From the NCBI GenBank assembly GCA_013334325.1, contig JAAXXT010000001.1:1-64000 (forward strand): 64,000 nt of DNA, in the 5' to 3' direction. Made by a program: the position numbers and the translations under genes. The notes under the pieces are model-generated. The model had not been told where the DNA came from. It ran no database searches and saw only the letters and a program-made list of their open reading frames with translations. Origin of the DNA: Erysipelotrichaceae bacterium. GTDB lineage: Bacteria > Bacillota_I > Bacilli_A > Erysipelotrichales > Erysipelotrichaceae. This document shows positions 1 through 64,000 of the stretch, one piece after another. Positions within the stretch are counted from its first letter, which is position 1; each line of letters starts with the position of its first letter.

Positions 1-846
1 GCAGGGATGATGGATTGTAAGAAAGCACTCGAAGAAACCAATGGTGAATTGAATAAAGCCATTGATTGGTTGAGAGAAAAGGGCATCGCGAAAGCTGCTA
101 AAAAGGCAGATCGTATTGCTGCTGAAGGGTTGACAAAAGCCGTCGTCAAGGGAAACCATGCCGTGGTTATTGAACTCAATTCAGAAACCGACTTCGTTGC
201 TAAAAACGAACAATTCTTAGCCTTATTAAATAACTTAGCCAATACTTTAGTAGATGCTAATGTTAAATCATTGGAAGATGCTTTAGCCTTAGTCATCGAT
301 GGAAAATCCATTGCTGATCATGTTGCAGAAGCAACCTTCACCATCGGTGAAAAAATCAATCTTAGACGTTTCGAAGTCTTATCAAAAAATGATGATGAAA
401 TCTTTGGATCTTACATCCATATGGGTGGTAAGATTTCCGTTATTGTTAAATTGAAAGCAACGGAAAATGCTGAAGTTGGTAAAGACATGGCTATGCAAGT
501 TGCATCCATGAACCCTGGTTATATTTCTCGTAAGCATATGCCTGTTGAATTCGTAGATCACGAACGTAACATTCAAAAAGAAATCATTAAGAATGATCCA
601 GCTATGTCTACAAAACCTGAAAATGTTCTCAATGGCATCTTAGAAGGTAGACTGAGCAAAGTATTACAAGAAACCAGTTTAGTAGATCAATTGTTCTTCA
701 AAGACCAAGACATCAAAGTACAAAAAGTACTCGACGCTGCAAAAACTGAAGTATTGAATTTTGTTCGTTATCAAGTTGGAGAAGGCATTGAAAAAAGAGA
801 AGAGAATTTTGCTGAAGAAGTCTTGAATCAGACGTTTGGTAAATAA
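1..846 (+). CDS. tsf: Translation elongation factor Ts (5' end missing)
   Basis: EF-Ts is the guanine nucleotide exchange factor that recycles EF-Tu from GDP to GTP form in the cytoplasm. The reading frame is open from base 1 (Ala-Gly-Met-Met-Asp-Cys), which matches the end of the family's conserved N-terminal TGAGMMDCKKAL segment, so only about a dozen N-terminal residues lie outside the window. The UBA-like N-domain is followed by the core with the TDFVAKNE motif, the main EF-Tu contact. About 281 residues are visible, close to the family length. It heads the conserved tsf-pyrH-frr order, and rpsB would be expected just upstream. The gene is followed at once by a hairpin. Confidence 0.97.
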   Translation, partial: AGMMDCKKALEETNGELNKAIDWLREKGIAKAAKKADRIAAEGLTKAVVKGNHAVVIELNSETDFVAKNEQFLALLNNLANTLVDANVKSLEDALALVIDGKSIADHVAEATFTIGEKINLRRFEVLSKNDDEIFGSYIHMGGKISVIVKLKATENAEVGKDMAMQVASMNPGYISRKHMPVEFVDHERNIQKEIIKNDPAMSTKPENVLNGILEGRLSKVLQETSLVDQLFFKDQDIKVQKVLDAAKTEVLNFVRYQVGEGIEKREENFAEEVLNQTFGK

Positions 847-851
847 AAACT

Positions 852-877
852 AAAGGGCACATTTTGTGTCCTTTTAT
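852..877 (+). terminator. Hairpin with U-rich tail after tsf
   Basis: GGGCAC (855-860) pairs with GTGTCC (866-871) around an ATTTT loop, with one G-T pair. The stem is extended by AAA/TTT and followed by TTTTAT. It begins a few bases after the tsf stop and ends just before the pyrH ribosome binding site. It looks like an intrinsic terminator, probably partial, that reduces read-through into pyrH; it could also be an mRNA processing or stability element. Confidence 0.6.
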
Positions 878-889
878 AAGGAGAACACC

Positions 890-1606
890 ATGTATAAAAG
901 AGTCTTACTTAAACTAAGTGGAGAAGCTTTAGCAGGACAACAGAATGGCTTAAATCCAGTTGTTTTAGTCAGAATTGCCGAAGAAGTCAAAGAGGTTACA
1001 GCCTTGGGTGTTCAAGTAGCCATAGTTGTTGGCGGTGGAAACTTTATTCGTGGTAAATTCGCCGAACAAATGGGGATTGATCGTATTCAGGCTGATTATA
1101 TGGGAATGTTGGGTACTGTGATCAATGCCATTGCGATTCAAGGTGTATTTGAAAAGCATGGGATAGAAACCAGAATCCAAACAGCCATTGAGATGAGTAA
1201 GATCGCAGAACCATTCATTGTAAGAAGAGCCATTCGTCATCTCGAAAAAGGACGTGTCGTTATATTTGCAGCGGGCACAGGTAGTCCATATTTCTCTACT
1301 GATACAACTGCAGCACTTCGCGCTTCTGAAATCAAAGCTGATGTTATTCTGATGGCAAAAAATGGAACGGATGGTGTCTATAATGATGATCCAAATAAGA
1401 ATAAAAATGCCATCAAATATGACCGTTTAGGTTATAATGATATTATAAGAAACAACTTAAATGTTATGGATCAAACTGCAATTGCAATGTGTAAAGATAA
1501 TGGATTGGATTTGATAGTCTTCTCAATGAATGAGAAGGGTAACATTAAGAAAGCGGTACTCGGCGAACATGTCGGGACCATCGTCTGCAAGGAGGAAAAT
1601 GTATGA
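890..1606 (+). CDS. pyrH: UMP kinase
   Basis: Phosphorylates UMP to UDP in pyrimidine nucleotide synthesis; the bacterial enzyme is a hexameric amino-acid-kinase-fold protein. The start at 890 ([14 protein letters not shown]) is chosen over an upstream non-ATG frame opening because it gives the family N-terminus and has AAGGAG just before it. Visible motifs are KLSGEAL for phosphate binding, [10 protein letters not shown], and the [16 protein letters not shown] segment typical of UMP kinases. The length of 238 aa is standard. The stop overlaps the frr start by 4 bases (ATGA), implying coupled translation. Confidence 0.97.
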
Positions 1607-2148
1607 AACAACATTTAGACAAAGCTACTTTAGAAATGAAGAAAGTCATCGAGAAATTTGAACATCATTTAAGTACTGTTCGTACAGGTCGTGCGAATCC
1701 TAAACAACTGGAAGATATCCATGTTGATTACTATGGATCTCCTACACCTTTAAGCCAAGTAGGCAGTATTCAAGTCGTTGAAGGAAAGCAGTTAGTAATT
1801 AAACCTTATGATCCAAGTTTGCTCAAAGGCATTGAACATGCTATTCAGGCAGCAAACATAGGTATGAATCCTATGAATGATGGAACTGTTGTACGGATTA
1901 ATGTTCCTGCACTTACTGAGCAAACACGTAAAGAAATCACCAAGGTCGTTGAAAAACATGCTGAAGAAGCAAAAGTTTCAATCCGTAATGTTCGTCGTGA
2001 CGTCAATGATGCCATTAAAAAAGACGATACATTAACAGAAGATCGTGAAAAAGAAGCCTTAGAAAAAGTACAAAAATTGACTGATGAACATATTAAGAAA
2101 ATCGAAGGCATCGTTAAAGACAAAGAAAAAGACATAATGACTGTTTAG
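1603..2148 (+). CDS. frr: Ribosome recycling factor
   Basis: With EF-G, splits the post-termination ribosome into subunits. The 181-aa protein has the family's RTGRANP segment, the VRNVRRDVN-type motif in the long helical arm ([15 protein letters not shown]) and the usual basic/acidic C-terminal helix ending in KEKDIMTV. An excellent AAGGAGG sits 6 bases before ATG 1603, inside the end of pyrH. The gene is directly followed by a hairpin whose first base overlaps the stop codon. Confidence 0.97.
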
Positions 2149-2173
2149 CTCACCAAAAGTGAGCTTCTTTCTT
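2147..2173 (+). terminator. Hairpin with U-rich tail overlapping the frr stop
   Basis: AGCTCAC (2147-2153) and GTGAGCT (2159-2165) form a perfect 7-bp stem around CAAAA, followed by TCTTTCTT. Because uppS starts 11 bases later with a clear SD and no evident promoter, this is more likely a leaky terminator or attenuation/processing site than a hard operon end. Confidence 0.65.
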
Positions 2174-2183
2174 AAGGAGAAAT

Positions 2184-2885
2184 ATGACCCCTTCATTGAA
2201 TCATGTTGCCATCATCATGGATGGTAATGGCCGATGGGCTAAGAAACAAAACCAAGAACGTACTTTTGGCCACTTTCATGGTGTAGAAAAAGTCCGTGAG
2301 ATTTCTATGGCTGCTAACGATGAAGGAATAAAGGTATTAACTTTATATGCTTTTTCAACTGAAAATTGGAAAAGACCTCTTCAAGAAGTAGAATATTTGA
2401 TGCAATTGCCTGCGATGTTTTTTAGTAAGTATCTTAAAGAATTAATGGAAAAGAATATAAGAATTGAAACCATTGGAGACTTGGCTCCATTTCCAGATAA
2501 CACTAAAAAGGTTTTGATGAATGCAATAGAAGAAACTTCGCATAATACAGGTATGATCCTTGTGTTTGCGATGAATTATGGTGGAAGAACAGAAATCGTT
2601 GAAGCTGCAAAAAAATACCAAAGTGCTGTCATGAATGGTTCGATGAAAGATCCTTTGACAGAAATAAATTTTGAACAGTTCCTTATGACAAAAGATTATC
2701 CACCGGTAGATTTATGTATTCGTACATCTGGTGAACAACGTTTATCAAATTTCCTTTTATGGCAATTAGCTTATTCTGAGCTGGTTTTTACAATGACAGC
2801 TTGGCCAGAATTAAGCGTAGAAGAATTTAGAGATTTATTAAAAGTTGGACTTAGTCGAGAAAGACGTTTTGGAGGTTTGGTATGA
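2184..2885 (+). CDS. uppS: Isoprenyl (undecaprenyl) diphosphate synthase
   Basis: cis-Prenyltransferase that condenses isopentenyl diphosphate onto farnesyl diphosphate, giving the C55 carrier lipid for peptidoglycan and other wall polymers. Family hallmarks are present: IIMDGNGRWAKK with the catalytic Asp13, the YAFSTENWKRP motif, and the C-terminal IRTSGEQRLSNFLLWQ plus the RERRFGG ending. The length of 233 aa is slightly short but complete. SD AAGGAGA precedes ATG 2184. The last 4 bases overlap cdsA. Confidence 0.96.
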   Translation: MTPSLNHVAIIMDGNGRWAKKQNQERTFGHFHGVEKVREISMAANDEGIKVLTLYAFSTENWKRPLQEVEYLMQLPAMFFSKYLKELMEKNIRIETIGDLAPFPDNTKKVLMNAIEETSHNTGMILVFAMNYGGRTEIVEAAKKYQSAVMNGSMKDPLTEINFEQFLMTKDYPPVDLCIRTSGEQRLSNFLLWQLAYSELVFTMTAWPELSVEEFRDLLKVGLSRERRFGGLV

Positions 2886-3658
2886 AACAAAGAATCATTA
2901 CTGGATTACTGATTGCGTTTGTTGTTTTAACGGCCTTTATTCAAGGTGGTTTATTAAGATACCTTGTCATATCTGGTTTTATTTTAGTAGGAGTTTATGA
3001 AACATATGCCATAAAAGAGAAAGAGTGGCCTAAATGGCTGTTTATTCTTTTGATAGGTTTCGTTTTAGGATTATCTCAAGTAAAAGATGAGTTTCTGTTT
3101 ATTAGTTTATTGGGGTTGATCATGTTTTTCTATTTGATCTCAATTCTCAATCCTTGGTTCTCTCCAACAGATCTTGGATACATTATTACGATGATCTTGA
3201 TTTTTACTGGTACACTTAAATCCATTTTAATGGTCTTTGATCAATTTGGAGTCAATATGATGATCTTCTTATTGATATGTACTTATATGACAGATACTGC
3301 AGCTTACTTTTGTGGATTCTATTTTGGGAAAACAAAATTAAACGAGAGAATTTCACCTAAAAAGACTGTAGAAGGTTCTATCGGGGGATGGTTGTTTGGT
3401 TCCATAGGGGGATTTATATTTGCTTATTTCATGGTTAAAGGTTTTGATTTAGGCATCATTATCATTATGTCGATTGTATTTCCAATCATAGGACAAATTG
3501 GTGATTTAGCTTTTAGTGATATTAAGCGACACTTTAACATTAAAGATTTTGGAAGTATATTCCCAGCTCATGGTGGAGTATTAGATCGTATTGATAGTTT
3601 GGTATTTAATTTGATGTTTTTCTACATTTTTATAACAATTCTATTTCAAGTATTTTAG
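2882..3658 (+). CDS. cdsA: Phosphatidate cytidylyltransferase
   Basis: Makes CDP-diacylglycerol from phosphatidate and CTP at the membrane, the branch point for phospholipids. The 258-aa protein is strongly hydrophobic with about seven or eight predicted membrane segments. It carries the C-terminal CDS signature (IKRHFNIKDFGSIFPAHGG followed by LDRIDS) with the conserved Lys, Asp and His residues. It overlaps uppS by ATGA, so it is translationally coupled. In many Bacillota dxr follows; here the next gene is rseP. Confidence 0.95.
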   Translation: MKQRIITGLLIAFVVLTAFIQGGLLRYLVISGFILVGVYETYAIKEKEWPKWLFILLIGFVLGLSQVKDEFLFISLLGLIMFFYLISILNPWFSPTDLGYIITMILIFTGTLKSILMVFDQFGVNMMIFLLICTYMTDTAAYFCGFYFGKTKLNERISPKKTVEGSIGGWLFGSIGGFIFAYFMVKGFDLGIIIIMSIVFPIIGQIGDLAFSDIKRHFNIKDFGSIFPAHGGVLDRIDSLVFNLMFFYIFITILFQVF

Positions 3659-3701
3659 AGTAAAAACAGAATTTAGGATATACTCATTATTCATCTTAAT
3701 G

Positions 3702-3730
3702 TTAACTTAAACTAAATCGTTGTATTATAT
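3702..3730 (+). promoter_or_regulatory. Possible promoter before rseP
   Basis: The 100-bp gap between cdsA and rseP contains TTAACT (3702-3707) and TTATAT (3725-3730) 17 bases apart, about 28 bases before the rseP start, which also has a good AAGGAG SD. The -35 and -10 boxes are both imperfect. rseP may therefore be read from its own weak promoter as well as from upstream. Confidence 0.3.
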
Positions 3731-3758
3731 GTCTTCATAAAGAAATAAGGAGTAAATC

Positions 3759-4799
3759 ATGTCTATTCTATACACATTGCTCATCTTAAGCGTAATCATC
3801 ATGGTTCATGAAATTGGACATTTAGCGAGTGCCAAACTTTTTAATGTATATTGTCAAGAATTTTCATTGGGAATGGGTCCAAAAATATGGGGCTTTAAGA
3901 GAAAAGAAACCTCATATAACTTAAGATTGTTTCCCTTTGGAGGTTTTGTCAATATGGCAGGGGAAGCAATGATCGACGTTGAAGTTCCTCATGAAAGAAC
4001 CCTCTTAGGCATTAAAAAATATCAACGAATCATCATCATGCTATCAGGCATCTTTATGAATTTTATTTTAGCCTTTGTGCTTTTTGTTGGAATCAATTGG
4101 AACTTAGGATATATTTATCAATCACCTAAAGCAGTTATTGCGGGAGTTGTTGAAAACTCACCTGCTGAAGTTGCTGGTTTACAATTGGATGATAAGATCT
4201 TGAAAATGACTTTCGTAGATGGATCCTCAATTATCCCAAAGAATTTTGATGATGTGATTACCTATACTCAGCTATACCATAATGAAATCACTTTTACGCT
4301 TTTAAGAGGATCCACTGAACTTACGATCTCAGTCACTCCAGTCTATGATGAAGAGAACCAACGCTATTTCTTAGGGGTCATGTTACCCCCATCAGAGAAA
4401 GTAACCATTAATCTCTTTGAAGGTATTGGATATGCCTTCAATACCATGATAGGGACGATCTACGGCATGTTCTTATTGATAGGTAAGTTATTAACGGGAG
4501 TAGGTTTACAATCGGTCAGCGGTCCCTTAGGGATCATAGAGGTCACTCAGACTCAAGCTAGTTATGGTTTACTCAATATGATTTATTTAACAGCCATCTT
4601 ATCTCTAAATGTAGGTGTCTTTAACTTATTACCACTCCCAATTCTAGATGGTGGTAGGGTGTTTCTCATCTTGATCGAAATGATCATAAAAAAACCAATC
4701 AATAAAAAATTTGAATTGGCTTTGATGTATGGAAGTGCACTTGTTATGATTCTTTTGATGGTATTAGCTACTTGGCAAGATTTAGGAAAATTACTCTAG
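3759..4799 (+). CDS. rseP: Site-2 intramembrane zinc metalloprotease (RseP/RasP)
   Basis: Cleaves transmembrane substrates such as anti-sigma factors and signal-peptide remnants within the membrane. The 346-aa protein has the HEIGH zinc site at His17-Glu18-His21 in the first membrane helix and the FPFGGFVNMAGE segment. A PDZ domain spans roughly residues 125-205, and the second catalytic motif is NLLPLPILDGGRV near residue 295. A good SD (AAGGAG) precedes ATG 3759. It ends 9 bases inside the 3' end of the convergent glucosaminidase gene, with no terminator between them. Confidence 0.95.
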   Translation: MSILYTLLILSVIIMVHEIGHLASAKLFNVYCQEFSLGMGPKIWGFKRKETSYNLRLFPFGGFVNMAGEAMIDVEVPHERTLLGIKKYQRIIIMLSGIFMNFILAFVLFVGINWNLGYIYQSPKAVIAGVVENSPAEVAGLQLDDKILKMTFVDGSSIIPKNFDDVITYTQLYHNEITFTLLRGSTELTISVTPVYDEENQRYFLGVMLPPSEKVTINLFEGIGYAFNTMIGTIYGMFLLIGKLLTGVGLQSVSGPLGIIEVTQTQASYGLLNMIYLTAILSLNVGVFNLLPLPILDGGRVFLILIEMIIKKPINKKFELALMYGSALVMILLMVLATWQDLGKLL

Positions 4800-7580
4800 T
4801 CCTGCCAACATTCTTCTGATTTTAACTAAATCGGTCGTACTGACTTTGCCATCACCATTTACATCGGCAGACAGTACGGCCTTTTCATTTGGAGTTTCTA
4901 AGCCTGCGATGTATCGTCTAAGTTGAACCAAGTCAGTTGTAGTAACCTTACCATCATCGTTTAGGTCTGCTTCCATATAAAACTCAATACTGACACTCGT
5001 ATCTAAGTAAGGATAATCTAAGGTTAAAGTGGTTAAACGAGTATTTAAGGATTCTAAATTAAAGTTCCATTTATAGATATGATACTTGGAATTAAGCGTT
5101 ACTTTAAATGAGACTTGATCAGTGGAATAAACAGTTGAACCTGAAACAACGGGTATTGAACTAATATTGGCTTCTAATAAACCTCCAATTAGTTCACTAT
5201 CATATGATAATAGTATAGGTTTCACAATATTACTTACACTTACTAGTTTAGAACTTATATTTCCTGCAGGATCTGTCGCAATAAAAGTATAAGAACCATT
5301 TCTCATAAAGGTATATGAGTCGGTATTTAAGGTTCCTTCATTAGTTTGAGCGTTTACGATAATATCACTTGCGCTTATTGTCGTATTATCGAAATCTTCA
5401 ATGGTAATAATTGGTGGAATCAAATCGATGTTGTCGATGGTAACAGTTTTCTCTGAGATATTGCCAGCATTATCTGTAGCTTTGAATACGAAAGATCCAT
5501 TTTCTGTAAATGTTGCAGTATTTGTTTCTAGTTGTCCTTCATTTACTGTTGCGGTTACGGTGATGTTTTGATTAGTTGGTTGGGTAGAGTAATTGTCTAT
5601 AGTGATGATTGGGGCTGTTTTATCGATGGTAAATTGGAGATTTTGAACGACTCCACTAGAACTAGTGGCTACTAAATCATAGGTCCCTTCAGAGCTCACT
5701 GTATCACCAGATAAGATGGATGAGCCATTTATTGTTGCAGTACCTGAAGTGAAAAATATCTGCTTGTCTGTATTATACAAACCATGATGAACAACTCCTG
5801 TAACAAATTTAGAAATGTAATCCGTAATAAGATCAGCATCGATATAGCCAATAGATCGTTGTGCATCATATGCGATTAGAATTGTATTTTGATCATTATT
5901 AATAGTTCCATCTAGGTTAATTGGATTGGTTGTTTGAACTTTATAAACTAATTTACCGTTTACCATAATTCCTTCTAAAATGATGACTGGATAATTCGTT
6001 GCCCTTGAATAAACGTTATAGAAGACTGTACTCAGTTGGGCATCTTTATAAATGTTTCTAGTTACACTTGAGTCCAGAATGCCTAATTGAATAGTGTTGA
6101 GATCTTTAAATCCAAGATATCGATCTATTCGATAAGCGATTCCAGAGATGCCTGCGCTCCACCAAGGATCAGATGCATATTTTGTATTAAGTCCAGCACC
6201 TTTGTTTCCAATATTGCTGGCATAGAATACGGAACTGTTATAACTCATATAAGTTCGACGTAGATTAATGCCCATATGTTCATTTACACAGGCTTCAATG
6301 GATGAAAATGCAGCGGCATTATCCGGATTACTATCAACAGCACCCCAACCGAAAAGGTTATAACGACCTAAACAATAATGGATAACGTTTAATTCATCAG
6401 CGTATTTTCCGCTTGGAAATGTTGCACAAAAGGTTGCGACCGTATAGGGTAATAGAGCCAAAGTAGAACTATCTTTTACGATCAATCCATTTAAATTGGC
6501 AGGATTTTGAGCATAGGTACTTCTACCAAATCCACTTTCTAAAGCACCCATACTATAAATCATTAAAGCGTTCATCCCGTAAGTGTTTTGAGCACTAATA
6601 AAATATTCTCCAGCATTGGTCATCGTACTTGAACTTGGGTTCTGATTGTTTGCGCTTTGATAGTAGCTAAGGTAAGTGTTTAGCTCAGATCCTGTATAGT
6701 TGCTTCTTGATCTTAAGTTAGTATAAGAATAGTAGTTATAAAACTTACCAATGGTTGTTCCATTATAAACAGGTTGGGTTAGATCGACATCATAATAAAA
6801 TAGAATACCATCTGGACTGTAATATGATCCGACAGGTAACCAATCTGGAGCCAATGAAATCTCATTAGTACTATTTGAGGTTGATATATAGTTTAAAACT
6901 ACTTTTAGTTGTTTAAAGGTCTGAGAACCATTGATCGTTGTCTTAACATCGTTGGAAACTGAATAATAAGCTTGTTTCGGAACGATTGTTTTGACCCCAG
7001 TTGAGATATCAATATTATAAGTCCAACCATTATCAAGATAAATCAATGGGATTATTTGAATCTGATTCACTTTAGCATAACCTTTAGCCCCGTTAACTGA
7101 AACCAAAGCAGAAAGATTTGAAGGTGTGATGTTTCCGGTACCGTTGTATCTTACGGTTCCATAATAGAACAGTTGATTTCGATCATTTATATAAGTATAA
7201 CCAGAAGTTAATGTGGAATTCGCATAGATGTTCATCGTTGCACTATTGGTATACACTAGGTTTTGTGAATATGCCATTGCACGATCTGCAGCTACGATCT
7301 TACTAAAATCCGTTTCAACGATAGTTGTTGTTGGATTGTCTCCAAAATAAGTGATGATGACATTCTTCAATCCATCAACTTTAGTTTTTTGATCAAACAC
7401 AACTACTGCTGAATCATATTCAGACAATGAAAAACAACCCAAAGATTCTAACTCTGTGGCTGAAATAATTCTATCTACACTGTATCGATCTCCTGTACAT
7501 TGGATTGCGTTGACTTTCAGATGCAGGAAAGCAGAAATTAAGGTCAATGCCAAGACAAAAGAAATACAAACTTTTCTCAT
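4791..7580 (-). CDS. Secreted glucosaminidase with Ig-like repeats and C-terminal dockerin-like domain
   Basis: Likely an exported peptidoglycan hydrolase of the endo-beta-N-acetylglucosaminidase (GH73-like) type. Residues 1-28 form a signal peptide (MRKVCISFVLALTLISAFL). The first ~330 residues are a Tyr/Asn/Ser-rich beta region. The glucosaminidase core follows, with ALMIYSMGALESGFGRS (probable catalytic Glu near residue 347) and YNLFGWGA. Two related Ig-like repeats (about 653-715 and 717-788) each begin with a PIITI segment and contain TD-AGNIS. The last ~65 residues contain two dockerin F-hand repeats (DLNDDGKVTTTDLVQLRRYIAG and its partner DVNGDGKVSTTDLVKIRR), with the Ca2+-binding Asp/Asn pattern. 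The start overlaps the upstream 314-aa gene by ATGA, so both are one operon. Wall-hydrolase activity is inferred from the core motifs; the dockerin's partner is unknown. Confidence 0.85.
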   Translation of the reverse strand: MRKVCISFVLALTLISAFLHLKVNAIQCTGDRYSVDRIISATELESLGCFSLSEYDSAVVVFDQKTKVDGLKNVIITYFGDNPTTTIVETDFSKIVAADRAMAYSQNLVYTNSATMNIYANSTLTSGYTYINDRNQLFYYGTVRYNGTGNITPSNLSALVSVNGAKGYAKVNQIQIIPLIYLDNGWTYNIDISTGVKTIVPKQAYYSVSNDVKTTINGSQTFKQLKVVLNYISTSNSTNEISLAPDWLPVGSYYSPDGILFYYDVDLTQPVYNGTTIGKFYNYYSYTNLRSRSNYTGSELNTYLSYYQSANNQNPSSSTMTNAGEYFISAQNTYGMNALMIYSMGALESGFGRSTYAQNPANLNGLIVKDSSTLALLPYTVATFCATFPSGKYADELNVIHYCLGRYNLFGWGAVDSNPDNAAAFSSIEACVNEHMGINLRRTYMSYNSSVFYASNIGNKGAGLNTKYASDPWWSAGISGIAYRIDRYLGFKDLNTIQLGILDSSVTRNIYKDAQLSTVFYNVYSRATNYPVIILEGIMVNGKLVYKVQTTNPINLDGTINNDQNTILIAYDAQRSIGYIDADLITDYISKFVTGVVHHGLYNTDKQIFFTSGTATINGSSILSGDTVSSEGTYDLVATSSSGVVQNLQFTIDKTAPIITIDNYSTQPTNQNITVTATVNEGQLETNTATFTENGSFVFKATDNAGNISEKTVTIDNIDLIPPIITIEDFDNTTISASDIIVNAQTNEGTLNTDSYTFMRNGSYTFIATDPAGNISSKLVSVSNIVKPILLSYDSELIGGLLEANISSIPVVSGSTVYSTDQVSFKVTLNSKYHIYKWNFNLESLNTRLTTLTLDYPYLDTSVSIEFYMEADLNDDGKVTTTDLVQLRRYIAGLETPNEKAVLSADVNGDGKVSTTDLVKIRRMLAGLE

Positions 7581-8521
7581 TGAGTTGTTCCCATAAACGG
7601 AATCTCTATATACGAAGGTTTATTGACTAATTTAATAAATACATGAATTGACTCGTTTTGTAGACTATATAGATCAATCGTCTCATCTGTAATGTCCATA
7701 AATAAATAGGCAGTTTTCATTCCAGTGAATTCTAGTCCAAACATTGGGACATACTCATCATTTAAATAGCTTTGATCTACGGATTGGAAAGTACCTTTCC
7801 CATCAATAATAATATAAGTACTTTCTACGCTTAAAGGGACCGTTGTATTGTTTTCTAAAGTGACTTGGAATCCGAAAATCTGTGTTTGAGAACTAAAAAC
7901 AACTTCATCATGGTCACCGTTTTCTTTGAGTGTATAAAATGAATGAATACTTACTAAACTTTTATCAATGATGGTCGCTGTATAATCAGGTAATTGATCT
8001 TCAACCCCTAACATTTCCCTAGTTCCAGCATGAGCAATCTCATTTAAATTAAAAGATAGGTTGTAGATTCGATCGATCGATACCTTGAGAATCAATTCAT
8101 TTAATGATCGATTAACAACAGGAATAAACAAACAAGCAGTTTGTGTCAATTCAGTTGAGGATTCAGGCAATGGACATTTTAAATCAAATCCTTGGCTTTG
8201 TAAGTAGGTAGTATACTCAGTGGTATTGGCTAAATTGATATTTTCTGAACTGGTATATGGATTTTGAGAAAGATTAAGGGCTTTATTGCTGGTGATTGTG
8301 ACATTGGCCATAATGAAATCATATTGGACATCCATAAATTGATAGACTTTATAGTCGTTGAGTGTAACGGTATAGGTTTGTTCTGGTTCTGGATCAGGAT
8401 CGGCTTTAATGTTTTCAATCATTCCTCTTACATAAAAACCTAAACTTAAAAGAGATACTGTCAAAACAGCAATCATGCTGAGTTTAAATACGGTTTTACT
8501 AATGGCATTGTTGTTCTTCAT
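7577..8521 (-). CDS. Membrane-anchored extracellular protein of unknown function
   Basis: I do not recognise this 314-aa protein. A short basic N-terminus is followed by one hydrophobic helix (about residues 14-32, KLSMIAVLTVSLLSLGFYV). A Pro/Asp/Glu-rich linker (DPDPEPEQ) leads into a beta-rich, Asn/Thr-rich extracellular region with several NxT/NxS sites. It is the first gene of a two-gene operon with the dockerin-bearing glucosaminidase, whose start codon overlaps its stop (ATGA). That suggests a shared role in wall remodelling or assembly. It has no SD; the start lies 7 bases after a TGGTAAAAT box, so it is probably a leaderless transcript. Confidence 0.75.
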   Translation of the reverse strand: MKNNNAISKTVFKLSMIAVLTVSLLSLGFYVRGMIENIKADPDPEPEQTYTVTLNDYKVYQFMDVQYDFIMANVTITSNKALNLSQNPYTSSENINLANTTEYTTYLQSQGFDLKCPLPESSTELTQTACLFIPVVNRSLNELILKVSIDRIYNLSFNLNEIAHAGTREMLGVEDQLPDYTATIIDKSLVSIHSFYTLKENGDHDEVVFSSQTQIFGFQVTLENNTTVPLSVESTYIIIDGKGTFQSVDQSYLNDEYVPMFGLEFTGMKTAYLFMDITDETIDLYSLQNESIHVFIKLVNKPSYIEIPFMGTTQ

Positions 8522-8528
8522 TACTATT

Positions 8529-8537
8529 ATTTTACCA
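8529..8537 (-). promoter_or_regulatory. Extended -10 promoter of the envelope operon
   Basis: On the minus strand TGGTAAAAT ends 7 bases before the ATG of the 314-aa gene. There is no purine-rich SD in the space between, so transcription should begin at or next to the start codon. Confidence 0.6.
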
Positions 8538-8564
8538 CAAGCACAAAAATCAAGGTGATTTTCA

Positions 8565-9143
8565 TTAAAACAAGGATATTTGTGCGGCTTGGCTTTCGTA
8601 AATCAAGTCGATCTGTTTTAGATTTCTGAAATCTTCGAGTAAACTGGCCCCATCATCGATGTATTTCTGTAGATAAGCTTCTGGGATAAATAAAGGAACA
8701 CGAGTATGCAGTTTCCTAAAATCGCCTTCAGCTTCATCGGTTAAGATCGCAAAGGTAGGAATCTCCGTGCTGTCATCATAAAGTCCAGCCATATAAAGTG
8801 GTTTTGAAGATGGATCAGTGACTAAATTTTTTTGTTTGTTTTTATCCCATTCAAAGAAAGCATCCGCTTTGATCAGACAACGTCGATAGTTTAGATGTTC
8901 TTTGAAGAAAGGGGAGTCTTTAACGCTTTCACTACGGGCGTTGATGATTAAACCTTTGTCATCCCATTTCTTAAGGCCCCAACGCATGATCATCGGAGTA
9001 CCTGGAGCACTCAGTACAATCGTTTTTTGAGAAGGGAAGACTTCTCCTAATGAAAGATCATGAGTATCGCTTAGATTGAGTTGTTGGATCCAATCATGTA
9101 GCTCTTCATCGTCGTTTTGTTTAAATAAATATCTTCCACACAT
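8565..9143 (-). CDS. SRAP-domain protein (HMCES/YedK family)
   Basis: SRAP proteins form a covalent thiazolidine adduct with abasic sites in single-stranded DNA through Cys2, protecting them during replication. The start is placed at 9143 so that the protein begins Met-Cys-Gly-Arg-Tyr, leaving Cys2 exposed as the chemistry requires; AAGGAG lies 7 bases upstream. Further family landmarks are WGLKKWDDK, the INARSES box (Asn-Ala-Arg-x-Glu), an AFFEWDK motif with the catalytic Glu, and a His in KLHTRVPLF. Length 192 aa. It is last in a three-gene operon with a Y-family polymerase, separated from the 82-aa gene by a single base, consistent with a role in lesion tolerance. Confidence 0.92.
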   Translation of the reverse strand: MCGRYLFKQNDDEELHDWIQQLNLSDTHDLSLGEVFPSQKTIVLSAPGTPMIMRWGLKKWDDKGLIINARSESVKDSPFFKEHLNYRRCLIKADAFFEWDKNKQKNLVTDPSSKPLYMAGLYDDSTEIPTFAILTDEAEGDFRKLHTRVPLFIPEAYLQKYIDDGASLLEDFRNLKQIDLIYESQAAQISLF

Positions 9144-9144
9144 A

Positions 9145-9393
9145 TCAAGCTCCTTGTCCTTTACTTTCAATAAACCAACGGTCTTCTTCTAAAAAAAGAT
9201 AGCGTGCTTGTCCTTGGATATAACAGGTATAACGAATTCCTGTTCCTCCAGCGATCGTAGATGCAGCGCGTGTGATCTGAGTGATCTTATCTATCGTATA
9301 TTTTACACCATTCGCCCATACGATAGCCAATGGTCTGATCTGACCTTCTTTACTGTGTTGTAAGATGACATCGACATATATTTTTTTTGCCAT
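9145..9393 (-). CDS. Small conserved-looking protein in the polymerase/SRAP operon
   Basis: I do not recognise this 82-aa protein with confidence. It is basic and predicted beta-rich: a short strand (KKIYVDVILQH), then PLAIVWANGVKYTIDKI, a Gly/Thr-rich turn, and a C-terminal YLFLEEDRWFIES. The layout is that of a small beta-barrel, and it weakly recalls the small DUF6504-type proteins found beside DinB in other bacteria. AAAGGAT lies before ATG 9393 inside the end of dinB. It sits 5 bases after dinB, and its stop is one base from the SRAP start, so all three are translated together. An accessory or regulatory role for the polymerase is an inference from position only. Confidence 0.75.
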   Translation of the reverse strand: MAKKIYVDVILQHSKEGQIRPLAIVWANGVKYTIDKITQITRAASTIAGGTGIRYTCYIQGQARYLFLEEDRWFIESKGQGA

Positions 9394-9398
9394 AGTGG

Positions 9399-10646
9399 TT
9401 ATCCTTTAAAGTAAGATTCTGGAAAAATGACATGATCCTGTTTGGGATTGAATTGAGAGAGTAGGGGATCTTCTTTCATCATCAAGCGCTGAACACTGTT
9501 GAATCCATAACGTTCACGAATCACATCGATGGTATTTTCGAGATTGAGTGCTCTTTGATGGGCAACTTGATCAGTGAAGAGATCCAATTGAATTGGAAGT
9601 TCTATCACGCTAAGATCGCTCGCCTTGACACCAATACTGCGTAAAGGGGTTGTAAAATCAACGTTTTTATCGAAGAGCCCCATGGCTGCATGAGCGATAT
9701 CATCACTAAGATGGGTGGCTTGGCTCAGTTTGATTTGACGAGTAAAGCCTTTGAGATGGATATCTCTTACCCCAATACTGATTACACTGGCCATTAAATG
9801 GGCTTCTTTTAAACGAGCAGCGACACTTTCCGCTAAGATGTAGGTTACGATCTTCACGTCTTGAAGCGACCGTAGATCGCGAGGACAGGTCGTAGAATTC
9901 CCAATCGATTTAACCAAAGGTTCGTAGTGTTGGACAGAAACAACACTGTTTTCTTCTCCATTAGCGAAACGCCATAAAACCTCTCCCCATTTACCTAAAC
10001 GACGTTTCAATACAGCGACTTCTGTTGTGGCACAATCACCGATGGTATAGATCCCAAGTAAATGTAATTTTTGAGTGGTTGCTCTACCCACATAAAGCAG
10101 ATCTTCTATAGGAAGGGGCCAAACGATCTCTTTCATGTTCTCGCGAGTGATCTCGGTGGTCGCATCTGGTTTCTTATAATCAGATCCTAGTTTCGCAAAG
10201 ACCTTGTTGAAACTAACTCCTACCGAGATGGTTACCCCTAATTCAAGTTTTACTCGTTCTCGAATGGCATCCGCTAACGCTCTAGGAGTTCCAAAAAGAT
10301 GGATGCTTTCGGTAACATCGATCCATACTTCATCGATCCCAAATGATTCAATCTTATCGCTATAATCTGCATAAATAGCTCTCACCATTCTCGAAAAACG
10401 TAGATAGTGAGAAAAATTAGGTTTAACCAGAATAAGATCAGGACATTTCTGTAAAGCTTGCCACAATGCTTCGCCCGTGGTAACGCCTGCTTTCTTAGCC
10501 AATTGATTTTTCGCCAAGATGATACCGTGACGTTTCTCAACATCACCACCTACCGCCATAGGGACATTGCGGTATTCTGGATGATGCAAACATTCTACTG
10601 AGGCATAGAAACTATTCAAATCGCAATGTAATATGACTCTGTCCAT
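9399..10646 (-). CDS. dinB: Y-family translesion DNA polymerase (Pol IV/UmuC-like)
   Basis: Error-prone polymerase that bypasses lesions. The 415-aa sequence starts MDRVILHCDLNSFYASVE with the first metal-binding Asp and has the second catalytic motif SFGIDEVWIDV near residue 105. Palm/fingers, thumb helix-hairpin-helix (LLYVGRATTQKLHLLGI) and little-finger domains follow in normal order. A sliding-clamp binding motif QLDLF lies near residue 350. SD AGGAGA precedes ATG 10646. It is the first gene of the operon with the 82-aa and SRAP genes and is read divergently from the LexA-like repressor, whose likely operators lie in the shared promoter. The symbol is family level; it could equally be called UmuC-like. 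Confidence 0.93.
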   Translation of the reverse strand: MDRVILHCDLNSFYASVECLHHPEYRNVPMAVGGDVEKRHGIILAKNQLAKKAGVTTGEALWQALQKCPDLILVKPNFSHYLRFSRMVRAIYADYSDKIESFGIDEVWIDVTESIHLFGTPRALADAIRERVKLELGVTISVGVSFNKVFAKLGSDYKKPDATTEITRENMKEIVWPLPIEDLLYVGRATTQKLHLLGIYTIGDCATTEVAVLKRRLGKWGEVLWRFANGEENSVVSVQHYEPLVKSIGNSTTCPRDLRSLQDVKIVTYILAESVAARLKEAHLMASVISIGVRDIHLKGFTRQIKLSQATHLSDDIAHAAMGLFDKNVDFTTPLRSIGVKASDLSVIELPIQLDLFTDQVAHQRALNLENTIDVIRERYGFNSVQRLMMKEDPLLSQFNPKQDHVIFPESYFKG

Positions 10647-10665
10647 GGGGTTCTCCTATACCACT

Positions 10666-10694
10666 ATTTTACTTGAAAAATATTCAAGTATCAA
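10666..10694 (-). promoter_or_regulatory. dinB operon promoter
   Basis: On the minus strand TTGATA (10689-10694) and TAAAAT (10666-10671) are separated by 17 bases, about 20 bases before the dinB start, which has an SD. The 17-base spacer is almost exactly filled by the first palindromic operator, so a bound repressor would block RNA polymerase. Confidence 0.75.
10671..10689. promoter_or_regulatory. Palindromic operator 1 of the LexA-like repressor
   Basis: ACTTGAAAAATATTCAAGT: perfect 7-bp arms ACTTGAA/TTCAAGT around AAATA. An identical copy starts 29 bases downstream. It lies in the dinB promoter spacer. Assignment to the adjacent HTH/S24 repressor is inferred from position. Confidence 0.8.
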
Positions 10695-10699
10695 GTACT

Positions 10700-10718
10700 A
10701 CTTGAAAAATATTCAAGT
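10700..10718. promoter_or_regulatory. Palindromic operator 2 of the LexA-like repressor
   Basis: Second identical 19-bp palindrome. It contains the -35 hexamer and most of the spacer of the repressor's own promoter, so autoregulation is expected. Between the two copies is another perfect inverted repeat (TCAAGTA-C-TACTTGA, 10691-10705) that supplies extra half-sites. Confidence 0.8.
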
Positions 10719-10730
10719 ATAATTTATAAT
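10702..10730 (+). promoter_or_regulatory. Promoter of the LexA-like repressor gene
   Basis: TTGAAA (10702-10707) and a consensus TATAAT (10725-10730) are separated by exactly 17 bases. The predicted start of transcription (about 10737) is only a few bases before ATG 10741, and no SD is present, so the mRNA is essentially leaderless. Confidence 0.8.
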
Positions 10731-10740
10731 AGATTCTGTC

Positions 10741-11337
10741 ATGATCAGCTTGCACGAAAAACTAAAACAACTTAGAAAAGAACGTGGTCTATCTCAACAA
10801 GATCTGTCTTTTCATTTTGGCTATAAATCCTTTACCACGATTCAAAAATGGGAAGATGGCTCATCTTTACCACCCACTAAGATATTGACTCAACTGGCTG
10901 ATTTTTATCATATATCGGTTGAAGAGTTGATGAGTACTGAACGTAGAGTAGCGATACCTATTTTAGGAACAGTAAGAGGTGGTCCTCTTCGATATGCTTC
11001 TCAAGAATTTAAAGGATTAGAATATGTCGATGAAAAAGAAGGCTCTCCAGAAGAACACTTCTATTTAGAAGTCATAGGGGATTCTATGATCAATGCGAGA
11101 ATCTATCCTGAAGATCTAGTCTATGTCCATCGTCAAGATCAAGTTGAAAACGGATCCATTGCAGTTATCTTAGTCGGAGAAGAAGCAACCATAAAACGAG
11201 TCTTTTATGAAGAAGATAAATTGATTCTTAAACCAGAAAATCCTAAGTATCAAGCCATGATCTATACTCAAGAAGAATGTGAAACCAAACCCATTCGAAT
11301 CCTTGGGAAAGTCATCCACTGTAAAATAAAACTGTAA
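10741..11337 (+). CDS. LexA-like repressor: XRE-type HTH plus S24 self-cleaving peptidase domain
   Basis: Probable DNA-damage-responsive repressor. Residues 1-65 are an XRE/Cro-type helix-turn-helix (LRKERGLSQQDLSFHFG), not the winged helix of canonical LexA. The C-terminal half is an S24 domain with the catalytic pair Ser115 (in VIGDSMI) and Lys152 (in ATIKRVF). The likely self-cleavage site is Gly80-Gly81 in TVRGGPL. The domain order resembles HdiR or phage CI-type repressors. Length 198 aa. It is divergent from the dinB/SRAP operon and shares two perfect palindromes with it, so control of both transcripts is inferred. A RecA-stimulated cleavage response is the usual mechanism of this family but is not shown by sequence alone. 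Confidence 0.9.
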   Translation: MISLHEKLKQLRKERGLSQQDLSFHFGYKSFTTIQKWEDGSSLPPTKILTQLADFYHISVEELMSTERRVAIPILGTVRGGPLRYASQEFKGLEYVDEKEGSPEEHFYLEVIGDSMINARIYPEDLVYVHRQDQVENGSIAVILVGEEATIKRVFYEEDKLILKPENPKYQAMIYTQEECETKPIRILGKVIHCKIKL

Positions 11338-11374
11338 GTGCACCAAAGCTCTTCTTTTTTGTGCTTCTATAAGC

Positions 11375-11380
11375 TATAAT
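11375..11380 (+). promoter_or_regulatory. -10 box of the smc promoter
   Basis: Consensus TATAAT 25 bases before the smc GTG start, with SD GGAGGA in between. No convincing -35 is visible 17 bases upstream (TTCTTT). It is placed to serve the smc-ftsY-ylxM-ackA-nrnA run. Confidence 0.5.
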
Positions 11381-11405
11381 TATCTAATGACAATGGAGGA
11401 CCGCC

Positions 11406-14333
11406 GTGTTTTTAAAGCGTATTGAAATCCAAGGATTTAAATCATTTGCGGATAAAGTCAACATTACCTTTGATAGTAACATCAGCGGTATCGTTGGACC
11501 AAATGGTTGTGGGAAAAGCAACATCACTGATGCGATCAGATGGGTCTTGGGCGAACAAAGCGTAAAGTCTTTGCGCGGTTCCAATATGACCGATGTTATT
11601 TTCACCGGAAGTGAATCCAGACGTAAGGTTAACTTGGCGGAAGTCACGTTGGTTTTTGACAACACAGAACGTATTTTTGAATTACCTTATGATGAAGTTG
11701 AAATCACAAGACGTTTACATAGAGAAAATGCTGAAGGGGAATATCTCATCAACAAAGCGCCTTGTCGTTTAAAGGATATTTTAGATTTAACGATGGACAG
11801 TGGAATTGGTAGAGACTCTTTGAGTATCATATCTCAAGGATCCATCACAGAATTCGCTGAAGCAAAGCCTGAAGAATTACGTAGTGTCTTCGAAGAAGCC
11901 GCTGGTGTATCTAAATATAAGAAAAGAAAAAAAGAAGCCTTAAATAAACTAGAACATACACAATCTAATCTTGAACGTATGAACGATATCTTTTTAGAAT
12001 TACAAAAACAAGTCTTACCGTTAAAAAAAGCAGCTCAAAAGGCAGTCATCTATGCGGAAAAGAAACAACGTCTACAAGAAATAGAAATTGCAGTCTTAAC
12101 GACGATGATTTCACGTTTTAAGAAACTCGATGAAGACGCCAATAAAGAACTCTTTAATTTACAATCAAAAGAAGCAGTTTTAGAGGCTTCTATTCAAATC
12201 AATGAAAACTCTACGATGTTGGCTAAAACAGAACTTCATCAGTTGGATCATTTGATCCATGAGGCTCAAACTGATCTATTAAAGCTGATCAATGAGATTC
12301 AAACATTAGAAACACGTAAGATTGAGATCGATGAAAAACGTAAATATACGGTAGAAGTAGGGAATTCTGAACAAAGAGGCGTTGAGTTAAGACAACTTCT
12401 ACAAGAAGCTAAACAAGAGTATGAAGATCGTCAACAGCGTTATGATGCCTTGGTTTTAGATATGGATTCTTTAAACAACCATAATCTAGAACTTAATCGT
12501 CAATTGATCGATCAAAACGCTTTGGTTGATGAAAGTACAGTCGTTACTCAACGTTTAAGAAATAGATTAGAAGTTGTTAAGAACCTTCAGGCAAGACCTT
12601 TTATGACCCAAGCAGGGGTTCAAGCAGTATTAAATGCCCAACAGAGTTTAGCGGGTGTTTATGGGGTTGTTTCTCAACTATTGACGCCTTTTAGTGGTTA
12701 TGAAGAAGCCATCAGTGTGGCATTAGGCGGGGCAATGTTTAACATCATCACCAAAGATGAAAGCTCAGCCCGCCATGCGATTGGATTCTTAAAGAAAAAT
12801 GAATCAGGTAGAGCGACCTTCTTACCAATGACTGTTCTTCAAAGTCGAGGATTACGTAAAGAAGACGAAGTCATTTGTCAAAACACCAAAGGTTATCTAG
12901 GCGTCGCCAGTGTCTTCATCGAAACTCAAGATAAATATAAACCTGTCAGTATGGCACTTTTAAACAATGTTTTAGTGGTTGAGGATCTAGAAGTTGGGAA
13001 TCATTTGGCGTCTTTACTAAATTATGGTTATAAACTGGTTACCTTAGAAGGCGATGTCATTCATAAAGGTGGATCAATGACAGGTGGTAAACAAAAAGAC
13101 ACCGGCTCTCCTTTAACCTTACTCAAAGAATTCAACGAATTAAGTACACAAGTGGCTTCTAGTTATCAGCTTTTACAATCTCGCCAACAGCTTCAACAAG
13201 AAATGGCGATCAAGAAAACTGAAAATGAGATCCAGTTGGTCGATAAACGCATCGCTATGGCTTCACTTGAACCTGTACTGGATGCGAAACGGGCGAAGTT
13301 TGATCGCTTAAAGAGTGATCTTAATACCTTGATCCCTAATGGATCAACCCAAGAAACTCCCGAAGATGATTTAATTACCTTATTGAATAAAGCCTATTCC
13401 GCTCGTGATAGCATCAATCTACAACTCAGAACACATCGTGAATCACGATTAAAAGTAGGGACTGAAAGTGAACGCAAAGATCAACAAATGCGTCAACAAC
13501 GTCGCGAACTCAATACTTTACAAATCCAAAAGCGAGATATAGAGCTAGAGTTGGCTCGTAATTCAACCAACATTGAGAATCTAATGGTTCGATTGAGCCA
13601 AGAATATCAATTGACCTATGAATTCGCGCTTCAAACTCATAAAGAAAGCGATATTGATTTGGCTAAGGAAGAAGTCAAGACCTTAAGACAAGACATCGAA
13701 AATCTAGGCAACGTAAATATGGATGCGCCTGCGGAATTCGATGAGGTCAATACTCGTTATGAATTCATAAAGAAACAATATGATGAACTCTCTGAAAGCA
13801 GAGATAAGATCTTAAAACTTATCGCTGAACTCGATGAAGTCATGGTCACTCAATTCAGTGCGATGATGGATAAGATCAATAAGGAACTACCTGGTGTATT
13901 CTCAACCATGTTTGGGGGAGGCACTGCTTCCTTAACCTTAGAGGATCCTAACGATAAACTCAATTCAGGGATCGATATCCACGTTCAACCACCAGGCAAA
14001 GCAATCAAAAACATTCGTTTATTCTCTGGGGGCGAAAAGAGTCTGATCGCCATCAGTGTTTTGTTTGCGATCTTAAAGGCAAGACATGTCCCAATGTGCA
14101 TCTTTGATGAAATTGAAGCCGCTTTGGATCAATCCAATGTAGATCGTTTTGCGCGTTATCTTAAACAATTCAGTCGTGAGACTCAGTTTCTTGTCGTTAC
14201 TCATAGACCTGGAACAATGGCTCAATGTGATCTCTTATATGGGGTCACGATGGGGAATTCTGGAGTCAGTCAGATGTTGAAGGTCAAATTGACAGAAGCT
14301 GTCAAGATGATCGAAGAGGAAACTAAATCATGA
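11406..14333 (+). CDS. smc: Chromosome segregation ATPase SMC (short-armed)
   Basis: Condensin subunit that organises and separates the chromosome. The start is GTG 11406 after GGAGGA, giving MFLKRIEIQGFKSFADK. Walker A is GPNGCGKSN near residue 32. The first coiled-coil arm runs about residues 170-400, the hinge about 402-565 (GVYGVVSQLL to GGSMTGGKQ), and the second arm about 568-767. The C-terminal head has the signature LFSGGEKSL and Walker B CIFDEIEAALD. At 975 aa it is roughly 200 residues shorter than typical bacterial SMC (near 1,180), and the loss is shared by both arms while heads and hinge look complete. The stop overlaps ftsY by ATGA. ScpA/ScpB are not in the window. Confidence 0.95.
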   Translation: MFLKRIEIQGFKSFADKVNITFDSNISGIVGPNGCGKSNITDAIRWVLGEQSVKSLRGSNMTDVIFTGSESRRKVNLAEVTLVFDNTERIFELPYDEVEITRRLHRENAEGEYLINKAPCRLKDILDLTMDSGIGRDSLSIISQGSITEFAEAKPEELRSVFEEAAGVSKYKKRKKEALNKLEHTQSNLERMNDIFLELQKQVLPLKKAAQKAVIYAEKKQRLQEIEIAVLTTMISRFKKLDEDANKELFNLQSKEAVLEASIQINENSTMLAKTELHQLDHLIHEAQTDLLKLINEIQTLETRKIEIDEKRKYTVEVGNSEQRGVELRQLLQEAKQEYEDRQQRYDALVLDMDSLNNHNLELNRQLIDQNALVDESTVVTQRLRNRLEVVKNLQARPFMTQAGVQAVLNAQQSLAGVYGVVSQLLTPFSGYEEAISVALGGAMFNIITKDESSARHAIGFLKKNESGRATFLPMTVLQSRGLRKEDEVICQNTKGYLGVASVFIETQDKYKPVSMALLNNVLVVEDLEVGNHLASLLNYGYKLVTLEGDVIHKGGSMTGGKQKDTGSPLTLLKEFNELSTQVASSYQLLQSRQQLQQEMAIKKTENEIQLVDKRIAMASLEPVLDAKRAKFDRLKSDLNTLIPNGSTQETPEDDLITLLNKAYSARDSINLQLRTHRESRLKVGTESERKDQQMRQQRRELNTLQIQKRDIELELARNSTNIENLMVRLSQEYQLTYEFALQTHKESDIDLAKEEVKTLRQDIENLGNVNMDAPAEFDEVNTRYEFIKKQYDELSESRDKILKLIAELDEVMVTQFSAMMDKINKELPGVFSTMFGGGTASLTLEDPNDKLNSGIDIHVQPPGKAIKNIRLFSGGEKSLIAISVLFAILKARHVPMCIFDEIEAALDQSNVDRFARYLKQFSRETQFLVVTHRPGTMAQCDLLYGVTMGNSGVSQMLKVKLTEAVKMIEEETKS

Positions 14334-15277
14334 GTTTCTTCAGTGCTTTAAGAAATCGACTAAAACCTAAAACAACAGATCAATATGTGAGTGGATTTGA
14401 AAGAACACAGATCGGTTTTGGTTCTAAATTAAAGATCTTATTAAAAGGTTCTCCGCTTATCGATGAAAAGGTATATGCCCAAATCAATGATGTACTATTA
14501 AAAAGTGATCTTGGGGTAGAATGCGCTTCCCAATTGATTCGAGATCTAAAAAAACAGGCAAAAGCACTTTCTCTTACACAAACAGAGGAATTAATCGAGG
14601 GATTAACCCAGTTAATGCGTGAATCCTTCAAATCGTATGAGCTCACTTTGAAAGAAGGAACCAATGTATTCTTAATCGTTGGGATCAATGGTTCAGGTAA
14701 AACGACAACCGTTGCGAAATTAGCCTATTCTTTCAAAGCCCAAGGCAAATCGGTCGTGATGATTGCAGCAGATACTTTTAGAGCTGCAGCCGTCCAACAA
14801 CTTCAAACATGGAGTGACCGTTTAGATATCCCGTGTATTTCTGGAAAAGAAAATGCGGATCCCAGTAGTGTCGTCGTCGATGGCTTACGTTATGCCCAAG
14901 AGCATAAAACAGACATCGTATTGATTGATACTGCAGGAAGACTACAAAATAAAGTCAACTTGATGGAAGAATTATCTAAGATCAATCGTGTTATCACTAA
15001 GATTCATGGTTCACCACCTGAATTTACCTGGATGGTATTAGATGGTTCTACGGGTCAACATGGACTAAAACAAGCGGAAAGCTTTAAAGCGTTGATCAAC
15101 ATCAATGGTATCTTATGTACTAAACTAGATGGAACTGCTAAAGGTGGTATATTGGTTGCACTAAGTCAAAAGCTAGATCTTCCTATTCCTTATATTGGAC
15201 TAGGAGAAAAACTAGAAGATCTCGTAGAATTTGATCCTGATGCTTTCATCTATAGCATCATAAGGGAACTCACATGA
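14330..15277 (+). CDS. ftsY: Signal recognition particle receptor FtsY
   Basis: GTPase that docks SRP-ribosome complexes at the membrane for co-translational insertion. The 315-aa protein is an NG-domain form without a long acidic A domain. It has P-loop GINGSGKTT near residue 120, the insertion-box region DTFRAAAVQQL, DTAGRLQNK, TKLDGTAKGG and the C-terminal IPYIGLGEKLEDL. It overlaps smc and ylxM by 4 bases on each side, forming a tightly coupled block. ffh, the SRP protein gene often adjacent to ylxM, is not here. Confidence 0.96.
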   Translation: MSFFSALRNRLKPKTTDQYVSGFERTQIGFGSKLKILLKGSPLIDEKVYAQINDVLLKSDLGVECASQLIRDLKKQAKALSLTQTEELIEGLTQLMRESFKSYELTLKEGTNVFLIVGINGSGKTTTVAKLAYSFKAQGKSVVMIAADTFRAAAVQQLQTWSDRLDIPCISGKENADPSSVVVDGLRYAQEHKTDIVLIDTAGRLQNKVNLMEELSKINRVITKIHGSPPEFTWMVLDGSTGQHGLKQAESFKALININGILCTKLDGTAKGGILVALSQKLDLPIPYIGLGEKLEDLVEFDPDAFIYSIIRELT

Positions 15278-15600
15278 TCAAAACAGATCGTATGAATTAT
15301 CTCTTAGACTTTTATAAAGAGCTATTGACTGATCATCAGCGATCTATCGCAGAACTTCATTTTTATGAAGACCTCTCTTTATCGGAAATAACCGATCATA
15401 CTCAAAATAGTCGAGCGGCAGTCCATGAGAGCCTTAAACGTGTTGAACAATTACTAGAAGAATATGAATCCAAATTACATCTGGTTGAAAAATACCTCTT
15501 ACGTAAGACTCAAATCGATGCCTTACGTGCACTAAATAACGATATCGTCACTCAAATCGCCCAAAATATAGACGATTTGGATCAAAAGGAGCCCAAATGA
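15274..15600 (+). CDS. ylxM: YlxM-like helix-turn-helix protein
   Basis: A 108-aa protein with a sigma-factor region-4-like HTH (ELHFYEDLSLSEITDHTQNSR) and a long C-terminal helix. It matches the YlxM/p13 family usually encoded with ftsY and ffh and thought to modulate SRP function. It starts within the last 4 bases of ftsY and ends overlapping ackA by 4 bases, so all are translated together. Confidence 0.88.
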   Translation: MIKTDRMNYLLDFYKELLTDHQRSIAELHFYEDLSLSEITDHTQNSRAAVHESLKRVEQLLEEYESKLHLVEKYLLRKTQIDALRALNNDIVTQIAQNIDDLDQKEPK

Positions 15601-16793
15601 CAAAAATTATCTCAGTAAATGCAGGAAGCAGTTCGCTTAAGTTTCAATTGTTTGTTATGCCTGAAGAAACGGTCTTGACCAGTGGTATTATTGAACGTAT
15701 CGGATTAACCGATGGGGTCTTTACGATCAAATTCAATGGAGAAAAAGTTACTTTTACTCAATCGATTCCAGATCATAAAGTCGCTGTTGCCTTGGTTCTT
15801 GAAGCCTTGATCAAACATAAGATCGTTGATTCCTTAGAAGAAATCAAAGGTGTAGGCCACAGAGTCGTTCATGGAGGCGAAGTGTATGCTGCTTCAGTTG
15901 AACTCAATACGGATGTTGAAAAAGCGGTTGAAGCTTTAGCTGAATTGGCACCTTTACACAATCCTGCCAATTTAGTAGGATTTAGAGCCTTTAAGAAAGA
16001 ATTACCAAATGCGCGCCACGTTGCCGTTTTCGATACTGCTTTCCATCAAACCATGGAAGATGACATTTATCTATATCCAATTCCATACGAATATTATGAA
16101 AGTTATAAGATCCGTCGCTATGGATTCCATGGGACATCTCATTATTATGTATCCCAAAGAGTAGCTCAGCTTATGAATAAAGATGCGAAAGACATCAATG
16201 TCATTACTTGTCATTTAGGTAATGGGGCTTCGATCGCTGCAGTTAAGGGTGGATTATCGGTCAACACATCGATGGGATTTACGCCTTTAGCGGGAATCAT
16301 GATGGGAACTCGTTCAGGGGATATCGATCCAGCAATCATTACTTTCTTAATGGGCAAACTCAATAAAAGTGCTGAAGCCATCATTGATATTCTAAATAAG
16401 AAATCAGGTATGTTGGGTGTCAGTGGTATCTCAAGTGATGCCAGAGACATCGAAAATGGGATTACTGCGGGAAATCCAAGAGCGATCTTGACTCGTAATC
16501 TCTATGCCAATAGAGTAGCTCAAACAATCGGAAGTTATTTCGTTCAACTGGGCCATGTCGATGCGATGGTATTCACAGGTGGTTTAGGTGAAAATGATGT
16601 TAAGGTAAGAGAAGCCATCATCGATCGCGTAAGCGAAGCTATGGGTATCAATCTTAATCGTGAACTCAACTTAAAAACACGTGGTAAAGAAGTTTGTTTA
16701 AGTGATGAGAAGAGTAAAACTGCGGTATGGATCGTACCTACCAATGAAGAACTTGTTATCGCTCAAGATACATTAAGAATACTAGGACTCTAA
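15597..16793 (+). CDS. ackA: Acetate kinase
   Basis: Interconverts acetyl phosphate plus ADP and acetate plus ATP, the energy-yielding last step of acetate fermentation. The 398-aa sequence begins TKIISVNAGSSSLKFQLF (adenosyl/phosphate-binding Asn7), and has GHRVVHGGE, VFDTAFHQTM, CHLGNGASI and the FTGGLGEND motif, all family hallmarks. AAAGGAG lies in the end of ylxM, and the start overlaps the ylxM stop (ATGA). Its place in the smc-ftsY-ylxM block, where ffh is often found, is unusual. A pta gene is not in the window. Confidence 0.97.
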   Translation: MTKIISVNAGSSSLKFQLFVMPEETVLTSGIIERIGLTDGVFTIKFNGEKVTFTQSIPDHKVAVALVLEALIKHKIVDSLEEIKGVGHRVVHGGEVYAASVELNTDVEKAVEALAELAPLHNPANLVGFRAFKKELPNARHVAVFDTAFHQTMEDDIYLYPIPYEYYESYKIRRYGFHGTSHYYVSQRVAQLMNKDAKDINVITCHLGNGASIAAVKGGLSVNTSMGFTPLAGIMMGTRSGDIDPAIITFLMGKLNKSAEAIIDILNKKSGMLGVSGISSDARDIENGITAGNPRAILTRNLYANRVAQTIGSYFVQLGHVDAMVFTGGLGENDVKVREAIIDRVSEAMGINLNRELNLKTRGKEVCLSDEKSKTAVWIVPTNEELVIAQDTLRILGL

Positions 16794-16794
16794 A

Positions 16795-17748
16795 ATGTCT
16801 TTGTTTTATGAACTGATTCAAAAATATGACGTGATCACTGTATTTCGTCATCAAAATCCTGATCCCGATGCTTTAGGATCGCAATGGGGTCTTGTCTCAT
16901 GGCTCAAAGAAACTTTTCCCAATAAGGCTATTTATGCTTTGGGTAAACATGTTGGGGTTAAACCACAACTATTTGAAGCTTATGATCTCGTTGAGGATAG
17001 TGTAGTCAGTTCGTCACTTGCGATTATATTGGATACAGCCAATGCAGCTAGGATCGATGATCAACGATTCTCTAGTGCTAAAATGAGACTTAAGATCGAT
17101 CATCATCCTTTAGGTGAAGCTTATGCTCAGCATCAGATCGTTGATGAAACGGCTTCTAGTACATCTGAAATCATTGCTGGTTTGATTAAAGAGTTTATGC
17201 TCGATGAAGCCATCAGTTCAAAGGCCGCAAAATACCTATATATGGGAATACTTACCGATAGTTTGAATTTTTCTACGTCGAATGTAACTCATTCTACTTT
17301 GGAAAATGCAGCTTACTTAGCCAAGAGCCATTTAGATCTACCTAAAATCAATGAAGAATTATACTTAATCGATGAAAATGAATTTAAGTTTGTCAACCGA
17401 TTGAGAAACTTAGCCATCGTTGAAAAAGGATTGATCTATGCGATCGTTACCAAAGCATTAACAGAAGAGTGTAATATTACACCCAATATGGCAAAAGAAC
17501 ATGTGAATGATCTTGGTTTGGTCCGTGAATATGAAATATGGGTGCTCTTCGTTCAACAAGAAATCCCAAATCAACATTTATACAATGGTTCGATCCGTTC
17601 TAGAAACGTAACGATAAATGATATAGCGATAAAGTATAATGGTGGTGGCCATCGATTGGCTGCAGCTGTTAAGAATCTTAGTTTAAGTGAAATACAGAGT
17701 GTCATTCATGACCTCAAAGGGAGACTATATGACCAGAAGATCAGCTAA
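16795..17748 (+). CDS. nrnA: DHH/DHHA1 phosphoesterase, NrnA-like (nanoRNase/pAp phosphatase)
   Basis: Likely degrades 2-5-nt RNA oligomers and/or 3'-phosphoadenosine-5'-phosphate. Visible metal-binding motifs are HQNPDPDALGSQ near the N-terminus, ILDTANAAR, and the IDHHP box. The C-terminal DHHA1 domain carries the NGGGHRLAAA substrate loop. 317 aa, normal length. It starts one base after the ackA stop, so re-initiation is likely. Which of the two activities dominates cannot be told from sequence. Confidence 0.9.
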   Translation: MSLFYELIQKYDVITVFRHQNPDPDALGSQWGLVSWLKETFPNKAIYALGKHVGVKPQLFEAYDLVEDSVVSSSLAIILDTANAARIDDQRFSSAKMRLKIDHHPLGEAYAQHQIVDETASSTSEIIAGLIKEFMLDEAISSKAAKYLYMGILTDSLNFSTSNVTHSTLENAAYLAKSHLDLPKINEELYLIDENEFKFVNRLRNLAIVEKGLIYAIVTKALTEECNITPNMAKEHVNDLGLVREYEIWVLFVQQEIPNQHLYNGSIRSRNVTINDIAIKYNGGGHRLAAAVKNLSLSEIQSVIHDLKGRLYDQKIS

Positions 17749-19381
17749 CCCATATTATGTAAACATGAAGAAGAAAAGAACAGGGACCATTAGAGGCTTA
17801 CTTATGTCTTTGTTTGTGACCGTAATATTCGCCGTTGTAGCAGACTATTTATCTTTACCTGCTTACAACATCCATTCCATGGAAACGCTATTCCTGTTTG
17901 CTTTCTATTTTGGATTGTTTGCTTTCTTAAGTGTCTTCTTTACTGGAAAATTTACGAAATTTGCGTTTGGATCTTTAGCAGTTGCGGGAGTCATTGTAGG
18001 ATTTGTCATCGTGATGTCCTTATTGGGTTCTGAAATTCTCAACGCAGATGCTTTTAGAAATCAAATCAATTTGACAGAGTCTGGTAATTTTTCAGATGAT
18101 TTTGATTTGGTTACTTATGCAAATGTCCCTTTGGTAGATTATGAAACTGCCAAACAATTAGGGGATAAACAAATGGGTAAGATCCAAGGATTGGGTTCAC
18201 AATACAACATCAACCTAGACTATACCCTTATCAGTGTATTGGATAATGTTTACCGTGTATCTCCTTTAGATTATCAAGACCTCTTTAAATGGTTTGAGAA
18301 TAAAGGTGAAGGTATTCCTGGATATGTCAAAGTCAATGTAAGAGATGTCAACGATGTATCTTTAGTCACCTTGGATAAAGGAATGATCTATTCACCATCC
18401 GCTTTCTTCGACCAAGATCTTCTTAGACATGTTCGCTTTACCTATAGAACTGAGATTTTAGATGATTTCTCATTTGAAATCGATAATTCTGGTCATCCTT
18501 ATTATGTTATATCCATCATTGAACCTAAAATTGGTTTCTTTAGTGGATGGGATGCTCAAGGCGTTATCGTCGTTGATGCTGTAACAGGTTCTATGAATAA
18601 ATACGATTTAACATCGATCCCATCGTGGGTCGATCGTGTACAACCCGTTAGTTTGGCTTGGTTTCAAGTCGATAACTGGGGCTATTATGTCAATGGTTGG
18701 TTCAATACGATCTTTGGACGTAAGGATGTTATTCAAACAACCGATGGTTTCAACTATATTTCCATCGAAGGTCAAACCTATGTATTTTCTGGGATGACTT
18801 CAGCTGGTGCTGATCAATCCATTGTTGGTTTCTCACTTATCAATCTAAAAACAAAAGCTGCCTTCTTCTATCGTGTTGGGGGTGCAGATGAAACCTCAGC
18901 AATGAGTTCAGCTCAAGGGGCTGTTCAACATTTAGGTTATGTTTCTACCTTCCCGGTCTTATTGAATGTAGAAGGGGAACCTAGTTATTTTATGTCTTTG
19001 AAAGATCAAGAAGGATTAGTTAAGATGTTTGCATTAGTTTCAGTTACTGATTATTCAGTCGTTGGGGTAGGAACTACCTTAGTCGAAACCAAAGCTGATT
19101 ACATCAAAAAATTGATAGAAGCTGGAATCTTAGAGTCCGCTGTTGAATTAGAGAAATCTGTCAGTGGAGTCGTTACGAAGATCGCTTCTGCGATCAGTGG
19201 TGGTGATACACAATATTACATCACTTTAGAAGGGGATACTCATCTGTATGTGGTTCCGTTTAATTTAAGTCCAGAAACTGTATTAACACAGGTTGGAGAT
19301 ACTGTAAGCATTCATTATTATGAAAGCACAGAAAAAACGATACCTGCGATCACCTTCGACAATAGTGCCTACGATTACTAA
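17729..19381 (+). CDS. Large membrane protein of unknown function
   Basis: The function of this 550-aa protein is not recognised. The start at 17729 (MTRRSANPYY) is supported by AAAGGGAG 6 bases upstream and leaves a 20-base overlap with nrnA. A basic N-terminus (KKKRTG) precedes three hydrophobic helices within about residues 20-110. A ~430-residue, probably extracytoplasmic region follows. It has VDAVTGSMNKYDL and similar stretches reminiscent of PepSY-type repeats, plus a tail (about 480-550) that could be a small beta-barrel. The N-terminal helices resemble a membrane anchor rather than a transporter. It is followed by a clear terminator and so closes the smc operon. Confidence 0.8.
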   Translation: MTRRSANPYYVNMKKKRTGTIRGLLMSLFVTVIFAVVADYLSLPAYNIHSMETLFLFAFYFGLFAFLSVFFTGKFTKFAFGSLAVAGVIVGFVIVMSLLGSEILNADAFRNQINLTESGNFSDDFDLVTYANVPLVDYETAKQLGDKQMGKIQGLGSQYNINLDYTLISVLDNVYRVSPLDYQDLFKWFENKGEGIPGYVKVNVRDVNDVSLVTLDKGMIYSPSAFFDQDLLRHVRFTYRTEILDDFSFEIDNSGHPYYVISIIEPKIGFFSGWDAQGVIVVDAVTGSMNKYDLTSIPSWVDRVQPVSLAWFQVDNWGYYVNGWFNTIFGRKDVIQTTDGFNYISIEGQTYVFSGMTSAGADQSIVGFSLINLKTKAAFFYRVGGADETSAMSSAQGAVQHLGYVSTFPVLLNVEGEPSYFMSLKDQEGLVKMFALVSVTDYSVVGVGTTLVETKADYIKKLIEAGILESAVELEKSVSGVVTKIASAISGGDTQYYITLEGDTHLYVVPFNLSPETVLTQVGDTVSIHYYESTEKTIPAITFDNSAYDY

Positions 19382-19407
19382 GAACAGTTAAACTGTTCTT
19401 TTTTTTA
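19381..19407 (+). terminator. Rho-independent terminator of the smc operon
   Basis: AGAACAGT and ACTGTTCT form a perfect 8-bp stem around TAA, followed by a run of eight T. The first base is the last base of the preceding stop codon. Confidence 0.9.
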
Positions 19408-19435
19408 ATGACTAATGTATAATGAGAGTACCTTT

Positions 19436-22400
19436 ATGAGCACTCATTTGATGGTTCGCAGTGCCTACTCACTGCTTCAAGGTACCATGGGTATACCGCA
19501 ACTGGTACAACAAGCGAAATCATTGGGCTATAAATCTGTTGCGTTGACAGATCGTTTAAGTATGTCTGCAGTACCTGAGTTTATGTTGGAAACTCAAAAA
19601 GAAGGACTTCATCCCATCATAGGAGTTGAATTAGATTTACTTTATCAAGAAACCACTTGTAATATCGTGTGTCTAGCTAAGAATAACAATGGTTATCGAT
19701 GGTTGATCAAGTTTTCAAGTCAACAAAATACAACGAAAACACCACTTCATATTCAAGACCTCGTTTTAGCGAAAGAGGATGTCTTTTTTATACTTCCAAG
19801 TGTCAATCCTTTGTTTGAGCCTTCTTTCTTAAGAGAAGATACAAATGCTCTACAAGCTATCATACATGACTTATCAACGACACTTCCTTTCTTATGGATT
19901 GGTATAACCAAACAAGAAAGTGCCTTTTATCAAAAGACAAACGCATCCATCAAAAAATTAATTTCAAAAACTACAATGAAAAGTGTTGCGCTTCATCAAG
20001 TTTATTATGCAGGTAGTGATGATGAAGAGATCTATCGTGTATTAAGAGCCATCGATCTTCAAATGAACCTCAAAGATGAGCGTCTATTAAAGATGCCTTA
20101 TCGATATATGTTGGATCCTGTAGAAATGAAGGATTTATATGATCCTCAAGATCTTATTAATACAGATCTTATCGCAGATAGTTGTCAAGTAAGCTTCATT
20201 CAAAATAAAACTGCTTTGCCTCGTTTTGAGACCCCAAGTGGGACATCAACGGCTCAGTATCTAACACAATTGTGTCTACAAGGTCTAACCAAACGATGTG
20301 GGACTAAAGTCCCAAGTGTTTATAAACAACGCTTAAAAGAAGAATTAGACATCATCGTGTCGATGCATTATGAAGATTATTTTTTAATCGTTTGGGATTT
20401 TATTCTATATGCTAAGAAAAGCGGAATCTATGTTGGACCAGGACGAGGAAGCGCAGCGGGATCGCTTGTTGCTTATTGTTTAGGCATAACGCATGTGGAT
20501 CCTTTAAAATTCAATCTTTTGTTTGAACGTTTTTTAAATCCAGAACGCATCTCAATGCCCGATATAGACACAGATTTTCCAGATGATCGACGTGATGAAG
20601 TCATACGATATGTCTGTGCGAAATATGGGAATACACATGTGGCTCATATTTCAACATTTGGAACCTTAGCGGCTAAACAAGTTTTGCGAGACGTAGGAAG
20701 AGTTATGGATATTTCAGTTCGAGAACTCGATACCTTGTCTAAAGCTATTCCATTTGCGATTAAGATCACTTTAAAAGAAGCCTATGATTCAAATGTTCGA
20801 TTTAAAAACTTGATTGATTCTGATTTAAGATATACTAAGCTATTTCAGATCGCTTTGGGTTTAGAAGGCTTACCTCGTCATATCTCAACCCACGCTGCTG
20901 GAGTGGTTATGTCTGGAGTGGATCTTTCTGAGATCGTTCCTTTAATTCAAGTTGAATCAGATATGGTTTCTACCCAATATACGATGGAATACCTAGAAGC
21001 TTTAGGCCTTATTAAAATGGACTTTTTAGGATTGCGCAATCTAACCATCATTGATCAAGTCGTTAAGTTGATCAAAAAACATCATAATATCGATCTTGAA
21101 ATACTCAAGATCCCACTTGATGATCCTAAGACTTTAGAGCTTTGTCGAAAAGTTGATACAGTAGGTATCTTTCAACTTGAATCTGATGGGATGAAAAATC
21201 TCTTAAGACAAATGAAAGCCACTCGTTTTGAAGATATCGTAGCGACCATAGCCTTATTTAGACCCGGTCCTATGGAGAATATACCTGCTTACATCAAAGC
21301 CAAAGAGAATGCCTCATCCATTCATTATCTTCACCCTGAACTAAAACCCATCGTTGAAGATACTTATGGGATCTTGATCTATCAGGAACAAATCATGCAA
21401 GTTGCGCAAAAAATGGCTGGTTTTACTTTAGGTAAAGCTGATCTATTAAGAAAAGCCATGAGTAAGAAAGATCCGGAAAAACTCTTAAGTTTAAAACAAG
21501 AATTCATCGATGGATGTCTACAAAAGGGAAGAACACAAGAACTTGCGATCGAACTCTATGAGTTGATCTTTAAGTTCGCAAATTATGGATTCAATAAATC
21601 TCATTCAGTCGCTTATGCGATGATTTCTTATCAAATGGCGTATCTAAAAGCCAATTATCCTAGTATGTTTTATGCGGCACTGTTAAGTTCAGTTATTGGT
21701 GGCGAACAAAAAACAAGCCAGTATCTAGAAGAAGCGAAAGTCCATGGGGTCTCGATTTTACCTCCTTCGATCAATGAATCAACTGAAGTCTATGAGTTGT
21801 CTTCAAAAGGCATTCGTTTACCCTTGCTTTTGATTCGTAGTGTAGGAGGGGCAGCTTGTCGAGAGATCCTCAATGAGAGAGAACTTGGTCAATTTACAAG
21901 TTTCCATGATTTTATCGCTAGAATCAATACCCATCGTTTTTCTAGAGCCAGTGTAGAAGCACTAATTGATGCGGGTTCATTCGATGAGTTTGGATATAAT
22001 CGTAAATCCCTATTAGCTTCTTTAGATGAAGCCTATCAATATGCGGATCTTGTTAAGATTGAAGGTAAGGATCAAACTCGTATCGATCTAGGCTTAGTGA
22101 TGACTCCAGAGATCTTGAAAATCAATGAGAATCCTTTAGAAAAAGCTGAAAGAGAAAAATTGGTCTTGGGTTTCTATCTCAGTGATCATCCTTTATTTCA
22201 TATCAAACAGCAACATCAAATCACCACTAATATCCTTTCTCTACAACCCAATAAGAGCCATGTAAAGCTGATTTGTATGATTAAGGGAATCAAACAACAC
22301 CGTACTAAGAAAGGTGATCTTATGGCTTTCTTAAGTCTCAGTGATGAATCCAGTGAATGTAGTGGGGTCTTGATGCCTAATCTCTATATTGGTTTGAGTG

Positions 22401-22501
22401 ATAAGTTAATCAAGGGAATATTTGTTATGATAGAAGGGTACTGTGAAGAAGAAGGAAGTTTATTCATAAAAAAGATTGAATTATTGAATAAAGCTGAATA
22501 A
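19436..22501 (+). CDS. dnaE: DNA polymerase III alpha subunit, DnaE type
   Basis: Replicative C-family polymerase; in PolC-containing Bacillota DnaE extends primers mainly on the lagging strand. ATG 19436 gives MSTHLMVRSAYSLLQG; a TATAAT box ends 12 bases before it and the SD is weak. An N-terminal PHP domain (about 1-200) lacks the usual HxHS and DH metal ligands (MVRS and TDRLSM instead). The palm motifs GPGRGSAAGSL and PDIDTDFPDDRRDEV are intact, and the HhH and OB regions follow. At 1,021 aa it is shorter than typical DnaE (about 1,100-1,160). PolC, with its own exonuclease, is also present in this window. Confidence 0.96.
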   Translation: MSTHLMVRSAYSLLQGTMGIPQLVQQAKSLGYKSVALTDRLSMSAVPEFMLETQKEGLHPIIGVELDLLYQETTCNIVCLAKNNNGYRWLIKFSSQQNTTKTPLHIQDLVLAKEDVFFILPSVNPLFEPSFLREDTNALQAIIHDLSTTLPFLWIGITKQESAFYQKTNASIKKLISKTTMKSVALHQVYYAGSDDEEIYRVLRAIDLQMNLKDERLLKMPYRYMLDPVEMKDLYDPQDLINTDLIADSCQVSFIQNKTALPRFETPSGTSTAQYLTQLCLQGLTKRCGTKVPSVYKQRLKEELDIIVSMHYEDYFLIVWDFILYAKKSGIYVGPGRGSAAGSLVAYCLGITHVDPLKFNLLFERFLNPERISMPDIDTDFPDDRRDEVIRYVCAKYGNTHVAHISTFGTLAAKQVLRDVGRVMDISVRELDTLSKAIPFAIKITLKEAYDSNVRFKNLIDSDLRYTKLFQIALGLEGLPRHISTHAAGVVMSGVDLSEIVPLIQVESDMVSTQYTMEYLEALGLIKMDFLGLRNLTIIDQVVKLIKKHHNIDLEILKIPLDDPKTLELCRKVDTVGIFQLESDGMKNLLRQMKATRFEDIVATIALFRPGPMENIPAYIKAKENASSIHYLHPELKPIVEDTYGILIYQEQIMQVAQKMAGFTLGKADLLRKAMSKKDPEKLLSLKQEFIDGCLQKGRTQELAIELYELIFKFANYGFNKSHSVAYAMISYQMAYLKANYPSMFYAALLSSVIGGEQKTSQYLEEAKVHGVSILPPSINESTEVYELSSKGIRLPLLLIRSVGGAACREILNERELGQFTSFHDFIARINTHRFSRASVEALIDAGSFDEFGYNRKSLLASLDEAYQYADLVKIEGKDQTRIDLGLVMTPEILKINENPLEKAEREKLVLGFYLSDHPLFHIKQQHQITTNILSLQPNKSHVKLICMIKGIKQHRTKKGDLMAFLSLSDESSECSGVLMPNLYIGLSDKLIKGIFVMIEGYCEEEGSLFIKKIELLNKAE

Positions 22502-22510
22502 CCCAAATTA

Positions 22511-22538
22511 TTGACACATTTAGTGCTTACACTATAAA
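22511..22538 (+). promoter_or_regulatory. Promoter of the two-component operon
   Basis: TTGACA (22511-22516) and TATAAA (22533-22538) with a 16-base spacer, just after dnaE. The predicted transcription start is about 5 bases before ATG 22550, so the purine-rich GAGGTG at 22540-22545 would be only partly transcribed. Confidence 0.7.
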
Positions 22539-22549
22539 CGAGGTGAAAC

Positions 22550-23212
22550 ATGGCAAAGATACTCATCGTAGATGACGAAATCAATATTCGTAAAGTCGTC
22601 AAAGAATATGCATTGGCCAATAATCACGAAGTTGACGAAGCAGAGAATGGCTTAGAAGCCATCTCTAAGATCACAGACAATGATTATGATGTGGTCGTTT
22701 TAGACATCATGATGCCTAAAGTCGATGGTTTCAGTGCCTGTCGAGAAATAAAGAAAATAAAAGATGTCCCCATCATCATCCTTTCTGCTCGTCAAGAAGA
22801 ATACGATAAACTCTTGGGTTTTGATCTAGGAGTGGATGATTATGTGGTCAAACCTTTTAGCCCTAAAGAACTTATGGCCAGAATACATGTCGTTATCTCT
22901 AGACATTCCAGTAATACCAATACCATTCTATCTTTTGATGGTTTATCGATCGATGAAGCAGCACGAAATGTCTACATCGATGATGTCCGTATCAATATGA
23001 CTCCTAAAGAATTTGAATTACTAGTCTATATGATCAAAAATAAAAACATCGCCTTATCCAGAGAAGTCTTACTTGAAAAAGTATGGAACTATACTTTCTT
23101 CGGCGATGATCGTACAGTAGATACCCATATCAAGATGTTAAGACATAGTTTAAAAAACTATCGGGATTATGTAAAAACCGTTAGAGGGGTAGGCTATAAG
23201 TTTGAAATTTAA
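22550..23212 (+). CDS. OmpR/PhoB-family response regulator
   Basis: DNA-binding response regulator of a two-component system. The receiver domain (1-120) has the acidic pair DD, phospho-acceptor Asp52 in VVLDIMMPKVDG, and the Lys of VVKPFSPKEL. A C-terminal winged-helix domain (about 130-220) follows, with the typical TVDTHIKMLRHSL and VRGVGYKFEI ending. 220 aa. The cognate kinase overlaps by 11 bases. The stimulus and target genes cannot be told; general resemblance is to the PhoP/ResD/VanR group. Confidence 0.95.
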   Translation: MAKILIVDDEINIRKVVKEYALANNHEVDEAENGLEAISKITDNDYDVVVLDIMMPKVDGFSACREIKKIKDVPIIILSARQEEYDKLLGFDLGVDDYVVKPFSPKELMARIHVVISRHSSNTNTILSFDGLSIDEAARNVYIDDVRINMTPKEFELLVYMIKNKNIALSREVLLEKVWNYTFFGDDRTVDTHIKMLRHSLKNYRDYVKTVRGVGYKFEI

Positions 23213-24638
23213 TTCGCATAACATACGTACTCGAACTTGGTTTTATTTTATAACCCTGACTTTGGGTATTTTAGGTATGTTATGGATCTTTCAAATCGTT
23301 TTACTAAGTGCGACCTATCAAGATATGAAGGTCAATCAAGTAAGAGTTGTAGCTGATAAAGTTCAAGTTGGAATCATCCAAGACAATTTTACGATGTCGA
23401 TCCAAATCGAAGCAGTAAAGAAAAATGTTTGTGGTCTAGTCTATAACAGTAAAAGCGTTTTGCTTTATCAAGTAGATTCATTAGGTCTAGGTTGTGTTCT
23501 CAATGAGAAAGCATTGGCTTCACCTACTAAGATCACAGAATACATAGATGTCCTAAAGAACTCCTCAAATGGAGAAATGATCGTTAAATTACGTAATGAA
23601 GTCATCGATCAAAATATGCTCCTTTATGGTAGAGAAGTAAACAGTGATTTTGGGAATTATTATATCTTTTTAAATACACCATTAGATCCTATTGACTCCA
23701 CCATATCGATCATCACCAATCAATTTGTATATGTAACTTTCTTCGTTTTTCTTTTAGCGACCGTTTTAGCTTTCTATATCGCAAGACGTCTATCGAGTCC
23801 TATCGTTTTGATGAAAAAAAGTGCGATGAGCTTAGCTAAAGGCAACTATGATGTTCATTTTGAATCTTCAGAATTTGAAGAGATCACAGAACTGGCCAAT
23901 ACCTTGAATCATACAGGTCAAGAGCTTAAGAAGATGGATGAGTTAAGACGAGATCTTATCGCTAATGTATCCCATGACATCAAAACACCTTTAACCATGA
24001 TCAAAGCATATGCAGAAATGATTCGTGATTTAACAGGAAACAATAAAGAAAAACGTGAAGAAAACCTTGAAGTTATCCTAGATGAAGTAGATCATCTCGA
24101 TGCTTTGGTCAAAGATATGACCCAACTTTCTCAGCTTCAATCTAACGTCTTAAGTATGAATCGTAGTGATTTTGATTTGGTTGCCTTAACGAATCATGTT
24201 TTGAAGTTAATGGATGCCTTGATTATCTCAAATTCTATAGAAGTAGATTTCTTAACACCAGAAAAAGTAATGGTCAATGGAGATAAGATCAAGATTCAAC
24301 AAGTCATCTTTAATTTCATCTCCAATGCGATCAAATTCATAGGCGAAGATCATAAACTCATCATACAAATTCTATTGGAAGATGAATTCATTCGTTTTGA
24401 AGTGACTGATCATGGGGTAGGAATCAAAGAAGAAGATCTACCTCATATTTGGGATAGATATTATAAGATCGACAAACATCATGCCCGTAATATCGGTGGA
24501 ACAGGATTAGGTTTATCCATAGCTAACGCCATCTTAAAAGGACATGGGATCGATTTTGGGGTCATTAGTGAAGTTAAACAAGGTTCTACCTTCTGGTTTA
24601 ATTTGCCTTTCTCAAAGAAGACAAAATCTCATGACTGA
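23202..24638 (+). CDS. Sensor histidine kinase
   Basis: Membrane kinase paired with the preceding regulator. Translation most likely begins at TTG 23202 inside the regulator's last codons, with AGGGG upstream; no ATG is available before the first membrane helix. Two membrane helices (about 12-35 and 170-195) flank an extracellular sensor of about 135 residues. They are followed by HAMP (RRLSSPIVLMKKS), the dimerisation/phospho-His region NVSHDIKTPLT with His258, the N box, and GTGLGLSIA of the ATPase domain. 478 aa. It overlaps the methyltransferase gene by 8 bases. Confidence 0.93.
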   Translation: MKFNSHNIRTRTWFYFITLTLGILGMLWIFQIVLLSATYQDMKVNQVRVVADKVQVGIIQDNFTMSIQIEAVKKNVCGLVYNSKSVLLYQVDSLGLGCVLNEKALASPTKITEYIDVLKNSSNGEMIVKLRNEVIDQNMLLYGREVNSDFGNYYIFLNTPLDPIDSTISIITNQFVYVTFFVFLLATVLAFYIARRLSSPIVLMKKSAMSLAKGNYDVHFESSEFEEITELANTLNHTGQELKKMDELRRDLIANVSHDIKTPLTMIKAYAEMIRDLTGNNKEKREENLEVILDEVDHLDALVKDMTQLSQLQSNVLSMNRSDFDLVALTNHVLKLMDALIISNSIEVDFLTPEKVMVNGDKIKIQQVIFNFISNAIKFIGEDHKLIIQILLEDEFIRFEVTDHGVGIKEEDLPHIWDRYYKIDKHHARNIGGTGLGLSIANAILKGHGIDFGVISEVKQGSTFWFNLPFSKKTKSHD

Positions 24639-25266
24639 TTTTATTCCCAACAGTACCTTAAAACTGATTCAAGACGATGATCATTTTAAAATGACTTCTG
24701 ATAGTGTTCATCTAGTTGAGTTTATGAATGTACGCAAGAAAGATCGAGTTTTAGATGTAGGATGTAACAGTGGAGTCTTAAGTTTAGTTGCCGCAACAAA
24801 AACAAGTTACCAAGTCATAGGGATCGATATCAACGATTCAGCAATTTCCTTAGCGCGTTCAAATGCGAACTTAAACGCACTCAATAATCTAGAATTTATA
24901 ACGATTCCACTTCAAACGTTCGAAGCTAATTCTTTTGATTTGATTGTATGTAATCCGCCTTACTATAAAAATGATCATACTTTTAGTTCAACTCAAGCTC
25001 AAGCCCGCTTTGAAATCGATCTGAGTTTGAAAGATTTAGCGATTCATTCCAATCGACTGTTGAAGGATAAGGGTAGATTGGTTATAATCATAGCTGTTGA
25101 ACGATTTCATGATTGGCTTATTTTAGCTCATGAAACTCACTTAACGGTCAAACGCTGTGCGTTTATCCATCATAGTCAAGATCATCAAGCAAAAACGGTA
25201 TTGGTTGAAGCTGTCAAGAACGGAAAGGGAACGATGAGGGTTGAAGCCCCCATCTTTAATAGGTAA
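24631..25266 (+). CDS. tRNA1(Val) adenine-N6-methyltransferase-like (TrmN6 family)
   Basis: Rossmann-fold SAM methyltransferase, probably modifying A37 of tRNA-Val. ATG 24631 (MTDFIPNSTLKLIQDDDHFKMT) is chosen because the sequence before it is the kinase reading-frame overlap. SAM motif I is VLDVGCNSGVLSL and the catalytic NPPY motif is VCNPPYYKND; the DDHF start region is typical of the family. 211 aa. It is translationally coupled to the kinase (8-base overlap) and followed 3 bases later by the DUF554 gene. The substrate is inferred from the family, and other N6-methyltransferase targets are possible. Confidence 0.88.
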   Translation: MTDFIPNSTLKLIQDDDHFKMTSDSVHLVEFMNVRKKDRVLDVGCNSGVLSLVAATKTSYQVIGIDINDSAISLARSNANLNALNNLEFITIPLQTFEANSFDLIVCNPPYYKNDHTFSSTQAQARFEIDLSLKDLAIHSNRLLKDKGRLVIIIAVERFHDWLILAHETHLTVKRCAFIHHSQDHQAKTVLVEAVKNGKGTMRVEAPIFNR

Positions 25267-25269
25267 GCT

Positions 25270-25980
25270 ATGAACGGAACCATCGTCAATGGACTCGCGA
25301 TCGCACTAGGTGGTCTCATCGGTCTATTTCTACAAAAAAGTATCATCAAAACCATCAGTGGGAAACTTTTTGGGGCGATTGGCCTCATTATCATCGTCTT
25401 AGGTCTCAAAGGCGTCATTAATTATGGGAATACGGTATCTACTGATCTTTTGATTCTGATCGTATCCATTGCGGTAGGAACATTTATCGGAGAACTCATC
25501 GATTTAGATGGTCACATCAATCGATTTGGTTTAGCTGTAGAGAAGCGTTTCTCAAAAGATGCCTCTGGTAACTTCGCTCAAGGCTTGGTTTCCGCGACAC
25601 TATTATTTGCGGTAGGTGCAATGGCCATTATTGGATCTATGGAATCTGGACTTCAACACAACGAGATCACCCTATATACAAAATCACTGCTCGACTTTAT
25701 ATCTTCTATCGTTTTCGCATCTACCTTTGGGGTAGGCGTTATATTCTCAGCAGTTCCTGTTGTGCTTTATCAAGGTACTTTGACCTTATTATCTGGATTT
25801 ATCCAGCCTTATTTGACTCCAGAATTATTAGCGGACTTAACAGCTGTAGGCTCCATATGTATTATGGCTTTAGGGTTCAATATGGTAGGAGCATCTAAGT
25901 TTAAAGTCGCAAATCTATTACCTGCTTTACTCATTCCAATTCTTATTAGAACTGCTTTATTTTATATTGCGGGGATCTAA
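25270..25980 (+). CDS. DUF554 membrane protein (YdfK/YqgA-like)
   Basis: A 236-aa integral membrane protein with about six or seven helices, starting MNGTIVNGLAIALGGLIGL. The family landmarks NGLAIALGGLIGLFL, GELIDLDG and the repeated small-residue helices point to DUF554. Some members have been proposed as small-solute transporters, but the function is not settled. It closes the run begun by the two-component genes, and no terminator is evident before the rplU promoter. Confidence 0.88.
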   Translation: MNGTIVNGLAIALGGLIGLFLQKSIIKTISGKLFGAIGLIIIVLGLKGVINYGNTVSTDLLILIVSIAVGTFIGELIDLDGHINRFGLAVEKRFSKDASGNFAQGLVSATLLFAVGAMAIIGSMESGLQHNEITLYTKSLLDFISSIVFASTFGVGVIFSAVPVVLYQGTLTLLSGFIQPYLTPELLADLTAVGSICIMALGFNMVGASKFKVANLLPALLIPILIRTALFYIAGI

Positions 25981-25999
25981 TTGAACTTACTTGTTTTGT

Positions 26000-26028
26000 T
26001 TGACGAAAGGCATCGATTATGTTAAACT
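26000..26028 (+). promoter_or_regulatory. rplU operon promoter
   Basis: TTGACG (26000-26005), a 17-base spacer and TAAACT (26023-26028) preceded by TG (extended -10). It lies 110 bases before rplU, leaving room for a structured leader. Confidence 0.75.
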
Positions 26029-26034
26029 GACTAC

Positions 26035-26130
26035 GTTGTTATCCCTTTTTTGGGGTGCAACCGCATGATAAGGGTCTAAGTGTCCTCAAAAACCACCCGA
26101 TTTAGCGAGTCTCAAACCAAGAAAAGGAGG
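26035..26130 (+). ncRNA. Putative L21 leader (rplU 5' regulatory RNA)
   Basis: About 100 bases of untranslated leader between a good promoter and rplU. ATCCC near 26040 can pair with GGGT near 26072 around an ACCGCATGAT segment, followed by an unpaired region and a strong AAAAGGAGGA SD. Position and the ACCGCATGATAAGGG core suggest the L21 leader of Bacillota, thought to mediate ribosomal-protein autoregulation. The match is by eye only. Confidence 0.5.
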
Positions 26131-26137
26131 AACATTC

Positions 26138-26449
26138 ATGTACGCAGTCATCGAAACAGGCGGAAAGCAACTTAAAGTCGAAGTCGGCATGTCCATTTTC
26201 GTAGAAAAATTGGAAGTGTCAGCTGACGATATCGTTACTTTTGACAAAATTTTGGTCGTCTCTAATAAGACAACCAAAGTAGGAACACCTTATGTCAAAG
26301 ACGCCAAGGTCACAGCAAAAGTCGAAAAACAAGGCAAAGCTAAGAAGATCATCATCTTCAAATACAAGCCTAAAAAAGGTTCGACCCGTCGTAAACAGGG
26401 TCACCGTCAACCGTATACCAAATTGATCATTGAAACCATCGAAGGTTAA
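26138..26449 (+). CDS. rplU: 50S ribosomal protein L21
   Basis: Large-subunit protein binding 23S rRNA. The 103-aa sequence starts [17 protein letters not shown] and contains the [26 protein letters not shown] signature, ending in ETIEG. SD AAAAGGAGGA precedes it. First gene of the rplU-prp-rpmA set. Confidence 0.97.
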
Positions 26450-26451
26450 TC

Positions 26452-26778
26452 ATGGTTAAAATCTCTGTTTCGTTTAAAGATCAACACATCATCAGAATGA
26501 CTGTTAAGGGTCATGCACAATCTGCTCTAAAGGGAGAAGATCTTGTATGTGCTTCTGTCAGCAGTATCACCACCGGCGCTTTAAACGCTTTGGACATTCT
26601 GGTCCATGATGCTTGTGAGCTTAGTTTAACGAAAGGGAAAGACCCCATCATTGACATCATTGTCAAAGAAGGTCAAAACAAGGATGTCCAAAACATCCTA
26701 AAAGCAGTATTGATCCAGTTAAAAACTCTTGAGGAGACTCAAGGCAAGTACGTACACATACAGGAGGTGCAATTATGA
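26452..26778 (+). CDS. prp: Cysteine protease Prp (L27 N-terminal processing)
   Basis: Ribosome-associated Cys protease that removes the N-terminal extension of L27. The catalytic dyad is visible as His21 (in VKGHAQSA) and Cys33 (in DLVCASVSS). 108 aa, normal size. It starts 2 bases after rplU and overlaps rpmA by 4 bases (ATGA). Its presence agrees with the cleavable extension seen on the following L27 gene, which supports the assignment strongly. Confidence 0.95.
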
Positions 26779-27059
26779 AATTCATCTTAAATATTCAGCT
26801 CTTCGCTTCTAAAAAAGGGGTAGGTTCTACCCGTAACGGCCGTGACTCAGAATCCAAACGTCTCGGAGCCAAAAAAGCGGATGGCGAATACGCAAGCGCC
26901 GGTTCTATCATTTACCGTCAAAGAGGGACAAAAATCCATCCGGGTACAAACGTTGGCAGAGGCAAGGATGATACCTTGTTTGCCACCATTTCCGGCGTGG
27001 TTAAATTTGAACGCTTAGGAAAAGTCAGAACCAAAGTTTCCGTCTACCCACAAGCATAA
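26775..27059 (+). CDS. rpmA: 50S ribosomal protein L27 with cleavable N-terminal extension
   Basis: L27 reaches the peptidyl-transferase centre with its N-terminus. The 94-aa precursor begins [19 protein letters not shown]; the LNIQLFA stretch is the Prp recognition site, with cleavage expected between Ala11 and Ser12. The rest ([25 protein letters not shown]) is standard L27. An AGGAGG SD lies within prp. It is followed directly by a terminator-like hairpin. Confidence 0.97.
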
Positions 27060-27081
27060 AAATCCCTTTAGGGATTTTTTT
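27058..27081 (+). terminator. Hairpin with T-run after rpmA
   Basis: AAATCCCT and AGGGATTT form the stem with the T-run of seven directly after; it overlaps the rpmA stop. obg begins 12 bases later with an SD but no obvious promoter, so partial read-through is probable. Confidence 0.75.
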
Positions 27082-27092
27082 AAAGGAAAAAA

Positions 27093-28364
27093 ATGTTTAT
27101 AGATCGCGTAAAAATAAAAGTTAAAGCAGGAACAGGCGGTAATGGGATGACCTCATTTCGTCGTGAAAAGTATGAACCATTAGGTGGACCTTATGGAGGA
27201 GATGGAGGAGATGGTGGAAGCATCATTTTCGAAGTCGATACCAATAAGTCGACCCTTTTGGATTTGCGATTCAATAAATTGATTGAAGCTTCAGGCGGTG
27301 GAAACGGCTCTAATAAGAAGTTCCATGGCGCACAAGGCACAGATTTTATCGTAAGAGTACCTATAGGGACCATCATCAAAGACATTAAAAACGATGTGAT
27401 CATCGCTGATTTGGTTCGTTTAGATCAAAAAGTAGTTGTCGCTCAAGGCGGAAGAGGCGGAAGAGGCAATTTTCATTTTAAGACCAGCCGTAATCCTGCC
27501 CCTGATTTCAGTGAAAAAGGTGAACCTGGAGAAGAAAAAGAACTTCAACTCGAGCTCAAACTTTTAGCCGATGCAGGTTTGATAGGTTATCCTTCCGTTG
27601 GGAAGTCAACATTCTTGTCGGTCGTTTCTAAAGCTACCCCTGAGATCGCTGCTTATCCATTTACGACCTTGGTACCTAATTTAGGTGTCGTTCAAGTGAC
27701 TGGGGCTGAATCCTTCGTCTTAGCTGATCTACCTGGACTTATTGAAGGTGCTCATCAAGGCAAAGGTTTAGGTCATATGTTTCTTAGACATATCGAGCGT
27801 TGTAGAGTTTTGATCCATATCGTTGATATGGGAGCTGAAGATGGGCGAGATCCTGTCAATGATTATCGAGTCATCAATGATGAACTTAAACAATATCAAC
27901 TTCGTTTAACGGAACGTCCTCAAGTGGTCGTTGCGAATAAGATGGATCTACCACACGCTCAAGAAAATCTCAAACGATTCCAAGAGGCTTATCCTGATCT
28001 AAAAGTATATGAAACGATCACCTTGATTACAGAGGGTGTTCAACCTGTATTATACGAAGTAGCTAAGTTATTAAAAGAAACACCTGAGTTCATTCTCAAT
28101 GAAACCCAAAGAGATGAAATGGTTTATAAATTCGTTGAACAAGTTCCATTTACCATTCAAAGAATGGATGATCATACTTGGATGCTTAAAGGTGATGATA
28201 TCGAACGTGCCTTCGCTATGGCCGACATCAAATCTGATGCTGGGTCTGTAAGATTCGCTCGTCGACTCAAATTATTGGGAGTTGATATTGCCTTACGTAA
28301 AGCTGGCGCAAAAGATGGAGACCTTGTCTACATCAAAGACTTACAATTTGTTTATCTAGACTAA
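27093..28364 (+). CDS. obgE: Obg-family GTPase (CgtA)
   Basis: Ribosome-assembly GTPase linked to stress and (p)ppGpp signalling. The Gly-rich Obg domain (1-157, with GGNGMTSFRREKY and the GGDGGDGG loops) is followed by the G domain: P-loop GYPSVGKST, switch YPFTTLVPNLG, DLPGLIEGAHQG and NKMDLP. A C-terminal OCT domain ends the 423-aa protein. SD AAAGGA precedes ATG 27093. It closes with an intrinsic terminator. Confidence 0.97.
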   Translation: MFIDRVKIKVKAGTGGNGMTSFRREKYEPLGGPYGGDGGDGGSIIFEVDTNKSTLLDLRFNKLIEASGGGNGSNKKFHGAQGTDFIVRVPIGTIIKDIKNDVIIADLVRLDQKVVVAQGGRGGRGNFHFKTSRNPAPDFSEKGEPGEEKELQLELKLLADAGLIGYPSVGKSTFLSVVSKATPEIAAYPFTTLVPNLGVVQVTGAESFVLADLPGLIEGAHQGKGLGHMFLRHIERCRVLIHIVDMGAEDGRDPVNDYRVINDELKQYQLRLTERPQVVVANKMDLPHAQENLKRFQEAYPDLKVYETITLITEGVQPVLYEVAKLLKETPEFILNETQRDEMVYKFVEQVPFTIQRMDDHTWMLKGDDIERAFAMADIKSDAGSVRFARRLKLLGVDIALRKAGAKDGDLVYIKDLQFVYLD

Positions 28365-28388
28365 CTCTGAGTAAAATCAGAGTTTTTT
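28363..28388 (+). terminator. Rho-independent terminator after obgE
   Basis: AACTCTGA and TCAGAGTT form a perfect 8-bp stem around GTAAAA, ending in a run of T. The ruvA promoter follows within 5 bases. Confidence 0.88.
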
Positions 28389-28392
28389 ATTG

Positions 28393-28401
28393 TGTTATAA
28401 T
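28393..28401 (+). promoter_or_regulatory. Extended -10 promoter of ruvAB
   Basis: TGTTATAAT ends 6 bases before ATG 28408. The intervening AAGG is too close to the start to work as an SD, so the message should start at the A of ATG. Confidence 0.75.
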
Positions 28402-28407
28402 AAGGTC

Positions 28408-28983
28408 ATGATTGCGTTCATCAAAGGTGTTATTTTTAGTATTAGTCCAGACTATATCACCATCGACACCCAAGGTGTTGGGTATAAAGTCTATTTTAAT
28501 CATCCGGAAAAAGTTCACTTAAAAGAGACGGTTTTCTTATATACCTATCATATGATACGCGAAGATGATCAAAGCTTATATGGGTTTTTAGAATCAAAAG
28601 AACTAGAACTTTTCGAAAAGTTGATCAGCGTCAAAGGTTTGGGATGTAAGACCGCTAATTCGATGTTAACATACTCTACTTATGATCGTTTGGTCTTAGC
28701 CATTGAACAAGCTGATGTGGCAGCTCTTAAACAAATGCCAGGTATAGGTGCTAAAACAGCCTCACAGATCGTTTTAGATCTTAAAGGAAAACTGGTTTCT
28801 GTCGCCAATAGAGAAGTAGTCGTCAATGATAAACTTAAAGATGCTTTAGAAGGATTAAAAGCTTTAGGGTATAAGAATGCTGAACTGCAAGGCATTCTAA
28901 AAGAACTTAATGCTCAAACTTTATTAGATACAGAATCTTATATGCGTTTGGCTCTACAACTTTTAGCCCGTAAAGGAAAATAA
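28408..28983 (+). CDS. ruvA: Holliday junction DNA helicase subunit RuvA
   Basis: Binds four-way junctions and targets RuvB for branch migration. ATG 28408 is chosen because it gives the canonical [10 protein letters not shown]-terminus; an upstream frame opening lies inside the promoter. The OB domain (1-62) is followed by tandem HhH motifs ([12 protein letters not shown] and [17 protein letters not shown]) and domain III for RuvB binding. 191 aa. The stop shares one base with the ruvB start (TAATG). Confidence 0.95.
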
Positions 28984-29987
28984 TGGAAAGAATCATCTCA
29001 GCTGAAATCGAACCAGAAGAAGAGGAACTTAGTTTACGTCCCTCTACTTTGGATGAATATGTTGGTCAGACTCACATCAAAGAGAACCTGAAGGTTTTTA
29101 TACAAGCTGCCAATCAAAGACATGAAGCTTTAGATCATGTCTTGCTCTATGGGCCTCCTGGCTTAGGTAAGACGACTTTAGCCCATATCTTAGCCAACGA
29201 GCTTAAGACCCATATTAAAGTCACCAGTGGACCTTCTATCGAGCGTAGTGGTGATTTAGCTGCTATCCTAAGTACTTTAGAAGCAGGAGATGTCCTATTT
29301 ATCGATGAGATCCATCGTTTACCTAAAGTTGTCGAAGAAGTGCTTTATCCTGCTATGGAAGATTACGTCATCGATATCTTAGTAGGGAAAGAAGCTTCGG
29401 TTCGATCCATACGTTTAGATCTACCTCCTTTTACCTTAGTTGGCGCTACTACTCGTGCAGGTGATTTAACGGCTCCTTTAAGAGATCGATTTGGGATCGT
29501 ATCTAAGCTTGATTACTATAGTGTAGAAGAACTCTCCCAGATCATACGAAGAACTTCTAAAGTATTGGGTTCACCTATTGAAGAAGGGGCTGTATTGGAA
29601 CTCGCTCAACGTAGTCGAGGTACACCTAGAGTCGCCAATCGATTGTTTAGAAGGGTAAGAGATTTCGCCCAAGTTCATCATCAAGGTAAGATTACTTTAG
29701 AGATCGCAAAAAGCTCTCTCGATAAATTAAAGGTCGATGTGTTGGGTCTAGATGAAGTCGACTTAAGATACTTAAGAGGCATTATTGAACGATTCAAAGG
29801 AGGACCTGTTGGATTAGAAGCCTTAGCCAGTTCTATCCAAGAAGAAACCATGACTTTAGAAGATGTTTATGAGCCTTATCTACTTCAAATTGGATTTATC
29901 AATCGGACCCCAAGAGGCCGTGTCGTCACTGAAAAGGCTTATAAACATTTAGGCATACATCATCAAGATTCACTATTCGAAAAATAA
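28983..29987 (+). CDS. ruvB: Holliday junction branch migration ATPase RuvB
   Basis: AAA+ motor of the RuvAB complex. The 334-aa protein has [12 protein letters not shown], Walker [15 protein letters not shown], Walker B FIDEIHRL, sensor 1 VGATTRAG and the arginine finger in LRDRFGIV. A winged-helix C-terminus carries [19 protein letters not shown] precedes the start within ruvA. RuvC is absent, as is usual in Bacillota, where RecU serves. A terminator overlaps its stop. Confidence 0.97.
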
Positions 29988-30012
29988 CCACATCTTTGTG
30001 GTTATTTTATTT
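29984..30012. terminator. Bidirectional terminator between ruvB and the HAD gene
   Basis: ATAACCACA and TGTGGTTAT form a perfect 9-bp stem around TCTT. Flanking A-run (left) and T-run (right) let it work for both converging genes; it contains the ruvB stop codon and touches the HAD stop. Confidence 0.88.
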
Positions 30013-30666
30013 GAATATGAGTTTTTTTAGATCAAGAACAGTTTCTAGATAATAAGTAGATGACTTGATCATTTGAGATCTTATTTTTTCATTGGTATGA
30101 GACCAGGCTGCACAAGCGAAGTCAACATTCATACATTGAGCCATTTCTAGACCAAGTTTCATGTCGTCTAAAACGAGACAATCTTCAGGATTAAGATGGA
30201 GTTTCTCTAAAGTTTGTAGGAGTGGATAAGGATTTGGCTTACGTAAGGCAGAGCCTAATTCCCATCCAAAAACAAGATCAGGTTCAAAACCAAAATGAGT
30301 AATGTAGTCTCTTCGAATTTCAGAACTTTCTGAATGAGAAACAACAACGATCTTACCACCTTGATGTTTATATGTCTGTAAGATTTCTTTTATACCCTCA
30401 AAAGGAGAAGGAATGGTGGCTTTAGTGTATTGTTTCCAAATATCGTATTCGATTTTCATCTCATCAGAATCAAAATGATAAACTTCATCACAGATCTTCT
30501 CAAATCCTAATTCGTGACACATTTCAATGAAAACATCAAAAGTAAGATCTGTTTTAGTCGGTCTTAAAGTACTCAAAGTTTTGAGAAAAGCAGGAAAATG
30601 AACAGTACGTGTTGAATCAACAATGGTATCATCATGATCCAAGAGTAAACATTTATAAGTGATCAT
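30007..30666 (-). CDS. HAD-superfamily hydrolase
   Basis: Probable small-molecule phosphatase. The nucleophile motif is CLLLDHDDTIVDS (Asp10-x-Asp12), followed by an alpha-helical cap, motif II VVVSHSES, the Lys in ALRKPNPYP, and the metal-binding LVLDDMKLGLEMA. 219 aa, typical of phosphoglycolate phosphatase-like subfamily members, but the substrate is unknown. A TGCTACAAT box ends 6 bases before its ATG and there is no SD, so it is probably leaderless. It stands alone between ruvB (convergent) and murG (divergent). Confidence 0.9.
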   Translation of the reverse strand: MITYKCLLLDHDDTIVDSTRTVHFPAFLKTLSTLRPTKTDLTFDVFIEMCHELGFEKICDEVYHFDSDEMKIEYDIWKQYTKATIPSPFEGIKEILQTYKHQGGKIVVVSHSESSEIRRDYITHFGFEPDLVFGWELGSALRKPNPYPLLQTLEKLHLNPEDCLVLDDMKLGLEMAQCMNVDFACAAWSHTNEKIRSQMIKSSTYYLETVLDLKKLIFK

Positions 30667-30672
30667 ACCAAT

Positions 30673-30681
30673 ATTGTAGCA
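30673..30681 (-). promoter_or_regulatory. Extended -10 promoter of the HAD hydrolase gene
   Basis: Minus-strand TGCTACAAT followed by ATTGGT and then ATG: 6 bases between the box and the start codon, no SD. Confidence 0.65.
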
Positions 30682-30709
30682 TTATCCTCTCGAAGTTTGG
30701 GCTTGGTTT

Positions 30710-30718
30710 TGTTATAAT
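30710..30718 (+). promoter_or_regulatory. Extended -10 promoter of murG
   Basis: TGTTATAAT, 17 bases before ATG 30736, with AGGAG in between. The leader would be about 10 bases. No convincing -35 is seen. Confidence 0.65.
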
Positions 30719-30735
30719 TGACACAGGAGTAAGCT

Positions 30736-31821
30736 ATGAAAATCTGTATCGTAACCGGTGGAACCGGAGGCCATATTTATCCTGCTGTATCTTTAGCTCA
30801 TGCACTAAAAGATCAAGATCCTACAATTGAATTGTTTTTTGTTGGGAATAATGATCGTATGGAAGCTACTGAGATTCCTGCTTTAGGTTTTGATTTTATT
30901 GGTTTACCTGCCAAAGGCTTTAATGGTTCAATTTTCGCAAAAGTAAACGCTCTAATGGCTTTATTTAAAAGTAAAGCATTGGCGAAGAAACTCTTAAAAG
31001 AAAGAAAACCAGATATCGTGATAGGCTTTGGAGGTTATGTTTGTGTCCCTGTGATGCAGGCTGCACATTCACTACACATTAAAACGATGCTTCATGAACA
31101 AAATTCCATCGTTGGGAAAGCCAATAAGGTATTGATGGGTTCCGTTGATGCGATCGTATGTGCTTATGAATCAAACTTCTCAGTATTCCCTAAAAACAAA
31201 ACGCGTTTATTGGGTAATCCTAGAACCTATGAAATCAAGAAACATCATACTGAAATAGATTGTGTTAAGACCTATGGTTTTAGTAATAAATATCCTACGA
31301 TATTGATCGTTATGGGATCTTTAGGATCAGAATCTGTCAATGCGATCTTACCTGAAGCTTTAAAGAAATTTAGTGATGCTAAAATCCAAGTTATTTATGT
31401 GACTGGGAAGAAACACTATGAAGATTTTATACAAAAAGTACCAGCGATGAAACATATCGTGATTACACCTTATGTTGATCAATTGGCTTTGATGTCTCAA
31501 ATCGATTTGATCATCTGTAGAGGTGGGGCTACAACGGCAGCCGAGCTAGCTGTCTTTGGGATGCCATCCATCATAATCCCTAGTCCTTATGTCCCAAACA
31601 ATCATCAATATCATAACGCTAAAGCTCTTTTTGATGCCCAAGCAAGCGAATTGATCGAAGAGAAGGATCTTAATGCGGATTCGCTCTTTCTTCGTGCTCA
31701 AAGCTTAATAAACGATCCACAACGATTAGATTCTATGCATAGTAACGGTCTAAAACTCGCTAAAGGCGATGCTGCTGAAGATATGATTCAATGGATCTTG
31801 GAATTGGTTCATGGACAATGA
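30736..31821 (+). CDS. murG: UDP-GlcNAc:undecaprenyl-PP-MurNAc-pentapeptide GlcNAc transferase
   Basis: Makes lipid II from lipid I on the inner face of the membrane. The 361-aa GT-B protein has the N-terminal GGTGGHIYPA loop, GFGGYVCVPV, HEQNSIVGKANK, and the C-terminal UDP-GlcNAc site ICRGGATTAAELAVFG. It shows that the cell makes peptidoglycan. It overlaps ftsQ by 11 bases, a conserved murG-divIB adjacency. Confidence 0.97.
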   Translation: MKICIVTGGTGGHIYPAVSLAHALKDQDPTIELFFVGNNDRMEATEIPALGFDFIGLPAKGFNGSIFAKVNALMALFKSKALAKKLLKERKPDIVIGFGGYVCVPVMQAAHSLHIKTMLHEQNSIVGKANKVLMGSVDAIVCAYESNFSVFPKNKTRLLGNPRTYEIKKHHTEIDCVKTYGFSNKYPTILIVMGSLGSESVNAILPEALKKFSDAKIQVIYVTGKKHYEDFIQKVPAMKHIVITPYVDQLALMSQIDLIICRGGATTAAELAVFGMPSIIIPSPYVPNNHQYHNAKALFDAQASELIEEKDLNADSLFLRAQSLINDPQRLDSMHSNGLKLAKGDAAEDMIQWILELVHGQ

Positions 31822-32638
31822 ACGTCTAACTCCTTTTGAACGGATCGCCTCTACTGAAGAAATCAAACTCAGTGGTCCTCAAATGGAACCCGTTGATGTC
31901 TTAATCAATCAACGAAAGAAACTCAAGAAACAACTTAGACGAAACCGTTGGTTAAAACGTTTAGGTGTTTTTTCATTGACACTTACTTTGGTACTATTAT
32001 CATCACTTTACCTTAAGACCTCGCTTAGTACTTTAAATCAAATCGAGATTACTGGTAATCAACTTTTAACCAAACAAGAAATAATTAAACAACTTCAACT
32101 CAATGAACCACTTTCGATCTGGGAATTGGATCTTGTTGAACTTCAAGCTCGTTTAGATCAATTGGATCTCGTTTTAAATGGACACGTATCTTTAGAGAAT
32201 CAAAACACAATTAAAATAGAACTTATAGAGAAAAGGGGAGTAGCCTTGCTTGTATTAGATTCAGGTCTTGTTATGTTGAGCGATCAAGGTGAGTTTATCG
32301 ATATGGATGCCCATAAACTCTTGTTGAATATGAACCTTCCTTTAATCATAGGCTTGGAAGATGCTATTGAAATCCTAGATTTAGCTTTGATTTTAGGCAC
32401 ACTAAATGATGAAATTTTGGTGAATATTTCTGAGATCCATAAAGAAAGAACAGCTTTTAATGAAGCTCAATTGAGATTGATGATGCAAGAGGGAAACACC
32501 ATTTTTGCCCCCCTTTCAGCCCTTTCTGCATTAGATAAGTATATACAAGTGCTAAAAATGACCAATGAGAAGAACAGCTGTTTTACAATTGCAGACATCA
32601 GTTTCAGTTTAGTCAAGTCAGAGTGCCCAACTCATTAA
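31811..32638 (+). CDS. ftsQ: Cell division protein FtsQ/DivIB
   Basis: Bitopic division protein that helps regulate septal wall synthesis. The 275-aa protein has a basic cytoplasmic tail (KKLKKQLRRNRWLKR), one membrane helix (about residues 53-72) and an extracellular POTRA domain (SLSTLNQIEITGNQLLTKQEI). A beta domain with VLLDSGLVMLSDQGEFI-like strands follows. It starts inside murG (11-base overlap), fixing the start at ATG 31811. No ftsA/ftsZ follows; the next gene is yloU. Confidence 0.9.
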   Translation: MDNERLTPFERIASTEEIKLSGPQMEPVDVLINQRKKLKKQLRRNRWLKRLGVFSLTLTLVLLSSLYLKTSLSTLNQIEITGNQLLTKQEIIKQLQLNEPLSIWELDLVELQARLDQLDLVLNGHVSLENQNTIKIELIEKRGVALLVLDSGLVMLSDQGEFIDMDAHKLLLNMNLPLIIGLEDAIEILDLALILGTLNDEILVNISEIHKERTAFNEAQLRLMMQEGNTIFAPLSALSALDKYIQVLKMTNEKNSCFTIADISFSLVKSECPTH

Positions 32639-32658
32639 TATTTACAAGTAGGCGATTA

Positions 32659-32667
32659 TGCTATATT
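32659..32667 (+). promoter_or_regulatory. Extended -10 promoter of yloU-fakA
   Basis: TGCTATATT about 25 bases before ATG 32692, with an AAGGAG SD in the leader, in the short gap after ftsQ. Confidence 0.55.
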
Positions 32668-32691
32668 ATACATAGGCTAAGGAGCGTTATT

Positions 32692-33054
32692 ATGTCTATA
32701 CAAAAAGAAACCGACTTAGGGAATATCAAAATATCCGAAGATGCCATCGCTACATTAGCGGGCGGTGTTGTTACGGAATCTTATGGTATCGTAGGCATGG
32801 CCTCACAGAAGATTTTAAAAGACGGCTTAGCTGAACTTTTAGGTAAAGAAAACTATACTAAGGGGATCGTAGTCAGAGAAAGCGCAGATAAACAATTAGA
32901 ATTAGATCTTTATGTTGTTGTAGGTTATGGTGTCAAAATCACTGAAGTTGTTTATGAAGTACAAAAGAAAGTAAAATACGTGCTTGAAAAAACTCTGGAA
33001 GTTAAATTCAAGTCCGTTAATATCTATGTCCAAGGAGTGAGAGTCATCTCATAA
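32692..33054 (+). CDS. Asp23/Gls24-family protein (YloU-like)
   Basis: A 120-aa alkaline-shock-type protein. ATG 32692 follows AAGGAGCG and gives MSIQKETDLGNIKISEDAI. Typical family features are IATLAGGVVTESYGIVGMAS and the beta strands ending in VNIYVQGVRVIS. The gene sits 4 bases before fakA, the usual yloU-fakA arrangement. Its exact role is unsettled; many members are membrane- or envelope-associated stress proteins. A second paralogue lies at 56405-56722. Confidence 0.92.
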   Translation: MSIQKETDLGNIKISEDAIATLAGGVVTESYGIVGMASQKILKDGLAELLGKENYTKGIVVRESADKQLELDLYVVVGYGVKITEVVYEVQKKVKYVLEKTLEVKFKSVNIYVQGVRVIS

Positions 33055-33058
33055 GACT

Positions 33059-34678
33059 ATGGAAAAACTCAACGGTAATAAATTCAAATCGATGTTGGTC
33101 AGTGGAGCCAACAATCTTAGTAACCACCATCGTGAAATAGATGCCCTTAATGTATTCCCGGTCCCAGACGGAGATACAGGTACCAACATGAACTTAACGT
33201 TCACTGCTGGTGTCAAAGAAGCTCAAGCTCATCCAAGTACTCATATCGGAGAAATCGCAAAAACTTTATCTAAAGGATTATTGATGGGCGCTAGAGGTAA
33301 CTCTGGTGTTATCTTATCTCAGATCTTTAGAGGATTCTTTCAAAGCGTAGAAGGCAAAAATGAATTAGATGCTCATGATATCGCTTTAGCCTTTGTAAGA
33401 GGTACAGAAGTGGCCTATAAAGCAGTTATGCGTCCTGTTGAAGGAACGATATTAACTGTATTACGTGAAAGCTCAAATGAGACTTTACAATATGTAGAAC
33501 AGAAGCACGCTAAAAACATCATCGATGTTTTAGATTATATGATCAAAAGAGCTAAGATCTCTCTTGAGAATACGCCTAATCTATTGCCTGTCTTAAAAGA
33601 AGTAGGTGTCGTTGATAGTGGTGGAGCAGGATATGTCGTTGTATTAGAAGGTTTCTTTTCAGAATTAACCGGAATCTCAATTGAACTACAAGAAGATACA
33701 GGTGAAATAGAAGGGGTACAATCTCAACTTGAAAATGATGAGTTTGGATATTGTACTGAAATTATCATTCGATTAAATCCTGAAGTCCTTCCTGATTTCT
33801 CAGAAGCACATTTAAGAGAACAATTAGAAGCTCAAGGCAATTCTATCGTCGTCGTTCAAGACGAAGACATCGTAAAAGTACACGTTCATACTTTAAGCCC
33901 AGGTGATGTCTTAAATCTAGGCCAAGCGTATGGCGAACTCTTAAAAATCAAATCTGACAATATGCAACTTCAGCACGAACATGCATCAACGATCGCAATT
34001 GAACCTAAACCTAAAAAGAAATACGGCATTATTGCGGTAGCATCAGGTGAGGGTTTATCAAAACTTTTCAAAGATGATTATCGTGTAGATGTGGTCATTA
34101 GTGGTGGTCAAACCATGAATCCTGCGACAGAAGATTTCGTCGCAGCGATAAAAGAACTTAACGCTGAACATATCTTTATCTTACCAAACAATTCAAACAT
34201 CATCTTGGCTGCTCAACAAGCAGAGTCCTTAATGGATGATCTAGATGTCCATGTCATCCCAACCAAGAGTATCCCTCAAGGTTTAAGTGCTTGTGTCATG
34301 TTTAATCCGCAAGTCGATGTCCATGAGAATATTCAAGAAATGACCGGAGCCTTTAAACACGTTAAAACAGGCTTGGTTACTTACGCCATCAAAGATAGCA
34401 ATATGGATGGAGTAAGCATCAGTGCCAATGATTATATGGGTATCTTGAATAAATCTATCGTAGTTTCAGTTCCTTCTAAAACAGAAGCAGCTAAACGTTT
34501 AATGGATCAATTGGTTACTTCAGAAGATGGTCTAATCACCGTCATCGTCGGAGAAGATGTCAATGAAGAAGAACAGGAAGACCTGATCTCCTACATCACT
34601 GAACATTTTGATGCCTGCGAAGTGGAAGTCCACTTAGGACATCAACCGGTTTATTCGTATATTATCGGTGTTGAATAA
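33059..34678 (+). CDS. fakA: Fatty acid kinase catalytic subunit FakA (DAK2-domain protein)
   Basis: Phosphorylates exogenous fatty acids bound to FakB for phospholipid synthesis. The 539-aa protein opens with a DhaL/DAK2 domain containing the nucleotide/metal motif FPVPDGDTGTNM near residue 35 and GARGNSGVILSQI. The middle and C-terminal domains are typical of the YloV/FakA family (GYCTEIIIRL, a VHVHT His motif, SGGQTMNPATEDF, LPNNSNI). It starts 4 bases after yloU. FakB is not seen in the window. A terminator-like hairpin overlaps its end. Confidence 0.94.
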   Translation: MEKLNGNKFKSMLVSGANNLSNHHREIDALNVFPVPDGDTGTNMNLTFTAGVKEAQAHPSTHIGEIAKTLSKGLLMGARGNSGVILSQIFRGFFQSVEGKNELDAHDIALAFVRGTEVAYKAVMRPVEGTILTVLRESSNETLQYVEQKHAKNIIDVLDYMIKRAKISLENTPNLLPVLKEVGVVDSGGAGYVVVLEGFFSELTGISIELQEDTGEIEGVQSQLENDEFGYCTEIIIRLNPEVLPDFSEAHLREQLEAQGNSIVVVQDEDIVKVHVHTLSPGDVLNLGQAYGELLKIKSDNMQLQHEHASTIAIEPKPKKKYGIIAVASGEGLSKLFKDDYRVDVVISGGQTMNPATEDFVAAIKELNAEHIFILPNNSNIILAAQQAESLMDDLDVHVIPTKSIPQGLSACVMFNPQVDVHENIQEMTGAFKHVKTGLVTYAIKDSNMDGVSISANDYMGILNKSIVVSVPSKTEAAKRLMDQLVTSEDGLITVIVGEDVNEEEQEDLISYITEHFDACEVEVHLGHQPVYSYIIGVE

Positions 34679-34700
34679 AGGGCTTTAGCCCTTTTCTTTT
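34677..34700 (+). terminator. Hairpin with T-rich tail after fakA
   Basis: AAAGGGCT and AGCCCTTT pair almost without a separate loop (minimal loop within CTTTAG), followed by TCTTTT. recG begins at the very next base after the T-run. Confidence 0.7.
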
Positions 34701-36701
34701 ATGGGTAACCTATCTATCTTAAAATTAAGCACTAAAATGATTGAAAAACTCCATGAGGTCCAATTGGATTCACTGGAGGCTTTATTGCGTTATTACCCAT
34801 CACGCTATGAAACGATCGAAGATATTCCAGTTTCATTATGGAAAAAAGGGGATCGTATCAGTTTAGAAGGCATTATCGTTCAGCCTGTAAAGACAACCCG
34901 TATTAGAGGTAAGTTAAGTGTTTCTCGTTTTATGTTTCAAACTAAACAAGGATTATTTAACTTAACGATATTTAACAGGCCATGGATTTCAAATATTACT
35001 TCTACAATGACCATTTTTGGTAAATATGAAGGGGATCATTCGATCACAGTCACTCAATATAAGGGACAAGCCTTATCCACTTTATTAGGGATTCATCCTG
35101 TATATCGCGTTCATAGAGATCTATCTCAAAGCGATCTTCAAAAAGCCATCGAAAAAGCGCTTCTTTTAAGAGATTTAGCGCTTATTCAAGAGTTTCCTAT
35201 AGATCTCAAAGAAAAATACAAACTCTTATCGATCAAACAAGCCCTTAAGTGGATTCATCAACCTACTGGTTCAGAAGAACTAAGACAAGCCGTAAGAACT
35301 CTTAAATATGAAGAATTCTTAAGATTTCAAACGAAACTACAATATGATCGATATGAAAATATCGAAGTTCAAGCAGGAAAGATGAAACTATTTGATCGTA
35401 GAGTCATAGAATCTTGGATTCCTCATCTACCATTTACCTTGACTTCAGCTCAAGGTAAAGTACTCGATGAAGTATTAAATGATCTACAATCTCCTAAACG
35501 AATGTATCGTTTACTACAAGGGGATGTCGGTAGTGGTAAAACAGTCATCGCTGCACTTGCGATCTACGCAACTCATCTCGCTCATTTTCAAAGTGCACTA
35601 CTTGTCCCTACTGAAATATTAGCGAAACAACATTTCGTTACCTTAAAAAGTTATTTACCTTCATCGATGAAAGTCGAAGTTATTTATGCGTCTTTGCCTT
35701 CTAAAACAAAGAAAGAGATCCTTGAAAGATTGGCTCATCATGAGATCGATGTCTTGGTAGGAACACATGCCTTGATATCTGAGGATGTAAAATTTGAAAA
35801 TTGTGGATTGGTGGTGGCGGATGAACAACATCGTTTTGGAGTCAATCAAAGACGACTCTTGAGTGCGAAAGGTGAGAAGGTTGATTTCTTATTGATGACA
35901 GCTACCCCAATTCCTAGAACCATGGCGAACGTATTGTTTGGAGATCTAGAGATCTCTACCATAGATCAATACCATCAATCTAAGAAACAAGTTCATACGA
36001 CACTTATTCAAGATCTAGATCTAAAACCATTGATCCCAAAGATCATTTCATTTATCGAGAAGAAACAACAGATCTATGTGGTCTGTCCTGCGATAGAAAG
36101 TGATGGGGAACTAGAACTAAATGACGTCAATACAGTCACTAAGACCTTAAGAAAGCTCTTAGGTAACTCAGTACTCATTGATGTCTTACATGGAAAACTA
36201 AGCACAGAAGCCAAGGAAACGGTTCTAGAACGCTTTACATCCAATCAAACACAGATCTTAGTCACCACAACGGTCATAGAAGTAGGTGTCAACGTTCAAA
36301 GTGCCAATGTGATGATCATCTATGATGCGGATCGCTTTGGTTTAAGCCAACTTCATCAGCTTAGAGGTAGGGTAGGTAGAGGATTAGATGAAGGATACTG
36401 TTTCTTACTGAGCGCAAGTGAAGAAGAAACAGCCATAGAACGTATGAAGGTTCTTTTAGAGACCACAGATGGTTTCATCATCGCTGAAAAAGATCTTGAA
36501 TTAAGAGGACCTGGTGAAATCTTTGGACTTAAACAAAGTGGTATCCCTAGCTTTTTGATCGCCAATGTGGTATTAGATCAAAACATCTTAATGACTTCAC
36601 TCAACGATGCGAAAATGATGATATCCCATCAAAAGGATCCCCTCTATATCCCTTGGATCGAAGACTGTCTGCTGGAACACAGCACTCAACTTTTAGATTA
36701 A
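34701..36701 (+). CDS. recG: ATP-dependent DNA helicase RecG
   Basis: Regresses stalled forks and unwinds branched DNA. The wedge OB domain (about 60-150) is followed by helicase motif I LLQGDVGSGKTV, motif II ADEQHRFG, MTATPIPRTM, and motifs V/VI (TTVIEVGVNV, QLRGRVGRG). The 666-aa length fits the family. ATG 34701 directly follows the T-run of a terminator, and no clear SD is present, so this start relies on fit to the family N-terminus. The preceding yloU-fakA order supports it. Confidence 0.96.
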   Translation: MGNLSILKLSTKMIEKLHEVQLDSLEALLRYYPSRYETIEDIPVSLWKKGDRISLEGIIVQPVKTTRIRGKLSVSRFMFQTKQGLFNLTIFNRPWISNITSTMTIFGKYEGDHSITVTQYKGQALSTLLGIHPVYRVHRDLSQSDLQKAIEKALLLRDLALIQEFPIDLKEKYKLLSIKQALKWIHQPTGSEELRQAVRTLKYEEFLRFQTKLQYDRYENIEVQAGKMKLFDRRVIESWIPHLPFTLTSAQGKVLDEVLNDLQSPKRMYRLLQGDVGSGKTVIAALAIYATHLAHFQSALLVPTEILAKQHFVTLKSYLPSSMKVEVIYASLPSKTKKEILERLAHHEIDVLVGTHALISEDVKFENCGLVVADEQHRFGVNQRRLLSAKGEKVDFLLMTATPIPRTMANVLFGDLEISTIDQYHQSKKQVHTTLIQDLDLKPLIPKIISFIEKKQQIYVVCPAIESDGELELNDVNTVTKTLRKLLGNSVLIDVLHGKLSTEAKETVLERFTSNQTQILVTTTVIEVGVNVQSANVMIIYDADRFGLSQLHQLRGRVGRGLDEGYCFLLSASEEETAIERMKVLLETTDGFIIAEKDLELRGPGEIFGLKQSGIPSFLIANVVLDQNILMTSLNDAKMMISHQKDPLYIPWIEDCLLEHSTQLLD

Positions 36702-36703
36702 GA

Positions 36704-36712
36704 TGGTATAAT
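36704..36712 (+). promoter_or_regulatory. Extended -10 promoter of rnc
   Basis: TGGTATAAT begins 3 bases after the recG stop and ends 7 bases before ATG 36720, with no SD. A second ATG at 36711 overlaps this box and would not be transcribed. Confidence 0.7.
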
Positions 36713-36719
36713 GATAATC

Positions 36720-37403
36720 ATGAAAAACCTCAACGATTGGCTCACTGAACATTCTATAAAAATCCATGACTCAGCGCTCATTGAGAGAGCTTTTATTCAT
36801 AGTTCCTATCTCAACGAGAACCCAGAAGTCGATTCAGAAGACAATCAACGATTGGAATTTATAGGAGATGCGGTACTTCAATTATGGAGTGCTCGTTATC
36901 TATATGAGATAGAACCTCATTTATCAGAAGGTCAAATGACCAAGATGAGAGCCTCTTTGGTGAATGAAGCCAGTTTATATAAAATGGCTCTTTTATTAGG
37001 ATTAAATCAATATTTAAAATTAGGCCAAGGTGAAGTTCGTGAAAACGGGATCGAAAAACAATCGATCGTTGCGGATATGTTTGAATCTTTCTTAGGAGCT
37101 CTTTATCTTGATTCTGGTTTTAAACCTATCGATGAGATATTGAGAAGCATCATCGATCATCTTGAGTTATCTGAGAAACATCAAAACGATGATTATAAGA
37201 CTCGTCTACAAGAGTTCGTTCAAGCGGATGATAAACGTTCTATTGAATACATCTTGGTATCTGAAAGTGGTCCATCTCATGATCGTCGATTTGAAATGGC
37301 CGTGTATATCGATAAGATGATGTTTGGGAAAGGGTATGGCAACTCTAAAAAAAGAGCGGAACAGGCTGCCGCTAAAGAAGCCTTAGAAAAATTGGTACGT
37401 TGA
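36720..37403 (+). CDS. rnc: Ribonuclease III
   Basis: Double-strand-specific endoribonuclease for rRNA maturation and mRNA control. ATG 36720 (MKNLNDWLTEH) is preferred over ATG 36711, which lies inside the predicted -10 box. The endonuclease domain carries the signature DNQRLEFIGDAVLQLW and the distal acidic residues in VADMFESFLGALYLD. The C-terminal dsRNA-binding domain ends KRAEQAAAKEALEKL. 227 aa. In many relatives rnc precedes smc; here a GltD-like gene follows with a 1-base overlap (TGATG). Confidence 0.95.
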   Translation: MKNLNDWLTEHSIKIHDSALIERAFIHSSYLNENPEVDSEDNQRLEFIGDAVLQLWSARYLYEIEPHLSEGQMTKMRASLVNEASLYKMALLLGLNQYLKLGQGEVRENGIEKQSIVADMFESFLGALYLDSGFKPIDEILRSIIDHLELSEKHQNDDYKTRLQEFVQADDKRSIEYILVSESGPSHDRRFEMAVYIDKMMFGKGYGNSKKRAEQAAAKEALEKLVR

Positions 37404-38689
37404 TGAGTGATCTTCATTTTCCTGAAATAACAGGATTTAATCATGAAGAGGCTGTCATTGAAGCACGGCGTTGTTTGAATTGTAAACACAAACCTTGCGT
37501 CGATGGCTGTGTCGCCCACATGAATATTCCTGGTATGATCCAGGCTTTTTTAACAGGTAATGGAGAAGAAGCCAAAGAAATATCCTCTTCTTTTAATGAT
37601 TTCTCTGAAATCTGTGGAAGAGTCTGTTATCAAGAAATCCAATGTCAAGGAAGCTGTGTATTCAATAAATTGGGTAAACCTATTCAAATTGGTAAACTAG
37701 AACGCTACATCTCAGATACCTATGAGAATAAACCAAGCATTCAAGCATTAGCTCAAGGGACAGTTGCGATCATAGGTAGTGGTCCTGCTGGTCTTGCCTG
37801 TGCTTATGATTGTGCGAAAGCCGGATTAAAGGTTACTGTATTTGATAAAAATGAAGATATAGGAGGCGTATTGCGTTATGGGATACCTTCTTATCGCTTA
37901 CCTAATGAAGTGCTTGATCGTCGAATAAATGAATTGAAATCATTGGGAGTTAGTTTTATTCTTAATGAAGAGATAGGGAAAAGCATCGTGTATGAGAATA
38001 TTCTCTTTAAATATGATGTGTTAATGATAGGCGTAGGATCTTCTGAAATCAATATGACCAAAGCTGAAGGATCAGATCATCCTAAAGTGGTAACTTGGGA
38101 TGTCTTCTTAGAAAACGTTAATAAGGGCAAAGATCAGTTCGAAGAAGCTTATTCTACTGTAAGAAGCATCTTAGTCGTAGGTGGAGGCAACGTTGCGATG
38201 GATGTCGCAAAAAGTGCTGCACTTATGAATCGAAAAGTAGATCTTATTTATCGAAGAACCATTCCTATGATGCCTGCTCGACATATCGAAGTCGATGACA
38301 TCATCGATAATAAAGTCGTAATCCATGAATTAAGAGATCCCATTAAGATCTTTCCAATTCATAATCAACTTGAAGTTCTATGTAAGAAAACAAAATTGGT
38401 TCAACTTGAAGAGAATACACGAGGTACCATTGTAGATGATGAAGGTTTTGAGAACTTCAGAACTGATTTATTGGTATTGGCCATTGGATCTGGTAATCAG
38501 GAACAGTTGATCAATGGTTTAGTTATGGATGAGATGAATAGAATCGTCGTTAATGATCAACAAGAAAGTTCGGTTCCCTTTGTCTATGCGGCAGGGGACG
38601 CCGTTACTGGACCTAAAACCGTCGTTCATGCCTTATCTTCAGGAAAGCGCGCAGCCAAAGCCATCATCGCTGCATTAACCCATGAGTAA
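37403..38689 (+). CDS. GltD-like NADPH/FAD-dependent oxidoreductase (glutamate synthase small-subunit family)
   Basis: Iron-sulfur flavoprotein. The N-terminal Cys-rich domain holds two 4Fe-4S patterns (CLNCKHKPCVDGC and CGRVCYQEIQCQGSC). They are followed by FAD-binding VAIIGSGPAGLAC, a second Rossmann motif VVGGGNVAMD for NADPH, and the C-terminal AAGDAVTGPKTVVHA. 428 aa, similar to GltD, the SudA type or the NfnB core. No large glutamate synthase subunit (gltB) is adjacent, so it may act with another partner or alone. It shares one base with the rnc stop and overlaps polC by 8 bases. Confidence 0.88.
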   Translation: MSDLHFPEITGFNHEEAVIEARRCLNCKHKPCVDGCVAHMNIPGMIQAFLTGNGEEAKEISSSFNDFSEICGRVCYQEIQCQGSCVFNKLGKPIQIGKLERYISDTYENKPSIQALAQGTVAIIGSGPAGLACAYDCAKAGLKVTVFDKNEDIGGVLRYGIPSYRLPNEVLDRRINELKSLGVSFILNEEIGKSIVYENILFKYDVLMIGVGSSEINMTKAEGSDHPKVVTWDVFLENVNKGKDQFEEAYSTVRSILVVGGGNVAMDVAKSAALMNRKVDLIYRRTIPMMPARHIEVDDIIDNKVVIHELRDPIKIFPIHNQLEVLCKKTKLVQLEENTRGTIVDDEGFENFRTDLLVLAIGSGNQEQLINGLVMDEMNRIVVNDQQESSVPFVYAAGDAVTGPKTVVHALSSGKRAAKAIIAALTHE

Positions 38690-41600
38690 AAAACCATTTC
38701 TAGCGATTATTGATAAATTAAACCTTACGACCTTTGAGCGTGAGTTTTTCATCGACTCCATGTATGAAGCACCTGTACTAGATCTAAAGTCAAATAAACT
38801 TCAACTTAATCTAGATTTAAAGCGCACCTTACCTTACGCTCTTTATACCCAACTCAACTCAAAACTCTCTGAGAAACTTAAAGCTCAAGTAAATCTAATG
38901 ATCAATGTAGAAGAAAATGATTTAGAGACCAACGATAGTAACTCCTATATTCGCTTAGCTTTAAGCCATCACTTTAAAGATGATTTTATAAAAGAACTCC
39001 TTTTTACCGTTGAGAAAAATTCACTTATCTTCATTGTAGAATCCCATGAGAAAGAAGATATCCTCCTCTCTAAGCTTACAGATTTTCAAACTGAATTGAG
39101 TCAGTGTGGCTTAGTACTTAAATCTATGGTTAAACTAAGAGAGAAGACTATCGTTCAAAGCGTAGAAGATGTCCAAGTCATCATAGAAAAGAAGAAAGAA
39201 CCTCTTCAAAATACCTTCAAACGTAAATCCATGGCGGATGTATCTATATTTAAGATCACGGATCTTTTTGAAGGTCAAAAAGATGTCAAGATACGTGGCC
39301 GTATATTTAATATTGAAACTCAAATGGTTAAAAGTAATACCGTTCAACGCATAAGTTTCTTTATCCATGATGAATCAGATGCGATCACATTTACTGTTTT
39401 CGCAGAGAAGGATGAAGAAAGAGCTAAATATGCATCCTTAGCCATAGGTCAACATCTTTTATTGTTTGGAGATGTTAAATCTGATACAAAGAGTGAACTC
39501 ATATTCTCTGTTAAGAAATTTGAAGAGATCGATGATTGGATGTTTGTAGAAGATGGCACAGAAAAGAAAAGAGTAGAGCTTCATTCTCATACAAAAATGT
39601 CTGAAATGGATGGGGTAGCAGATATCGAAAGTTATTTGGATAAAGCATTTAAATGGGGCCATGAAGCCTTTGCGGTAACAGATCACTTTACAGTTCAATC
39701 TTTCCCAAAAGCTCAAAGAAAAATCAAAGCGCTTCTTAAACAATACCCTAATCGACGTTTCAAAATGATCTATGGGTGTGAGATGAGTATGTCAGAAGAT
39801 GTCTTGACTGCAGTTACTCGCCCAATGACACAAAATCTGATGGATTCAGAATATGTCCTTTTTGATTTAGAAACATCTGGTTTATCCAATCAATATGATC
39901 GTATTATCGAATTTGGCGCGGTTAAGGTTAAACAAGGTTTAATATTAGAAAGAATGCAGATGTTTGTTAAAGCACCTGTTAAGCTAAGTCCTTTTATCAT
40001 CGAAAAAACCAACATTAAACAAAGCGACGTCGATAATGCCCAAGAAGAATCTGTTTATATCGATCAATGGTTAGAATTCTTCAAGGATGCCATATTGGTC
40101 GCTCATAATGCTAATTTTGATATTGGATTCATCAATGAAGCGCTTCATAGAGCGAATAAACCTAAACTAGAGAATACAGTAATTGATACTCTGGCTTTAT
40201 CTAAACTACTTCTTGATGATAAAAGAACCTATAAATTAGGTTCTATCGCCAAACACTATAAGATCAATTATGATGATGTAACTGCTCATAGAGCGGATTA
40301 TGATGCTGAAATCCTAAAAGATGTTTTCGCTAAGCTTTTGGAAGATGCTCAAAGTCGACTTTGTGTTACTACAGATGATTTGAATGGATTAAACAAAGAA
40401 AGTAGTTATACCAAGGCTATCGGTAAACATGTCATTCTTCTTGCGAAAAATGCGGATGGTTTAAAAGATTTGTTTAGATTGGTGACCATTGCGCATACTG
40501 AACGTATGAGTGCTGATGCTAAGAATGAAGAATCCCTCGTTGAACCAAGGTTGATTAGAAGCGATCTTGAAAAGTATCGCGAGAATTTATTGATTGGGAC
40601 AGCATGCTACAATGGTGAGATTTTTGAAACAGCCATGAATCGTAATCAAAATGAACTTGAAGAAGCACTGAAATTCTATGATTATTTAGAGATACAACCT
40701 TTAGGAAACTATCAACCTATGATCGATAATGGGGTAGTGCCTTCATTAGATCGATTAAAGACAATCTTATTGAATCTGATTGAAACGGCTGAAAAATTAA
40801 ATATTCCTGTTGTAGCTACTTCAGATGCTCATTATCTCAATCCATCAGATAAGATCTTTAGAGACATCTATATCAATTCTAAAGGAACAGGGAAGAGCCG
40901 TCATCCACTCTATCTCTATAATCCAGAACGTCGTCAGAATAATAAGACACCTGATCAATATTTCCGTTCAACAGAAGATATGTTGGATCAATTCTCTTTC
41001 TTAGGAACAACTAAAGCTTTTGAGATCGTTGTGGTTAATACGAATTTGATTGCTAATCGAATTGAGCAAGTGTTCCCGATTAAAAATGAATTGTATACCC
41101 CAAGTATTGAACACGCTGAAGAAAACCTACAAGCCATCGTTTATGCTTCTGCGACTAAGAAATATGGAAATCAACTTCCTAAGATCGTTTCTGATCGATT
41201 GGAAAAAGAACTCAATTCTATCAATACACACGGATTTGCGGTTATTTACTATATCGCTCATTTATTGGTTAAGAAATCACTTGATGATGGATATATCGTT
41301 GGATCCCGTGGGTCAGTTGGATCATCTTTAGTAGCGACATTGAGTAATATAACTGAAGTTAATCCACTTCCACCTCATTATGTATGCCCTAAATGCAACT
41401 ATTCTGAATTTTTCACAGATGGAAGTGTTGATAGTGGCTATGATCTACCTGATAAGAAATGTCCTCATTGTAATGAAATGATGGTTCAAGATGGTCAAGA
41501 TATACCCTTTGAAACTTTCTTAGGATTTGAAGGAGATAAAGTACCAGATATTGACTTGAATTTCTCATCTGAGTATCAAGAATATGCGCATGCCTATACG

Positions 41601-42995
41601 AAAGTGCTTTTTGGAGCTGAACATGTCTTTAGAGCGGGTACCATCTCAACGGTCGCTGAAAAAACAGCTTATGGATATGTCAAAGGCTATATGGAAGAAA
41701 TGAACATTACAACACCTTATAAGAATGCCTATCGTGCGTATCTGGCGAAAGGTTGTGAAGGTGTTAAACGAACTTCTGGTCAACATCCAGGAGGAATCAT
41801 CGTTATTCCTCAAGATATGGATGTTCATGATTTTACCCCAGTGAATTATCCAGCCAATAAACTAAGTGCGGATTGGTTAACGACTCATTTTGAATTTGGA
41901 GATATTCATGACAATGTCCTAAAGTTAGATATCTTAGGTCATGTTGATCCTTCTGCGATGAAAATGCTAGAAAGAATCACTGGAATCGCAGTAGATACAG
42001 TCCCAATGAATGATGTGGAAACTATTTCATTATTTAACTCAAATAAGGCGCTTCATGCGGAAGAAAATTATGACGAACCTACAGGCGCTGTAGGTTTACC
42101 AGAATTCGGAACGCCTTTTGTAAGACAGATCTTAGCGTCTACTAGACCAACAAAGTTCTCAGATCTTGTTAAGATATCTGGTTTATCTCATGGGACTGAT
42201 GTTTGGTTAAACAACGCGAAAAATCTTATTGAGTCTAAGGTAACGACTTTTGATGATGTTATTGGATGTAGAGATGACATTATGCTGTATTTGATCCATA
42301 AAGGACTCCCATCTAAAGCTGCCTTTGACATCATGGAAGCGATCCGTAAAGGACGAGGTCTTAAGGATGAACAAAAGACCTTATTGGCTACCCATAAAGT
42401 ACCTCAATGGTATATAGATTCCTGTCAAAGGATCAAGTATCTCTTCCCTAAAGCCCATGCTGTTGCTTATGTATTGATGGCGGTAAGAGTGGCCTGGTTT
42501 AAGGTTCATTATCCACTACACTATTATTCAGTCTATTTCACCTTAAGATGTTCTTCTTATGAATATGAAACGATGACCAAACCTATGCGAGTAGTACGCA
42601 GTCGATTATTGAACATCCAACAGCGTCTTAACGATATCAATCTTAAAAAAGATGTCAGTTCTAAAGAAGCTGATTTGGTCTCTACCTTAGAAGCTGTCTA
42701 TGAGATGAATAGTCGAGGATATAAGATTGGTCCTTTAGATCTTAATCTATCTCACGCAAGTGATTTTATCCTTCATCCTGATGATCCTACGACTTTGATA
42801 CCTCCGTTTATCATCTTGGATGGATTAGGAGACAATGTCGCAAAATCCATCGTTGAACAACGTGAAATCAAAGCTTTCATTTCTAAAGAAGATCTACAGA
42901 AAAGATCTCAGATCAATAATACTCAAATCAAACGATTTGAAGAACTTGGTCTATTAGAAAGTCTTGACGATAAAAATCAGATGTCATTCTTTTAA
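38682..42995 (+). CDS. polC: DNA polymerase III alpha subunit, PolC type
   Basis: Main replicative polymerase of low-GC Gram-positives with built-in proofreading. 1,437 residues, the usual PolC length. N-terminal domains are followed by an OB fold (about 195-290) and a PHP domain beginning ELHSHTKMSEMDG (about 300) that is interrupted by a DnaQ-like exonuclease (VLFDLETSGL near 393, HNANFDIGF, HRADYDAEIL). A Cys4 zinc motif (CPKCNY...CPHCNE) lies near 902-930. The polymerase active site follows (VPDIDLNFSSEYQ) with the GSRGSVGSSLVA loop. It starts 8 bases inside the GltD-like gene; proS, its common neighbour, is absent. Confidence 0.97.
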   Translation: MSKKPFLAIIDKLNLTTFEREFFIDSMYEAPVLDLKSNKLQLNLDLKRTLPYALYTQLNSKLSEKLKAQVNLMINVEENDLETNDSNSYIRLALSHHFKDDFIKELLFTVEKNSLIFIVESHEKEDILLSKLTDFQTELSQCGLVLKSMVKLREKTIVQSVEDVQVIIEKKKEPLQNTFKRKSMADVSIFKITDLFEGQKDVKIRGRIFNIETQMVKSNTVQRISFFIHDESDAITFTVFAEKDEERAKYASLAIGQHLLLFGDVKSDTKSELIFSVKKFEEIDDWMFVEDGTEKKRVELHSHTKMSEMDGVADIESYLDKAFKWGHEAFAVTDHFTVQSFPKAQRKIKALLKQYPNRRFKMIYGCEMSMSEDVLTAVTRPMTQNLMDSEYVLFDLETSGLSNQYDRIIEFGAVKVKQGLILERMQMFVKAPVKLSPFIIEKTNIKQSDVDNAQEESVYIDQWLEFFKDAILVAHNANFDIGFINEALHRANKPKLENTVIDTLALSKLLLDDKRTYKLGSIAKHYKINYDDVTAHRADYDAEILKDVFAKLLEDAQSRLCVTTDDLNGLNKESSYTKAIGKHVILLAKNADGLKDLFRLVTIAHTERMSADAKNEESLVEPRLIRSDLEKYRENLLIGTACYNGEIFETAMNRNQNELEEALKFYDYLEIQPLGNYQPMIDNGVVPSLDRLKTILLNLIETAEKLNIPVVATSDAHYLNPSDKIFRDIYINSKGTGKSRHPLYLYNPERRQNNKTPDQYFRSTEDMLDQFSFLGTTKAFEIVVVNTNLIANRIEQVFPIKNELYTPSIEHAEENLQAIVYASATKKYGNQLPKIVSDRLEKELNSINTHGFAVIYYIAHLLVKKSLDDGYIVGSRGSVGSSLVATLSNITEVNPLPPHYVCPKCNYSEFFTDGSVDSGYDLPDKKCPHCNEMMVQDGQDIPFETFLGFEGDKVPDIDLNFSSEYQEYAHAYTKVLFGAEHVFRAGTISTVAEKTAYGYVKGYMEEMNITTPYKNAYRAYLAKGCEGVKRTSGQHPGGIIVIPQDMDVHDFTPVNYPANKLSADWLTTHFEFGDIHDNVLKLDILGHVDPSAMKMLERITGIAVDTVPMNDVETISLFNSNKALHAEENYDEPTGAVGLPEFGTPFVRQILASTRPTKFSDLVKISGLSHGTDVWLNNAKNLIESKVTTFDDVIGCRDDIMLYLIHKGLPSKAAFDIMEAIRKGRGLKDEQKTLLATHKVPQWYIDSCQRIKYLFPKAHAVAYVLMAVRVAWFKVHYPLHYYSVYFTLRCSSYEYETMTKPMRVVRSRLLNIQQRLNDINLKKDVSSKEADLVSTLEAVYEMNSRGYKIGPLDLNLSHASDFILHPDDPTTLIPPFIILDGLGDNVAKSIVEQREIKAFISKEDLQKRSQINNTQIKRFEELGLLESLDDKNQMSFF

Positions 42996-42997
42996 AC

Positions 42998-43026
42998 TTG
43001 ATTATTTCATCGAAATTGTGTATAGT
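42998..43026 (+). promoter_or_regulatory. Promoter of the rimP-nusA-infB operon
   Basis: TTGATT (42998-43003), 17-base spacer, TATAGT (43021-43026), directly after polC. It leaves a leader of about 55 bases containing a strong hairpin. Confidence 0.7.
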
Positions 43027-43043
43027 TATGGCGTATCTTAATT

Positions 43044-43067
43044 AAGGAGTGGTTCTGGCCACTCCTT
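43044..43067 (+). promoter_or_regulatory. Stable hairpin in the rimP leader
   Basis: AAGGAGTGG and CCACTCCTT form a perfect 9-bp stem with loop TTCTGG. No T-run follows, so it is not an intrinsic terminator. The true SD (AAAGGAGG) lies 14 bases downstream and is outside the stem, although the stem also contains an SD-like AAGGAG. It may stabilise the 5' end or bind a regulator. Confidence 0.6.
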
Positions 43068-43088
43068 CATTATTGTTAAAGGAGGTTT

Positions 43089-43553
43089 ATGGAACTTAAA
43101 ACCCTCGAGAATCTGATATCACCGATCTTAAATGAAGCAAATGTGTCCTTAGTTGAACTCAAATGGCTCATGGATCAAAAGACCCGAATCTTACAGGTTG
43201 CGATCATGCATCCTGATGGATCGATGGATCTAGAGACCTGTTCAGTTGTATCTCAAAAGATATCTGATCTTCTAGATACGACAGAGATGGTGGATACAGA
43301 TTATTATCTAGAAGTCTGTTCACCTGGTGCTGAAAGGCAATTAAAAGGGACTGCAGACATTCAATTGGCCATAGGTGGAAATGTCCACTTGACCTTGATC
43401 CATCCTCTTGAAAAGAGCTTGGAACACGAAGGAAGCTTGTTGGATTATGATGGTAAGCTAGGTCATCTCGAAATCGTCCATAAAACCCGTAAGAAAATAT
43501 TAGAATTCAGTTCAGACAACATTCTCAAAATACGCTTAGCCGTAAAGTTATAA
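43089..43553 (+). CDS. rimP: Ribosome maturation factor RimP
   Basis: Assists 30S subunit maturation. The 154-aa protein has an alpha/beta N-domain (VSLVELKWLM, LETCSVVSQKISDLLD, YYLEVCSPGAERQL) and a small SH3-like C-domain. A strong SD AAAGGAGG precedes ATG 43089. First gene of the classic rimP-nusA-ylxR-ylxQ-infB-rbfA operon. Confidence 0.95.
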   Translation: MELKTLENLISPILNEANVSLVELKWLMDQKTRILQVAIMHPDGSMDLETCSVVSQKISDLLDTTEMVDTDYYLEVCSPGAERQLKGTADIQLAIGGNVHLTLIHPLEKSLEHEGSLLDYDGKLGHLEIVHKTRKKILEFSSDNILKIRLAVKL

Positions 43554-43563
43554 GGAGCACCCA

Positions 43564-45129
43564 ATGAATGTAAAAGATTTTATCGAAGCCTTAGCAGGCA
43601 TTGAAAACAGAAAACTACCCAAAGAAGTTGTCATCGATGCGCTCAAAGAAGCCTTAAGTAAGGCTTATAAAAAACACATCGAGATTCCAGATGCTCTGGT
43701 AAAGGTCGACATCAATGAAAAAACAGGTGAACTTAATGTTTATCAACAATACACCGTTGTCGAAGAAGTCGATGATGATGAATTAGAGATCTCTTTAAGT
43801 GATGCCCAAAAGATTAAAGCAGACATCCAAGTGGGTGAACTTTATGACGTTAAGAAATCCATCGATGATTTAGGTAGAGCTGCTGCGATCTTAGCGAAAA
43901 ATGTCCTAAAACAAAAAATAAGAGAAGCAGAGAAACAATCCGTTTACGATGAATACATCGATAAGAAAGATGAAATGGTCATTGGGATCATTGAATCCGT
44001 TGAAGAAAAATTCGTGGTTGTCAATTTAGGCAAGACTTTAGCGATGATGCCTAAAGCTGCACAGATTCCAGGCGAAAATTATAAAGAAGGCCAAAAGATT
44101 CGTTTGGTCATCACTGAAGTTACTAAAGAAACCAAAGGCGCTCAAGTGCTTGTCTCTAGAGCGGACGCTAAATTAGTCAAACGTTTATTTGAAAAAGAAG
44201 TCCCTGAAATCTATCAAGGCATCGTCGAAATCAAAGCCATCGCTCGTGAAGCAGGGGAACGCACTAAAATGGCGGTTCATTCTAAACGAGAAGATGTCGA
44301 TGCGATAGGAGCCTGTATCGGTCCTAGAGGGTCTCGTGTTCAAGTCGTTATCCAAGAATTAGGCAATGAAAAAATCGATATCTTTGAATGGAGCGAAAAT
44401 ACAGTTGAGTTGATCAAGAATTCATTAAGTCCTGCTCAAATCATAGGTGTTCTTCAAACACGTGAAAAGAAAGGTCTTTTGGTGGTCGTAGAAGACAACC
44501 AATTGTCTTTAGCGATTGGTAAAAAGGGTAAGAATGCTCGTTTGGCTGTTCGTTTAACTGGCCAACGTATCGATATTAAATCTCGTACTGAGATGGATAA
44601 ACTAGATTATGACTGGAAAGTCGCTATCCAAGATTACTCCTTCGAAGTTCAAGCTGCTATCCTTGAGAAGGCAGCTAAGAAAGCTGAAGAAGAACGCGCA
44701 AGACAACGTGCTGAAGCGGAAGCCATCGCACTTGAAAAATCTCTACGTGAACCTGAACTTGTCGAAGAAGTTATTGAACCTAAAGCTGAACCTGTGGCTA
44801 AGGTTACTGAACCTGTTAAAGTTAAAAAGGTCAAAAAACCTTTGGAACGCAAGACAGAATATGTTTCTAAATTTGAAACTTTAGCTGAAGCAGCGAAACC
44901 TGTTGCTAAAGTTGAACCTGTCTTGAAACGTAGACCTTCTAAGAAGGAAGAAGAAGAACGTAAATTGCGTTCTGCTGATATTCGTAAAGATAAAGATTAT
45001 GAAATCAAGATCGAATATACAGCTGAAGAATTGGCTGAAATCGAAAAACAAAACGCTCAAGCAGAGCCTATATTCGAAGAGGACATCGATTACGATCAGT
45101 ACGATGAATTCTACGAAGACGAAGAATAA
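43564..45129 (+). CDS. nusA: Transcription termination/antitermination factor NusA with long charged tail
   Basis: Modulates RNA polymerase pausing, termination and antitermination. The N-domain (1-125) begins MNVKDFIEALAGIE. An S1 domain follows (about 135-205, VIGIIESVEEKFVVVNLG), then KH1/KH2 with GACIGPRGSRVQ and LAIGKKGKNARLAVRLTG up to about residue 350. The remaining ~170 residues form a Lys/Glu/Pro-rich, low-complexity tail with an acidic end. At 521 aa it is far longer than the ~370-aa form of Bacillus. SD AAGGAG precedes ATG 43564. Confidence 0.95.
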   Translation: MNVKDFIEALAGIENRKLPKEVVIDALKEALSKAYKKHIEIPDALVKVDINEKTGELNVYQQYTVVEEVDDDELEISLSDAQKIKADIQVGELYDVKKSIDDLGRAAAILAKNVLKQKIREAEKQSVYDEYIDKKDEMVIGIIESVEEKFVVVNLGKTLAMMPKAAQIPGENYKEGQKIRLVITEVTKETKGAQVLVSRADAKLVKRLFEKEVPEIYQGIVEIKAIAREAGERTKMAVHSKREDVDAIGACIGPRGSRVQVVIQELGNEKIDIFEWSENTVELIKNSLSPAQIIGVLQTREKKGLLVVVEDNQLSLAIGKKGKNARLAVRLTGQRIDIKSRTEMDKLDYDWKVAIQDYSFEVQAAILEKAAKKAEEERARQRAEAEAIALEKSLREPELVEEVIEPKAEPVAKVTEPVKVKKVKKPLERKTEYVSKFETLAEAAKPVAKVEPVLKRRPSKKEEEERKLRSADIRKDKDYEIKIEYTAEELAEIEKQNAQAEPIFEEDIDYDQYDEFYEDEE

Positions 45130-45146
45130 GCGAAAGAAGGTGGCGT

Positions 45147-45404
45147 GTGAAGAAGATTCCTATGCGGCGCTGTGTGGCCACTATGGTCCAAGTGCCTAAG
45201 AAAGAACTGCTGAGAATCGTGCGAAGCCCAGAAGGGGTCGTTAAAGTCGATCTTAGCGGTAAAGCCAACGGCAGAGGTGCTTATTTGGCCAAAACCAAAG
45301 AAGCCCTTGAACTCGCCATGAAGAAAGGCGCTTTAGCCAGAGCTTTAGAATGCGAGATCCCAATGAGTGTCTACGACGAAATCAAAGGGTTGATCGGTGA
45401 ATAG
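45147..45404 (+). CDS. ylxR: YlxR family RNA-binding/nucleoid-associated protein
   Basis: An 85-aa protein with the DUF448 signature: MRRCVATMVQVPKKELLRIV and the GRGAYL motif (NGRGAYLAKT). It starts at GTG 45147 with AAGAAGG upstream. The YlxR family is conserved in the nusA operon; roles in RNase P modulation and transcription have been proposed for other species. It overlaps ylxQ by 8 bases. Confidence 0.92.
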   Translation: MKKIPMRRCVATMVQVPKKELLRIVRSPEGVVKVDLSGKANGRGAYLAKTKEALELAMKKGALARALECEIPMSVYDEIKGLIGE

Positions 45405-45693
45405 TAGTAATCTACAGTTTCTTGGACTGGTCAAGAAGGCCGGTGCCATTGTGTATGGAGATGCGCTCATGGAAGCCATTCGAACCAAAAGTGTTTACGT
45501 TGTTCTTCTGAGTGATCGCGCTTCAGAAAGAACCCAAAAGCAGATTAAAGACAAGTGTGCTTTCTATCAAATCAAATTGTTTGAGAATTTGCCAGAAGAA
45601 GTCTTTACCAACATCAAAGGTAAGACCATATCGGCATTTGGGATAGACAATCAAAAGATGGCAAGTAAAATTGTGCGCGATGAAAAGAGGTAA
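45397..45693 (+). CDS. ylxQ: L7Ae-family ribosomal-type protein (YlxQ)
   Basis: A 98-aa L7Ae/L30e-fold RNA-binding protein, likely recognising kink-turns. Visible segments: [39 protein letters not shown] and a GKTISAFGI-like end. GTG start at 45397, inside the last codons of ylxR. It precedes infB by 5 bases. Confidence 0.9.
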
Positions 45694-45698
45694 AAAGT

Positions 45699-47519
45699 AT
45701 GGCCAGACCCGTCAGAAGAAATTTTAAAAGTGCCACCACAGGCAAACCACAGGTTCGCGTTAAATTAGAAGTAGTAACGTCGATCGTGTATGAGGAAGGG
45801 ATCACCGTTCATCAATTGGCTGATAAGGTCAATAAGCAGTCCAGTGATATTATCAAACTGTTGTTTCTCTTAGGTAAAGTCGTTACCATCAATACCAATT
45901 TAGATGAAGAAACCATCCAATTGGTATGTATGGAATACAATATTGAAGCTGTTAAAGAAGTCGTTATCGATGAAGATTCTTTAGAAGAAGAAGTTGTAGA
46001 AGGAGAAGAACTTACAGAACGTGCTCCTGTCGTTACCATTATGGGTCACGTTGATCATGGGAAAACGACCTTATTAGATACCATTCGTAAAACGAAAGTC
46101 GTTGAAGGTGAATTCGGTGGGATCACCCAGCATATTGGGGCCTATCAAGTCATCGTCAGTGGACGTAAAGTAACCTTTTTAGATACTCCAGGTCATGAGG
46201 CTTTTACATCGATGAGAGCTCGTGGTGCTAAAGTAACTGATATATCGATCATCGTTGTCGCTGCAGATGATGGGGTCATGCCTCAAACCAAAGAAGCTGT
46301 CGATCATGCGAAAGCAGCAGGTTGCCCAATCATTGTCGCCATCAATAAAGTAGATAAGCCAGGCGCTAATTTTGAACGCATCTACAATCAACTCGCTGAC
46401 TTAGGCTTAACTCCAGAAGAATGGGGCGGAGAAACCATCTTCGTCAAATGTTCTGCGAAGACAGGAGAAGGCATTTCAACCCTTTTAGAAACGATTTTAT
46501 TGGTTGCGGATGTCAATGAACTAAAGGCCAATACAAAGCGCTTAGCCTCTGGAACGGTCATTGAAGCTAAATTAGATAAAGGACGTGGTCCAGTAACTAC
46601 TGTCTTGGTTCAAAATGGAACCTTAAGAACAGGGGATATCTTAGTTGCAGGAGCCAGTTTCGGTAAAGTCAGACGTATGTCTGATGATAAAGGTCGTGAA
46701 ATCAAAGAAGCCTTGCCTTCAACACCAGTTGAAATCGTAGGTTTAAGTGATGTCCCTGTCGCAGGAGATATCTTTAAAGTATTCGAAAGCGAAAAGAAAG
46801 CCCGCGATGTTGCGGATCATAGATCTCAAGTCAAGATTGAATCAGAACGTAGAAGTTCATCAGCTGTATCCTTAGAAGAACTCTCTAAACGAGTCGAAGA
46901 TGGTCTTATTCAAGAAATTCAAGTCATCGTTAAAGCTGACGTTCAAGGTTCCGCTGAAGCCGTTAGACAAGCCTTAGAAAGAATGGAAGTCGGTAATGTT
47001 AAAATCAATGTCATTCGTTCAACCGTAGGTGGTATCACTGAAAGTGATGTCATGTTGGCTTCTGCTTCTCATGCCATCATCATTGGATTCAACGTAAGAC
47101 CTAATGCTGATATTCGTAAGAAGGCAGAAGAAGAAGGCATTGAAATCCGTCTTCATAACATCATCTATAAAGTCATCGAAGAATTAGAATCAGCCATGAA
47201 AGGCATGCTTGCTCCTGTCTATAAAGAAGAAGTCTTAGGTCAAGCCACTGTCCGTCAAACCTTCAAGGTCTCTAAAGTAGGTACCATTGCAGGCTGTATG
47301 GTTACCGATGGTAAGATCACTCGTAATGCTAAAGTAAGAGTCATTCGAGATGGTAAAGTCGTTTATACAAGCGCTATTAGTTCATTGAAACGTTTCCAAA
47401 ACGATGCTAAAGAAGTAGCTGCAGGCTATGAATGTGGTATCACCATCGAATCCTTCAATGACTTAAAAGAAGATGATCTGATTGAAGCCTATGACGATAA
47501 GATCGTCGTTGAGGTTTAA
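45699..47519 (+). CDS. infB: Translation initiation factor IF-2 (short form)
   Basis: GTPase that brings initiator tRNA to the 30S subunit and promotes subunit joining. The 606-aa protein has a short basic start, an IF2_N domain (about 30-90, [17 protein letters not shown]), and the G domain with [12 protein letters not shown] near residue 115. DTPGHEAF and NKVDKPGAN follow, then beta-barrel domains and the fMet-tRNA-binding C2. It lacks the long N-terminal extension of many bacteria. ATG 45699 follows AAGAGG/AAAAG. Confidence 0.96.
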
Positions 47520-47521
47520 AT

Positions 47522-47857
47522 ATGGGCATCAAACACCAAAGAATCGGTTCTTTGATCGTTAAAGAAATTTCACAGATGATCCAAACAGAGATGGATGATC
47601 CTAAAGTAGGATTTGTTACACTCTTGGATTGTGAAGTAACCAACGATTATTCCTATGCGAAGGTGTATGTAACATTTCTAGGATCAGGCAACAACGCTGA
47701 ACGATTAGAAGCATTAAGCAATCATGCGAAATACTTTAGAATGGAACTAGGAAGACGCATCATGATCAGAAAGATTCCTCAAATCGTATTCGTCATCGAT
47801 GAGACCTATGAAAAAGGAAAAAGAATCGACGATATTATCAAAGATTTCAATAAATAA
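47522..47857 (+). CDS. rbfA: Ribosome-binding factor A
   Basis: Cold-shock-associated factor for 16S 5'-end maturation. 111 aa with a KH-like fold: HQRIGSLIVKEISQMIQ, DPKVGFVTLLDCEVTNDYSYAKVYVTFLG, and the C-terminal IVFVIDETYEKGKRIDDII. It starts 2 bases after infB. Operon end, with a terminator overlapping its stop. Confidence 0.95.
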   Translation: MGIKHQRIGSLIVKEISQMIQTEMDDPKVGFVTLLDCEVTNDYSYAKVYVTFLGSGNNAERLEALSNHAKYFRMELGRRIMIRKIPQIVFVIDETYEKGKRIDDIIKDFNK

Positions 47858-47878
47858 GGCTCTTAGAGCCTTTTTTTA
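47856..47878. terminator. Terminator of the nusA operon
   Basis: AAGGCTC and GAGCCTT stem around TTA, followed by seven T. It overlaps the rbfA stop and the end of the convergent radical SAM coding region, whose last codons read through the hairpin. Confidence 0.9.
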
Positions 47879-48696
47879 TGTTTAAGATGATATGTACAAT
47901 GCTGACACAAAGGCTCTATAAGACGATTAGAAGCTAATCCTGAGACAAAATCTAGATACTTAGACTGATTTATCAGATCTTTAAACGATGTCTCAAAGAC
48001 ATTACCAAGGCCTAAATCTCCATCATTATCTAAACAACAAGGAGTAACTTGCCCATCGACGAATATCCCCATCATTTTAATTCCTCCATAGCAAGATCCA
48101 ATATCTCCTACGAAAGGAAGATCTAAATTTGGCCAAGTAAATTCTTTATCGAAATCTAATGTCAGATTTTTTCCTATTTTCAGTCTATGTTTATTGGCTT
48201 GATATTCAAAATCAATACCTAGTATTTTTCTTAACCAATTTAATATATCCTCATTATTCTCGTTCCAAATTCTTAAAAACAATGAAAAATGCTTATTTTT
48301 ACTTCGCATAATGAGGTTTTCTATGGATTTTAAGGTTTCTTGTCGTTGACTTTCACTTAGTTCTTGAAGACTATGAAGAGACAAGGTTAATTGAGAAAGG
48401 GCAGGATGGTCAATCAAATCGAAGTTCAGTTTTTCGAGTAAGGTCCCGTTGGTGACGAGATGGACTTGTTTATCATAAAGATGAGAGATATCCATGATTT
48501 CTTTGAGTTCAGGATGAAGGGTAGGTTCACCTTTGATGTGTAGATAGATGTGTTTAGAGTAAGGATCTATCTCACTAAGAATATGTTTGTATTCATCAAG
48601 AGTCATAAATTGTGCTTTTCTTTGAGTAGGTAAGCAAAAAGAACAGTTGAGATTACAAGTATTCGTGATTTCTATATAAAAGCGATCATAAATCAT
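47863..48696 (-). CDS. Radical SAM protein with SPASM-like C-terminus
   Basis: Function unknown. The 4Fe-4S/SAM motif is CNLNCSFC near residue 13. The TIM-barrel region follows (KGEPTLHPEL, LVTNGTLL, LTLSLHS), and then a C-terminal Cys cluster (SCYGG, VTPCCLDNDGDLGLGN, LCQHCTYH) that could bind auxiliary Fe-S clusters. 277 aa. Related families modify peptides, RNA or sugars, but no precursor peptide or partner gene is adjacent. Its extended -10 box (TGATACAAT) ends 6 bases before ATG with no SD (leaderless type), and its last codons lie within the rbfA terminator. Confidence 0.88.
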   Translation of the reverse strand: MIYDRFYIEITNTCNLNCSFCLPTQRKAQFMTLDEYKHILSEIDPYSKHIYLHIKGEPTLHPELKEIMDISHLYDKQVHLVTNGTLLEKLNFDLIDHPALSQLTLSLHSLQELSESQRQETLKSIENLIMRSKNKHFSLFLRIWNENNEDILNWLRKILGIDFEYQANKHRLKIGKNLTLDFDKEFTWPNLDLPFVGDIGSCYGGIKMMGIFVDGQVTPCCLDNDGDLGLGNVFETSFKDLINQSKYLDFVSGLASNRLIEPLCQHCTYHLKHKKRL

Positions 48697-48702
48697 GGGT
48701 TT

Positions 48703-48711
48703 ATTGTATCA
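48703..48711 (-). promoter_or_regulatory. Extended -10 promoter of the radical SAM gene
   Basis: Minus-strand TGATACAAT, then AAACCC, then ATG: 6 bases between box and start, no SD. It lies a few bases after the terminator of the preceding ABC transporter operon. Confidence 0.65.
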
Positions 48712-48715
48712 CATT

Positions 48716-48737
48716 AAAAAAAGTACCCTAAGGTACT
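48716..48737 (-). terminator. Terminator of the lysine-type ABC transporter operon
   Basis: On the minus strand AGTACC and GGTACT form a stem (loop TTAG) followed by seven T; it begins within the ATPase stop codon. Confidence 0.85.
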
Positions 48738-49464
48738 ATTGGATGAAACGAGATAGAAATTCTTTCGTTCGAGTTTGAGTAGGTTGATTGAAGATGATTT
48801 CTGGTTTACCTTCTTCACAAATGACACCAGCATCCATAAAGATGACACGATCAGATACTTCTTTCGCAAAAGACATTTCATGAGTGACAATGATCATCGT
48901 TCGATGTTCTTTCGCTAGACTTTGGATGACTTGAAGGACTTCTCCAACCATTTCAGGATCAAGTGCGCTGGTAGGTTCATCAAACAACATCACTTTTGGT
49001 TCCATACACAGCGTTCTTGCGATCGCAACACGTTGTTTCTGACCACCTGAAAGGGTAGATACAGAGGCTTTAACGAAATTACTAAGTCCTACTTTATCAA
49101 GATAAGACAAAGCCAAGGTTTCAGCTTCTGCTTTTGATTTCTTTAAGACTTTTACTTGTCCAATAACACAATTGTCTAAGACTGAAAGATTATTGAATAG
49201 GTTGAAGGATTGAAAGATCATTCCTACATGAGTACGATATTGATTCAAACCATCAGGATACTTTAGGATATTGTGACCTTCGAATAGAATGTCTCCACCT
49301 TGATAGTGCTCTAAGAGGTTAATACAGCGTAATAGCGTGCTTTTACCACTTCCTGAAGACCCAATAATACTAACGACTTCACCTTCACTGACGGTCATAC
49401 TTATGTCTTTAAGGACAGTGGCCTTATCAAAGCTTTTCTTTAGATTTTTGATTTCTATCAACAT
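48736..49464 (-). CDS. Polar amino-acid ABC transporter ATPase (predicted lysine uptake)
   Basis: Energises uptake. The 242-aa protein has Walker [13 protein letters not shown]-loop MIFQSFNLF, signature [15 protein letters not shown], Walker [15 protein letters not shown] and the switch His in IIVTHEM, typical of the HisP/GlnQ family. GGAGG lies upstream of ATG 49464. Last gene of the SBP-permease-ATPase operon controlled by an L-box riboswitch, which suggests lysine as the substrate. Confidence 0.94.
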
Positions 49465-49469
49465 GATTA

Positions 49470-50273
49470 TTATTTGCCTCCTTTATAATGCGTAACTAAA
49501 ATAGGAGTTGTGGTACTAGAAGGACCACCTGAAATCGGCATTTGCATTTTCTTTTCGATGAACTTAAGGATCATTGTGGTCGAATAAGTTAAGAAAAGGT
49601 ATATTACAGCCGTAAGTAAGAAAGCAGACTTAAAGTTGTAGGTCGTTCCTGCGACTGAATTGGTCTGATAGAAGAGCTCAGTGATCCCAATGACATTTAA
49701 AACAGATGTATCTTTAATATTGACGATGAATTCATTCCCAATGGCAGGGAAGGCATTCTTAATGGCTTGAGGTAATATGATATGGACCATCGTTTGATAG
49801 TTACTCATCCCAATGGATCGTGCTGCTTCATTTTGACCTTTATCTAAGGATTGGATCCCAGCTCTAACAATCTCAGCCATATAAGCACCTGTATTGATCG
49901 ATACGATAAAGATCCCAGCGGTTAATCTATAACTTCCTAAGATAGGAATCATTTTAAAGAAACCTAGGAAACTATAGAATATAAACATCGCTTGGACCAT
50001 CATTGGTGTACCTCTAAAGACTTCGACATAGATCCCGCTGATTAATTTAACGATTTTGATTAAAATTTTCTTCCATGTTGGATCATCATTTACGATAGGA
50101 ATCGATTTTAAGATCCCAACACCTAGTCCCAAGAATATTCCTATTATGGTAGAAGTTAACGCTATTAACAAGGTATTGCGTATACCATATAGGAAAAGAG
50201 AGGCGTATCTATCTGCGAGATAGAACGCCGCTCCGATTAAATCATTGGGCATTACACTACTTAGGATAAACAT
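49470..50273 (-). CDS. Polar amino-acid ABC transporter permease
   Basis: Membrane channel of the same transporter. The 267-aa protein has about five or six membrane helices, including [21 protein letters not shown]. It has the [11 protein letters not shown] motif and the EAA loop [25 protein letters not shown] of HisM/GlnP-type permeases. It starts one base inside the binding-protein stop (TAATG), and no SD is evident at this start, so re-initiation is likely. Confidence 0.93.
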
Positions 50274-51085
50274 TATTGTGGCTTACGATCAATAGCGTCA
50301 GCCATCCATGTATTGCGAGTTTCTTCGCTAATGGTAGCAAGAATCGTATTGATGTCAGCAAGTAGTTCAGTATCAGCTAAACGTAAGGCAACGGAAACGG
50401 TAGTATCAGTAGCATCGGTAGTAAATCCAGCATTGGCAGCGAACTGAACGATGGCCAAATCAGGATTACTGGAGACGATACTTAAAGCGACTGGATATTC
50501 AGTAACCATTGCATCAGCTTCACCGGCTTGAACAGAGTTGACTAATAGAGGTGCTGATCCTAATGCGGTCAAATGATTGACTGATGTAATCTGATCAATC
50601 AAACCATCATGGAAAGTGCCCATTTGAGCGATAACACTAGCGCCTGTAAATTCGGCTAAAGTCGTTGCCCCTGCGAAAGTTGAGGAAGCTTTAACAACCA
50701 ATACAAGATCAGATGCATAGTAAGGTGTACTGAAAGCAACGGATTGTCTACGTTCTTCAGTATCAGTCATACCAGCAACGATCATATCGATATCATTTTG
50801 GTTAAGGGCAGTAATTAAACCATCCCACGCCATTTTCTTAACAACTAAAGTCATATCCAATCCATCAGCGATGGCTTGAGCGACTTGAATGTCGTAACCA
50901 TCACAGAATCCAGCACCAGCTTCATCGATCGCTACAGCGATATCAGATTCTGATGTCGAGGTCGTCCAATTGAACGGAGCATAATCACATTCTAAACCTA
51001 CTGTAATCGTCTGAACTTCTTCTTTTGGTGCACAAGCTGACAGAAGCAGCAAGGCTAGCGTTAAACTGATGGTAATCTTTCTCAT
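50273..51085 (-). CDS. Polar amino-acid ABC transporter substrate-binding lipoprotein
   Basis: Extracellular receptor of the system. ATG 51085 (MRKITISLTLALLLLSAC) is chosen because it has GGAGG at proper spacing. A longer in-frame start at 51151 lies inside the riboswitch and would run through its terminator. Lipobox LLSAC gives a lipid-anchored Cys, followed by the SBP_bac_3 fold (VGLECDYAPFNWT, AIADGLDM, VAGMTDTEERRQSVAFSTPYY). 270 aa. First gene of the operon. Lysine specificity is inferred from the riboswitch. Confidence 0.92.
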   Translation of the reverse strand: MRKITISLTLALLLLSACAPKEEVQTITVGLECDYAPFNWTTSTSESDIAVAIDEAGAGFCDGYDIQVAQAIADGLDMTLVVKKMAWDGLITALNQNDIDMIVAGMTDTEERRQSVAFSTPYYASDLVLVVKASSTFAGATTLAEFTGASVIAQMGTFHDGLIDQITSVNHLTALGSAPLLVNSVQAGEADAMVTEYPVALSIVSSNPDLAIVQFAANAGFTTDATDTTVSVALRLADTELLADINTILATISEETRNTWMADAIDRKPQ

Positions 51086-51098
51086 TTCTTTTCCTCCG

Positions 51099-51127
51099 AA
51101 AACAAAAGACCATGCTATCCACGGTCC
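51099..51127 (-). terminator. Intrinsic terminator of the lysine riboswitch
   Basis: Minus strand GACCGTG and CATGGTC (one G-T pair) around GATAG, followed by TTTTGTTTT, 13 bases upstream of the binding-protein start. It is the expression platform that would stop transcription when the aptamer is bound. Confidence 0.8.
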
Positions 51128-51148
51128 CTTTTTTTCAAAGTGATGTGT

Positions 51149-51304
51149 CATAGCGCCTCTGCATTGCTGCAGGAGTACAACGGATCTTATCCGTTATCCC
51201 ACGAAGCTCAGTTACCACTGACTTCGTTCGGCGGTGATTGCCTTTCTCTGATTTCATAGCCCGTCGGCTCCATCAGGTACTTTTCTGCACCGCTACCTCT
51301 ATAA
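51149..51304 (-). ncRNA. Lysine riboswitch (L-box) aptamer
   Basis: Read on the minus strand, the leader contains L-box landmarks in order. ATAGAGGTAGCGGTGC is at the 5' side of P1, followed by AAAAGTACCTG. GAAAGGCAATCACCGCCGAA forms the core, then GGGATAACGG and GTTGTACTCC. A final hairpin CTGCAGCAATGCAG leads to GAGGCGCTAT, which closes P1 with the 5' end. This is the conserved pattern of lysine-responsive leaders. It sits between a good promoter and an intrinsic terminator before a polar amino-acid transporter, an established L-box target class. Expected effect: lysine bound, transcription stops. Confidence 0.9.
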
Positions 51305-51321
51305 TCTTTTGTATGTGTCAT

Positions 51322-51350
51322 AGAATAAACCCTATCAAAACGTTTGTCAA
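51322..51350 (-). promoter_or_regulatory. Promoter of the lysine riboswitch/transporter operon
   Basis: Minus strand TTGACA (51345-51350), 17-base spacer, TATTCT (51322-51327); transcription should start near 51315, just ahead of the aptamer. Confidence 0.8.
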
Positions 51351-51360
51351 CACTTTTTAT

Positions 51361-52089
51361 TTATCTTTTTTTAGGATCCCATAGACTTATTTGATCTGGG
51401 TTATGTAACATTTTCAGAAAATTATCTCGACTTTGTGGAAATCTTTCATAGATTTCAGCCAGTAATTCCTTCATATCTTGACGTTTTGTGACTCCATCCA
51501 TTGGACATCCTGATTTGATGACTGGGATACCAATTTGTTTCGATTGGGCAATGATTTCAGATTCTCTAACGTAAATAAAAGGTCTTAAAAAAGTAATCTT
51601 TGCTTCAGTTAAAAACATCTTTGGATCAAATGTATTCAATTTACCACCATAGATGGCATTGAGCATCATGGTTTCAACTGCATCATCTGCATGATGAGCG
51701 AAAGCTATCTTATTACAACCATGTTTCTTAGCTTCTGCGATCACGGCAGCCTTTTTAAATTTCGAACACAAGGAGCATCTTATACGACCATCTGGGGTCT
51801 TATTAAGTTCTAATATCTTAGCCACATTTGAAGGGGCCTGAAACATTTCTATACCTAATCCATCAAAATAAGTTTGAACAGGTTCAAATGAATCCCCATC
51901 GAAACCCAATTGGATATGTATTCCTATGACTTTAAATTGTTTTCCGGATTTGATTCGATATTTGTTTAAAGCATACAGTAAAAGGGTAGAATCTTTACCA
52001 CCACTGATCCCAACACCGATGATATCTCCATCATCGATCATCTCATAATCATAATCCGCATGGGATATTTTTCTTAATAGGAGTTTCAT
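51361..52089 (-). CDS. TtcA-family PP-loop protein (tRNA 2-thiocytidine synthesis-like)
   Basis: ATP-pyrophosphatase-fold protein, probably a tRNA thiolase. P-loop motif is GISGGKDSTLLL near residue 30. A CSLC motif (in RIRCSLCSKFKKAAV) and FAHHADDAVETMMLN match the Fe-S-dependent TtcA/TtuA group, and a third Cys lies in KSGCPMDG. 242 aa, shorter than E. coli TtcA. The transcript is near-leaderless: TGGTAAGAT ends 9 bases before ATG. It is divergent from truB, another tRNA-modification gene, across only 40 bases. Confidence 0.88.
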   Translation of the reverse strand: MKLLLRKISHADYDYEMIDDGDIIGVGISGGKDSTLLLYALNKYRIKSGKQFKVIGIHIQLGFDGDSFEPVQTYFDGLGIEMFQAPSNVAKILELNKTPDGRIRCSLCSKFKKAAVIAEAKKHGCNKIAFAHHADDAVETMMLNAIYGGKLNTFDPKMFLTEAKITFLRPFIYVRESEIIAQSKQIGIPVIKSGCPMDGVTKRQDMKELLAEIYERFPQSRDNFLKMLHNPDQISLWDPKKR

Positions 52090-52098
52090 AGCCCTATA

Positions 52099-52107
52099 AT
52101 CTTACCA
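52099..52107 (-). promoter_or_regulatory. Extended -10 promoter of the TtcA-like gene
   Basis: Minus strand TGGTAAGAT, 9 bases before the start codon; leader of 0-3 bases predicted. Confidence 0.55.
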
Positions 52108-52115
52108 TAGAATCG

Positions 52116-52123
52116 TGTATAAT
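52116..52123 (+). promoter_or_regulatory. -10 promoter box of truB
   Basis: TGTATAAT ends 6 bases (GAGCCC) before ATG 52130; no SD is present. It lies 8 bases from the divergent -10 box of the TtcA-like gene. Confidence 0.65.
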
Positions 52124-52129
52124 GAGCCC

Positions 52130-52975
52130 ATGACAAATGACGGAATCTTACTGGTCTATAAAGAAAAAGGCTTAACTTCTTTTGACCTTGTGAATCGAAT
52201 TAAACGTGGCCTAAAGCTAGATAAGATTGGACATACTGGAACTTTAGATCCCAACGCAGAAGGATTAATGTTGGTTCTTTTTAATCAGACCACCAAAGCC
52301 AATCAGTTTTTAGTTCATGATACAAAAGAATACATTGCTTCTTTAAGATTGGGTCTAAAAACCGATACGAAGGATATATGGGGAGAGATCTTAGAAGAAG
52401 CAGATTATACGATGCCTAACCAAAAAGAAATAAAAGCTGTGTTTGAAAAGTTTTTAGGTTTACAAGCTCAAGAAGTGCCTATGGTTTCTGCGGTAAGAGT
52501 TAATGGTAAACGACTCCATGAGTATCATCGTGAAGGCATCGAAGTCACTCAACCCATTAGAGAAATAGAAATACTTGAACTTGAACTTTTAAAGGTCGAT
52601 AAAGATATTAAGTTTAGAGTAGTTTGTGGAAGTGGTACCTATATTAGAACCTTATGTGAAGATATCGCTGCTGAATTCAATACGATCGGAGTCATGTCTG
52701 ATCTTGTACGTACGAAAGTTGGATCATTTAGTATCAAGGATGCGGTCAAATTAGATCAAGTCATCGCGGGAAACTATAAATTATTGGAACTTAAAGATGT
52801 TTTGCCATACAAAAAGGTGCAAGCTACAAGCGTAATAGACATCAAGAATGGTAAAATACTAGCGTTAGAATATGATTCACCCTTTATTACAGTGATGGAT
52901 CAAGATGAAGTTTTAGCGGTTTATGGCTGGAACGAAAAGAAAGACGCCTATACTAGTGTGCGAGGATTGTGGTAA
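52130..52975 (+). CDS. truB: tRNA pseudouridine-55 synthase
   Basis: Forms psi55 in the T-loop of tRNAs. ATG 52130 gives MTNDGILLVYKEKGLTSFD; an earlier frame opening lies within the -10 box. Motifs are the catalytic-Asp segment IGHTGTLDPNAEGLMLV, YIASLRLGLKTDT, VPMVSAVRVNGKRLHEYHREG, and CGSGTYIRTLCEDIA, with a C-terminal PUA-like part. 281 aa. It is followed immediately by ribF, the standard truB-ribF pair. Confidence 0.95.
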   Translation: MTNDGILLVYKEKGLTSFDLVNRIKRGLKLDKIGHTGTLDPNAEGLMLVLFNQTTKANQFLVHDTKEYIASLRLGLKTDTKDIWGEILEEADYTMPNQKEIKAVFEKFLGLQAQEVPMVSAVRVNGKRLHEYHREGIEVTQPIREIEILELELLKVDKDIKFRVVCGSGTYIRTLCEDIAAEFNTIGVMSDLVRTKVGSFSIKDAVKLDQVIAGNYKLLELKDVLPYKKVQATSVIDIKNGKILALEYDSPFITVMDQDEVLAVYGWNEKKDAYTSVRGLW

Positions 52976-53902
52976 ATGAAAGAATATATTGTTTCTGTAG
53001 AAAAAATAAGTACCTTATCAACGGATGTGGTTGCCTGTATAGGTTATTTTGATGGTTTTCATATTGGACATCAAACCTTATTCAATAAGACAATCGCTTT
53101 AGCGAAACATAAGAATCTAAAAAGTGCTTTGATTACCTTTGATCCAGATCCCTGGGTTGTTTTAAAAGGGCTTCATAATATTCAACACATCACAACGCTC
53201 AATGATCGTAAACGTTACGCCTTAGAGAAAGGTTTTGATTGTTGGATCACTTTACAATTTGATTTGTCTATGGCTCAATTAAAACCAGATGATTTTTTAA
53301 ATCTACTAAAATCAAATAAAGTATCTCACTTGGTGTGTGGATATGATTTTAGATTTGGAGATAAAGGATCTGGAGATATAAATTATCTTAAGACTCAAAA
53401 AATAATACCTGTGAGTATCTTAGAAGAATTTGATTATATGGATGAGAAAGTATCTACGACCCGTATCATAGAAGCTGTAAAAGCAGGGGATATACGTTTG
53501 GTGAGTAAACTTATGGGTAAATTCTATAAGTTAACTGGGATCATCGTTCATGGGAAACGCATCGGTACTCAGATTGGATTTCCTACAGCGAATCTTAAAG
53601 TAGATCAAGAATATGTCATTCCTAAGATTGGGGTATATGCAGGATTTGTTACAGTAGATGGGGTAAATCATCCTTCGATGATCTCCATAGGTTATAATCC
53701 TACCGTTAAGGATGATGACTCTGTTTCAATAGAAGCCCATCTGTTTGATTACGCAAATAATCTCTATGGGAAACAACTAGATTATTACTTTATACATTAC
53801 TTAAGATCAGAGATGAAATTCAATGGTTTAGATGAATTGATTACACAATTGAAAAAAGATGAAACTGATGCTCGTAAAGTATTGAAGAATGTAAAAATGT
53901 AA
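52976..53902 (+). CDS. ribF: Bifunctional riboflavin kinase/FAD synthetase
   Basis: Converts riboflavin to FMN and FAD. The N-terminal adenylyltransferase domain has CIGYFDGFHIGHQ (HxGH-type motif) and VCGYDFRFGDKGSGD. The C-terminal kinase domain has GKRIGTQIGFPTANL, YVIPKIGVYAG, and SIGYNPTV. 308 aa. It starts directly after the truB stop with no spacer. Confidence 0.95.
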   Translation: MKEYIVSVEKISTLSTDVVACIGYFDGFHIGHQTLFNKTIALAKHKNLKSALITFDPDPWVVLKGLHNIQHITTLNDRKRYALEKGFDCWITLQFDLSMAQLKPDDFLNLLKSNKVSHLVCGYDFRFGDKGSGDINYLKTQKIIPVSILEEFDYMDEKVSTTRIIEAVKAGDIRLVSKLMGKFYKLTGIIVHGKRIGTQIGFPTANLKVDQEYVIPKIGVYAGFVTVDGVNHPSMISIGYNPTVKDDDSVSIEAHLFDYANNLYGKQLDYYFIHYLRSEMKFNGLDELITQLKKDETDARKVLKNVKM

Positions 53903-53929
53903 ATAATTTGTAAAATATGTAAATAATTG

Positions 53930-53957
53930 TTGCATTTTCAAAAAACTCATTTATAAT
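53930..53957 (+). promoter_or_regulatory. Promoter of the T-box leader
   Basis: TTGCAT (53930-53935), 16-base spacer, TATAAT (53952-53957). Just upstream, ATGTAAATAATT occurs twice as a direct repeat (starting about 53897 and 53917). Confidence 0.7.
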
Positions 53958-53963
53958 AAGTCC

Positions 53964-54184
53964 CATAAGCTACGAAAAAGAGTAGTACTTAAGATTCTAC
54001 AACCAGCGACTTGCGTTAGATGGAAGGCAAGATGTGTGACTTAAGGAACGTGCTTTGGAGCTGATCTTCACATTAAGAAGATCCGTAATTCTGCGTTAAG
54101 GATTTGAGTTGCCAGATCTACATCTGGAAATAAGGTGGTACCGCGATAAAACGTCCTTTGTGTAATACAAATGACGTTTTTTTT
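53964..54184 (+). ncRNA. T-box riboswitch before an amino-acid ABC transporter (probably Arg, possibly Val)
   Basis: The leader has the T-box consensus AAGGTGGTACCGCG at 54132-54145. A following terminator pairs AAAACGTC with GACGTTTT, ending in a T-run (54148-54184). Stem I shows the AGTA/GAA loop-E pair (AGTA-CTTAAG opposite CTTAAG-GAA) and a GATGGAAGGCAAGATG distal region. The specifier lies in GAACGTGC: CGU (Arg) fits the rule that a purine follows the codon, while GUG (Val) is the alternative register. The T-box reads UGGU, which predicts an A discriminator base on the tRNA. That is compatible with Arg or Val and argues against Cys or His. Confidence 0.93.
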
Positions 54185-54199
54185 ATTCAAGGAGGATCA

Positions 54200-54853
54200 A
54201 TGAACCTAAATTTTGAAAAGATTATGCCATATGTCCATCTATTTGGAAGCGGTATCCTTGTTACTTTAGAAGTAGCGGCACTGGCAGCCATAGGTGGATC
54301 CATACTTGGACTTGCCTTTAGTTTACTAGGACGCAAAGGATCACCAGTACGATATCTGGTTAAAGGCATCGTTGAATTCTTTAGAGGGACGCCTCTATTG
54401 ATCCAATTGACCTTCTTCCATTTAGGACTTCCTCAAGTTACTGGTTGGATCCCTGATGTGATGACATCTGCCTTGATCGTCTTCTCAATCAACTCTGGAG
54501 CTTATCTTTCTGAAATCTTAAGAGCTGGAATTGAATCCATTGATAAAGGTCAGATCGAAGCAGCTCATGCTTTAGGCGTTAAGAATTTCGATATAACATT
54601 CAGTATCATTATTCCTCAAGCCTTAAGAAACGTTCTACCTGCGATTATGAATGAGTTCATTACCTTAGTTAAAGAAACCTCAGTTGTATCTGTCATTGGA
54701 CTAACGGACATCATGCGTCGTGAACAAATGATTGCCTCTGTTACCTATCGATACTTTGAACCTTCATTGATCGCAATGATGATCTATCTTGTATTGAACA
54801 TCATCTTAAGTTTCGTAGGTAAGAAACTGGAAAGGGCACTTAAATATGATTAG
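54200..54853 (+). CDS. Amino-acid ABC transporter permease (T-box controlled)
   Basis: HisM/GlnP-type permease. ATG 54200 follows AAGGAGGATCA; the frame also opens upstream, but that lies inside the T-box terminator. It has about five membrane helices, EFFRGTPLLIQLTF, and the EAA loop IEAAHALGVKNFDITFSIIIPQAL. 217 aa. First gene after the T-box, overlapping the ATPase gene by 8 bases. Substrate (Arg or Val) is inferred from the leader only; the family favours polar amino acids, hence Arg. Confidence 0.94.
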   Translation: MNLNFEKIMPYVHLFGSGILVTLEVAALAAIGGSILGLAFSLLGRKGSPVRYLVKGIVEFFRGTPLLIQLTFFHLGLPQVTGWIPDVMTSALIVFSINSGAYLSEILRAGIESIDKGQIEAAHALGVKNFDITFSIIIPQALRNVLPAIMNEFITLVKETSVVSVIGLTDIMRREQMIASVTYRYFEPSLIAMMIYLVLNIILSFVGKKLERALKYD

Positions 54854-55568
54854 CCTAACCAACGTCTCTAAGGTCTTCGATAAAACGACTGTCTTAAAAG
54901 AAGTGACCATTGAATTTGAACCCGAAAAGACATACGCGATTATTGGTTCATCAGGAGCAGGTAAAAGCACACTATTAAGATGCATCAATCTACTTGAGAT
55001 CCCAAGTTCTGGAAGTGTGGTGGTCGATGGGGTGAATTTAGTTCTAGATAAAAAGAAACTAAGTTTAGTGAGAGAAAAGATAGGGATGGTATTTCAAAAT
55101 TTCAATCTCTTCGCCCATATGAGTGCGCTCCACAATGTGATGTTTGCGCTTGTTAAAGTTAAGAAGATGAATGATGCGGATGCCCAAAAAGAAGCAGTCA
55201 AGTATCTTACTGAAGTTGGCCTTCAATATCGATTAAACAACTATCCTCATCAACTCTCTGGAGGAGAGAAACAAAGAGTAGCGATCGCAAGAGCCTTAGC
55301 GATGAAACCAAAAGTAATGCTCTTTGATGAACCTACCAGTGCTTTAGATCCAGAGATGACCCAAGAAGTCCTAAAGGTCATCAAACAGTTGAATCATATC
55401 GGGATGACCAACATCATCGTAACCCATGAGATCAAATTTGCCCAAGAAGTGGCTGACTACATCATCTTTATGGATAACGCTGAAATCTTAGAAGTTACCC
55501 CAACACAAATATTCTTTAGTAAACCGAAATCATCTCGGGCAGTAGAATTTCTGTCCAATATGATATAA
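54846..55568 (+). CDS. Amino-acid ABC transporter ATPase (T-box controlled)
   Basis: HisP/GlnQ-type ATPase, 240 aa: Walker A GSSGAGKSTLL, MVFQNFNLFAHM, signature [15 protein letters not shown], Walker [17 protein letters not shown] and IIVTHEI. It starts inside the permease gene. It is clearly a paralogue of the 48736-49464 ATPase. Confidence 0.94.
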   Translation: MISLTNVSKVFDKTTVLKEVTIEFEPEKTYAIIGSSGAGKSTLLRCINLLEIPSSGSVVVDGVNLVLDKKKLSLVREKIGMVFQNFNLFAHMSALHNVMFALVKVKKMNDADAQKEAVKYLTEVGLQYRLNNYPHQLSGGEKQRVAIARALAMKPKVMLFDEPTSALDPEMTQEVLKVIKQLNHIGMTNIIVTHEIKFAQEVADYIIFMDNAEILEVTPTQIFFSKPKSSRAVEFLSNMI

Positions 55569-55584
55569 ACACAGGAGAAAAACC

Positions 55585-56346
55585 ATGAAAAAACTACTCG
55601 TATTAGCACTTGTGCTCACCACTCTACTGACTGCTTGCAGTCAAGCCAAAAAAGATGTATTGACTGTATTGGTTTCAGCTGATTATCCTCCTTATGAATC
55701 TATTGATACAAATGGTGATTATATTGGATTCGATATTGAATTCGGGAATGCCCTTGCTGAAAAGCTAGGTGTTGAGTTTAAGTGGACTGATACAGCATTT
55801 GATGGAATCATTGGAGCACTTCAAGCCAATGCAGGTGATTTAGCAATTTCTAGTATGTCCGTTACCGCAGAAAGAGCTTTGTCTGTTGATTTCTCTACAG
55901 TATATAAAGAAGAAACTTCATTGGGAGAAACATTTACTGTTGTATCCTTATCAAGCAATGCTTGGACTCAACTTAGCGATCTCACTGGTAAAATTGGATC
56001 TACTCAATTGGGTACCGTTCAAGAACAAGCCCTTAATATGCTTCAAACTGAATTCTCATTAACTCTAGATATCAGAAGTAAATGGGATGTCATCGTTCAA
56101 GAGATCATCAATAAGAGAATAGATTTCGTCTTGGTCGATAAAGCAACTGCTGATCAGTTCTTGATTGCTTTCCCAGAATTATCAGAATTTACCGCTCAAC
56201 ATGATTCATTAGCAGCCATCAATGGGATAGGTATTGCCTTTCCTAAAGGATCAGAATGGACTGAAAAATTCAATACAGCGATTGCTGAAATGGAAGCAGA
56301 TGGTTCTTTACAAGCTTTAGTTGACAAATGGTTCCCAGCGAACTAG
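55585..56346 (+). CDS. Amino-acid substrate-binding lipoprotein (T-box controlled)
   Basis: 253 aa with signal peptide and lipobox LLTAC (KKLLVLALVLTTLLTAC), then the SBP_bac_3 fold: VLVSADYPPYESIDTNGDYIGF, FDGIIGALQANAGDLAISSMSVT with ERALSVDFS, and the C-terminal LQALVDKWFP. AGGAG precedes ATG 55585. Together with the two preceding genes it makes a complete importer. Confidence 0.93.
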   Translation: MKKLLVLALVLTTLLTACSQAKKDVLTVLVSADYPPYESIDTNGDYIGFDIEFGNALAEKLGVEFKWTDTAFDGIIGALQANAGDLAISSMSVTAERALSVDFSTVYKEETSLGETFTVVSLSSNAWTQLSDLTGKIGSTQLGTVQEQALNMLQTEFSLTLDIRSKWDVIVQEIINKRIDFVLVDKATADQFLIAFPELSEFTAQHDSLAAINGIGIAFPKGSEWTEKFNTAIAEMEADGSLQALVDKWFPAN

Positions 56347-56370
56347 TCATTTCATAAATTGAAAAGGTTA

Positions 56371-56379
56371 TGTTATAAT
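56371..56379 (+). promoter_or_regulatory. Extended -10 promoter of the second Asp23-like gene
   Basis: TGTTATAAT about 25 bases before ATG 56405, with AGAGGA in the leader. Confidence 0.6.
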
Positions 56380-56404
56380 ACCTTCAGAGGAATTAGCACA
56401 ACCC

Positions 56405-56722
56405 ATGATCAAAATCTCAGACAACGAAAACGGCATCATTTTTCTTAAAAAAGATGTATTTACTTCCATCGCTTTCATAAGCCTTCAGGAAGAAAACGGG
56501 ATCCAATTGGATAAAGGCACATTTAAAAAAGCCGTCACCTGTAAAATAGAAGATGAAAAAGTTCACATCTCCATCGATTTGAAAATACGCTATGGACAAA
56601 ATGTACAAAAAACATGTAAGAGCGTTCAAAATCGTGTTTCTAAATCTATTCAAGACATGACCAATGTAAATTGTAATCATGTTGATGTGAATGTTATCGG
56701 ATTTAATTTTAACGCCCAATAA
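56405..56722 (+). CDS. Asp23/YqhY-like protein
   Basis: 105-aa small protein of the Asp23/Gls24 group, more divergent than the 32692-33054 paralogue. Family features are a central run of beta strands and the C-terminal VDVNVIGFNF that parallels VNIYVQGVRVI. Its position just upstream of nusB matches YqhY of Bacillota, a gene linked to lipid metabolism in Bacillus. AGAGGA is upstream. It ends in its own terminator, so it is transcribed separately from nusB. Confidence 0.82.
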   Translation: MIKISDNENGIIFLKKDVFTSIAFISLQEENGIQLDKGTFKKAVTCKIEDEKVHISIDLKIRYGQNVQKTCKSVQNRVSKSIQDMTNVNCNHVDVNVIGFNFNAQ

Positions 56723-56734
56723 GGGCGTTTTTTT
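56711..56734 (+). terminator. Terminator after the Asp23-like gene
   Basis: AACGCCC and GGGCGTT stem around AATAA, T-run of seven; it contains the stop codon. Confidence 0.88.
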
Positions 56735-56742
56735 ATGGAGTA

Positions 56743-56751
56743 TGTTAAAAT
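56743..56751 (+). promoter_or_regulatory. Extended -10 promoter of nusB-xseAB
   Basis: TGTTAAAAT, 23 bases before ATG 56775. Confidence 0.5.
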
Positions 56752-56774
56752 AGATAAAGTGAAAGCGGGTAGCT

Positions 56775-57155
56775 ATGAATCGACATAAATTACGTATACT
56801 TTTGGTCACTTATCTCTATCAACATTTGTTGCTGGATAAATCCATTGCGGCGATCATCGTCGATGAAGGAATTGAACCCACTACTGAAGATCAGACTTAT
56901 CTATTAAACAACTTATACAATATTCTTGAGAATGAAGAAGAATATGTTCAGTTCATAAGAGAACATTTAAATCCAGAATGGAAATATGAACGATTATTGG
57001 CGATCGATAGAGCGATCCTTTTATGCGCGATCAGTGAATTTGCGATAGATGAAGCCGCTAAAGCCATCGTCATCAATGAAGCAGTTGAGATCGCAAAGGT
57101 CTATTCCAATGAAGATAGTTTTGCCTTTATAAATGGGATCCTAGATTGTCTATGA
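56775..57155 (+). CDS. nusB: Transcription antitermination protein NusB
   Basis: All-helical RNA-binding protein that, with S10 and NusA, supports rRNA antitermination. 126 aa beginning MNRHKLRILLVTYLYQHLL, with the C-terminal INEAVEIAKVYSNEDSFAFINGILD signature. The SD is weak (AGCGGGTAG). It overlaps xseA by 4 bases, the common nusB-xseA-xseB order. Confidence 0.93.
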   Translation: MNRHKLRILLVTYLYQHLLLDKSIAAIIVDEGIEPTTEDQTYLLNNLYNILENEEEYVQFIREHLNPEWKYERLLAIDRAILLCAISEFAIDEAAKAIVINEAVEIAKVYSNEDSFAFINGILDCL

Positions 57156-58495
57156 GTCAAGATGCTTATTCAGTTTCAGAGTTGCTTCAATCCATTAAAA
57201 TCAATTTGGAATCCAATCCTTCCTTTAAATCATTTTGGTTAAAGGGAGAGATTTCGAATTATACAGCTCATCGTAGTGGTCATTGGTATTTCACTTTAAA
57301 AGATGAAGGCGCAAGAATCTCATGTATTATGTTTGCGAATGCGACTTTAAGCGTTCGTTTTCCTGTCAAAGAAGGGGATAAGGTTCTTTTAAAAGCTTCT
57401 GTTTCAGTTTATCCTCCTCAAGGTTCTCTTCAGATCAATGTGAGTCAGATGAGTCTTGATGGGGTAGGAGACCTCTTCCTACAATTTGAAAGACTTAAGA
57501 AAAAGCTTTATGAAGAAGGATTATTTGATCAAGCTCATAAAAAGAGCCTGCCTCGCTATCCAGAAAGCATAGGCATCATCACAGGGGCTAAAACAGCGGC
57601 TTTACAAGATGTTTTAAAGACACTTAACCTAAGATGGCCTGGTATTAAAACAAGCGTCTATGATACCTTGGTTCAAGGTGAAGGTGCAGCACTTAAGATC
57701 ATTGATCAACTGCTTTTAGCGGATCAAAATAAACATGATGTATTGATCATTGCGAGAGGTGGAGGATCCATAGAAGATCTTTGGGCTTTCAACGATGAGC
57801 GATTGGCGAGGATCATCTATAATCTAAATACTCCAATAGTCTCTGGTATAGGTCATGAGGTCGATGTTACGATCACAGATTATGTAGCTGATCTAAGAGC
57901 GGCAACACCTACGGCAGCTGCCCAAGCAGTGATACGCGATTTTCGTGAAGTAAAAGGTGAAACTGCTCAGTTTAGACAAATGTTATCTAAACTGATAAAT
58001 CAAAAGCTTAATCAATCATTACTTTTGTTTTCAGGATTAAAGAATTACTCTGTATGGAGTAATCCTGAACTTATCGTTCAAGATCCTACAGTTCATCTAA
58101 CAATGTTGACCCAACGATTATTCCAATATGCTTCTACGATGAAACCTACTGAGAACCGTTTAAAGAGCCTAAATGAAGCCTTAAGATTCGCTGCGATACA
58201 ATCCATTAGAGTAAAAGAAAACACACTGATGAGCTTAAAACACGATCTAGGATCCTCTCTTAAAGGCAATTTGAACTTACAAAGTTCTAATTTCGCTCAA
58301 AGTGTTGGATTACTTAATGCTTATTCTCCCTTATCTGTTATCCAAAGAGGGTATTCAATCACTAAGATTGAAGATAAGGTCATTAAAACAATTGAAGATG
58401 TTTTGGTCAATGATGTGTTGATTACCAGAATAAAGGATGGAGAAATTAAATCCATCGTCACCCAAAAGGAGTCCTATGGAAAAGAAAAACTTTGA
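57152..58495 (+). CDS. xseA: Exodeoxyribonuclease VII large subunit
   Basis: Degrades single-stranded DNA. ATG 57152 is chosen over a TTG two codons earlier; it overlaps the nusB stop (ATGA). The N-terminal OB fold (FWLKGEISNYTAHRSGHWYFTLKD) is followed by the catalytic core (IGIITGAKTAALQDV, IIARGGGSIEDLWAFNDE, GIGHEVDVTITDYVADLRAATPT) and a helical C-terminus that binds XseB. 447 aa. Confidence 0.95.
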   Translation: MSQDAYSVSELLQSIKINLESNPSFKSFWLKGEISNYTAHRSGHWYFTLKDEGARISCIMFANATLSVRFPVKEGDKVLLKASVSVYPPQGSLQINVSQMSLDGVGDLFLQFERLKKKLYEEGLFDQAHKKSLPRYPESIGIITGAKTAALQDVLKTLNLRWPGIKTSVYDTLVQGEGAALKIIDQLLLADQNKHDVLIIARGGGSIEDLWAFNDERLARIIYNLNTPIVSGIGHEVDVTITDYVADLRAATPTAAAQAVIRDFREVKGETAQFRQMLSKLINQKLNQSLLLFSGLKNYSVWSNPELIVQDPTVHLTMLTQRLFQYASTMKPTENRLKSLNEALRFAAIQSIRVKENTLMSLKHDLGSSLKGNLNLQSSNFAQSVGLLNAYSPLSVIQRGYSITKIEDKVIKTIEDVLVNDVLITRIKDGEIKSIVTQKESYGKEKL

Positions 58496-58685
58496 AGAAT
58501 CGATGAAGAGGCTCAATGAGATCGTTACAGCTTTAGAAAAGAATGAGTCCAGTTTAGAACAATCCATTTCATTGTTTGAAGAAGGCCTTTCTTTGGTAAA
58601 AGAATGTGATCTTCAATTAAAAGGATTTGAATCTAAAGTTCAAGAGCTGATGAAGACTTACGGAAACAACAATTCTACAGATTGA
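58476..58685 (+). CDS. xseB: Exodeoxyribonuclease VII small subunit
   Basis: 69-aa helical hairpin that wraps XseA. MEKKNFEESMKRLNEIV and LEQSISLFEEGLSLVKEC are the family signature. AAAGGAG is upstream; ATG 58476 overlaps xseA by 20 bases. Confidence 0.93.
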   Translation: MEKKNFEESMKRLNEIVTALEKNESSLEQSISLFEEGLSLVKECDLQLKGFESKVQELMKTYGNNNSTD

Positions 58686-58715
58686 TTTACTTTTTCTTAT
58701 AGTCAGAGTCTTAAA

Positions 58716-58748
58716 TCTTAAGTAAAAAGTATCTTTTTTACTCTTTAA
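58716..58748 (+). terminator. Likely terminator after xseB
   Basis: AGTAAAAAG (58721) pairs with CTTTTTTACT (one bulged T) around TAT, with an outer CTTAA/TTAAG stem. AT-rich and weaker than the other terminators. Confidence 0.5.
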
Positions 58749-58780
58749 GCAGAAATCATCAGGAAACTTATCATTTAAGG

Positions 58781-58786
58781 TATAAT
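58781..58786 (+). promoter_or_regulatory. -10 box of recN
   Basis: TATAAT ends 11 bases before ATG 58798; a leader of about 4-5 bases and no SD. No copy of the TTGAA-N5-TTCAA operator is seen here. Confidence 0.55.
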
Positions 58787-58797
58787 CTAAGATAGAT

Positions 58798-60459
58798 ATG
58801 ATCCAAAAACTAACCATTAAAAACTTTATTCTTATCAACGAGGTCAGCCTCGATTTTAGACCTGGATTCAGTGTATTCACTGGTGAAACAGGGGCAGGCA
58901 AATCCATTTTGATCGATGCGATAGGTATTCTGTTAGGAGATCGTTTTTTAAGTGAATCTGTAGGGAAGGAATCATCTAAATCATCTATTGAAGGAGTATT
59001 CTCTATTGATCGAGAGGCAATCTCAACTTGGTTAAATGAGAATGGAATCGATGCTCAACATGGAATAACCATTTCTCGTGAAGTCGATAAAGATGGTAAA
59101 TCAAGTTCTAGGTTAAACGGTAAATCCATTTCAGTTGGTTTATTAAAAGAATTAGGCAATATGATGATCGATATCCATAATCAACATGATACTCAATATC
59201 TTTTAAACACGAAATATCATCTTGGACTCTTAGATCGTTTCGTAAATGAGAAAAATTTATTGGGAGATGTTAAAAGTGCTTATCAAAAATACGATTCGAT
59301 TCGTAAAGATATCTTAAATAAGAAAGCCAGTTCTCTAAACGTTGATGATTTAGAATTTTTATCTTTTCAAATCAATGAGATAGAAGCTTCTAATCTTATT
59401 GAAGGTGAAGACCTTGACCTAGAACAGAAACATAAAGAAATGATGGCTTTTGAGAAAATCGCTACACATTTAGGATCTGCCTTAACACTGCTTGATGAAA
59501 CAGATGGAGTTAGTGAGAAACTCTATGAAGCCATCAGAGAATTAAGAATCATTACAGAAAGTGAACGTATTATTGAAACAACGAATTCAATCAATTCGCT
59601 TTATTATGAATTGACTGATAAGATCGCTGATCTTAATCAATCAAAAAGTCTATTGAATTTTGATGAAGAGAACGTTAATGCGATTCAAGAAAGACTATTT
59701 TTAATCAGTAAACTAAAAAAGAAATATGGACATACTATTTCTGATATTCAATCTAAAAAACATGAACTTGAGGATAGAGTCGCCTTGATCAACAATAGAG
59801 AATCCATTTTAGCTGCGTTAATGGTTCAAGAAAAAGAAGCATATGAAATCTATAAACAACTCGCTGACCAAATAAGTACAATTAGAAAAGCCAAAGCTCT
59901 TGAACTTGAAAGTTTAGTTTTAAGCGAATGTCGTGATCTCTATCTCGATAAAGCACAATTTAGAATTGTCTTTAGTGAAGGATCTGATACGAATACTGGA
60001 TATGATGAAGTGGAATTCCTAATTTCTATGAACCCTGGAGAGATGTTAAAACCACTCGTTAAGGTAGCTAGTGGTGGTGAGTTATCACGTTTAATGTTAG
60101 GTTTAAAGGTCATTTTCAATGCCTTACAACAAATAGAAACAGTCATATTTGATGAAATAGATTCAGGAGTTTCAGGTAGAGTAGCAACTGCAATCGGCCA
60201 AAAAATGCACAAAATTGCGAAAAACTCCCAAGTTTTTTCTGTTACTCATCTTGGGCAAGTCGCTGCATGTGCGAATCAACACTACTTAGTATCTAAAGCT
60301 CAAAACGATTCATCGACTTCAACCTTTATATCCCAACTCAACTATGATCAAAGAATTGATGAACTTAGTTTAATTTCAACAGGTACTTCTTCTGATCATT
60401 CTAAGAACGCTGCAAAAGAACTCTTAGATACCTTACAAGCTCAAGTGAACGCTCAATGA
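58798..60459 (+). CDS. recN: DNA repair protein RecN
   Basis: SMC-like ATPase in double-strand break repair. 553 aa: the N-terminal head has LTIKNFILINEVSLDF and Walker A FTGETGAGKSILIDAIG, followed by a coiled-coil middle. The C-terminal head has signature KVASGGELSRLMLGLK and Walker B VIFDEIDSGVSG. The ABC signature and D-loop are intact. It overlaps the recombinase gene by ATGA. Confidence 0.96.
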   Translation: MIQKLTIKNFILINEVSLDFRPGFSVFTGETGAGKSILIDAIGILLGDRFLSESVGKESSKSSIEGVFSIDREAISTWLNENGIDAQHGITISREVDKDGKSSSRLNGKSISVGLLKELGNMMIDIHNQHDTQYLLNTKYHLGLLDRFVNEKNLLGDVKSAYQKYDSIRKDILNKKASSLNVDDLEFLSFQINEIEASNLIEGEDLDLEQKHKEMMAFEKIATHLGSALTLLDETDGVSEKLYEAIRELRIITESERIIETTNSINSLYYELTDKIADLNQSKSLLNFDEENVNAIQERLFLISKLKKKYGHTISDIQSKKHELEDRVALINNRESILAALMVQEKEAYEIYKQLADQISTIRKAKALELESLVLSECRDLYLDKAQFRIVFSEGSDTNTGYDEVEFLISMNPGEMLKPLVKVASGGELSRLMLGLKVIFNALQQIETVIFDEIDSGVSGRVATAIGQKMHKIAKNSQVFSVTHLGQVAACANQHYLVSKAQNDSSTSTFISQLNYDQRIDELSLISTGTSSDHSKNAAKELLDTLQAQVNAQ

Positions 60460-61343
60460 ACTGGGAAACAGCCATAAGTCAGTATGTTGATCATTTGACC
60501 TATGTTGAACGTAAAGCTAAACTGACGATAGAATCCTACAAAAGTGATTTAAAGAATCTTCAACATTACTTTGAAAAAAAAGAAATAGATTTTGAAGATG
60601 TAGATACCACAATGCTCAATCAATTCATTTCAGAAGAAGTTCATCTCAAAAGCAATGCTTCTATTTTAAGAATGATATCTAGTATTAAAGGCTTATATGC
60701 TTATTTAATTCGTCTAGATGAAAAACGTTTTGATCCTACTGTAAATCTTATGAAAGTAAAGAAAAAAGTTAGATTACCAAAAACCATCAATCAAACAGAA
60801 ATTGACCAATTGCTTGAATCTCAAGAGGGCAGTCATTTGAATTTAGATTTAACCTTGATTGACTTATTATATTCATGTGGATTGCGTGTGAGCGAACTTG
60901 TCACTTTAAAACTTAATCAAGTATATCTTGATGATGGTTACTTAAGGATCTTAGGTAAAGGAAATAAGGAAAGAATGGTCCCTATGGGGAAGTTAACCGC
61001 TTCTAACCTTAGAAACTACATTACCTCAACTCGACTTATGTGGTTAAAGACTAAAACAGAAAATGTATTTATTAACCCAAAAGGAAAAGCTGTTAGTAGA
61101 CAGTATGTCTACACGATGTTGGTGGCCAAAGAAAAGGCACTTGGGCTTAATCACCATATTAGTCCACATAAACTAAGACATAGTTTTGCGACTTCGTTAC
61201 TTAATGGTGGGGCAGATTTGCGAGTTGTTCAAGAATTATTGGGTCATGCAGATATATCAACTACCCAAATTTATACTCATATTGAAGAGAATCGATTAAA
61301 ATCAGCCTACGATAAGATTCATCCAAAGCGAAAAGGAGATTAG
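60456..61343 (+). CDS. Site-specific tyrosine recombinase XerC/XerD-like
   Basis: Likely resolves chromosome dimers. 295 aa with an N-terminal SAM-like DNA-binding domain (about 1-95) and the catalytic domain: Arg near 144 ([13 protein letters not shown]), Lys in [22 protein letters not shown] with the His-x-x-Arg pair, [14 protein letters not shown] with the nucleophilic Tyr. The recN-xer-deoB placement resembles XerD (RipX) loci of Bacilli. It is an ordinary housekeeping recombinase and not evidence of a mobile element. Confidence 0.92.
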
Positions 61344-61344
61344 T

Positions 61345-62523
61345 ATGAACTTTAAGAGAGTATTTATTATCGTTATGGATTCTTTAGGTGTTGGAGCCAG
61401 TGATGATGCATCGACCTATGGAGATGTAGGATCAGATACCTTTGGACATATCGCTCAAAACTATAAATTAACGATACCAAATCTACAAAAACTAGGCATT
61501 TCAAATTTACATCCTTTAGAAGGGGTAGTATCCAGTAAAAAACCACTTGGTTACTATACAAAACTTTCTGAATTGAGCTTAGGTAAGGATACAATGACGG
61601 GTCACTGGGAATTAATGGGACTCTTCATCGATAAACCTTTCATCACTTTTACTGAAACTGGTTTTCCGAAAGAATTACTTGATGAATTAAGTAAAAGAAC
61701 AGGATATCCAATTATAGGGAATAAATCAGCCAGTGGAACCGATATTCTGGATGAATTAGGCGAAGAACACATGAAAACCAATGCGATGATTGTATATACC
61801 TCCGCTGATTCGGTACTTCAGATCGCTGCTCATGAGGAAACTTTTGGGTTATCTGAGCTCTATAGAGCCTGTGAGATCGCAAGAGAGCTCACTATGAAAC
61901 CAGAATGGAGAGTAGGACGAATCATCGCTAGACCTTTTATTGGGCCTAGAAAAGGGGAGTTCAAGCGTACCAGTAATCGACACGATTACGCCTTAAAACC
62001 TTTTGGGAATACAGTGCTAGATAGTTTAAAATCAAAGAAATTCGATGTGATAAGTGTAGGTAAAATCAAAGATATTTTTGATTCAGAAGGTATTACTGAG
62101 TCTTATAAGTCGAAATCCAATGAAGATGGGATGAATATCACCATAAAACTGGCAGATAAACCGTTTAATGGGCTATGTTTCGTTAATTTAGTTGATTTTG
62201 ATGCCCTATGGGGTCATAGAAGAAATCCAGTAGGGTATGGACAAGAGATTGATCTCTTTGATCGTCAATTAGGTGAATTCTTAACTAAAATGACTACTGA
62301 TGATCTTGTCATATTAACTGCGGATCATGGAAATGACCCTACATACAAAGGAACAGATCATACAAGAGAGAAAATACCTCTTATATTCTATAGTCCTTCC
62401 TTCAAACAAGGGGGAGCTTTAGAAGAGCGAACCTGCTTTGGTGCAATAGGAGCTACTGTAGCCGATAACTTCAAAGTAGATTCACCGGCATATGGCGATT
62501 CTTATTTGAATAAACTTATATAA
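61345..62523 (+). CDS. deoB: Phosphopentomutase
   Basis: Interconverts (deoxy)ribose-1-phosphate and -5-phosphate in nucleoside salvage. 392 aa of the alkaline-phosphatase fold: [48 protein letters not shown] and the Mn-binding [25 protein letters not shown] precedes ATG 61345, which begins one base after the recombinase stop. It is followed by a strong terminator. Confidence 0.96.
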
Positions 62524-62527
62524 TATC

Positions 62528-62551
62528 GACCCTAAATCAGGGTCTTTTTTT
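62528..62551 (+). terminator. Rho-independent terminator after deoB
   Basis: GACCC and GGGTC stem around TAAATCA, followed by seven T. The next ~95 bases are very AT-rich and hold nothing further that I can assign. Confidence 0.85.
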
Positions 62552-62647
62552 AGGATATCTCTATAAATAAGAAGGGATGATAAGTTTCTGATATCACATA
62601 TTATAAATAATCATATATAAATATTACATAATATACATTATGCGAAG

Positions 62648-64000
62648 TCAATTTAAGGCTACTATTATTAAGGATTGTATGAGGTTAGTGTTATTTAGCA
62701 TCGTTTGTAGATCTGTTACTTTGTTTAACCAAAGAATTGGTACACTTTCATCATAGAATAGCTTATTTTTTGATACAAATCTATATCTACGATTAAGTAT
62801 TACTTCATTATAAATATGAATAACTATGCATTTAATGGTAATGGCTCCTTTTGAATCTATGACTTGATAACATAAGTCTTGATCATCAGGATTTGAAGTA
62901 TCGATTGTATTTAGTATTTCCAATAAATCTGTAATGTCTCCATCCTGTAGATCATAAGCACTTACATCAAGATAATAGTCAAAATCACTATACTGCAAGA
63001 TGGTTCTATCCTTGGCGTTTATTATTGGAGGATCATTGTATAGGTCAATAGCTGTTATATTGATGGTTTTACGATCAAAATATCCATATTTGTCTTCAAC
63101 ATAGTATGTTACTTGATAAACACCGACTCTTTCTTGAAAATTACTTGATTCTATAACGATTTTAGCACTAATATCACCGTCTTCAAAATCATAACACTTC
63201 GCATAATCTAGCAAATTTATAGGAGTTCCAATGATATATTCGAAGTCTTCAGCAGTAATAACTGGGTTATTGTTGATCAAGACAGAGCTTATTTCTAAAG
63301 GGGTTCCTGAATATTCAACAAACATGCCAGAGATCCACACAGGATTCAATACTGTACCTTCTACGATCCTTTTTCTCATATCTACACATACATCTGATTT
63401 TGCGCTAACACGATAATATGTTTGATTCTCAGCGATTGTTCTATCTAGGATCTTTGTATATACCGAGTACATTTTGAAATACAGTATGTTGAGATAAGAT
63501 GTGGAACAATTCGACCCGTATGTCCATATTGTGCCCGTTTTACTAGGCGATTTTCTAGCGTAGACAGGAGATTCTATGATTTTAATGCTAGTATCGTTAA
63601 GTTTAGAGATGATCGAAAAACGATAATCCCCTTCCATTATTTCAATAGGATTAGTTATTGGATAATATAGAGGTGTTTTAAAGTATTTTTGAGATAGATT
63701 TGCATAGAAAACAACATTAGTATTGTATTTTTGTCCTTTTACAAAACTATCTAGGGGTACAATTGCCTCAAAACCCACATATTCATAGTAATAATTACAT
63801 GATGAAGCCCCATATACACCATCAGCACAGTAACTATAACCCATAGCTGCGAAACTTGAGGTCATACTTAAATTGGTTAAGGTCGCATCAAAAGTAAACG
63901 AATGATTTAAGCTTACGAATTCAAGTTTTATTGAATGATCCGTAGTGTTTTTATAGTGTTGACTATCGTTAATGAAAGCCCAACCTTTGATGCTTATGAA
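62648..64000 (-). CDS. Large extracellular protein with DUF5011/Ig-like domains (5' part outside window)
   Basis: The minus-strand frame is open from base 64000 to a TGA at 62648, so 450 residues of the C-terminal part are seen and the start is beyond the window. The first ~200 residues are Tyr/Ser/Asn-rich with several Cys (GYSYCADGV, SSCNYYYEY). Two tandem Ig-like domains follow with the DUF5011 (Cry22-type) pattern: EDGDISAKI with VGVYQVTYYVEDKYG, then QDGDITDLL. They are separated by PPIINAKDRTI. The end is a short unrelated segment, with no LPxTG or dockerin. Likely a surface or secreted adhesin-type protein; the function is unknown. It is preceded downstream by the convergent deoB terminator. 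Confidence 0.75.
   Translation of the reverse strand, partial: FISIKGWAFINDSQHYKNTTDHSIKLEFVSLNHSFTFDATLTNLSMTSSFAAMGYSYCADGVYGASSCNYYYEYVGFEAIVPLDSFVKGQKYNTNVVFYANLSQKYFKTPLYYPITNPIEIMEGDYRFSIISKLNDTSIKIIESPVYARKSPSKTGTIWTYGSNCSTSYLNILYFKMYSVYTKILDRTIAENQTYYRVSAKSDVCVDMRKRIVEGTVLNPVWISGMFVEYSGTPLEISSVLINNNPVITAEDFEYIIGTPINLLDYAKCYDFEDGDISAKIVIESSNFQERVGVYQVTYYVEDKYGYFDRKTINITAIDLYNDPPIINAKDRTILQYSDFDYYLDVSAYDLQDGDITDLLEILNTIDTSNPDDQDLCYQVIDSKGAITIKCIVIHIYNEVILNRRYRFVSKNKLFYDESVPILWLNKVTDLQTMLNNTNLIQSLIIVALN

Follow-up and report, generated by a model that had tools for sequence, protein, structure and literature searches.

The window, a 64,000-nucleotide stretch forming positions 1 to 64,000 of contig JAAXXT010000001.1 from an Erysipelotrichaceae bacterium, encodes a secreted glucosaminidase with a C-terminal dockerin. 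This dockerin is probably the plug of a small, dedicated, non-cellulosomal dockerin-cohesin leash for wall hydrolases, a reading built from the domains, predicted folds, gene linkage and co-occurrence that we observed. The first-pass annotation had offered two explanations for the dockerin-like repeats: cohesin pairing that positions an autolysin on a scaffold, or a self-contained Ca2+-dependent module. Sequence comparisons favor pairing, as the genome contains a cohesin, the two modules co-occur exactly within the genus and a two-gene linkage extends across the order. A genome devoid of cohesins, the outcome that the annotation had named as speaking against a scaffold role, was not observed. 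The scaffold itself was not borne out, since the single cohesin lies on a single membrane-anchored protein and forms no array.

The glucosaminidase gene is an ORF with an ATG start on the minus strand (4791..7580), as are all features given window coordinates here, and its product spans 929 amino acids. A hydrophobic stretch with a Kyte-Doolittle peak at residue 5 marks a predicted signal peptide (approximately residues 1-25, 7506..7580; cleavage site placed by eye). The glucosaminidase domain (residues 325-485, 6126..6608) matched PF01832 with 41.6 bits against a cut-off of 30.2. Within it, Glu348, which we take to be the catalytic residue, was unchanged across 7 aligned orthologues. The domain is annotated as a putative peptidoglycan-cleaving wall hydrolase of the autolysin type. 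Two Ig-like repeats (approximately residues 593-785, 5226..5804), also described in the first-pass annotation, were recognizable by eye, but no Pfam Ig family scored above cut-off in this region. Between the repeats and the dockerin, alignment and an AlphaFold model delineated a beta module (approximately residues 786-870, 4971..5225), whose counterpart in G040 is a divergent InlB B-repeat (PF18998, 30.7 bits). The entire segment from the Ig-like repeats through the dockerin (residues 593-929) is shared with a dockerin-bearing protease at 43% identity. Upstream is a gene for a 314-aa protein with one N-terminal membrane helix (7577..8521), which shares 4 bp with the glucosaminidase gene. The same arrangement occurs in the other 7 genomes of the genus, and the protein matched no Pfam family above cut-off; we claim no link between it and docking.

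The assignment of a terminal dockerin-like pair of F-hand repeats to this glucosaminidase was confirmed, with both PF01832 and PF00404 above their cut-offs. The type I dockerin (residues 871-925, 4806..4970) matched Dockerin_1 (PF00404) with an E-value of 8.2e-13 and 48.8 bits against a cut-off of 22.9 in the Pfam scan of the protein, and scored 55.2 bits in the genome-wide PF00404 search. Both F-hand loops are intact, and the loops DLNDDGKVTTTD and DVNGDGKVSTTD match what we take to be the consensus Ca2+ positions. The AlphaFold model of the tail had a pLDDT of 89.2, and its best 28 Foldseek rows were all solved dockerins; phmmer aligned the module to 4fl4 with an E-value of 2.5e-10. A chance pair of EF-hands was ruled out by the Pfam score and the Foldseek dockerin matches.

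Searching the window's genome (98.8% complete) for cohesins and further dockerins revealed one PF00963 cohesin and a second dockerin protein, a subtilisin-like protease whose first dockerin loop lacks Asp at position 5. The cohesin protein (L004:2191-3843) has 550 amino acids, comprising a signal peptide, the cohesin, two PF12733 domains and a C-terminal membrane helix. In the genome search its PF00963 score was borderline (24.5 bits, cut-off 24.1). An AlphaFold model of this module (pLDDT 74.9, with residues 112-128 modelled poorly) supports a cohesin fold. Its first 47 Foldseek rows were cohesin modules or chains of cohesin complexes, apart from 2o4e, which is titled only as a Clostridium perfringens interaction module. 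The top VIA-align row was the C. perfringens cohesin 2vo8 (Z 9.5, 2.5 A over 106 residues).

A cellulosome was ruled out, as the PF00963 search returned one cohesin and no multi-cohesin scaffoldin, and neither of the two dockerin proteins is a plant-polysaccharide enzyme. The pair could still be the remnant of a cellulosome or other degradative complex that holds enzymes acting on external material, with foreign peptidoglycan or other GlcNAc polymers as substrates of the glucosaminidase and foreign protein as that of the protease. The second client is indeed a secreted protease, and PMC6403190 places dockerin-bearing wall hydrolases in cellulosomes of gut ruminococci. We regard such a remnant as very improbable given the lone cohesin, the lack of an array and the absence from the genome of any dockerin carbohydrase for plant polymers. 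Moreover, the glucosaminidase is present in all eight genomes of the genus, including those where it has no dockerin, and in a conserved neighborhood, which fits a housekeeping wall enzyme.

Within the genus, the glucosaminidase carries a dockerin in exactly the four of eight genomes that encode a cohesin, and the orthologues in the other four lack it. This contrast, with both modules present or neither, may be one evolutionary event. The cohesin gene of the genus adjoins that of the dockerin protease and not that of the glucosaminidase; in the window's genome, separate contigs carry the cohesin gene and the glucosaminidase gene. Such an arrangement would suit a dockerin that acts as a self-contained Ca2+ module, binding the wall or stabilizing the enzyme, with the cohesin serving only the neighboring protease. 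Ca2+-binding motifs without cohesins are known in other wall lysins, according to PMC4022735. We consider this explanation improbable, since G001 and G002 keep both the cohesin and the glucosaminidase dockerin although their cohesin loci lack a dockerin protease, and orthologues in cohesin-less genomes have no dockerin. In addition, a cohesin gene directly follows the glucosaminidase-dockerin gene in G014, G040 (2 bp apart) and G042 (3 bp apart), a linkage that a self-contained module leaves unexplained. In G002 the cohesin gene contains a frameshift and encodes no signal peptide.

Gene linkage among 98 relatives is consistent with the leash. Glucosaminidase-dockerin genes were present in 34 genomes, two of which (G016, G019) were set aside for having less than 130 bp of downstream sequence. 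Outside the genus, the next gene after all 28 testable glucosaminidase-dockerin genes encoded a receptor-like secreted protein, at a spacing of -17 to +23 bp. Every complete neighbor inspected (8 of 8) was membrane-anchored. The first module of these 28 neighbors was a clear cohesin in 3 and a compact beta module in 25. The same receptor-like neighbor followed all four metallo-beta-lactamase-dockerin genes and one of the four GH25-dockerin genes, the other three having none; its presence therefore goes with the dockerin and not with the type of enzyme. A protease-dockerin gene in G006 likewise precedes a cohesin gene, with a 4-bp overlap.

PF12733, searched in all 98 genomes, was above cut-off in all 10 receptor-like proteins scanned with Pfam. 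It occurred in 33 of the 34 glucosaminidase-dockerin genomes vs 14 of the 64 others (Fisher 1.3e-13, relatedness ignored) and in 9 of the 47 dockerin-free genomes. After repeat matches per ORF were merged, 37 of 60 PF12733 proteins lay within 3 kb of a dockerin and 23 did not. Because much of the set scored by the local profiles (glucosaminidase, PF12733-like and compact module) had also served to train them, Pfam provides the independent support: among 23 of the 34 glucosaminidases scanned, 21 were above cut-off and 2 below (G001, 22.1 bits; G047, 28.8 bits).

PF00963 alone was rejected as a co-occurrence test. It found dockerin-linked cohesins in 13 genomes and implied that 33 of 51 dockerin genomes had no partner, a misleading count because a genus and family cohesin profile, together with neighboring genes, revealed receptor-like genes that it had not listed. 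For instance, a six-cohesin profile matched directly 3' of dockerin genes in G014, G042 and G032, none of them listed by the Pfam model. One G042 cohesin scored 21.3 bits, below the Pfam cut-off, and the cohesins of G001, G006 and the window's genome were absent from whole-protein Pfam scans (for the last, at E up to 1).

Kinship of the compact module in the 25 neighbors to cohesins is uncertain. By hhalign, compact modules matched cohesins at 69.6% once signal peptides were cut off (88.5% when they were left on) and more distant cohesins at 7.3%. These modest values would agree with an unrelated partner following most dockerin hydrolases, such as a wall-binding or regulatory membrane protein, with only the few clear cohesins binding dockerins. 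We find this rather unlikely, as controls that used further beta domains from these proteins reached at most 3.6%, and the neighbor follows the dockerin onto metallo-beta-lactamase and GH25 genes. Furthermore, the layout of signal peptide, first module, PF12733 and membrane helix is the one seen in clear cohesin receptors. A wider proposal is plausible, though we put it forward tentatively: two families of the order may share a dedicated non-cellulosomal two-gene unit of dockerin hydrolase and membrane-anchored receptor, in which the compact module of ~90 residues would be a new minimal dockerin-binding class and the whole a reversible Ca2+ leash for autolysins. Prophage dockerins may target the same receptor. 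An 82-aa prophage dockerin had no relative in phages (first 40 residues as query, E up to 1) and none in viral contigs.

For the leash, we infer binding, Ca2+ dependence, location and an influence on how the wall grows or cells separate. Once outside the cell, the secreted glucosaminidase would be captured by a receptor that bears one cohesin and whose C-terminal helix sits in the cytoplasmic membrane. As Ca2+ folds dockerins, docking should be Ca2+-dependent and non-covalent. The enzyme would thereby be held between membrane and wall and prevented from diffusing away. One cohesin would serve two dockerin proteins from two loci in the window's genome; elsewhere in the order, the gene following a dockerin hydrolase usually encodes a receptor-like protein of its own. 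Points against the leash are the borderline PF00963 score, the absence of the module from whole-protein Pfam scans, the possible origin of the genus contrast in a single event, the separate contigs, the frameshift in G002, the predominance of compact modules (25 of 28) and the three of four GH25-dockerin genes that lack the neighbor.

Cohesin-dockerin modules outside plant-fiber digestion also occur in C. perfringens glycosidases and in Archaeoglobus. In C. perfringens, cohesin and dockerin connect secreted enzymes to one another, with no known membrane anchor. OlpA and OlpC of Clostridium thermocellum are single-cohesin cell-surface anchors of cellulosomes, of the SLH type. ScaE of Ruminococcus flavefaciens is described in PMC2930009 as a single-cohesin surface anchor held by LPXTG. 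All three resemble the system proposed here, in which a secreted dockerin protein would likewise be taken up by a protein held at the surface and bearing a single cohesin. They differ in being cellulosomal, whereas the proposed system has a C-terminal membrane-helix anchor, a wall hydrolase and a protease as clients, and no cellulosome. The Ruminococcus champanellensis cellulosome includes dockerin-bearing wall hydrolases, for which a 'lyticome' was proposed (PMC6403190). The likeness is a dockerin on a peptidoglycan hydrolase; the partner described there is a scaffoldin of a fiber-digesting complex, in contrast to the putative dedicated membrane-anchored receptor here. SagB-SpdC of Staphylococcus aureus is similar in that a membrane partner holds and tunes a glucosaminidase, trimming new glycan strands. 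SpdC, however, belongs to the CAAX protease family, is integral to the membrane and binds the enzyme by direct contact, and the passages on this pair mention neither dockerin nor cohesin (PMC12272431). A stand-alone membrane-anchored dockerin system for wall hydrolases was not found in the literature searched, which covered few subscription journals.

Cohesins and dockerins are chiefly familiar as the pair that glues cellulosomes together. In this lineage the pairing appears to serve on its own to keep a wall-cutting enzyme at the membrane, and the genes for enzyme and receptor are neighbors in many genera. Our comparisons suggest that a connector known from plant-fiber digestion here tethers an enzyme of wall remodelling to the cell. 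If true, this would be a new answer to how bacteria localize autolysins, and one open to direct test. It would also provide a large set of natural enzyme-receptor pairs and perhaps a smaller dockerin-binding domain for protein engineering.

The first-pass annotation had described a peptidoglycan glucosaminidase with two Ig-like repeats and a terminal dockerin at 4791-7580, which open reading frame (ORF) and Pfam analyses bore out. The ORF (4791-7580, minus strand) encodes 929 aa. A signal peptide and a glucosaminidase domain (residues 325-485) are followed by the two Ig-like repeats, recognised by eye; then come a small beta module and, at the C-terminal end, a type I dockerin (residues 871-925). 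Dockerins filled the best 28 Foldseek rows for a structure model of the tail (pLDDT 89.2), and 4fl4 was the closest solved dockerin by sequence (E 2.5e-10). A gene at 7577-8521 overlaps the glucosaminidase gene start by 4 bp. Its 314-aa product contains one N-terminal membrane helix and matched no Pfam family above cut-off, and its position ahead of the glucosaminidase is conserved in all eight genomes of the genus, dockerin present or absent.

The dockerin-cohesin pairing envisaged in that annotation has potential members in the window's genome (1.95 Mb, 98.8% complete), where searches returned one PF00963 cohesin match and one further dockerin protein above cut-off (two in total). The latter is a 973-aa subtilisin-like protease (PF00082, 166 bits) whose final third is 43% identical to residues 593-929 of the window protein. 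The cohesin gene (locus L004, 2191-3843) lies on the protease contig, where 1.2 kb and a single Rieske-protein gene separate it from the dockerin of that enzyme. Its 550-aa product begins with a signal peptide and the cohesin, continues through two PF12733 domains and another ectodomain, and has a strong membrane helix starting at residue 517 and then a short basic tail. Because the PF00963 score was borderline, the structure of the cohesin module was modelled (pLDDT 74.9). The first 47 Foldseek rows were cohesin modules or cohesin-complex chains, bar one C. perfringens interaction module, with 1g1k the best (E 7.5e-4). In VIA-align, cohesins filled the 40 best rows, and C. perfringens cohesin 2vo8 aligned with Z 9.5 and 2.5 Å over 106 residues. 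The protein is a candidate dockerin receptor sharing the cohesin fold, although fold likeness alone is no proof of binding. Each of the four dockerin repeats in this genome has threonine at both positions 10 and 11 of its loop, two sites that touch the cohesin in known type I pairs.

Among the eight genus genomes, the glucosaminidase was found in all, in a similar gene neighbourhood. Dockerin and cohesin were both present in the window's genome, G001, G002, and G006, while neither was found in G003, G004, G005, or G007 (57, 86, 96, and 81% complete), whose glucosaminidases continue after approximately residue 585 into different, unmatched, dockerin-free sequence. As this may reflect a single gain or loss, the difference was counted as one contrast. 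The dockerin-bearing orthologues also contain an extra ~45 residues or more within the glucosaminidase domain (residues ~360-405), absent from those without a dockerin. The dockerin protease is absent from the cohesin locus of G001 and G002, leaving the glucosaminidase as the partner common to all four genomes. Both G006 dockerins, at separate loci, have alanine as the tenth loop residue of their first repeat; this would fit a shared partner, but a single site may agree by chance. The G002 cohesin gene is frameshifted and lacks a signal peptide. Truncated uppS and cdsA frames in the same assembly suggest sequencing error; gene decay is possible.

In G002, a stretch of prophage (L041, contig C79, 4913-7679) also encodes a tail protein with a weak dockerin (21 bits, below cut-off). 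The product of the next ORF has 82 aa, is hydrophobic at its N-terminus, and contains a complete dockerin (52 bits); small membrane-protein and endolysin-like genes come immediately afterwards. Phage dockerins may target the host cohesin receptor, for adsorption or rival exclusion.

Across 98 genomes, PF00963 matches occurred in 19 and dockerins in 51. A dockerin was present in 18 of 19 PF00963 genomes versus 33 of 79 others (Fisher 1.8e-5, not corrected for relatedness) and, outside the genus, in 14 of 15 versus 33 of 75 (4e-4, likewise uncorrected). Fifteen of 25 cohesin matches, from 13 genomes, lay within 5 kb of a dockerin. Some share its ORF and are not receptor-enzyme pairs; such ORFs occur in G021, G056, and G076, plus one each in G009 and G030. 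Those at L098, L102, L117, and L046 (G021, G056, G076, and G009) are large proteins with the dockerin beside the cohesin module, which may dock in cis or in a head-to-tail fashion. In G040, 2 bp lie between the glucosaminidase-dockerin and cohesin genes, and a 4-bp overlap joins the protease-dockerin gene of G006 to its cohesin gene. G042 mirrors the window's genome, with a membrane-anchored cohesin protein adjoining a protease-dockerin and the glucosaminidase-dockerin at another site, where a second cohesin gene, its own, follows after 3 bp. In G083, five dockerin-bearing proteins stand in a row (L099, contig C42, 1-11220), and a further dockerin lies ~5 kb from a membrane-anchored cohesin protein on contig C48.

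As a predictive check, a profile from six aligned cohesins (alignment A4: four from the genus, that of G040, and one of G042) was searched against the same genomes. Matches beyond PF00963 appeared in G014 (78.4 and 43.9 bits), G042 (53.9), and G032 (20.6), and those of G042 and G032, like one of the G014 pair, immediately follow a dockerin gene. The remainder were weak (E 5e-6 to 0.09), chiefly in large repeat-rich frames.

The glucosaminidase-dockerin gene occurs in 34 of the 98 genomes, and downstream genes were counted for the 32 with at least 400 bp of following sequence. Outside the genus, all 28 are followed on the same strand, at -17 to +23 bp, by a receptor-like gene; none of the four genus genomes has one directly after. 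Each of the 28 neighbours encodes a signal peptide and first beta module, with a PF12733-like domain next in 27 (a contig end truncates the remaining one). Of ten inspected by eye, all eight complete proteins end in a membrane helix and basic tail. Receptor-like genes also follow 4/4 metallo-beta-lactamase-dockerin and 1/4 GH25-dockerin genes, giving G046, G070, G079, G082, and G090 two enzyme-receptor pairs each. The metallo-beta-lactamase-fold proteins (L081, L083, L089, and L093) are secreted, with a C-terminal dockerin and their own receptor-like gene within 13 bp. PF12733 was found in 33 of 34 glucosaminidase-dockerin genomes versus 14 of 64 others (Fisher 1.3e-13, not corrected for relatedness); in the exception, G016, the gene lies near a contig end. 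Among 12 chosen genomes searched, the cohesin protein was the sole PF12733 protein of the window's genome, and none was found in dockerin-free G005.

The first module is a clear cohesin in three of the 28 neighbours (G014, G040, and G042) and, in 25, a ~90-residue beta module without the cohesin middle. Profile comparison of this compact module with cohesins gave 69.6% with signal peptides removed and 88.5% with them, and only 7.3% with more distant cohesins; control comparisons with other beta domains of the same proteins gave at most 3.6%. We term the module cohesin-like from position and layout, its kinship being putative.

A dockerin on a wall hydrolase is not new. In a review, the Ruminococcus champanellensis cellulosome is credited with lysozyme activity, several wall hydrolases are said to contain dockerins, and a 'lyticome' is proposed (PMC6403190); other papers report dockerin peptidases (PMC2930009, PMC12997984). 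Within the portions of the literature searched, we found neither a self-standing system in which a dockerin wall hydrolase is paired with a membrane-anchored receptor bearing a single cohesin, nor a report of its spread through this order.

We infer that the hydrolase is exported, that its dockerin would fold on Ca2+ outside the cell, and that the receptor cohesin would hold it close to the membrane face of the wall. A receptor could be shared by two clients, the arrangement in the window's genome, or be private to one enzyme, the arrangement elsewhere. SagB-SpdC of Staphylococcus aureus illustrates that a glucosaminidase held by a partner in the membrane is able to trim newly made glycan strands (PMC12272431). 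The hydrolase described here may have a similar task, or else may act in cell separation.

Follow-up and report, generated by a model that had tools for sequence, protein, structure and literature searches.

The stretch of DNA analyzed here (the window, 64 kb) belongs to a 1.95-Mb genome in 51 contigs; the named genomes closest to it are MAGs of uncultured Erysipelotrichaceae. On its minus strand lie dinB, encoding a 415-aa DNA polymerase IV / Y-family translesion polymerase (9399..10646), a gene for an 82-aa dinB-linked protein (9145..9393), and a gene for an SRAP protein (YedK/HMCES-type, SOS-response-associated peptidase; 8565..9170), whose listed ORF begins at a TTG with the conserved MCGRY start shortly inside. 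On the plus strand, separated from dinB by 94 bp, is the gene for a 198-aa repressor that joins an HTH_3 (XRE) domain to a Peptidase_S24 domain (10741..11337). The 82-aa protein matches no Pfam or NCBIfam family, and AlphaFold2 predicts an all-beta structure (pLDDT 86.5) for which no good match turned up in the PDB. Its gene is found beside dinB in nearly all related loci and is at times the sole gene facing the repressor; it probably represents an undescribed family of DinB-associated proteins.

The gap between dinB and the repressor gene holds two predicted operators (annotated without strand), which are identical copies of ACTTGAAAAATATTCAAGT at 10671-10689 and 10700-10718; their starts are 29 bp apart, leaving a gap of 10 bp. 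An earlier note on this DNA had reported this pair, and our sequence search bore it out: the two copies are the sole source of repeated 19-mers in the 64-kb window, and allowing up to 3 mismatches gave 4 matches in the window (the 2 sites on the 2 strands) versus 0.15 expected in shuffles. The note's description of a perfect palindrome does not hold for the whole 19-mer, which has perfect 7-mer arms (8 bp with the flanking T/A) but a non-palindromic 5-bp spacer, AAATA. Its motif, TTGAA-N5-TTCAA, captured the arms and the N5 spacing but stopped short of the full-arm consensus, ACTTGAA-N5-TTCAAGT. This longer consensus occurs at exactly two places in the 1.95-Mb genome, both at the dinB/repressor locus, even if a spacer of any sequence is allowed.

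Both boxes are embedded in predicted promoters, placed as the note had claimed. Box 1 takes up the whole spacer between the -35 and the -10 of the dinB promoter (TTGATA-17-TAAAAT; 10666..10694, minus strand) and shares one base with the -10, and box 2 covers the -35 hexamer, TTGAAA, of the repressor promoter (TTGAAA-17-TATAAT; 10702..10730, plus strand). When we compared 27 non-identical two-box regions with 29-bp spacing, the dinB hexamer positions were conserved: a TAWAAT-like sequence lies beside box 1 in nearly all of them, and the dinB -35 position is taken by TTG-type hexamers, with a one-base shift in one subgroup. In most of the 27, box 2 holds TTGAAN, followed by a TAT-type -10. Because the hexamers are in register with the boxes, occupied boxes would be expected to occlude both promoters. 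There is no Shine-Dalgarno sequence between the repressor's -10 and its ATG (10731-10740), and several close relatives are alike in this respect. With only 10 nt from the -10 to the ATG, the repressor mRNA is probably nearly leaderless, judging from the position of the -10. The lambda cI mRNA made from PRM is leaderless.

The repressor and its likely mode of release

The repressor combines a LexA-like C-terminal half, the presumed sensor, with a different DNA-binding half. Its S24 domain matches PF00717 at 82 bits, and the Ser-Lys dyad (S115, K152) is invariant among its relatives. The best structural matches to its AlphaFold2 model (mean pLDDT 87.8) are LexA structures, including RecA-bound LexA, and they are made through the C-terminal domain, while the modeled N-terminal domain matches the HTH domains of ImmR and DdrO. 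In sequence, that N-terminal domain is of the HTH_3 type only, with no LexA_DNA_bind domain (PF01726), and the LexA family model TIGR00498 scores the protein at 90 bits, below its cut-off of 110.95. Compared with the LexA of Bacillota, then, the repressor shares the C-terminal fold and the dyad but differs in lacking LexA_DNA_bind, in its box and in a Gly-Gly cleavage bond; as the domain, box and bond tests all failed, we conclude that it is not a canonical LexA.

Nor did we find a canonical LexA elsewhere in this genome, which gave zero matches to PF01726. Within Erysipelotrichaceae the matches to PF01726 were only weak and borderline, none of them convincing; the one strong match came from another family of Erysipelotrichales. 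LexA boxes of the Bacillus form, GAAC-N4-GTTC, show no excess in this genome (18, versus 63 in a reversed control), and the single exact site has no recognized repair gene nearby.

The putative cleavage bond of the repressor joins G80 to G81, whereas the documented bond is Ala-Gly or Cys-Gly (PMC8565304). The glycine at P1 raises the question of whether S24 self-cleavage tolerates this residue there, and for this reason we regard self-cleavage of the repressor as likely but not certain. One might instead suppose that the boxes are indeed this repressor's operators but that another protease or signal, rather than RecA-driven self-cleavage, releases the protein. The P1 glycine, which many relatives share (the bond motif is VRGG in 36/80), would fit such an arrangement, and a precedent exists in IrvR, reported as a RecA-independent LexA-like protein of Streptococcus mutans (PMC7101444). 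The P1′ glycine and the Ser-Lys dyad are nevertheless invariant, relatives with the same box have an Ala-Gly bond (VKAG in 32/80), meaning that the bond position is kept, and the partner genes are damage-repair genes, joined by recA in relatives. Taking both sides together, we consider release by another route improbable, though worth keeping in mind.

Conservation of the boxes and of the recognition helix

To see how the boxes fare in relatives, we took 80 loci of related repressors, all in named genomes, and counted a box if it had at most 3 mismatches in its 14 arm positions and lay within 260 bp upstream. The patterns used to gather these loci included QKWEDG, so the set is helix-enriched. 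A box is present upstream of 79 of the 80 related Erysipelotrichales repressor genes, and 65 have at least two; permuted-arm controls at the same threshold averaged 1.9 of 80 loci and never exceeded 23. The loci with a box include those of two cultured relatives, Holdemania filiformis and Anaerorhabdus furcosa (L113, L119). With at most 1 mismatch the real count is 61/80, versus a control maximum of 2. At the one exception (L143), the boxes are found before dinB, and an inserted gene separates dinB from the repressor. The commonest spacing between boxes is 29 bp (29 loci), with 28 bp in 10 and 30 bp in 6. Across loci the TTGA/TCAA core is almost invariant, and the spacer drifts mostly within A/T.

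The recognition helix of the repressor, YKSFTTIQKWEDG, is invariant or nearly so among relatives, while overall identity drops to about 40%. We compared helix and box in a separate set of homologues (17 + 13), gathered without regard to the helix and scored for boxes with at most 2 mismatches. A box was found for 16 of the 17 homologues carrying YKSFTTIQKWEDG and for 0 of the 13 with another helix. Those 13 are 37-45% identical in the C-terminal domain and 20-37% identical in the N-terminal domain. This pattern suggests that the recognition helix and the operator change together, possibly through a domain exchange.

Several repressors with other helices also face dinB and have different upstream repeats. 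Among the loci of this kind (L035-L047, S24 repressors of which many face dinB), GTTGCAT...ATGCAAC is found upstream in L046 and L039 and GTCTCAT...ATGAGAC in L035, a hint that Erysipelotrichales may use several operator types side by side.

Inverted repeats in a divergent promoter could in principle be bound by some other regulator, for example a separate XRE factor, with the S24 protein acting elsewhere. Given the strict concordance of the box with the S24 protein's own recognition helix, the placement of the box at the repressor gene and its dinB partner, and its two-copy restriction in this genome, we find that reading very unlikely. The comparison strongly supports the boxes as operators, and the note's claim that the adjacent repressor binds them and shuts both promoters draws strong support from the conservation, the helix-box concordance, the promoter register and the boxes in trans described below.

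Boxes elsewhere and the extent of the regulon

Boxes are also found away from repressor genes. Three genomes of genus g20 have a dinB that is unlinked from the repressor but still preceded by a box (L071, L209, L210), and in a different genus the gene for the 82-aa protein stands by itself behind a box (L206, L207). Intergenic boxes with at most 2 mismatches precede recA or its operon at 7 of 28 recA loci, in five genera (genomes G022, G163, G009, G122, G074, G032 and G030), versus a maximum of 2 of 28 loci over 300 sets of permuted arms. The selection of the 28 was not blind: the loci came from genomes chosen for having the repressor or the box, and G009 and G122 were first spotted by exact-pattern matches at recA and G032 by a near-exact match, though the other four were not.

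In genus g49, exact boxes lie between uvrB and uvrA (L203:2501-2519 and L204:2501-2519), and the repressors of these two genomes are boxed as well (L246, L247). Since these sites represent two species of a single genus, and the box does not adjoin the apparent uvrA promoter but lies at some distance upstream, they are only suggestive of uvrA regulation. One exact box (L198:2501-2519, in G074) has an XRE regulator and a metallopeptidase-like gene as its neighbors, within a region resembling a mobile element; it may mark an element that uses the host repressor, or it may be there by chance. We set aside other sites in trans (L068, L069, L072, L073, L197, L205, L208 and L211) as probably fortuitous, as they fall within coding DNA or near unrelated genes.

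The genome of the window itself presents a smaller picture. The earlier note had named, as what would refute its reading, an absence of further genomic copies near repair genes together with a failure of the repressor to bind; the first half of this holds, as there are zero further copies in this genome, which makes the circuit here a minimal, local one. The 1 place with one mismatch and the 12 places with two mismatches that we examined have their centers within coding ORFs. Matches with at most 3 mismatches number 210, versus 298 in a reversed control, and with fewer matches than the control and coding positions for the near matches examined, there is no excess of sites in this genome. In the part of its recA region that we examined, every candidate site has at least 4 mismatches; in the window's genus, pgsA and cinA precede recA within a longer run of genes, where no box was seen. 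As the recA operon here is without a box, this genome does not have a full SOS regulon of this type, and its regulon appears, from box positions, to consist of the repressor and dinB-(82-aa protein)-SRAP. The term "non-canonical SOS box" used in the note is fair at the level of the family, where recA operons carry the box in five genera and recA thus seems to belong to the regulon in part of the family.

We also weighed whether the locus might serve the lysogeny of a prophage and not the damage response of the host. The repressor does resemble CI-type repressors of Bacillota phages (30-35% identity). Its neighbors, though, are dinB, the 82-aa gene, SRAP, smc and an ftsY-like gene, a neighborhood kept across genera, and of the two S24 proteins in the genome it is the other that lies beside phage-tail-like sequence (L017). 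On these grounds we reject a lysogeny switch as highly improbable. That the palindromes are instead RNA hairpins or bidirectional terminators, as 8-bp inverted repeats around a 5-base loop might suggest, has next to no likelihood and is likewise rejected, because the boxes sit inside both promoters and upstream of both transcripts, the stems are AT-rich with no terminator called there, the arms are conserved while the loops drift, and boxes also precede unlinked dinB genes and recA operons.

A predicted damage switch and its relatives

Taken together, we think it highly probable that the neighboring HTH-S24 repressor uses the two palindromes as a pair of operators, and that this protein is a phage-type replacement for LexA that DNA damage would release. 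The computation establishes the conserved sites, the promoter register, the helix-box concordance, the sites in trans and the failure to find LexA; from these we infer operator binding, occlusion and RecA-triggered cleavage. A repressor dimer on box 1 would keep RNA polymerase from the promoter of dinB, the 82-aa gene and SRAP, while one on box 2 would close the repressor's own promoter, repression by occlusion being what the embedding of both promoters in boxes predicts. Once DNA is damaged, RecA filaments would prompt the S24 repressor to cleave itself, freeing both promoters, so that the translesion polymerase and the abasic-site protein would be made together with fresh repressor, which would then reset the switch.

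Several known regulators resemble this predicted switch. HdiR of Lactococcus/Streptococcus is likewise a LexA-like S24 repressor; its hosts have no LexA, and it regulates its own gene together with a Y-family polymerase (PMC8565304). The HdiR operator consensus, however, is tttATCAGtTtttCTGATaaa (ATCAG...CTGAT; PMC1592510), unlike ACTTGAA-N5-TTCAAGT, and the genes and lineage also differ. FddR of Francisella is a phage-derived, autoregulated S24 repressor whose divergent genes include dinB in some species (PMC13148647), but it differs from the Erysipelotrichaceae repressor in its operator (GTG-N11-CAC), its Ala-Gly bond and its phylum. The non-canonical LexA of Bacteroidetes, an S24 repressor with a phage-like HTH, runs an SOS regulon through sites with N5 spacers (PMC8565304); these sites are GGA-N5-TCC or CTAA-N5-TTAG, the regulon is wide and canonical, and the protein forms a separate family. 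HdiR (PMC1592510), FddR (PMC13148647), UmuDAb and the Bacteroidetes regulators (PMC8565304) are all S24 repressors distinct from canonical LexA, and each controls a damage response in which error-prone polymerases come first; the predicted circuit would work in a similar way.

With lambda CI and other phage CI repressors, the locus shares the HTH and S24 layout, several operators in divergent promoters and the probable leaderless repressor mRNA; in contrast, no Cro partner was seen at the locus and the repressor faces DNA-repair genes. With regulators of the HdiR/FddR type it has in common an XRE/CI-type HTH fused to S24, a palindromic operator (here predicted from sequence) both in its own promoter and before an error-prone polymerase, and a lineage in which no convincing canonical LexA was found within the family. 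We therefore class the circuit with HdiR, FddR and UmuDAb as a predicted SOS-like switch, one that acts through a new operator. A literature search with little subscription coverage found no paper on an Erysipelotrichales SOS circuit.

More broadly, one can imagine that Erysipelotrichales lost LexA and that a dinB-linked S24 repressor now runs the damage response, its DNA-binding half and operator having been swapped more than once and its sensing half retained. The regulon would then have grown from dinB alone to recA (perhaps also uvrA) in some genera, and these genera would show successive steps by which an SOS regulon is assembled. To our minds the case for this scenario and the case against it are evenly balanced. 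The graded regulons, with dinB only or with dinB and recA, would offer a natural series for following how an SOS network is rebuilt after the loss of LexA. In this mostly uncultured family, the defined operator, repressor and partner genes make the induction of error-prone repair directly testable in these gut and freshwater bacteria.
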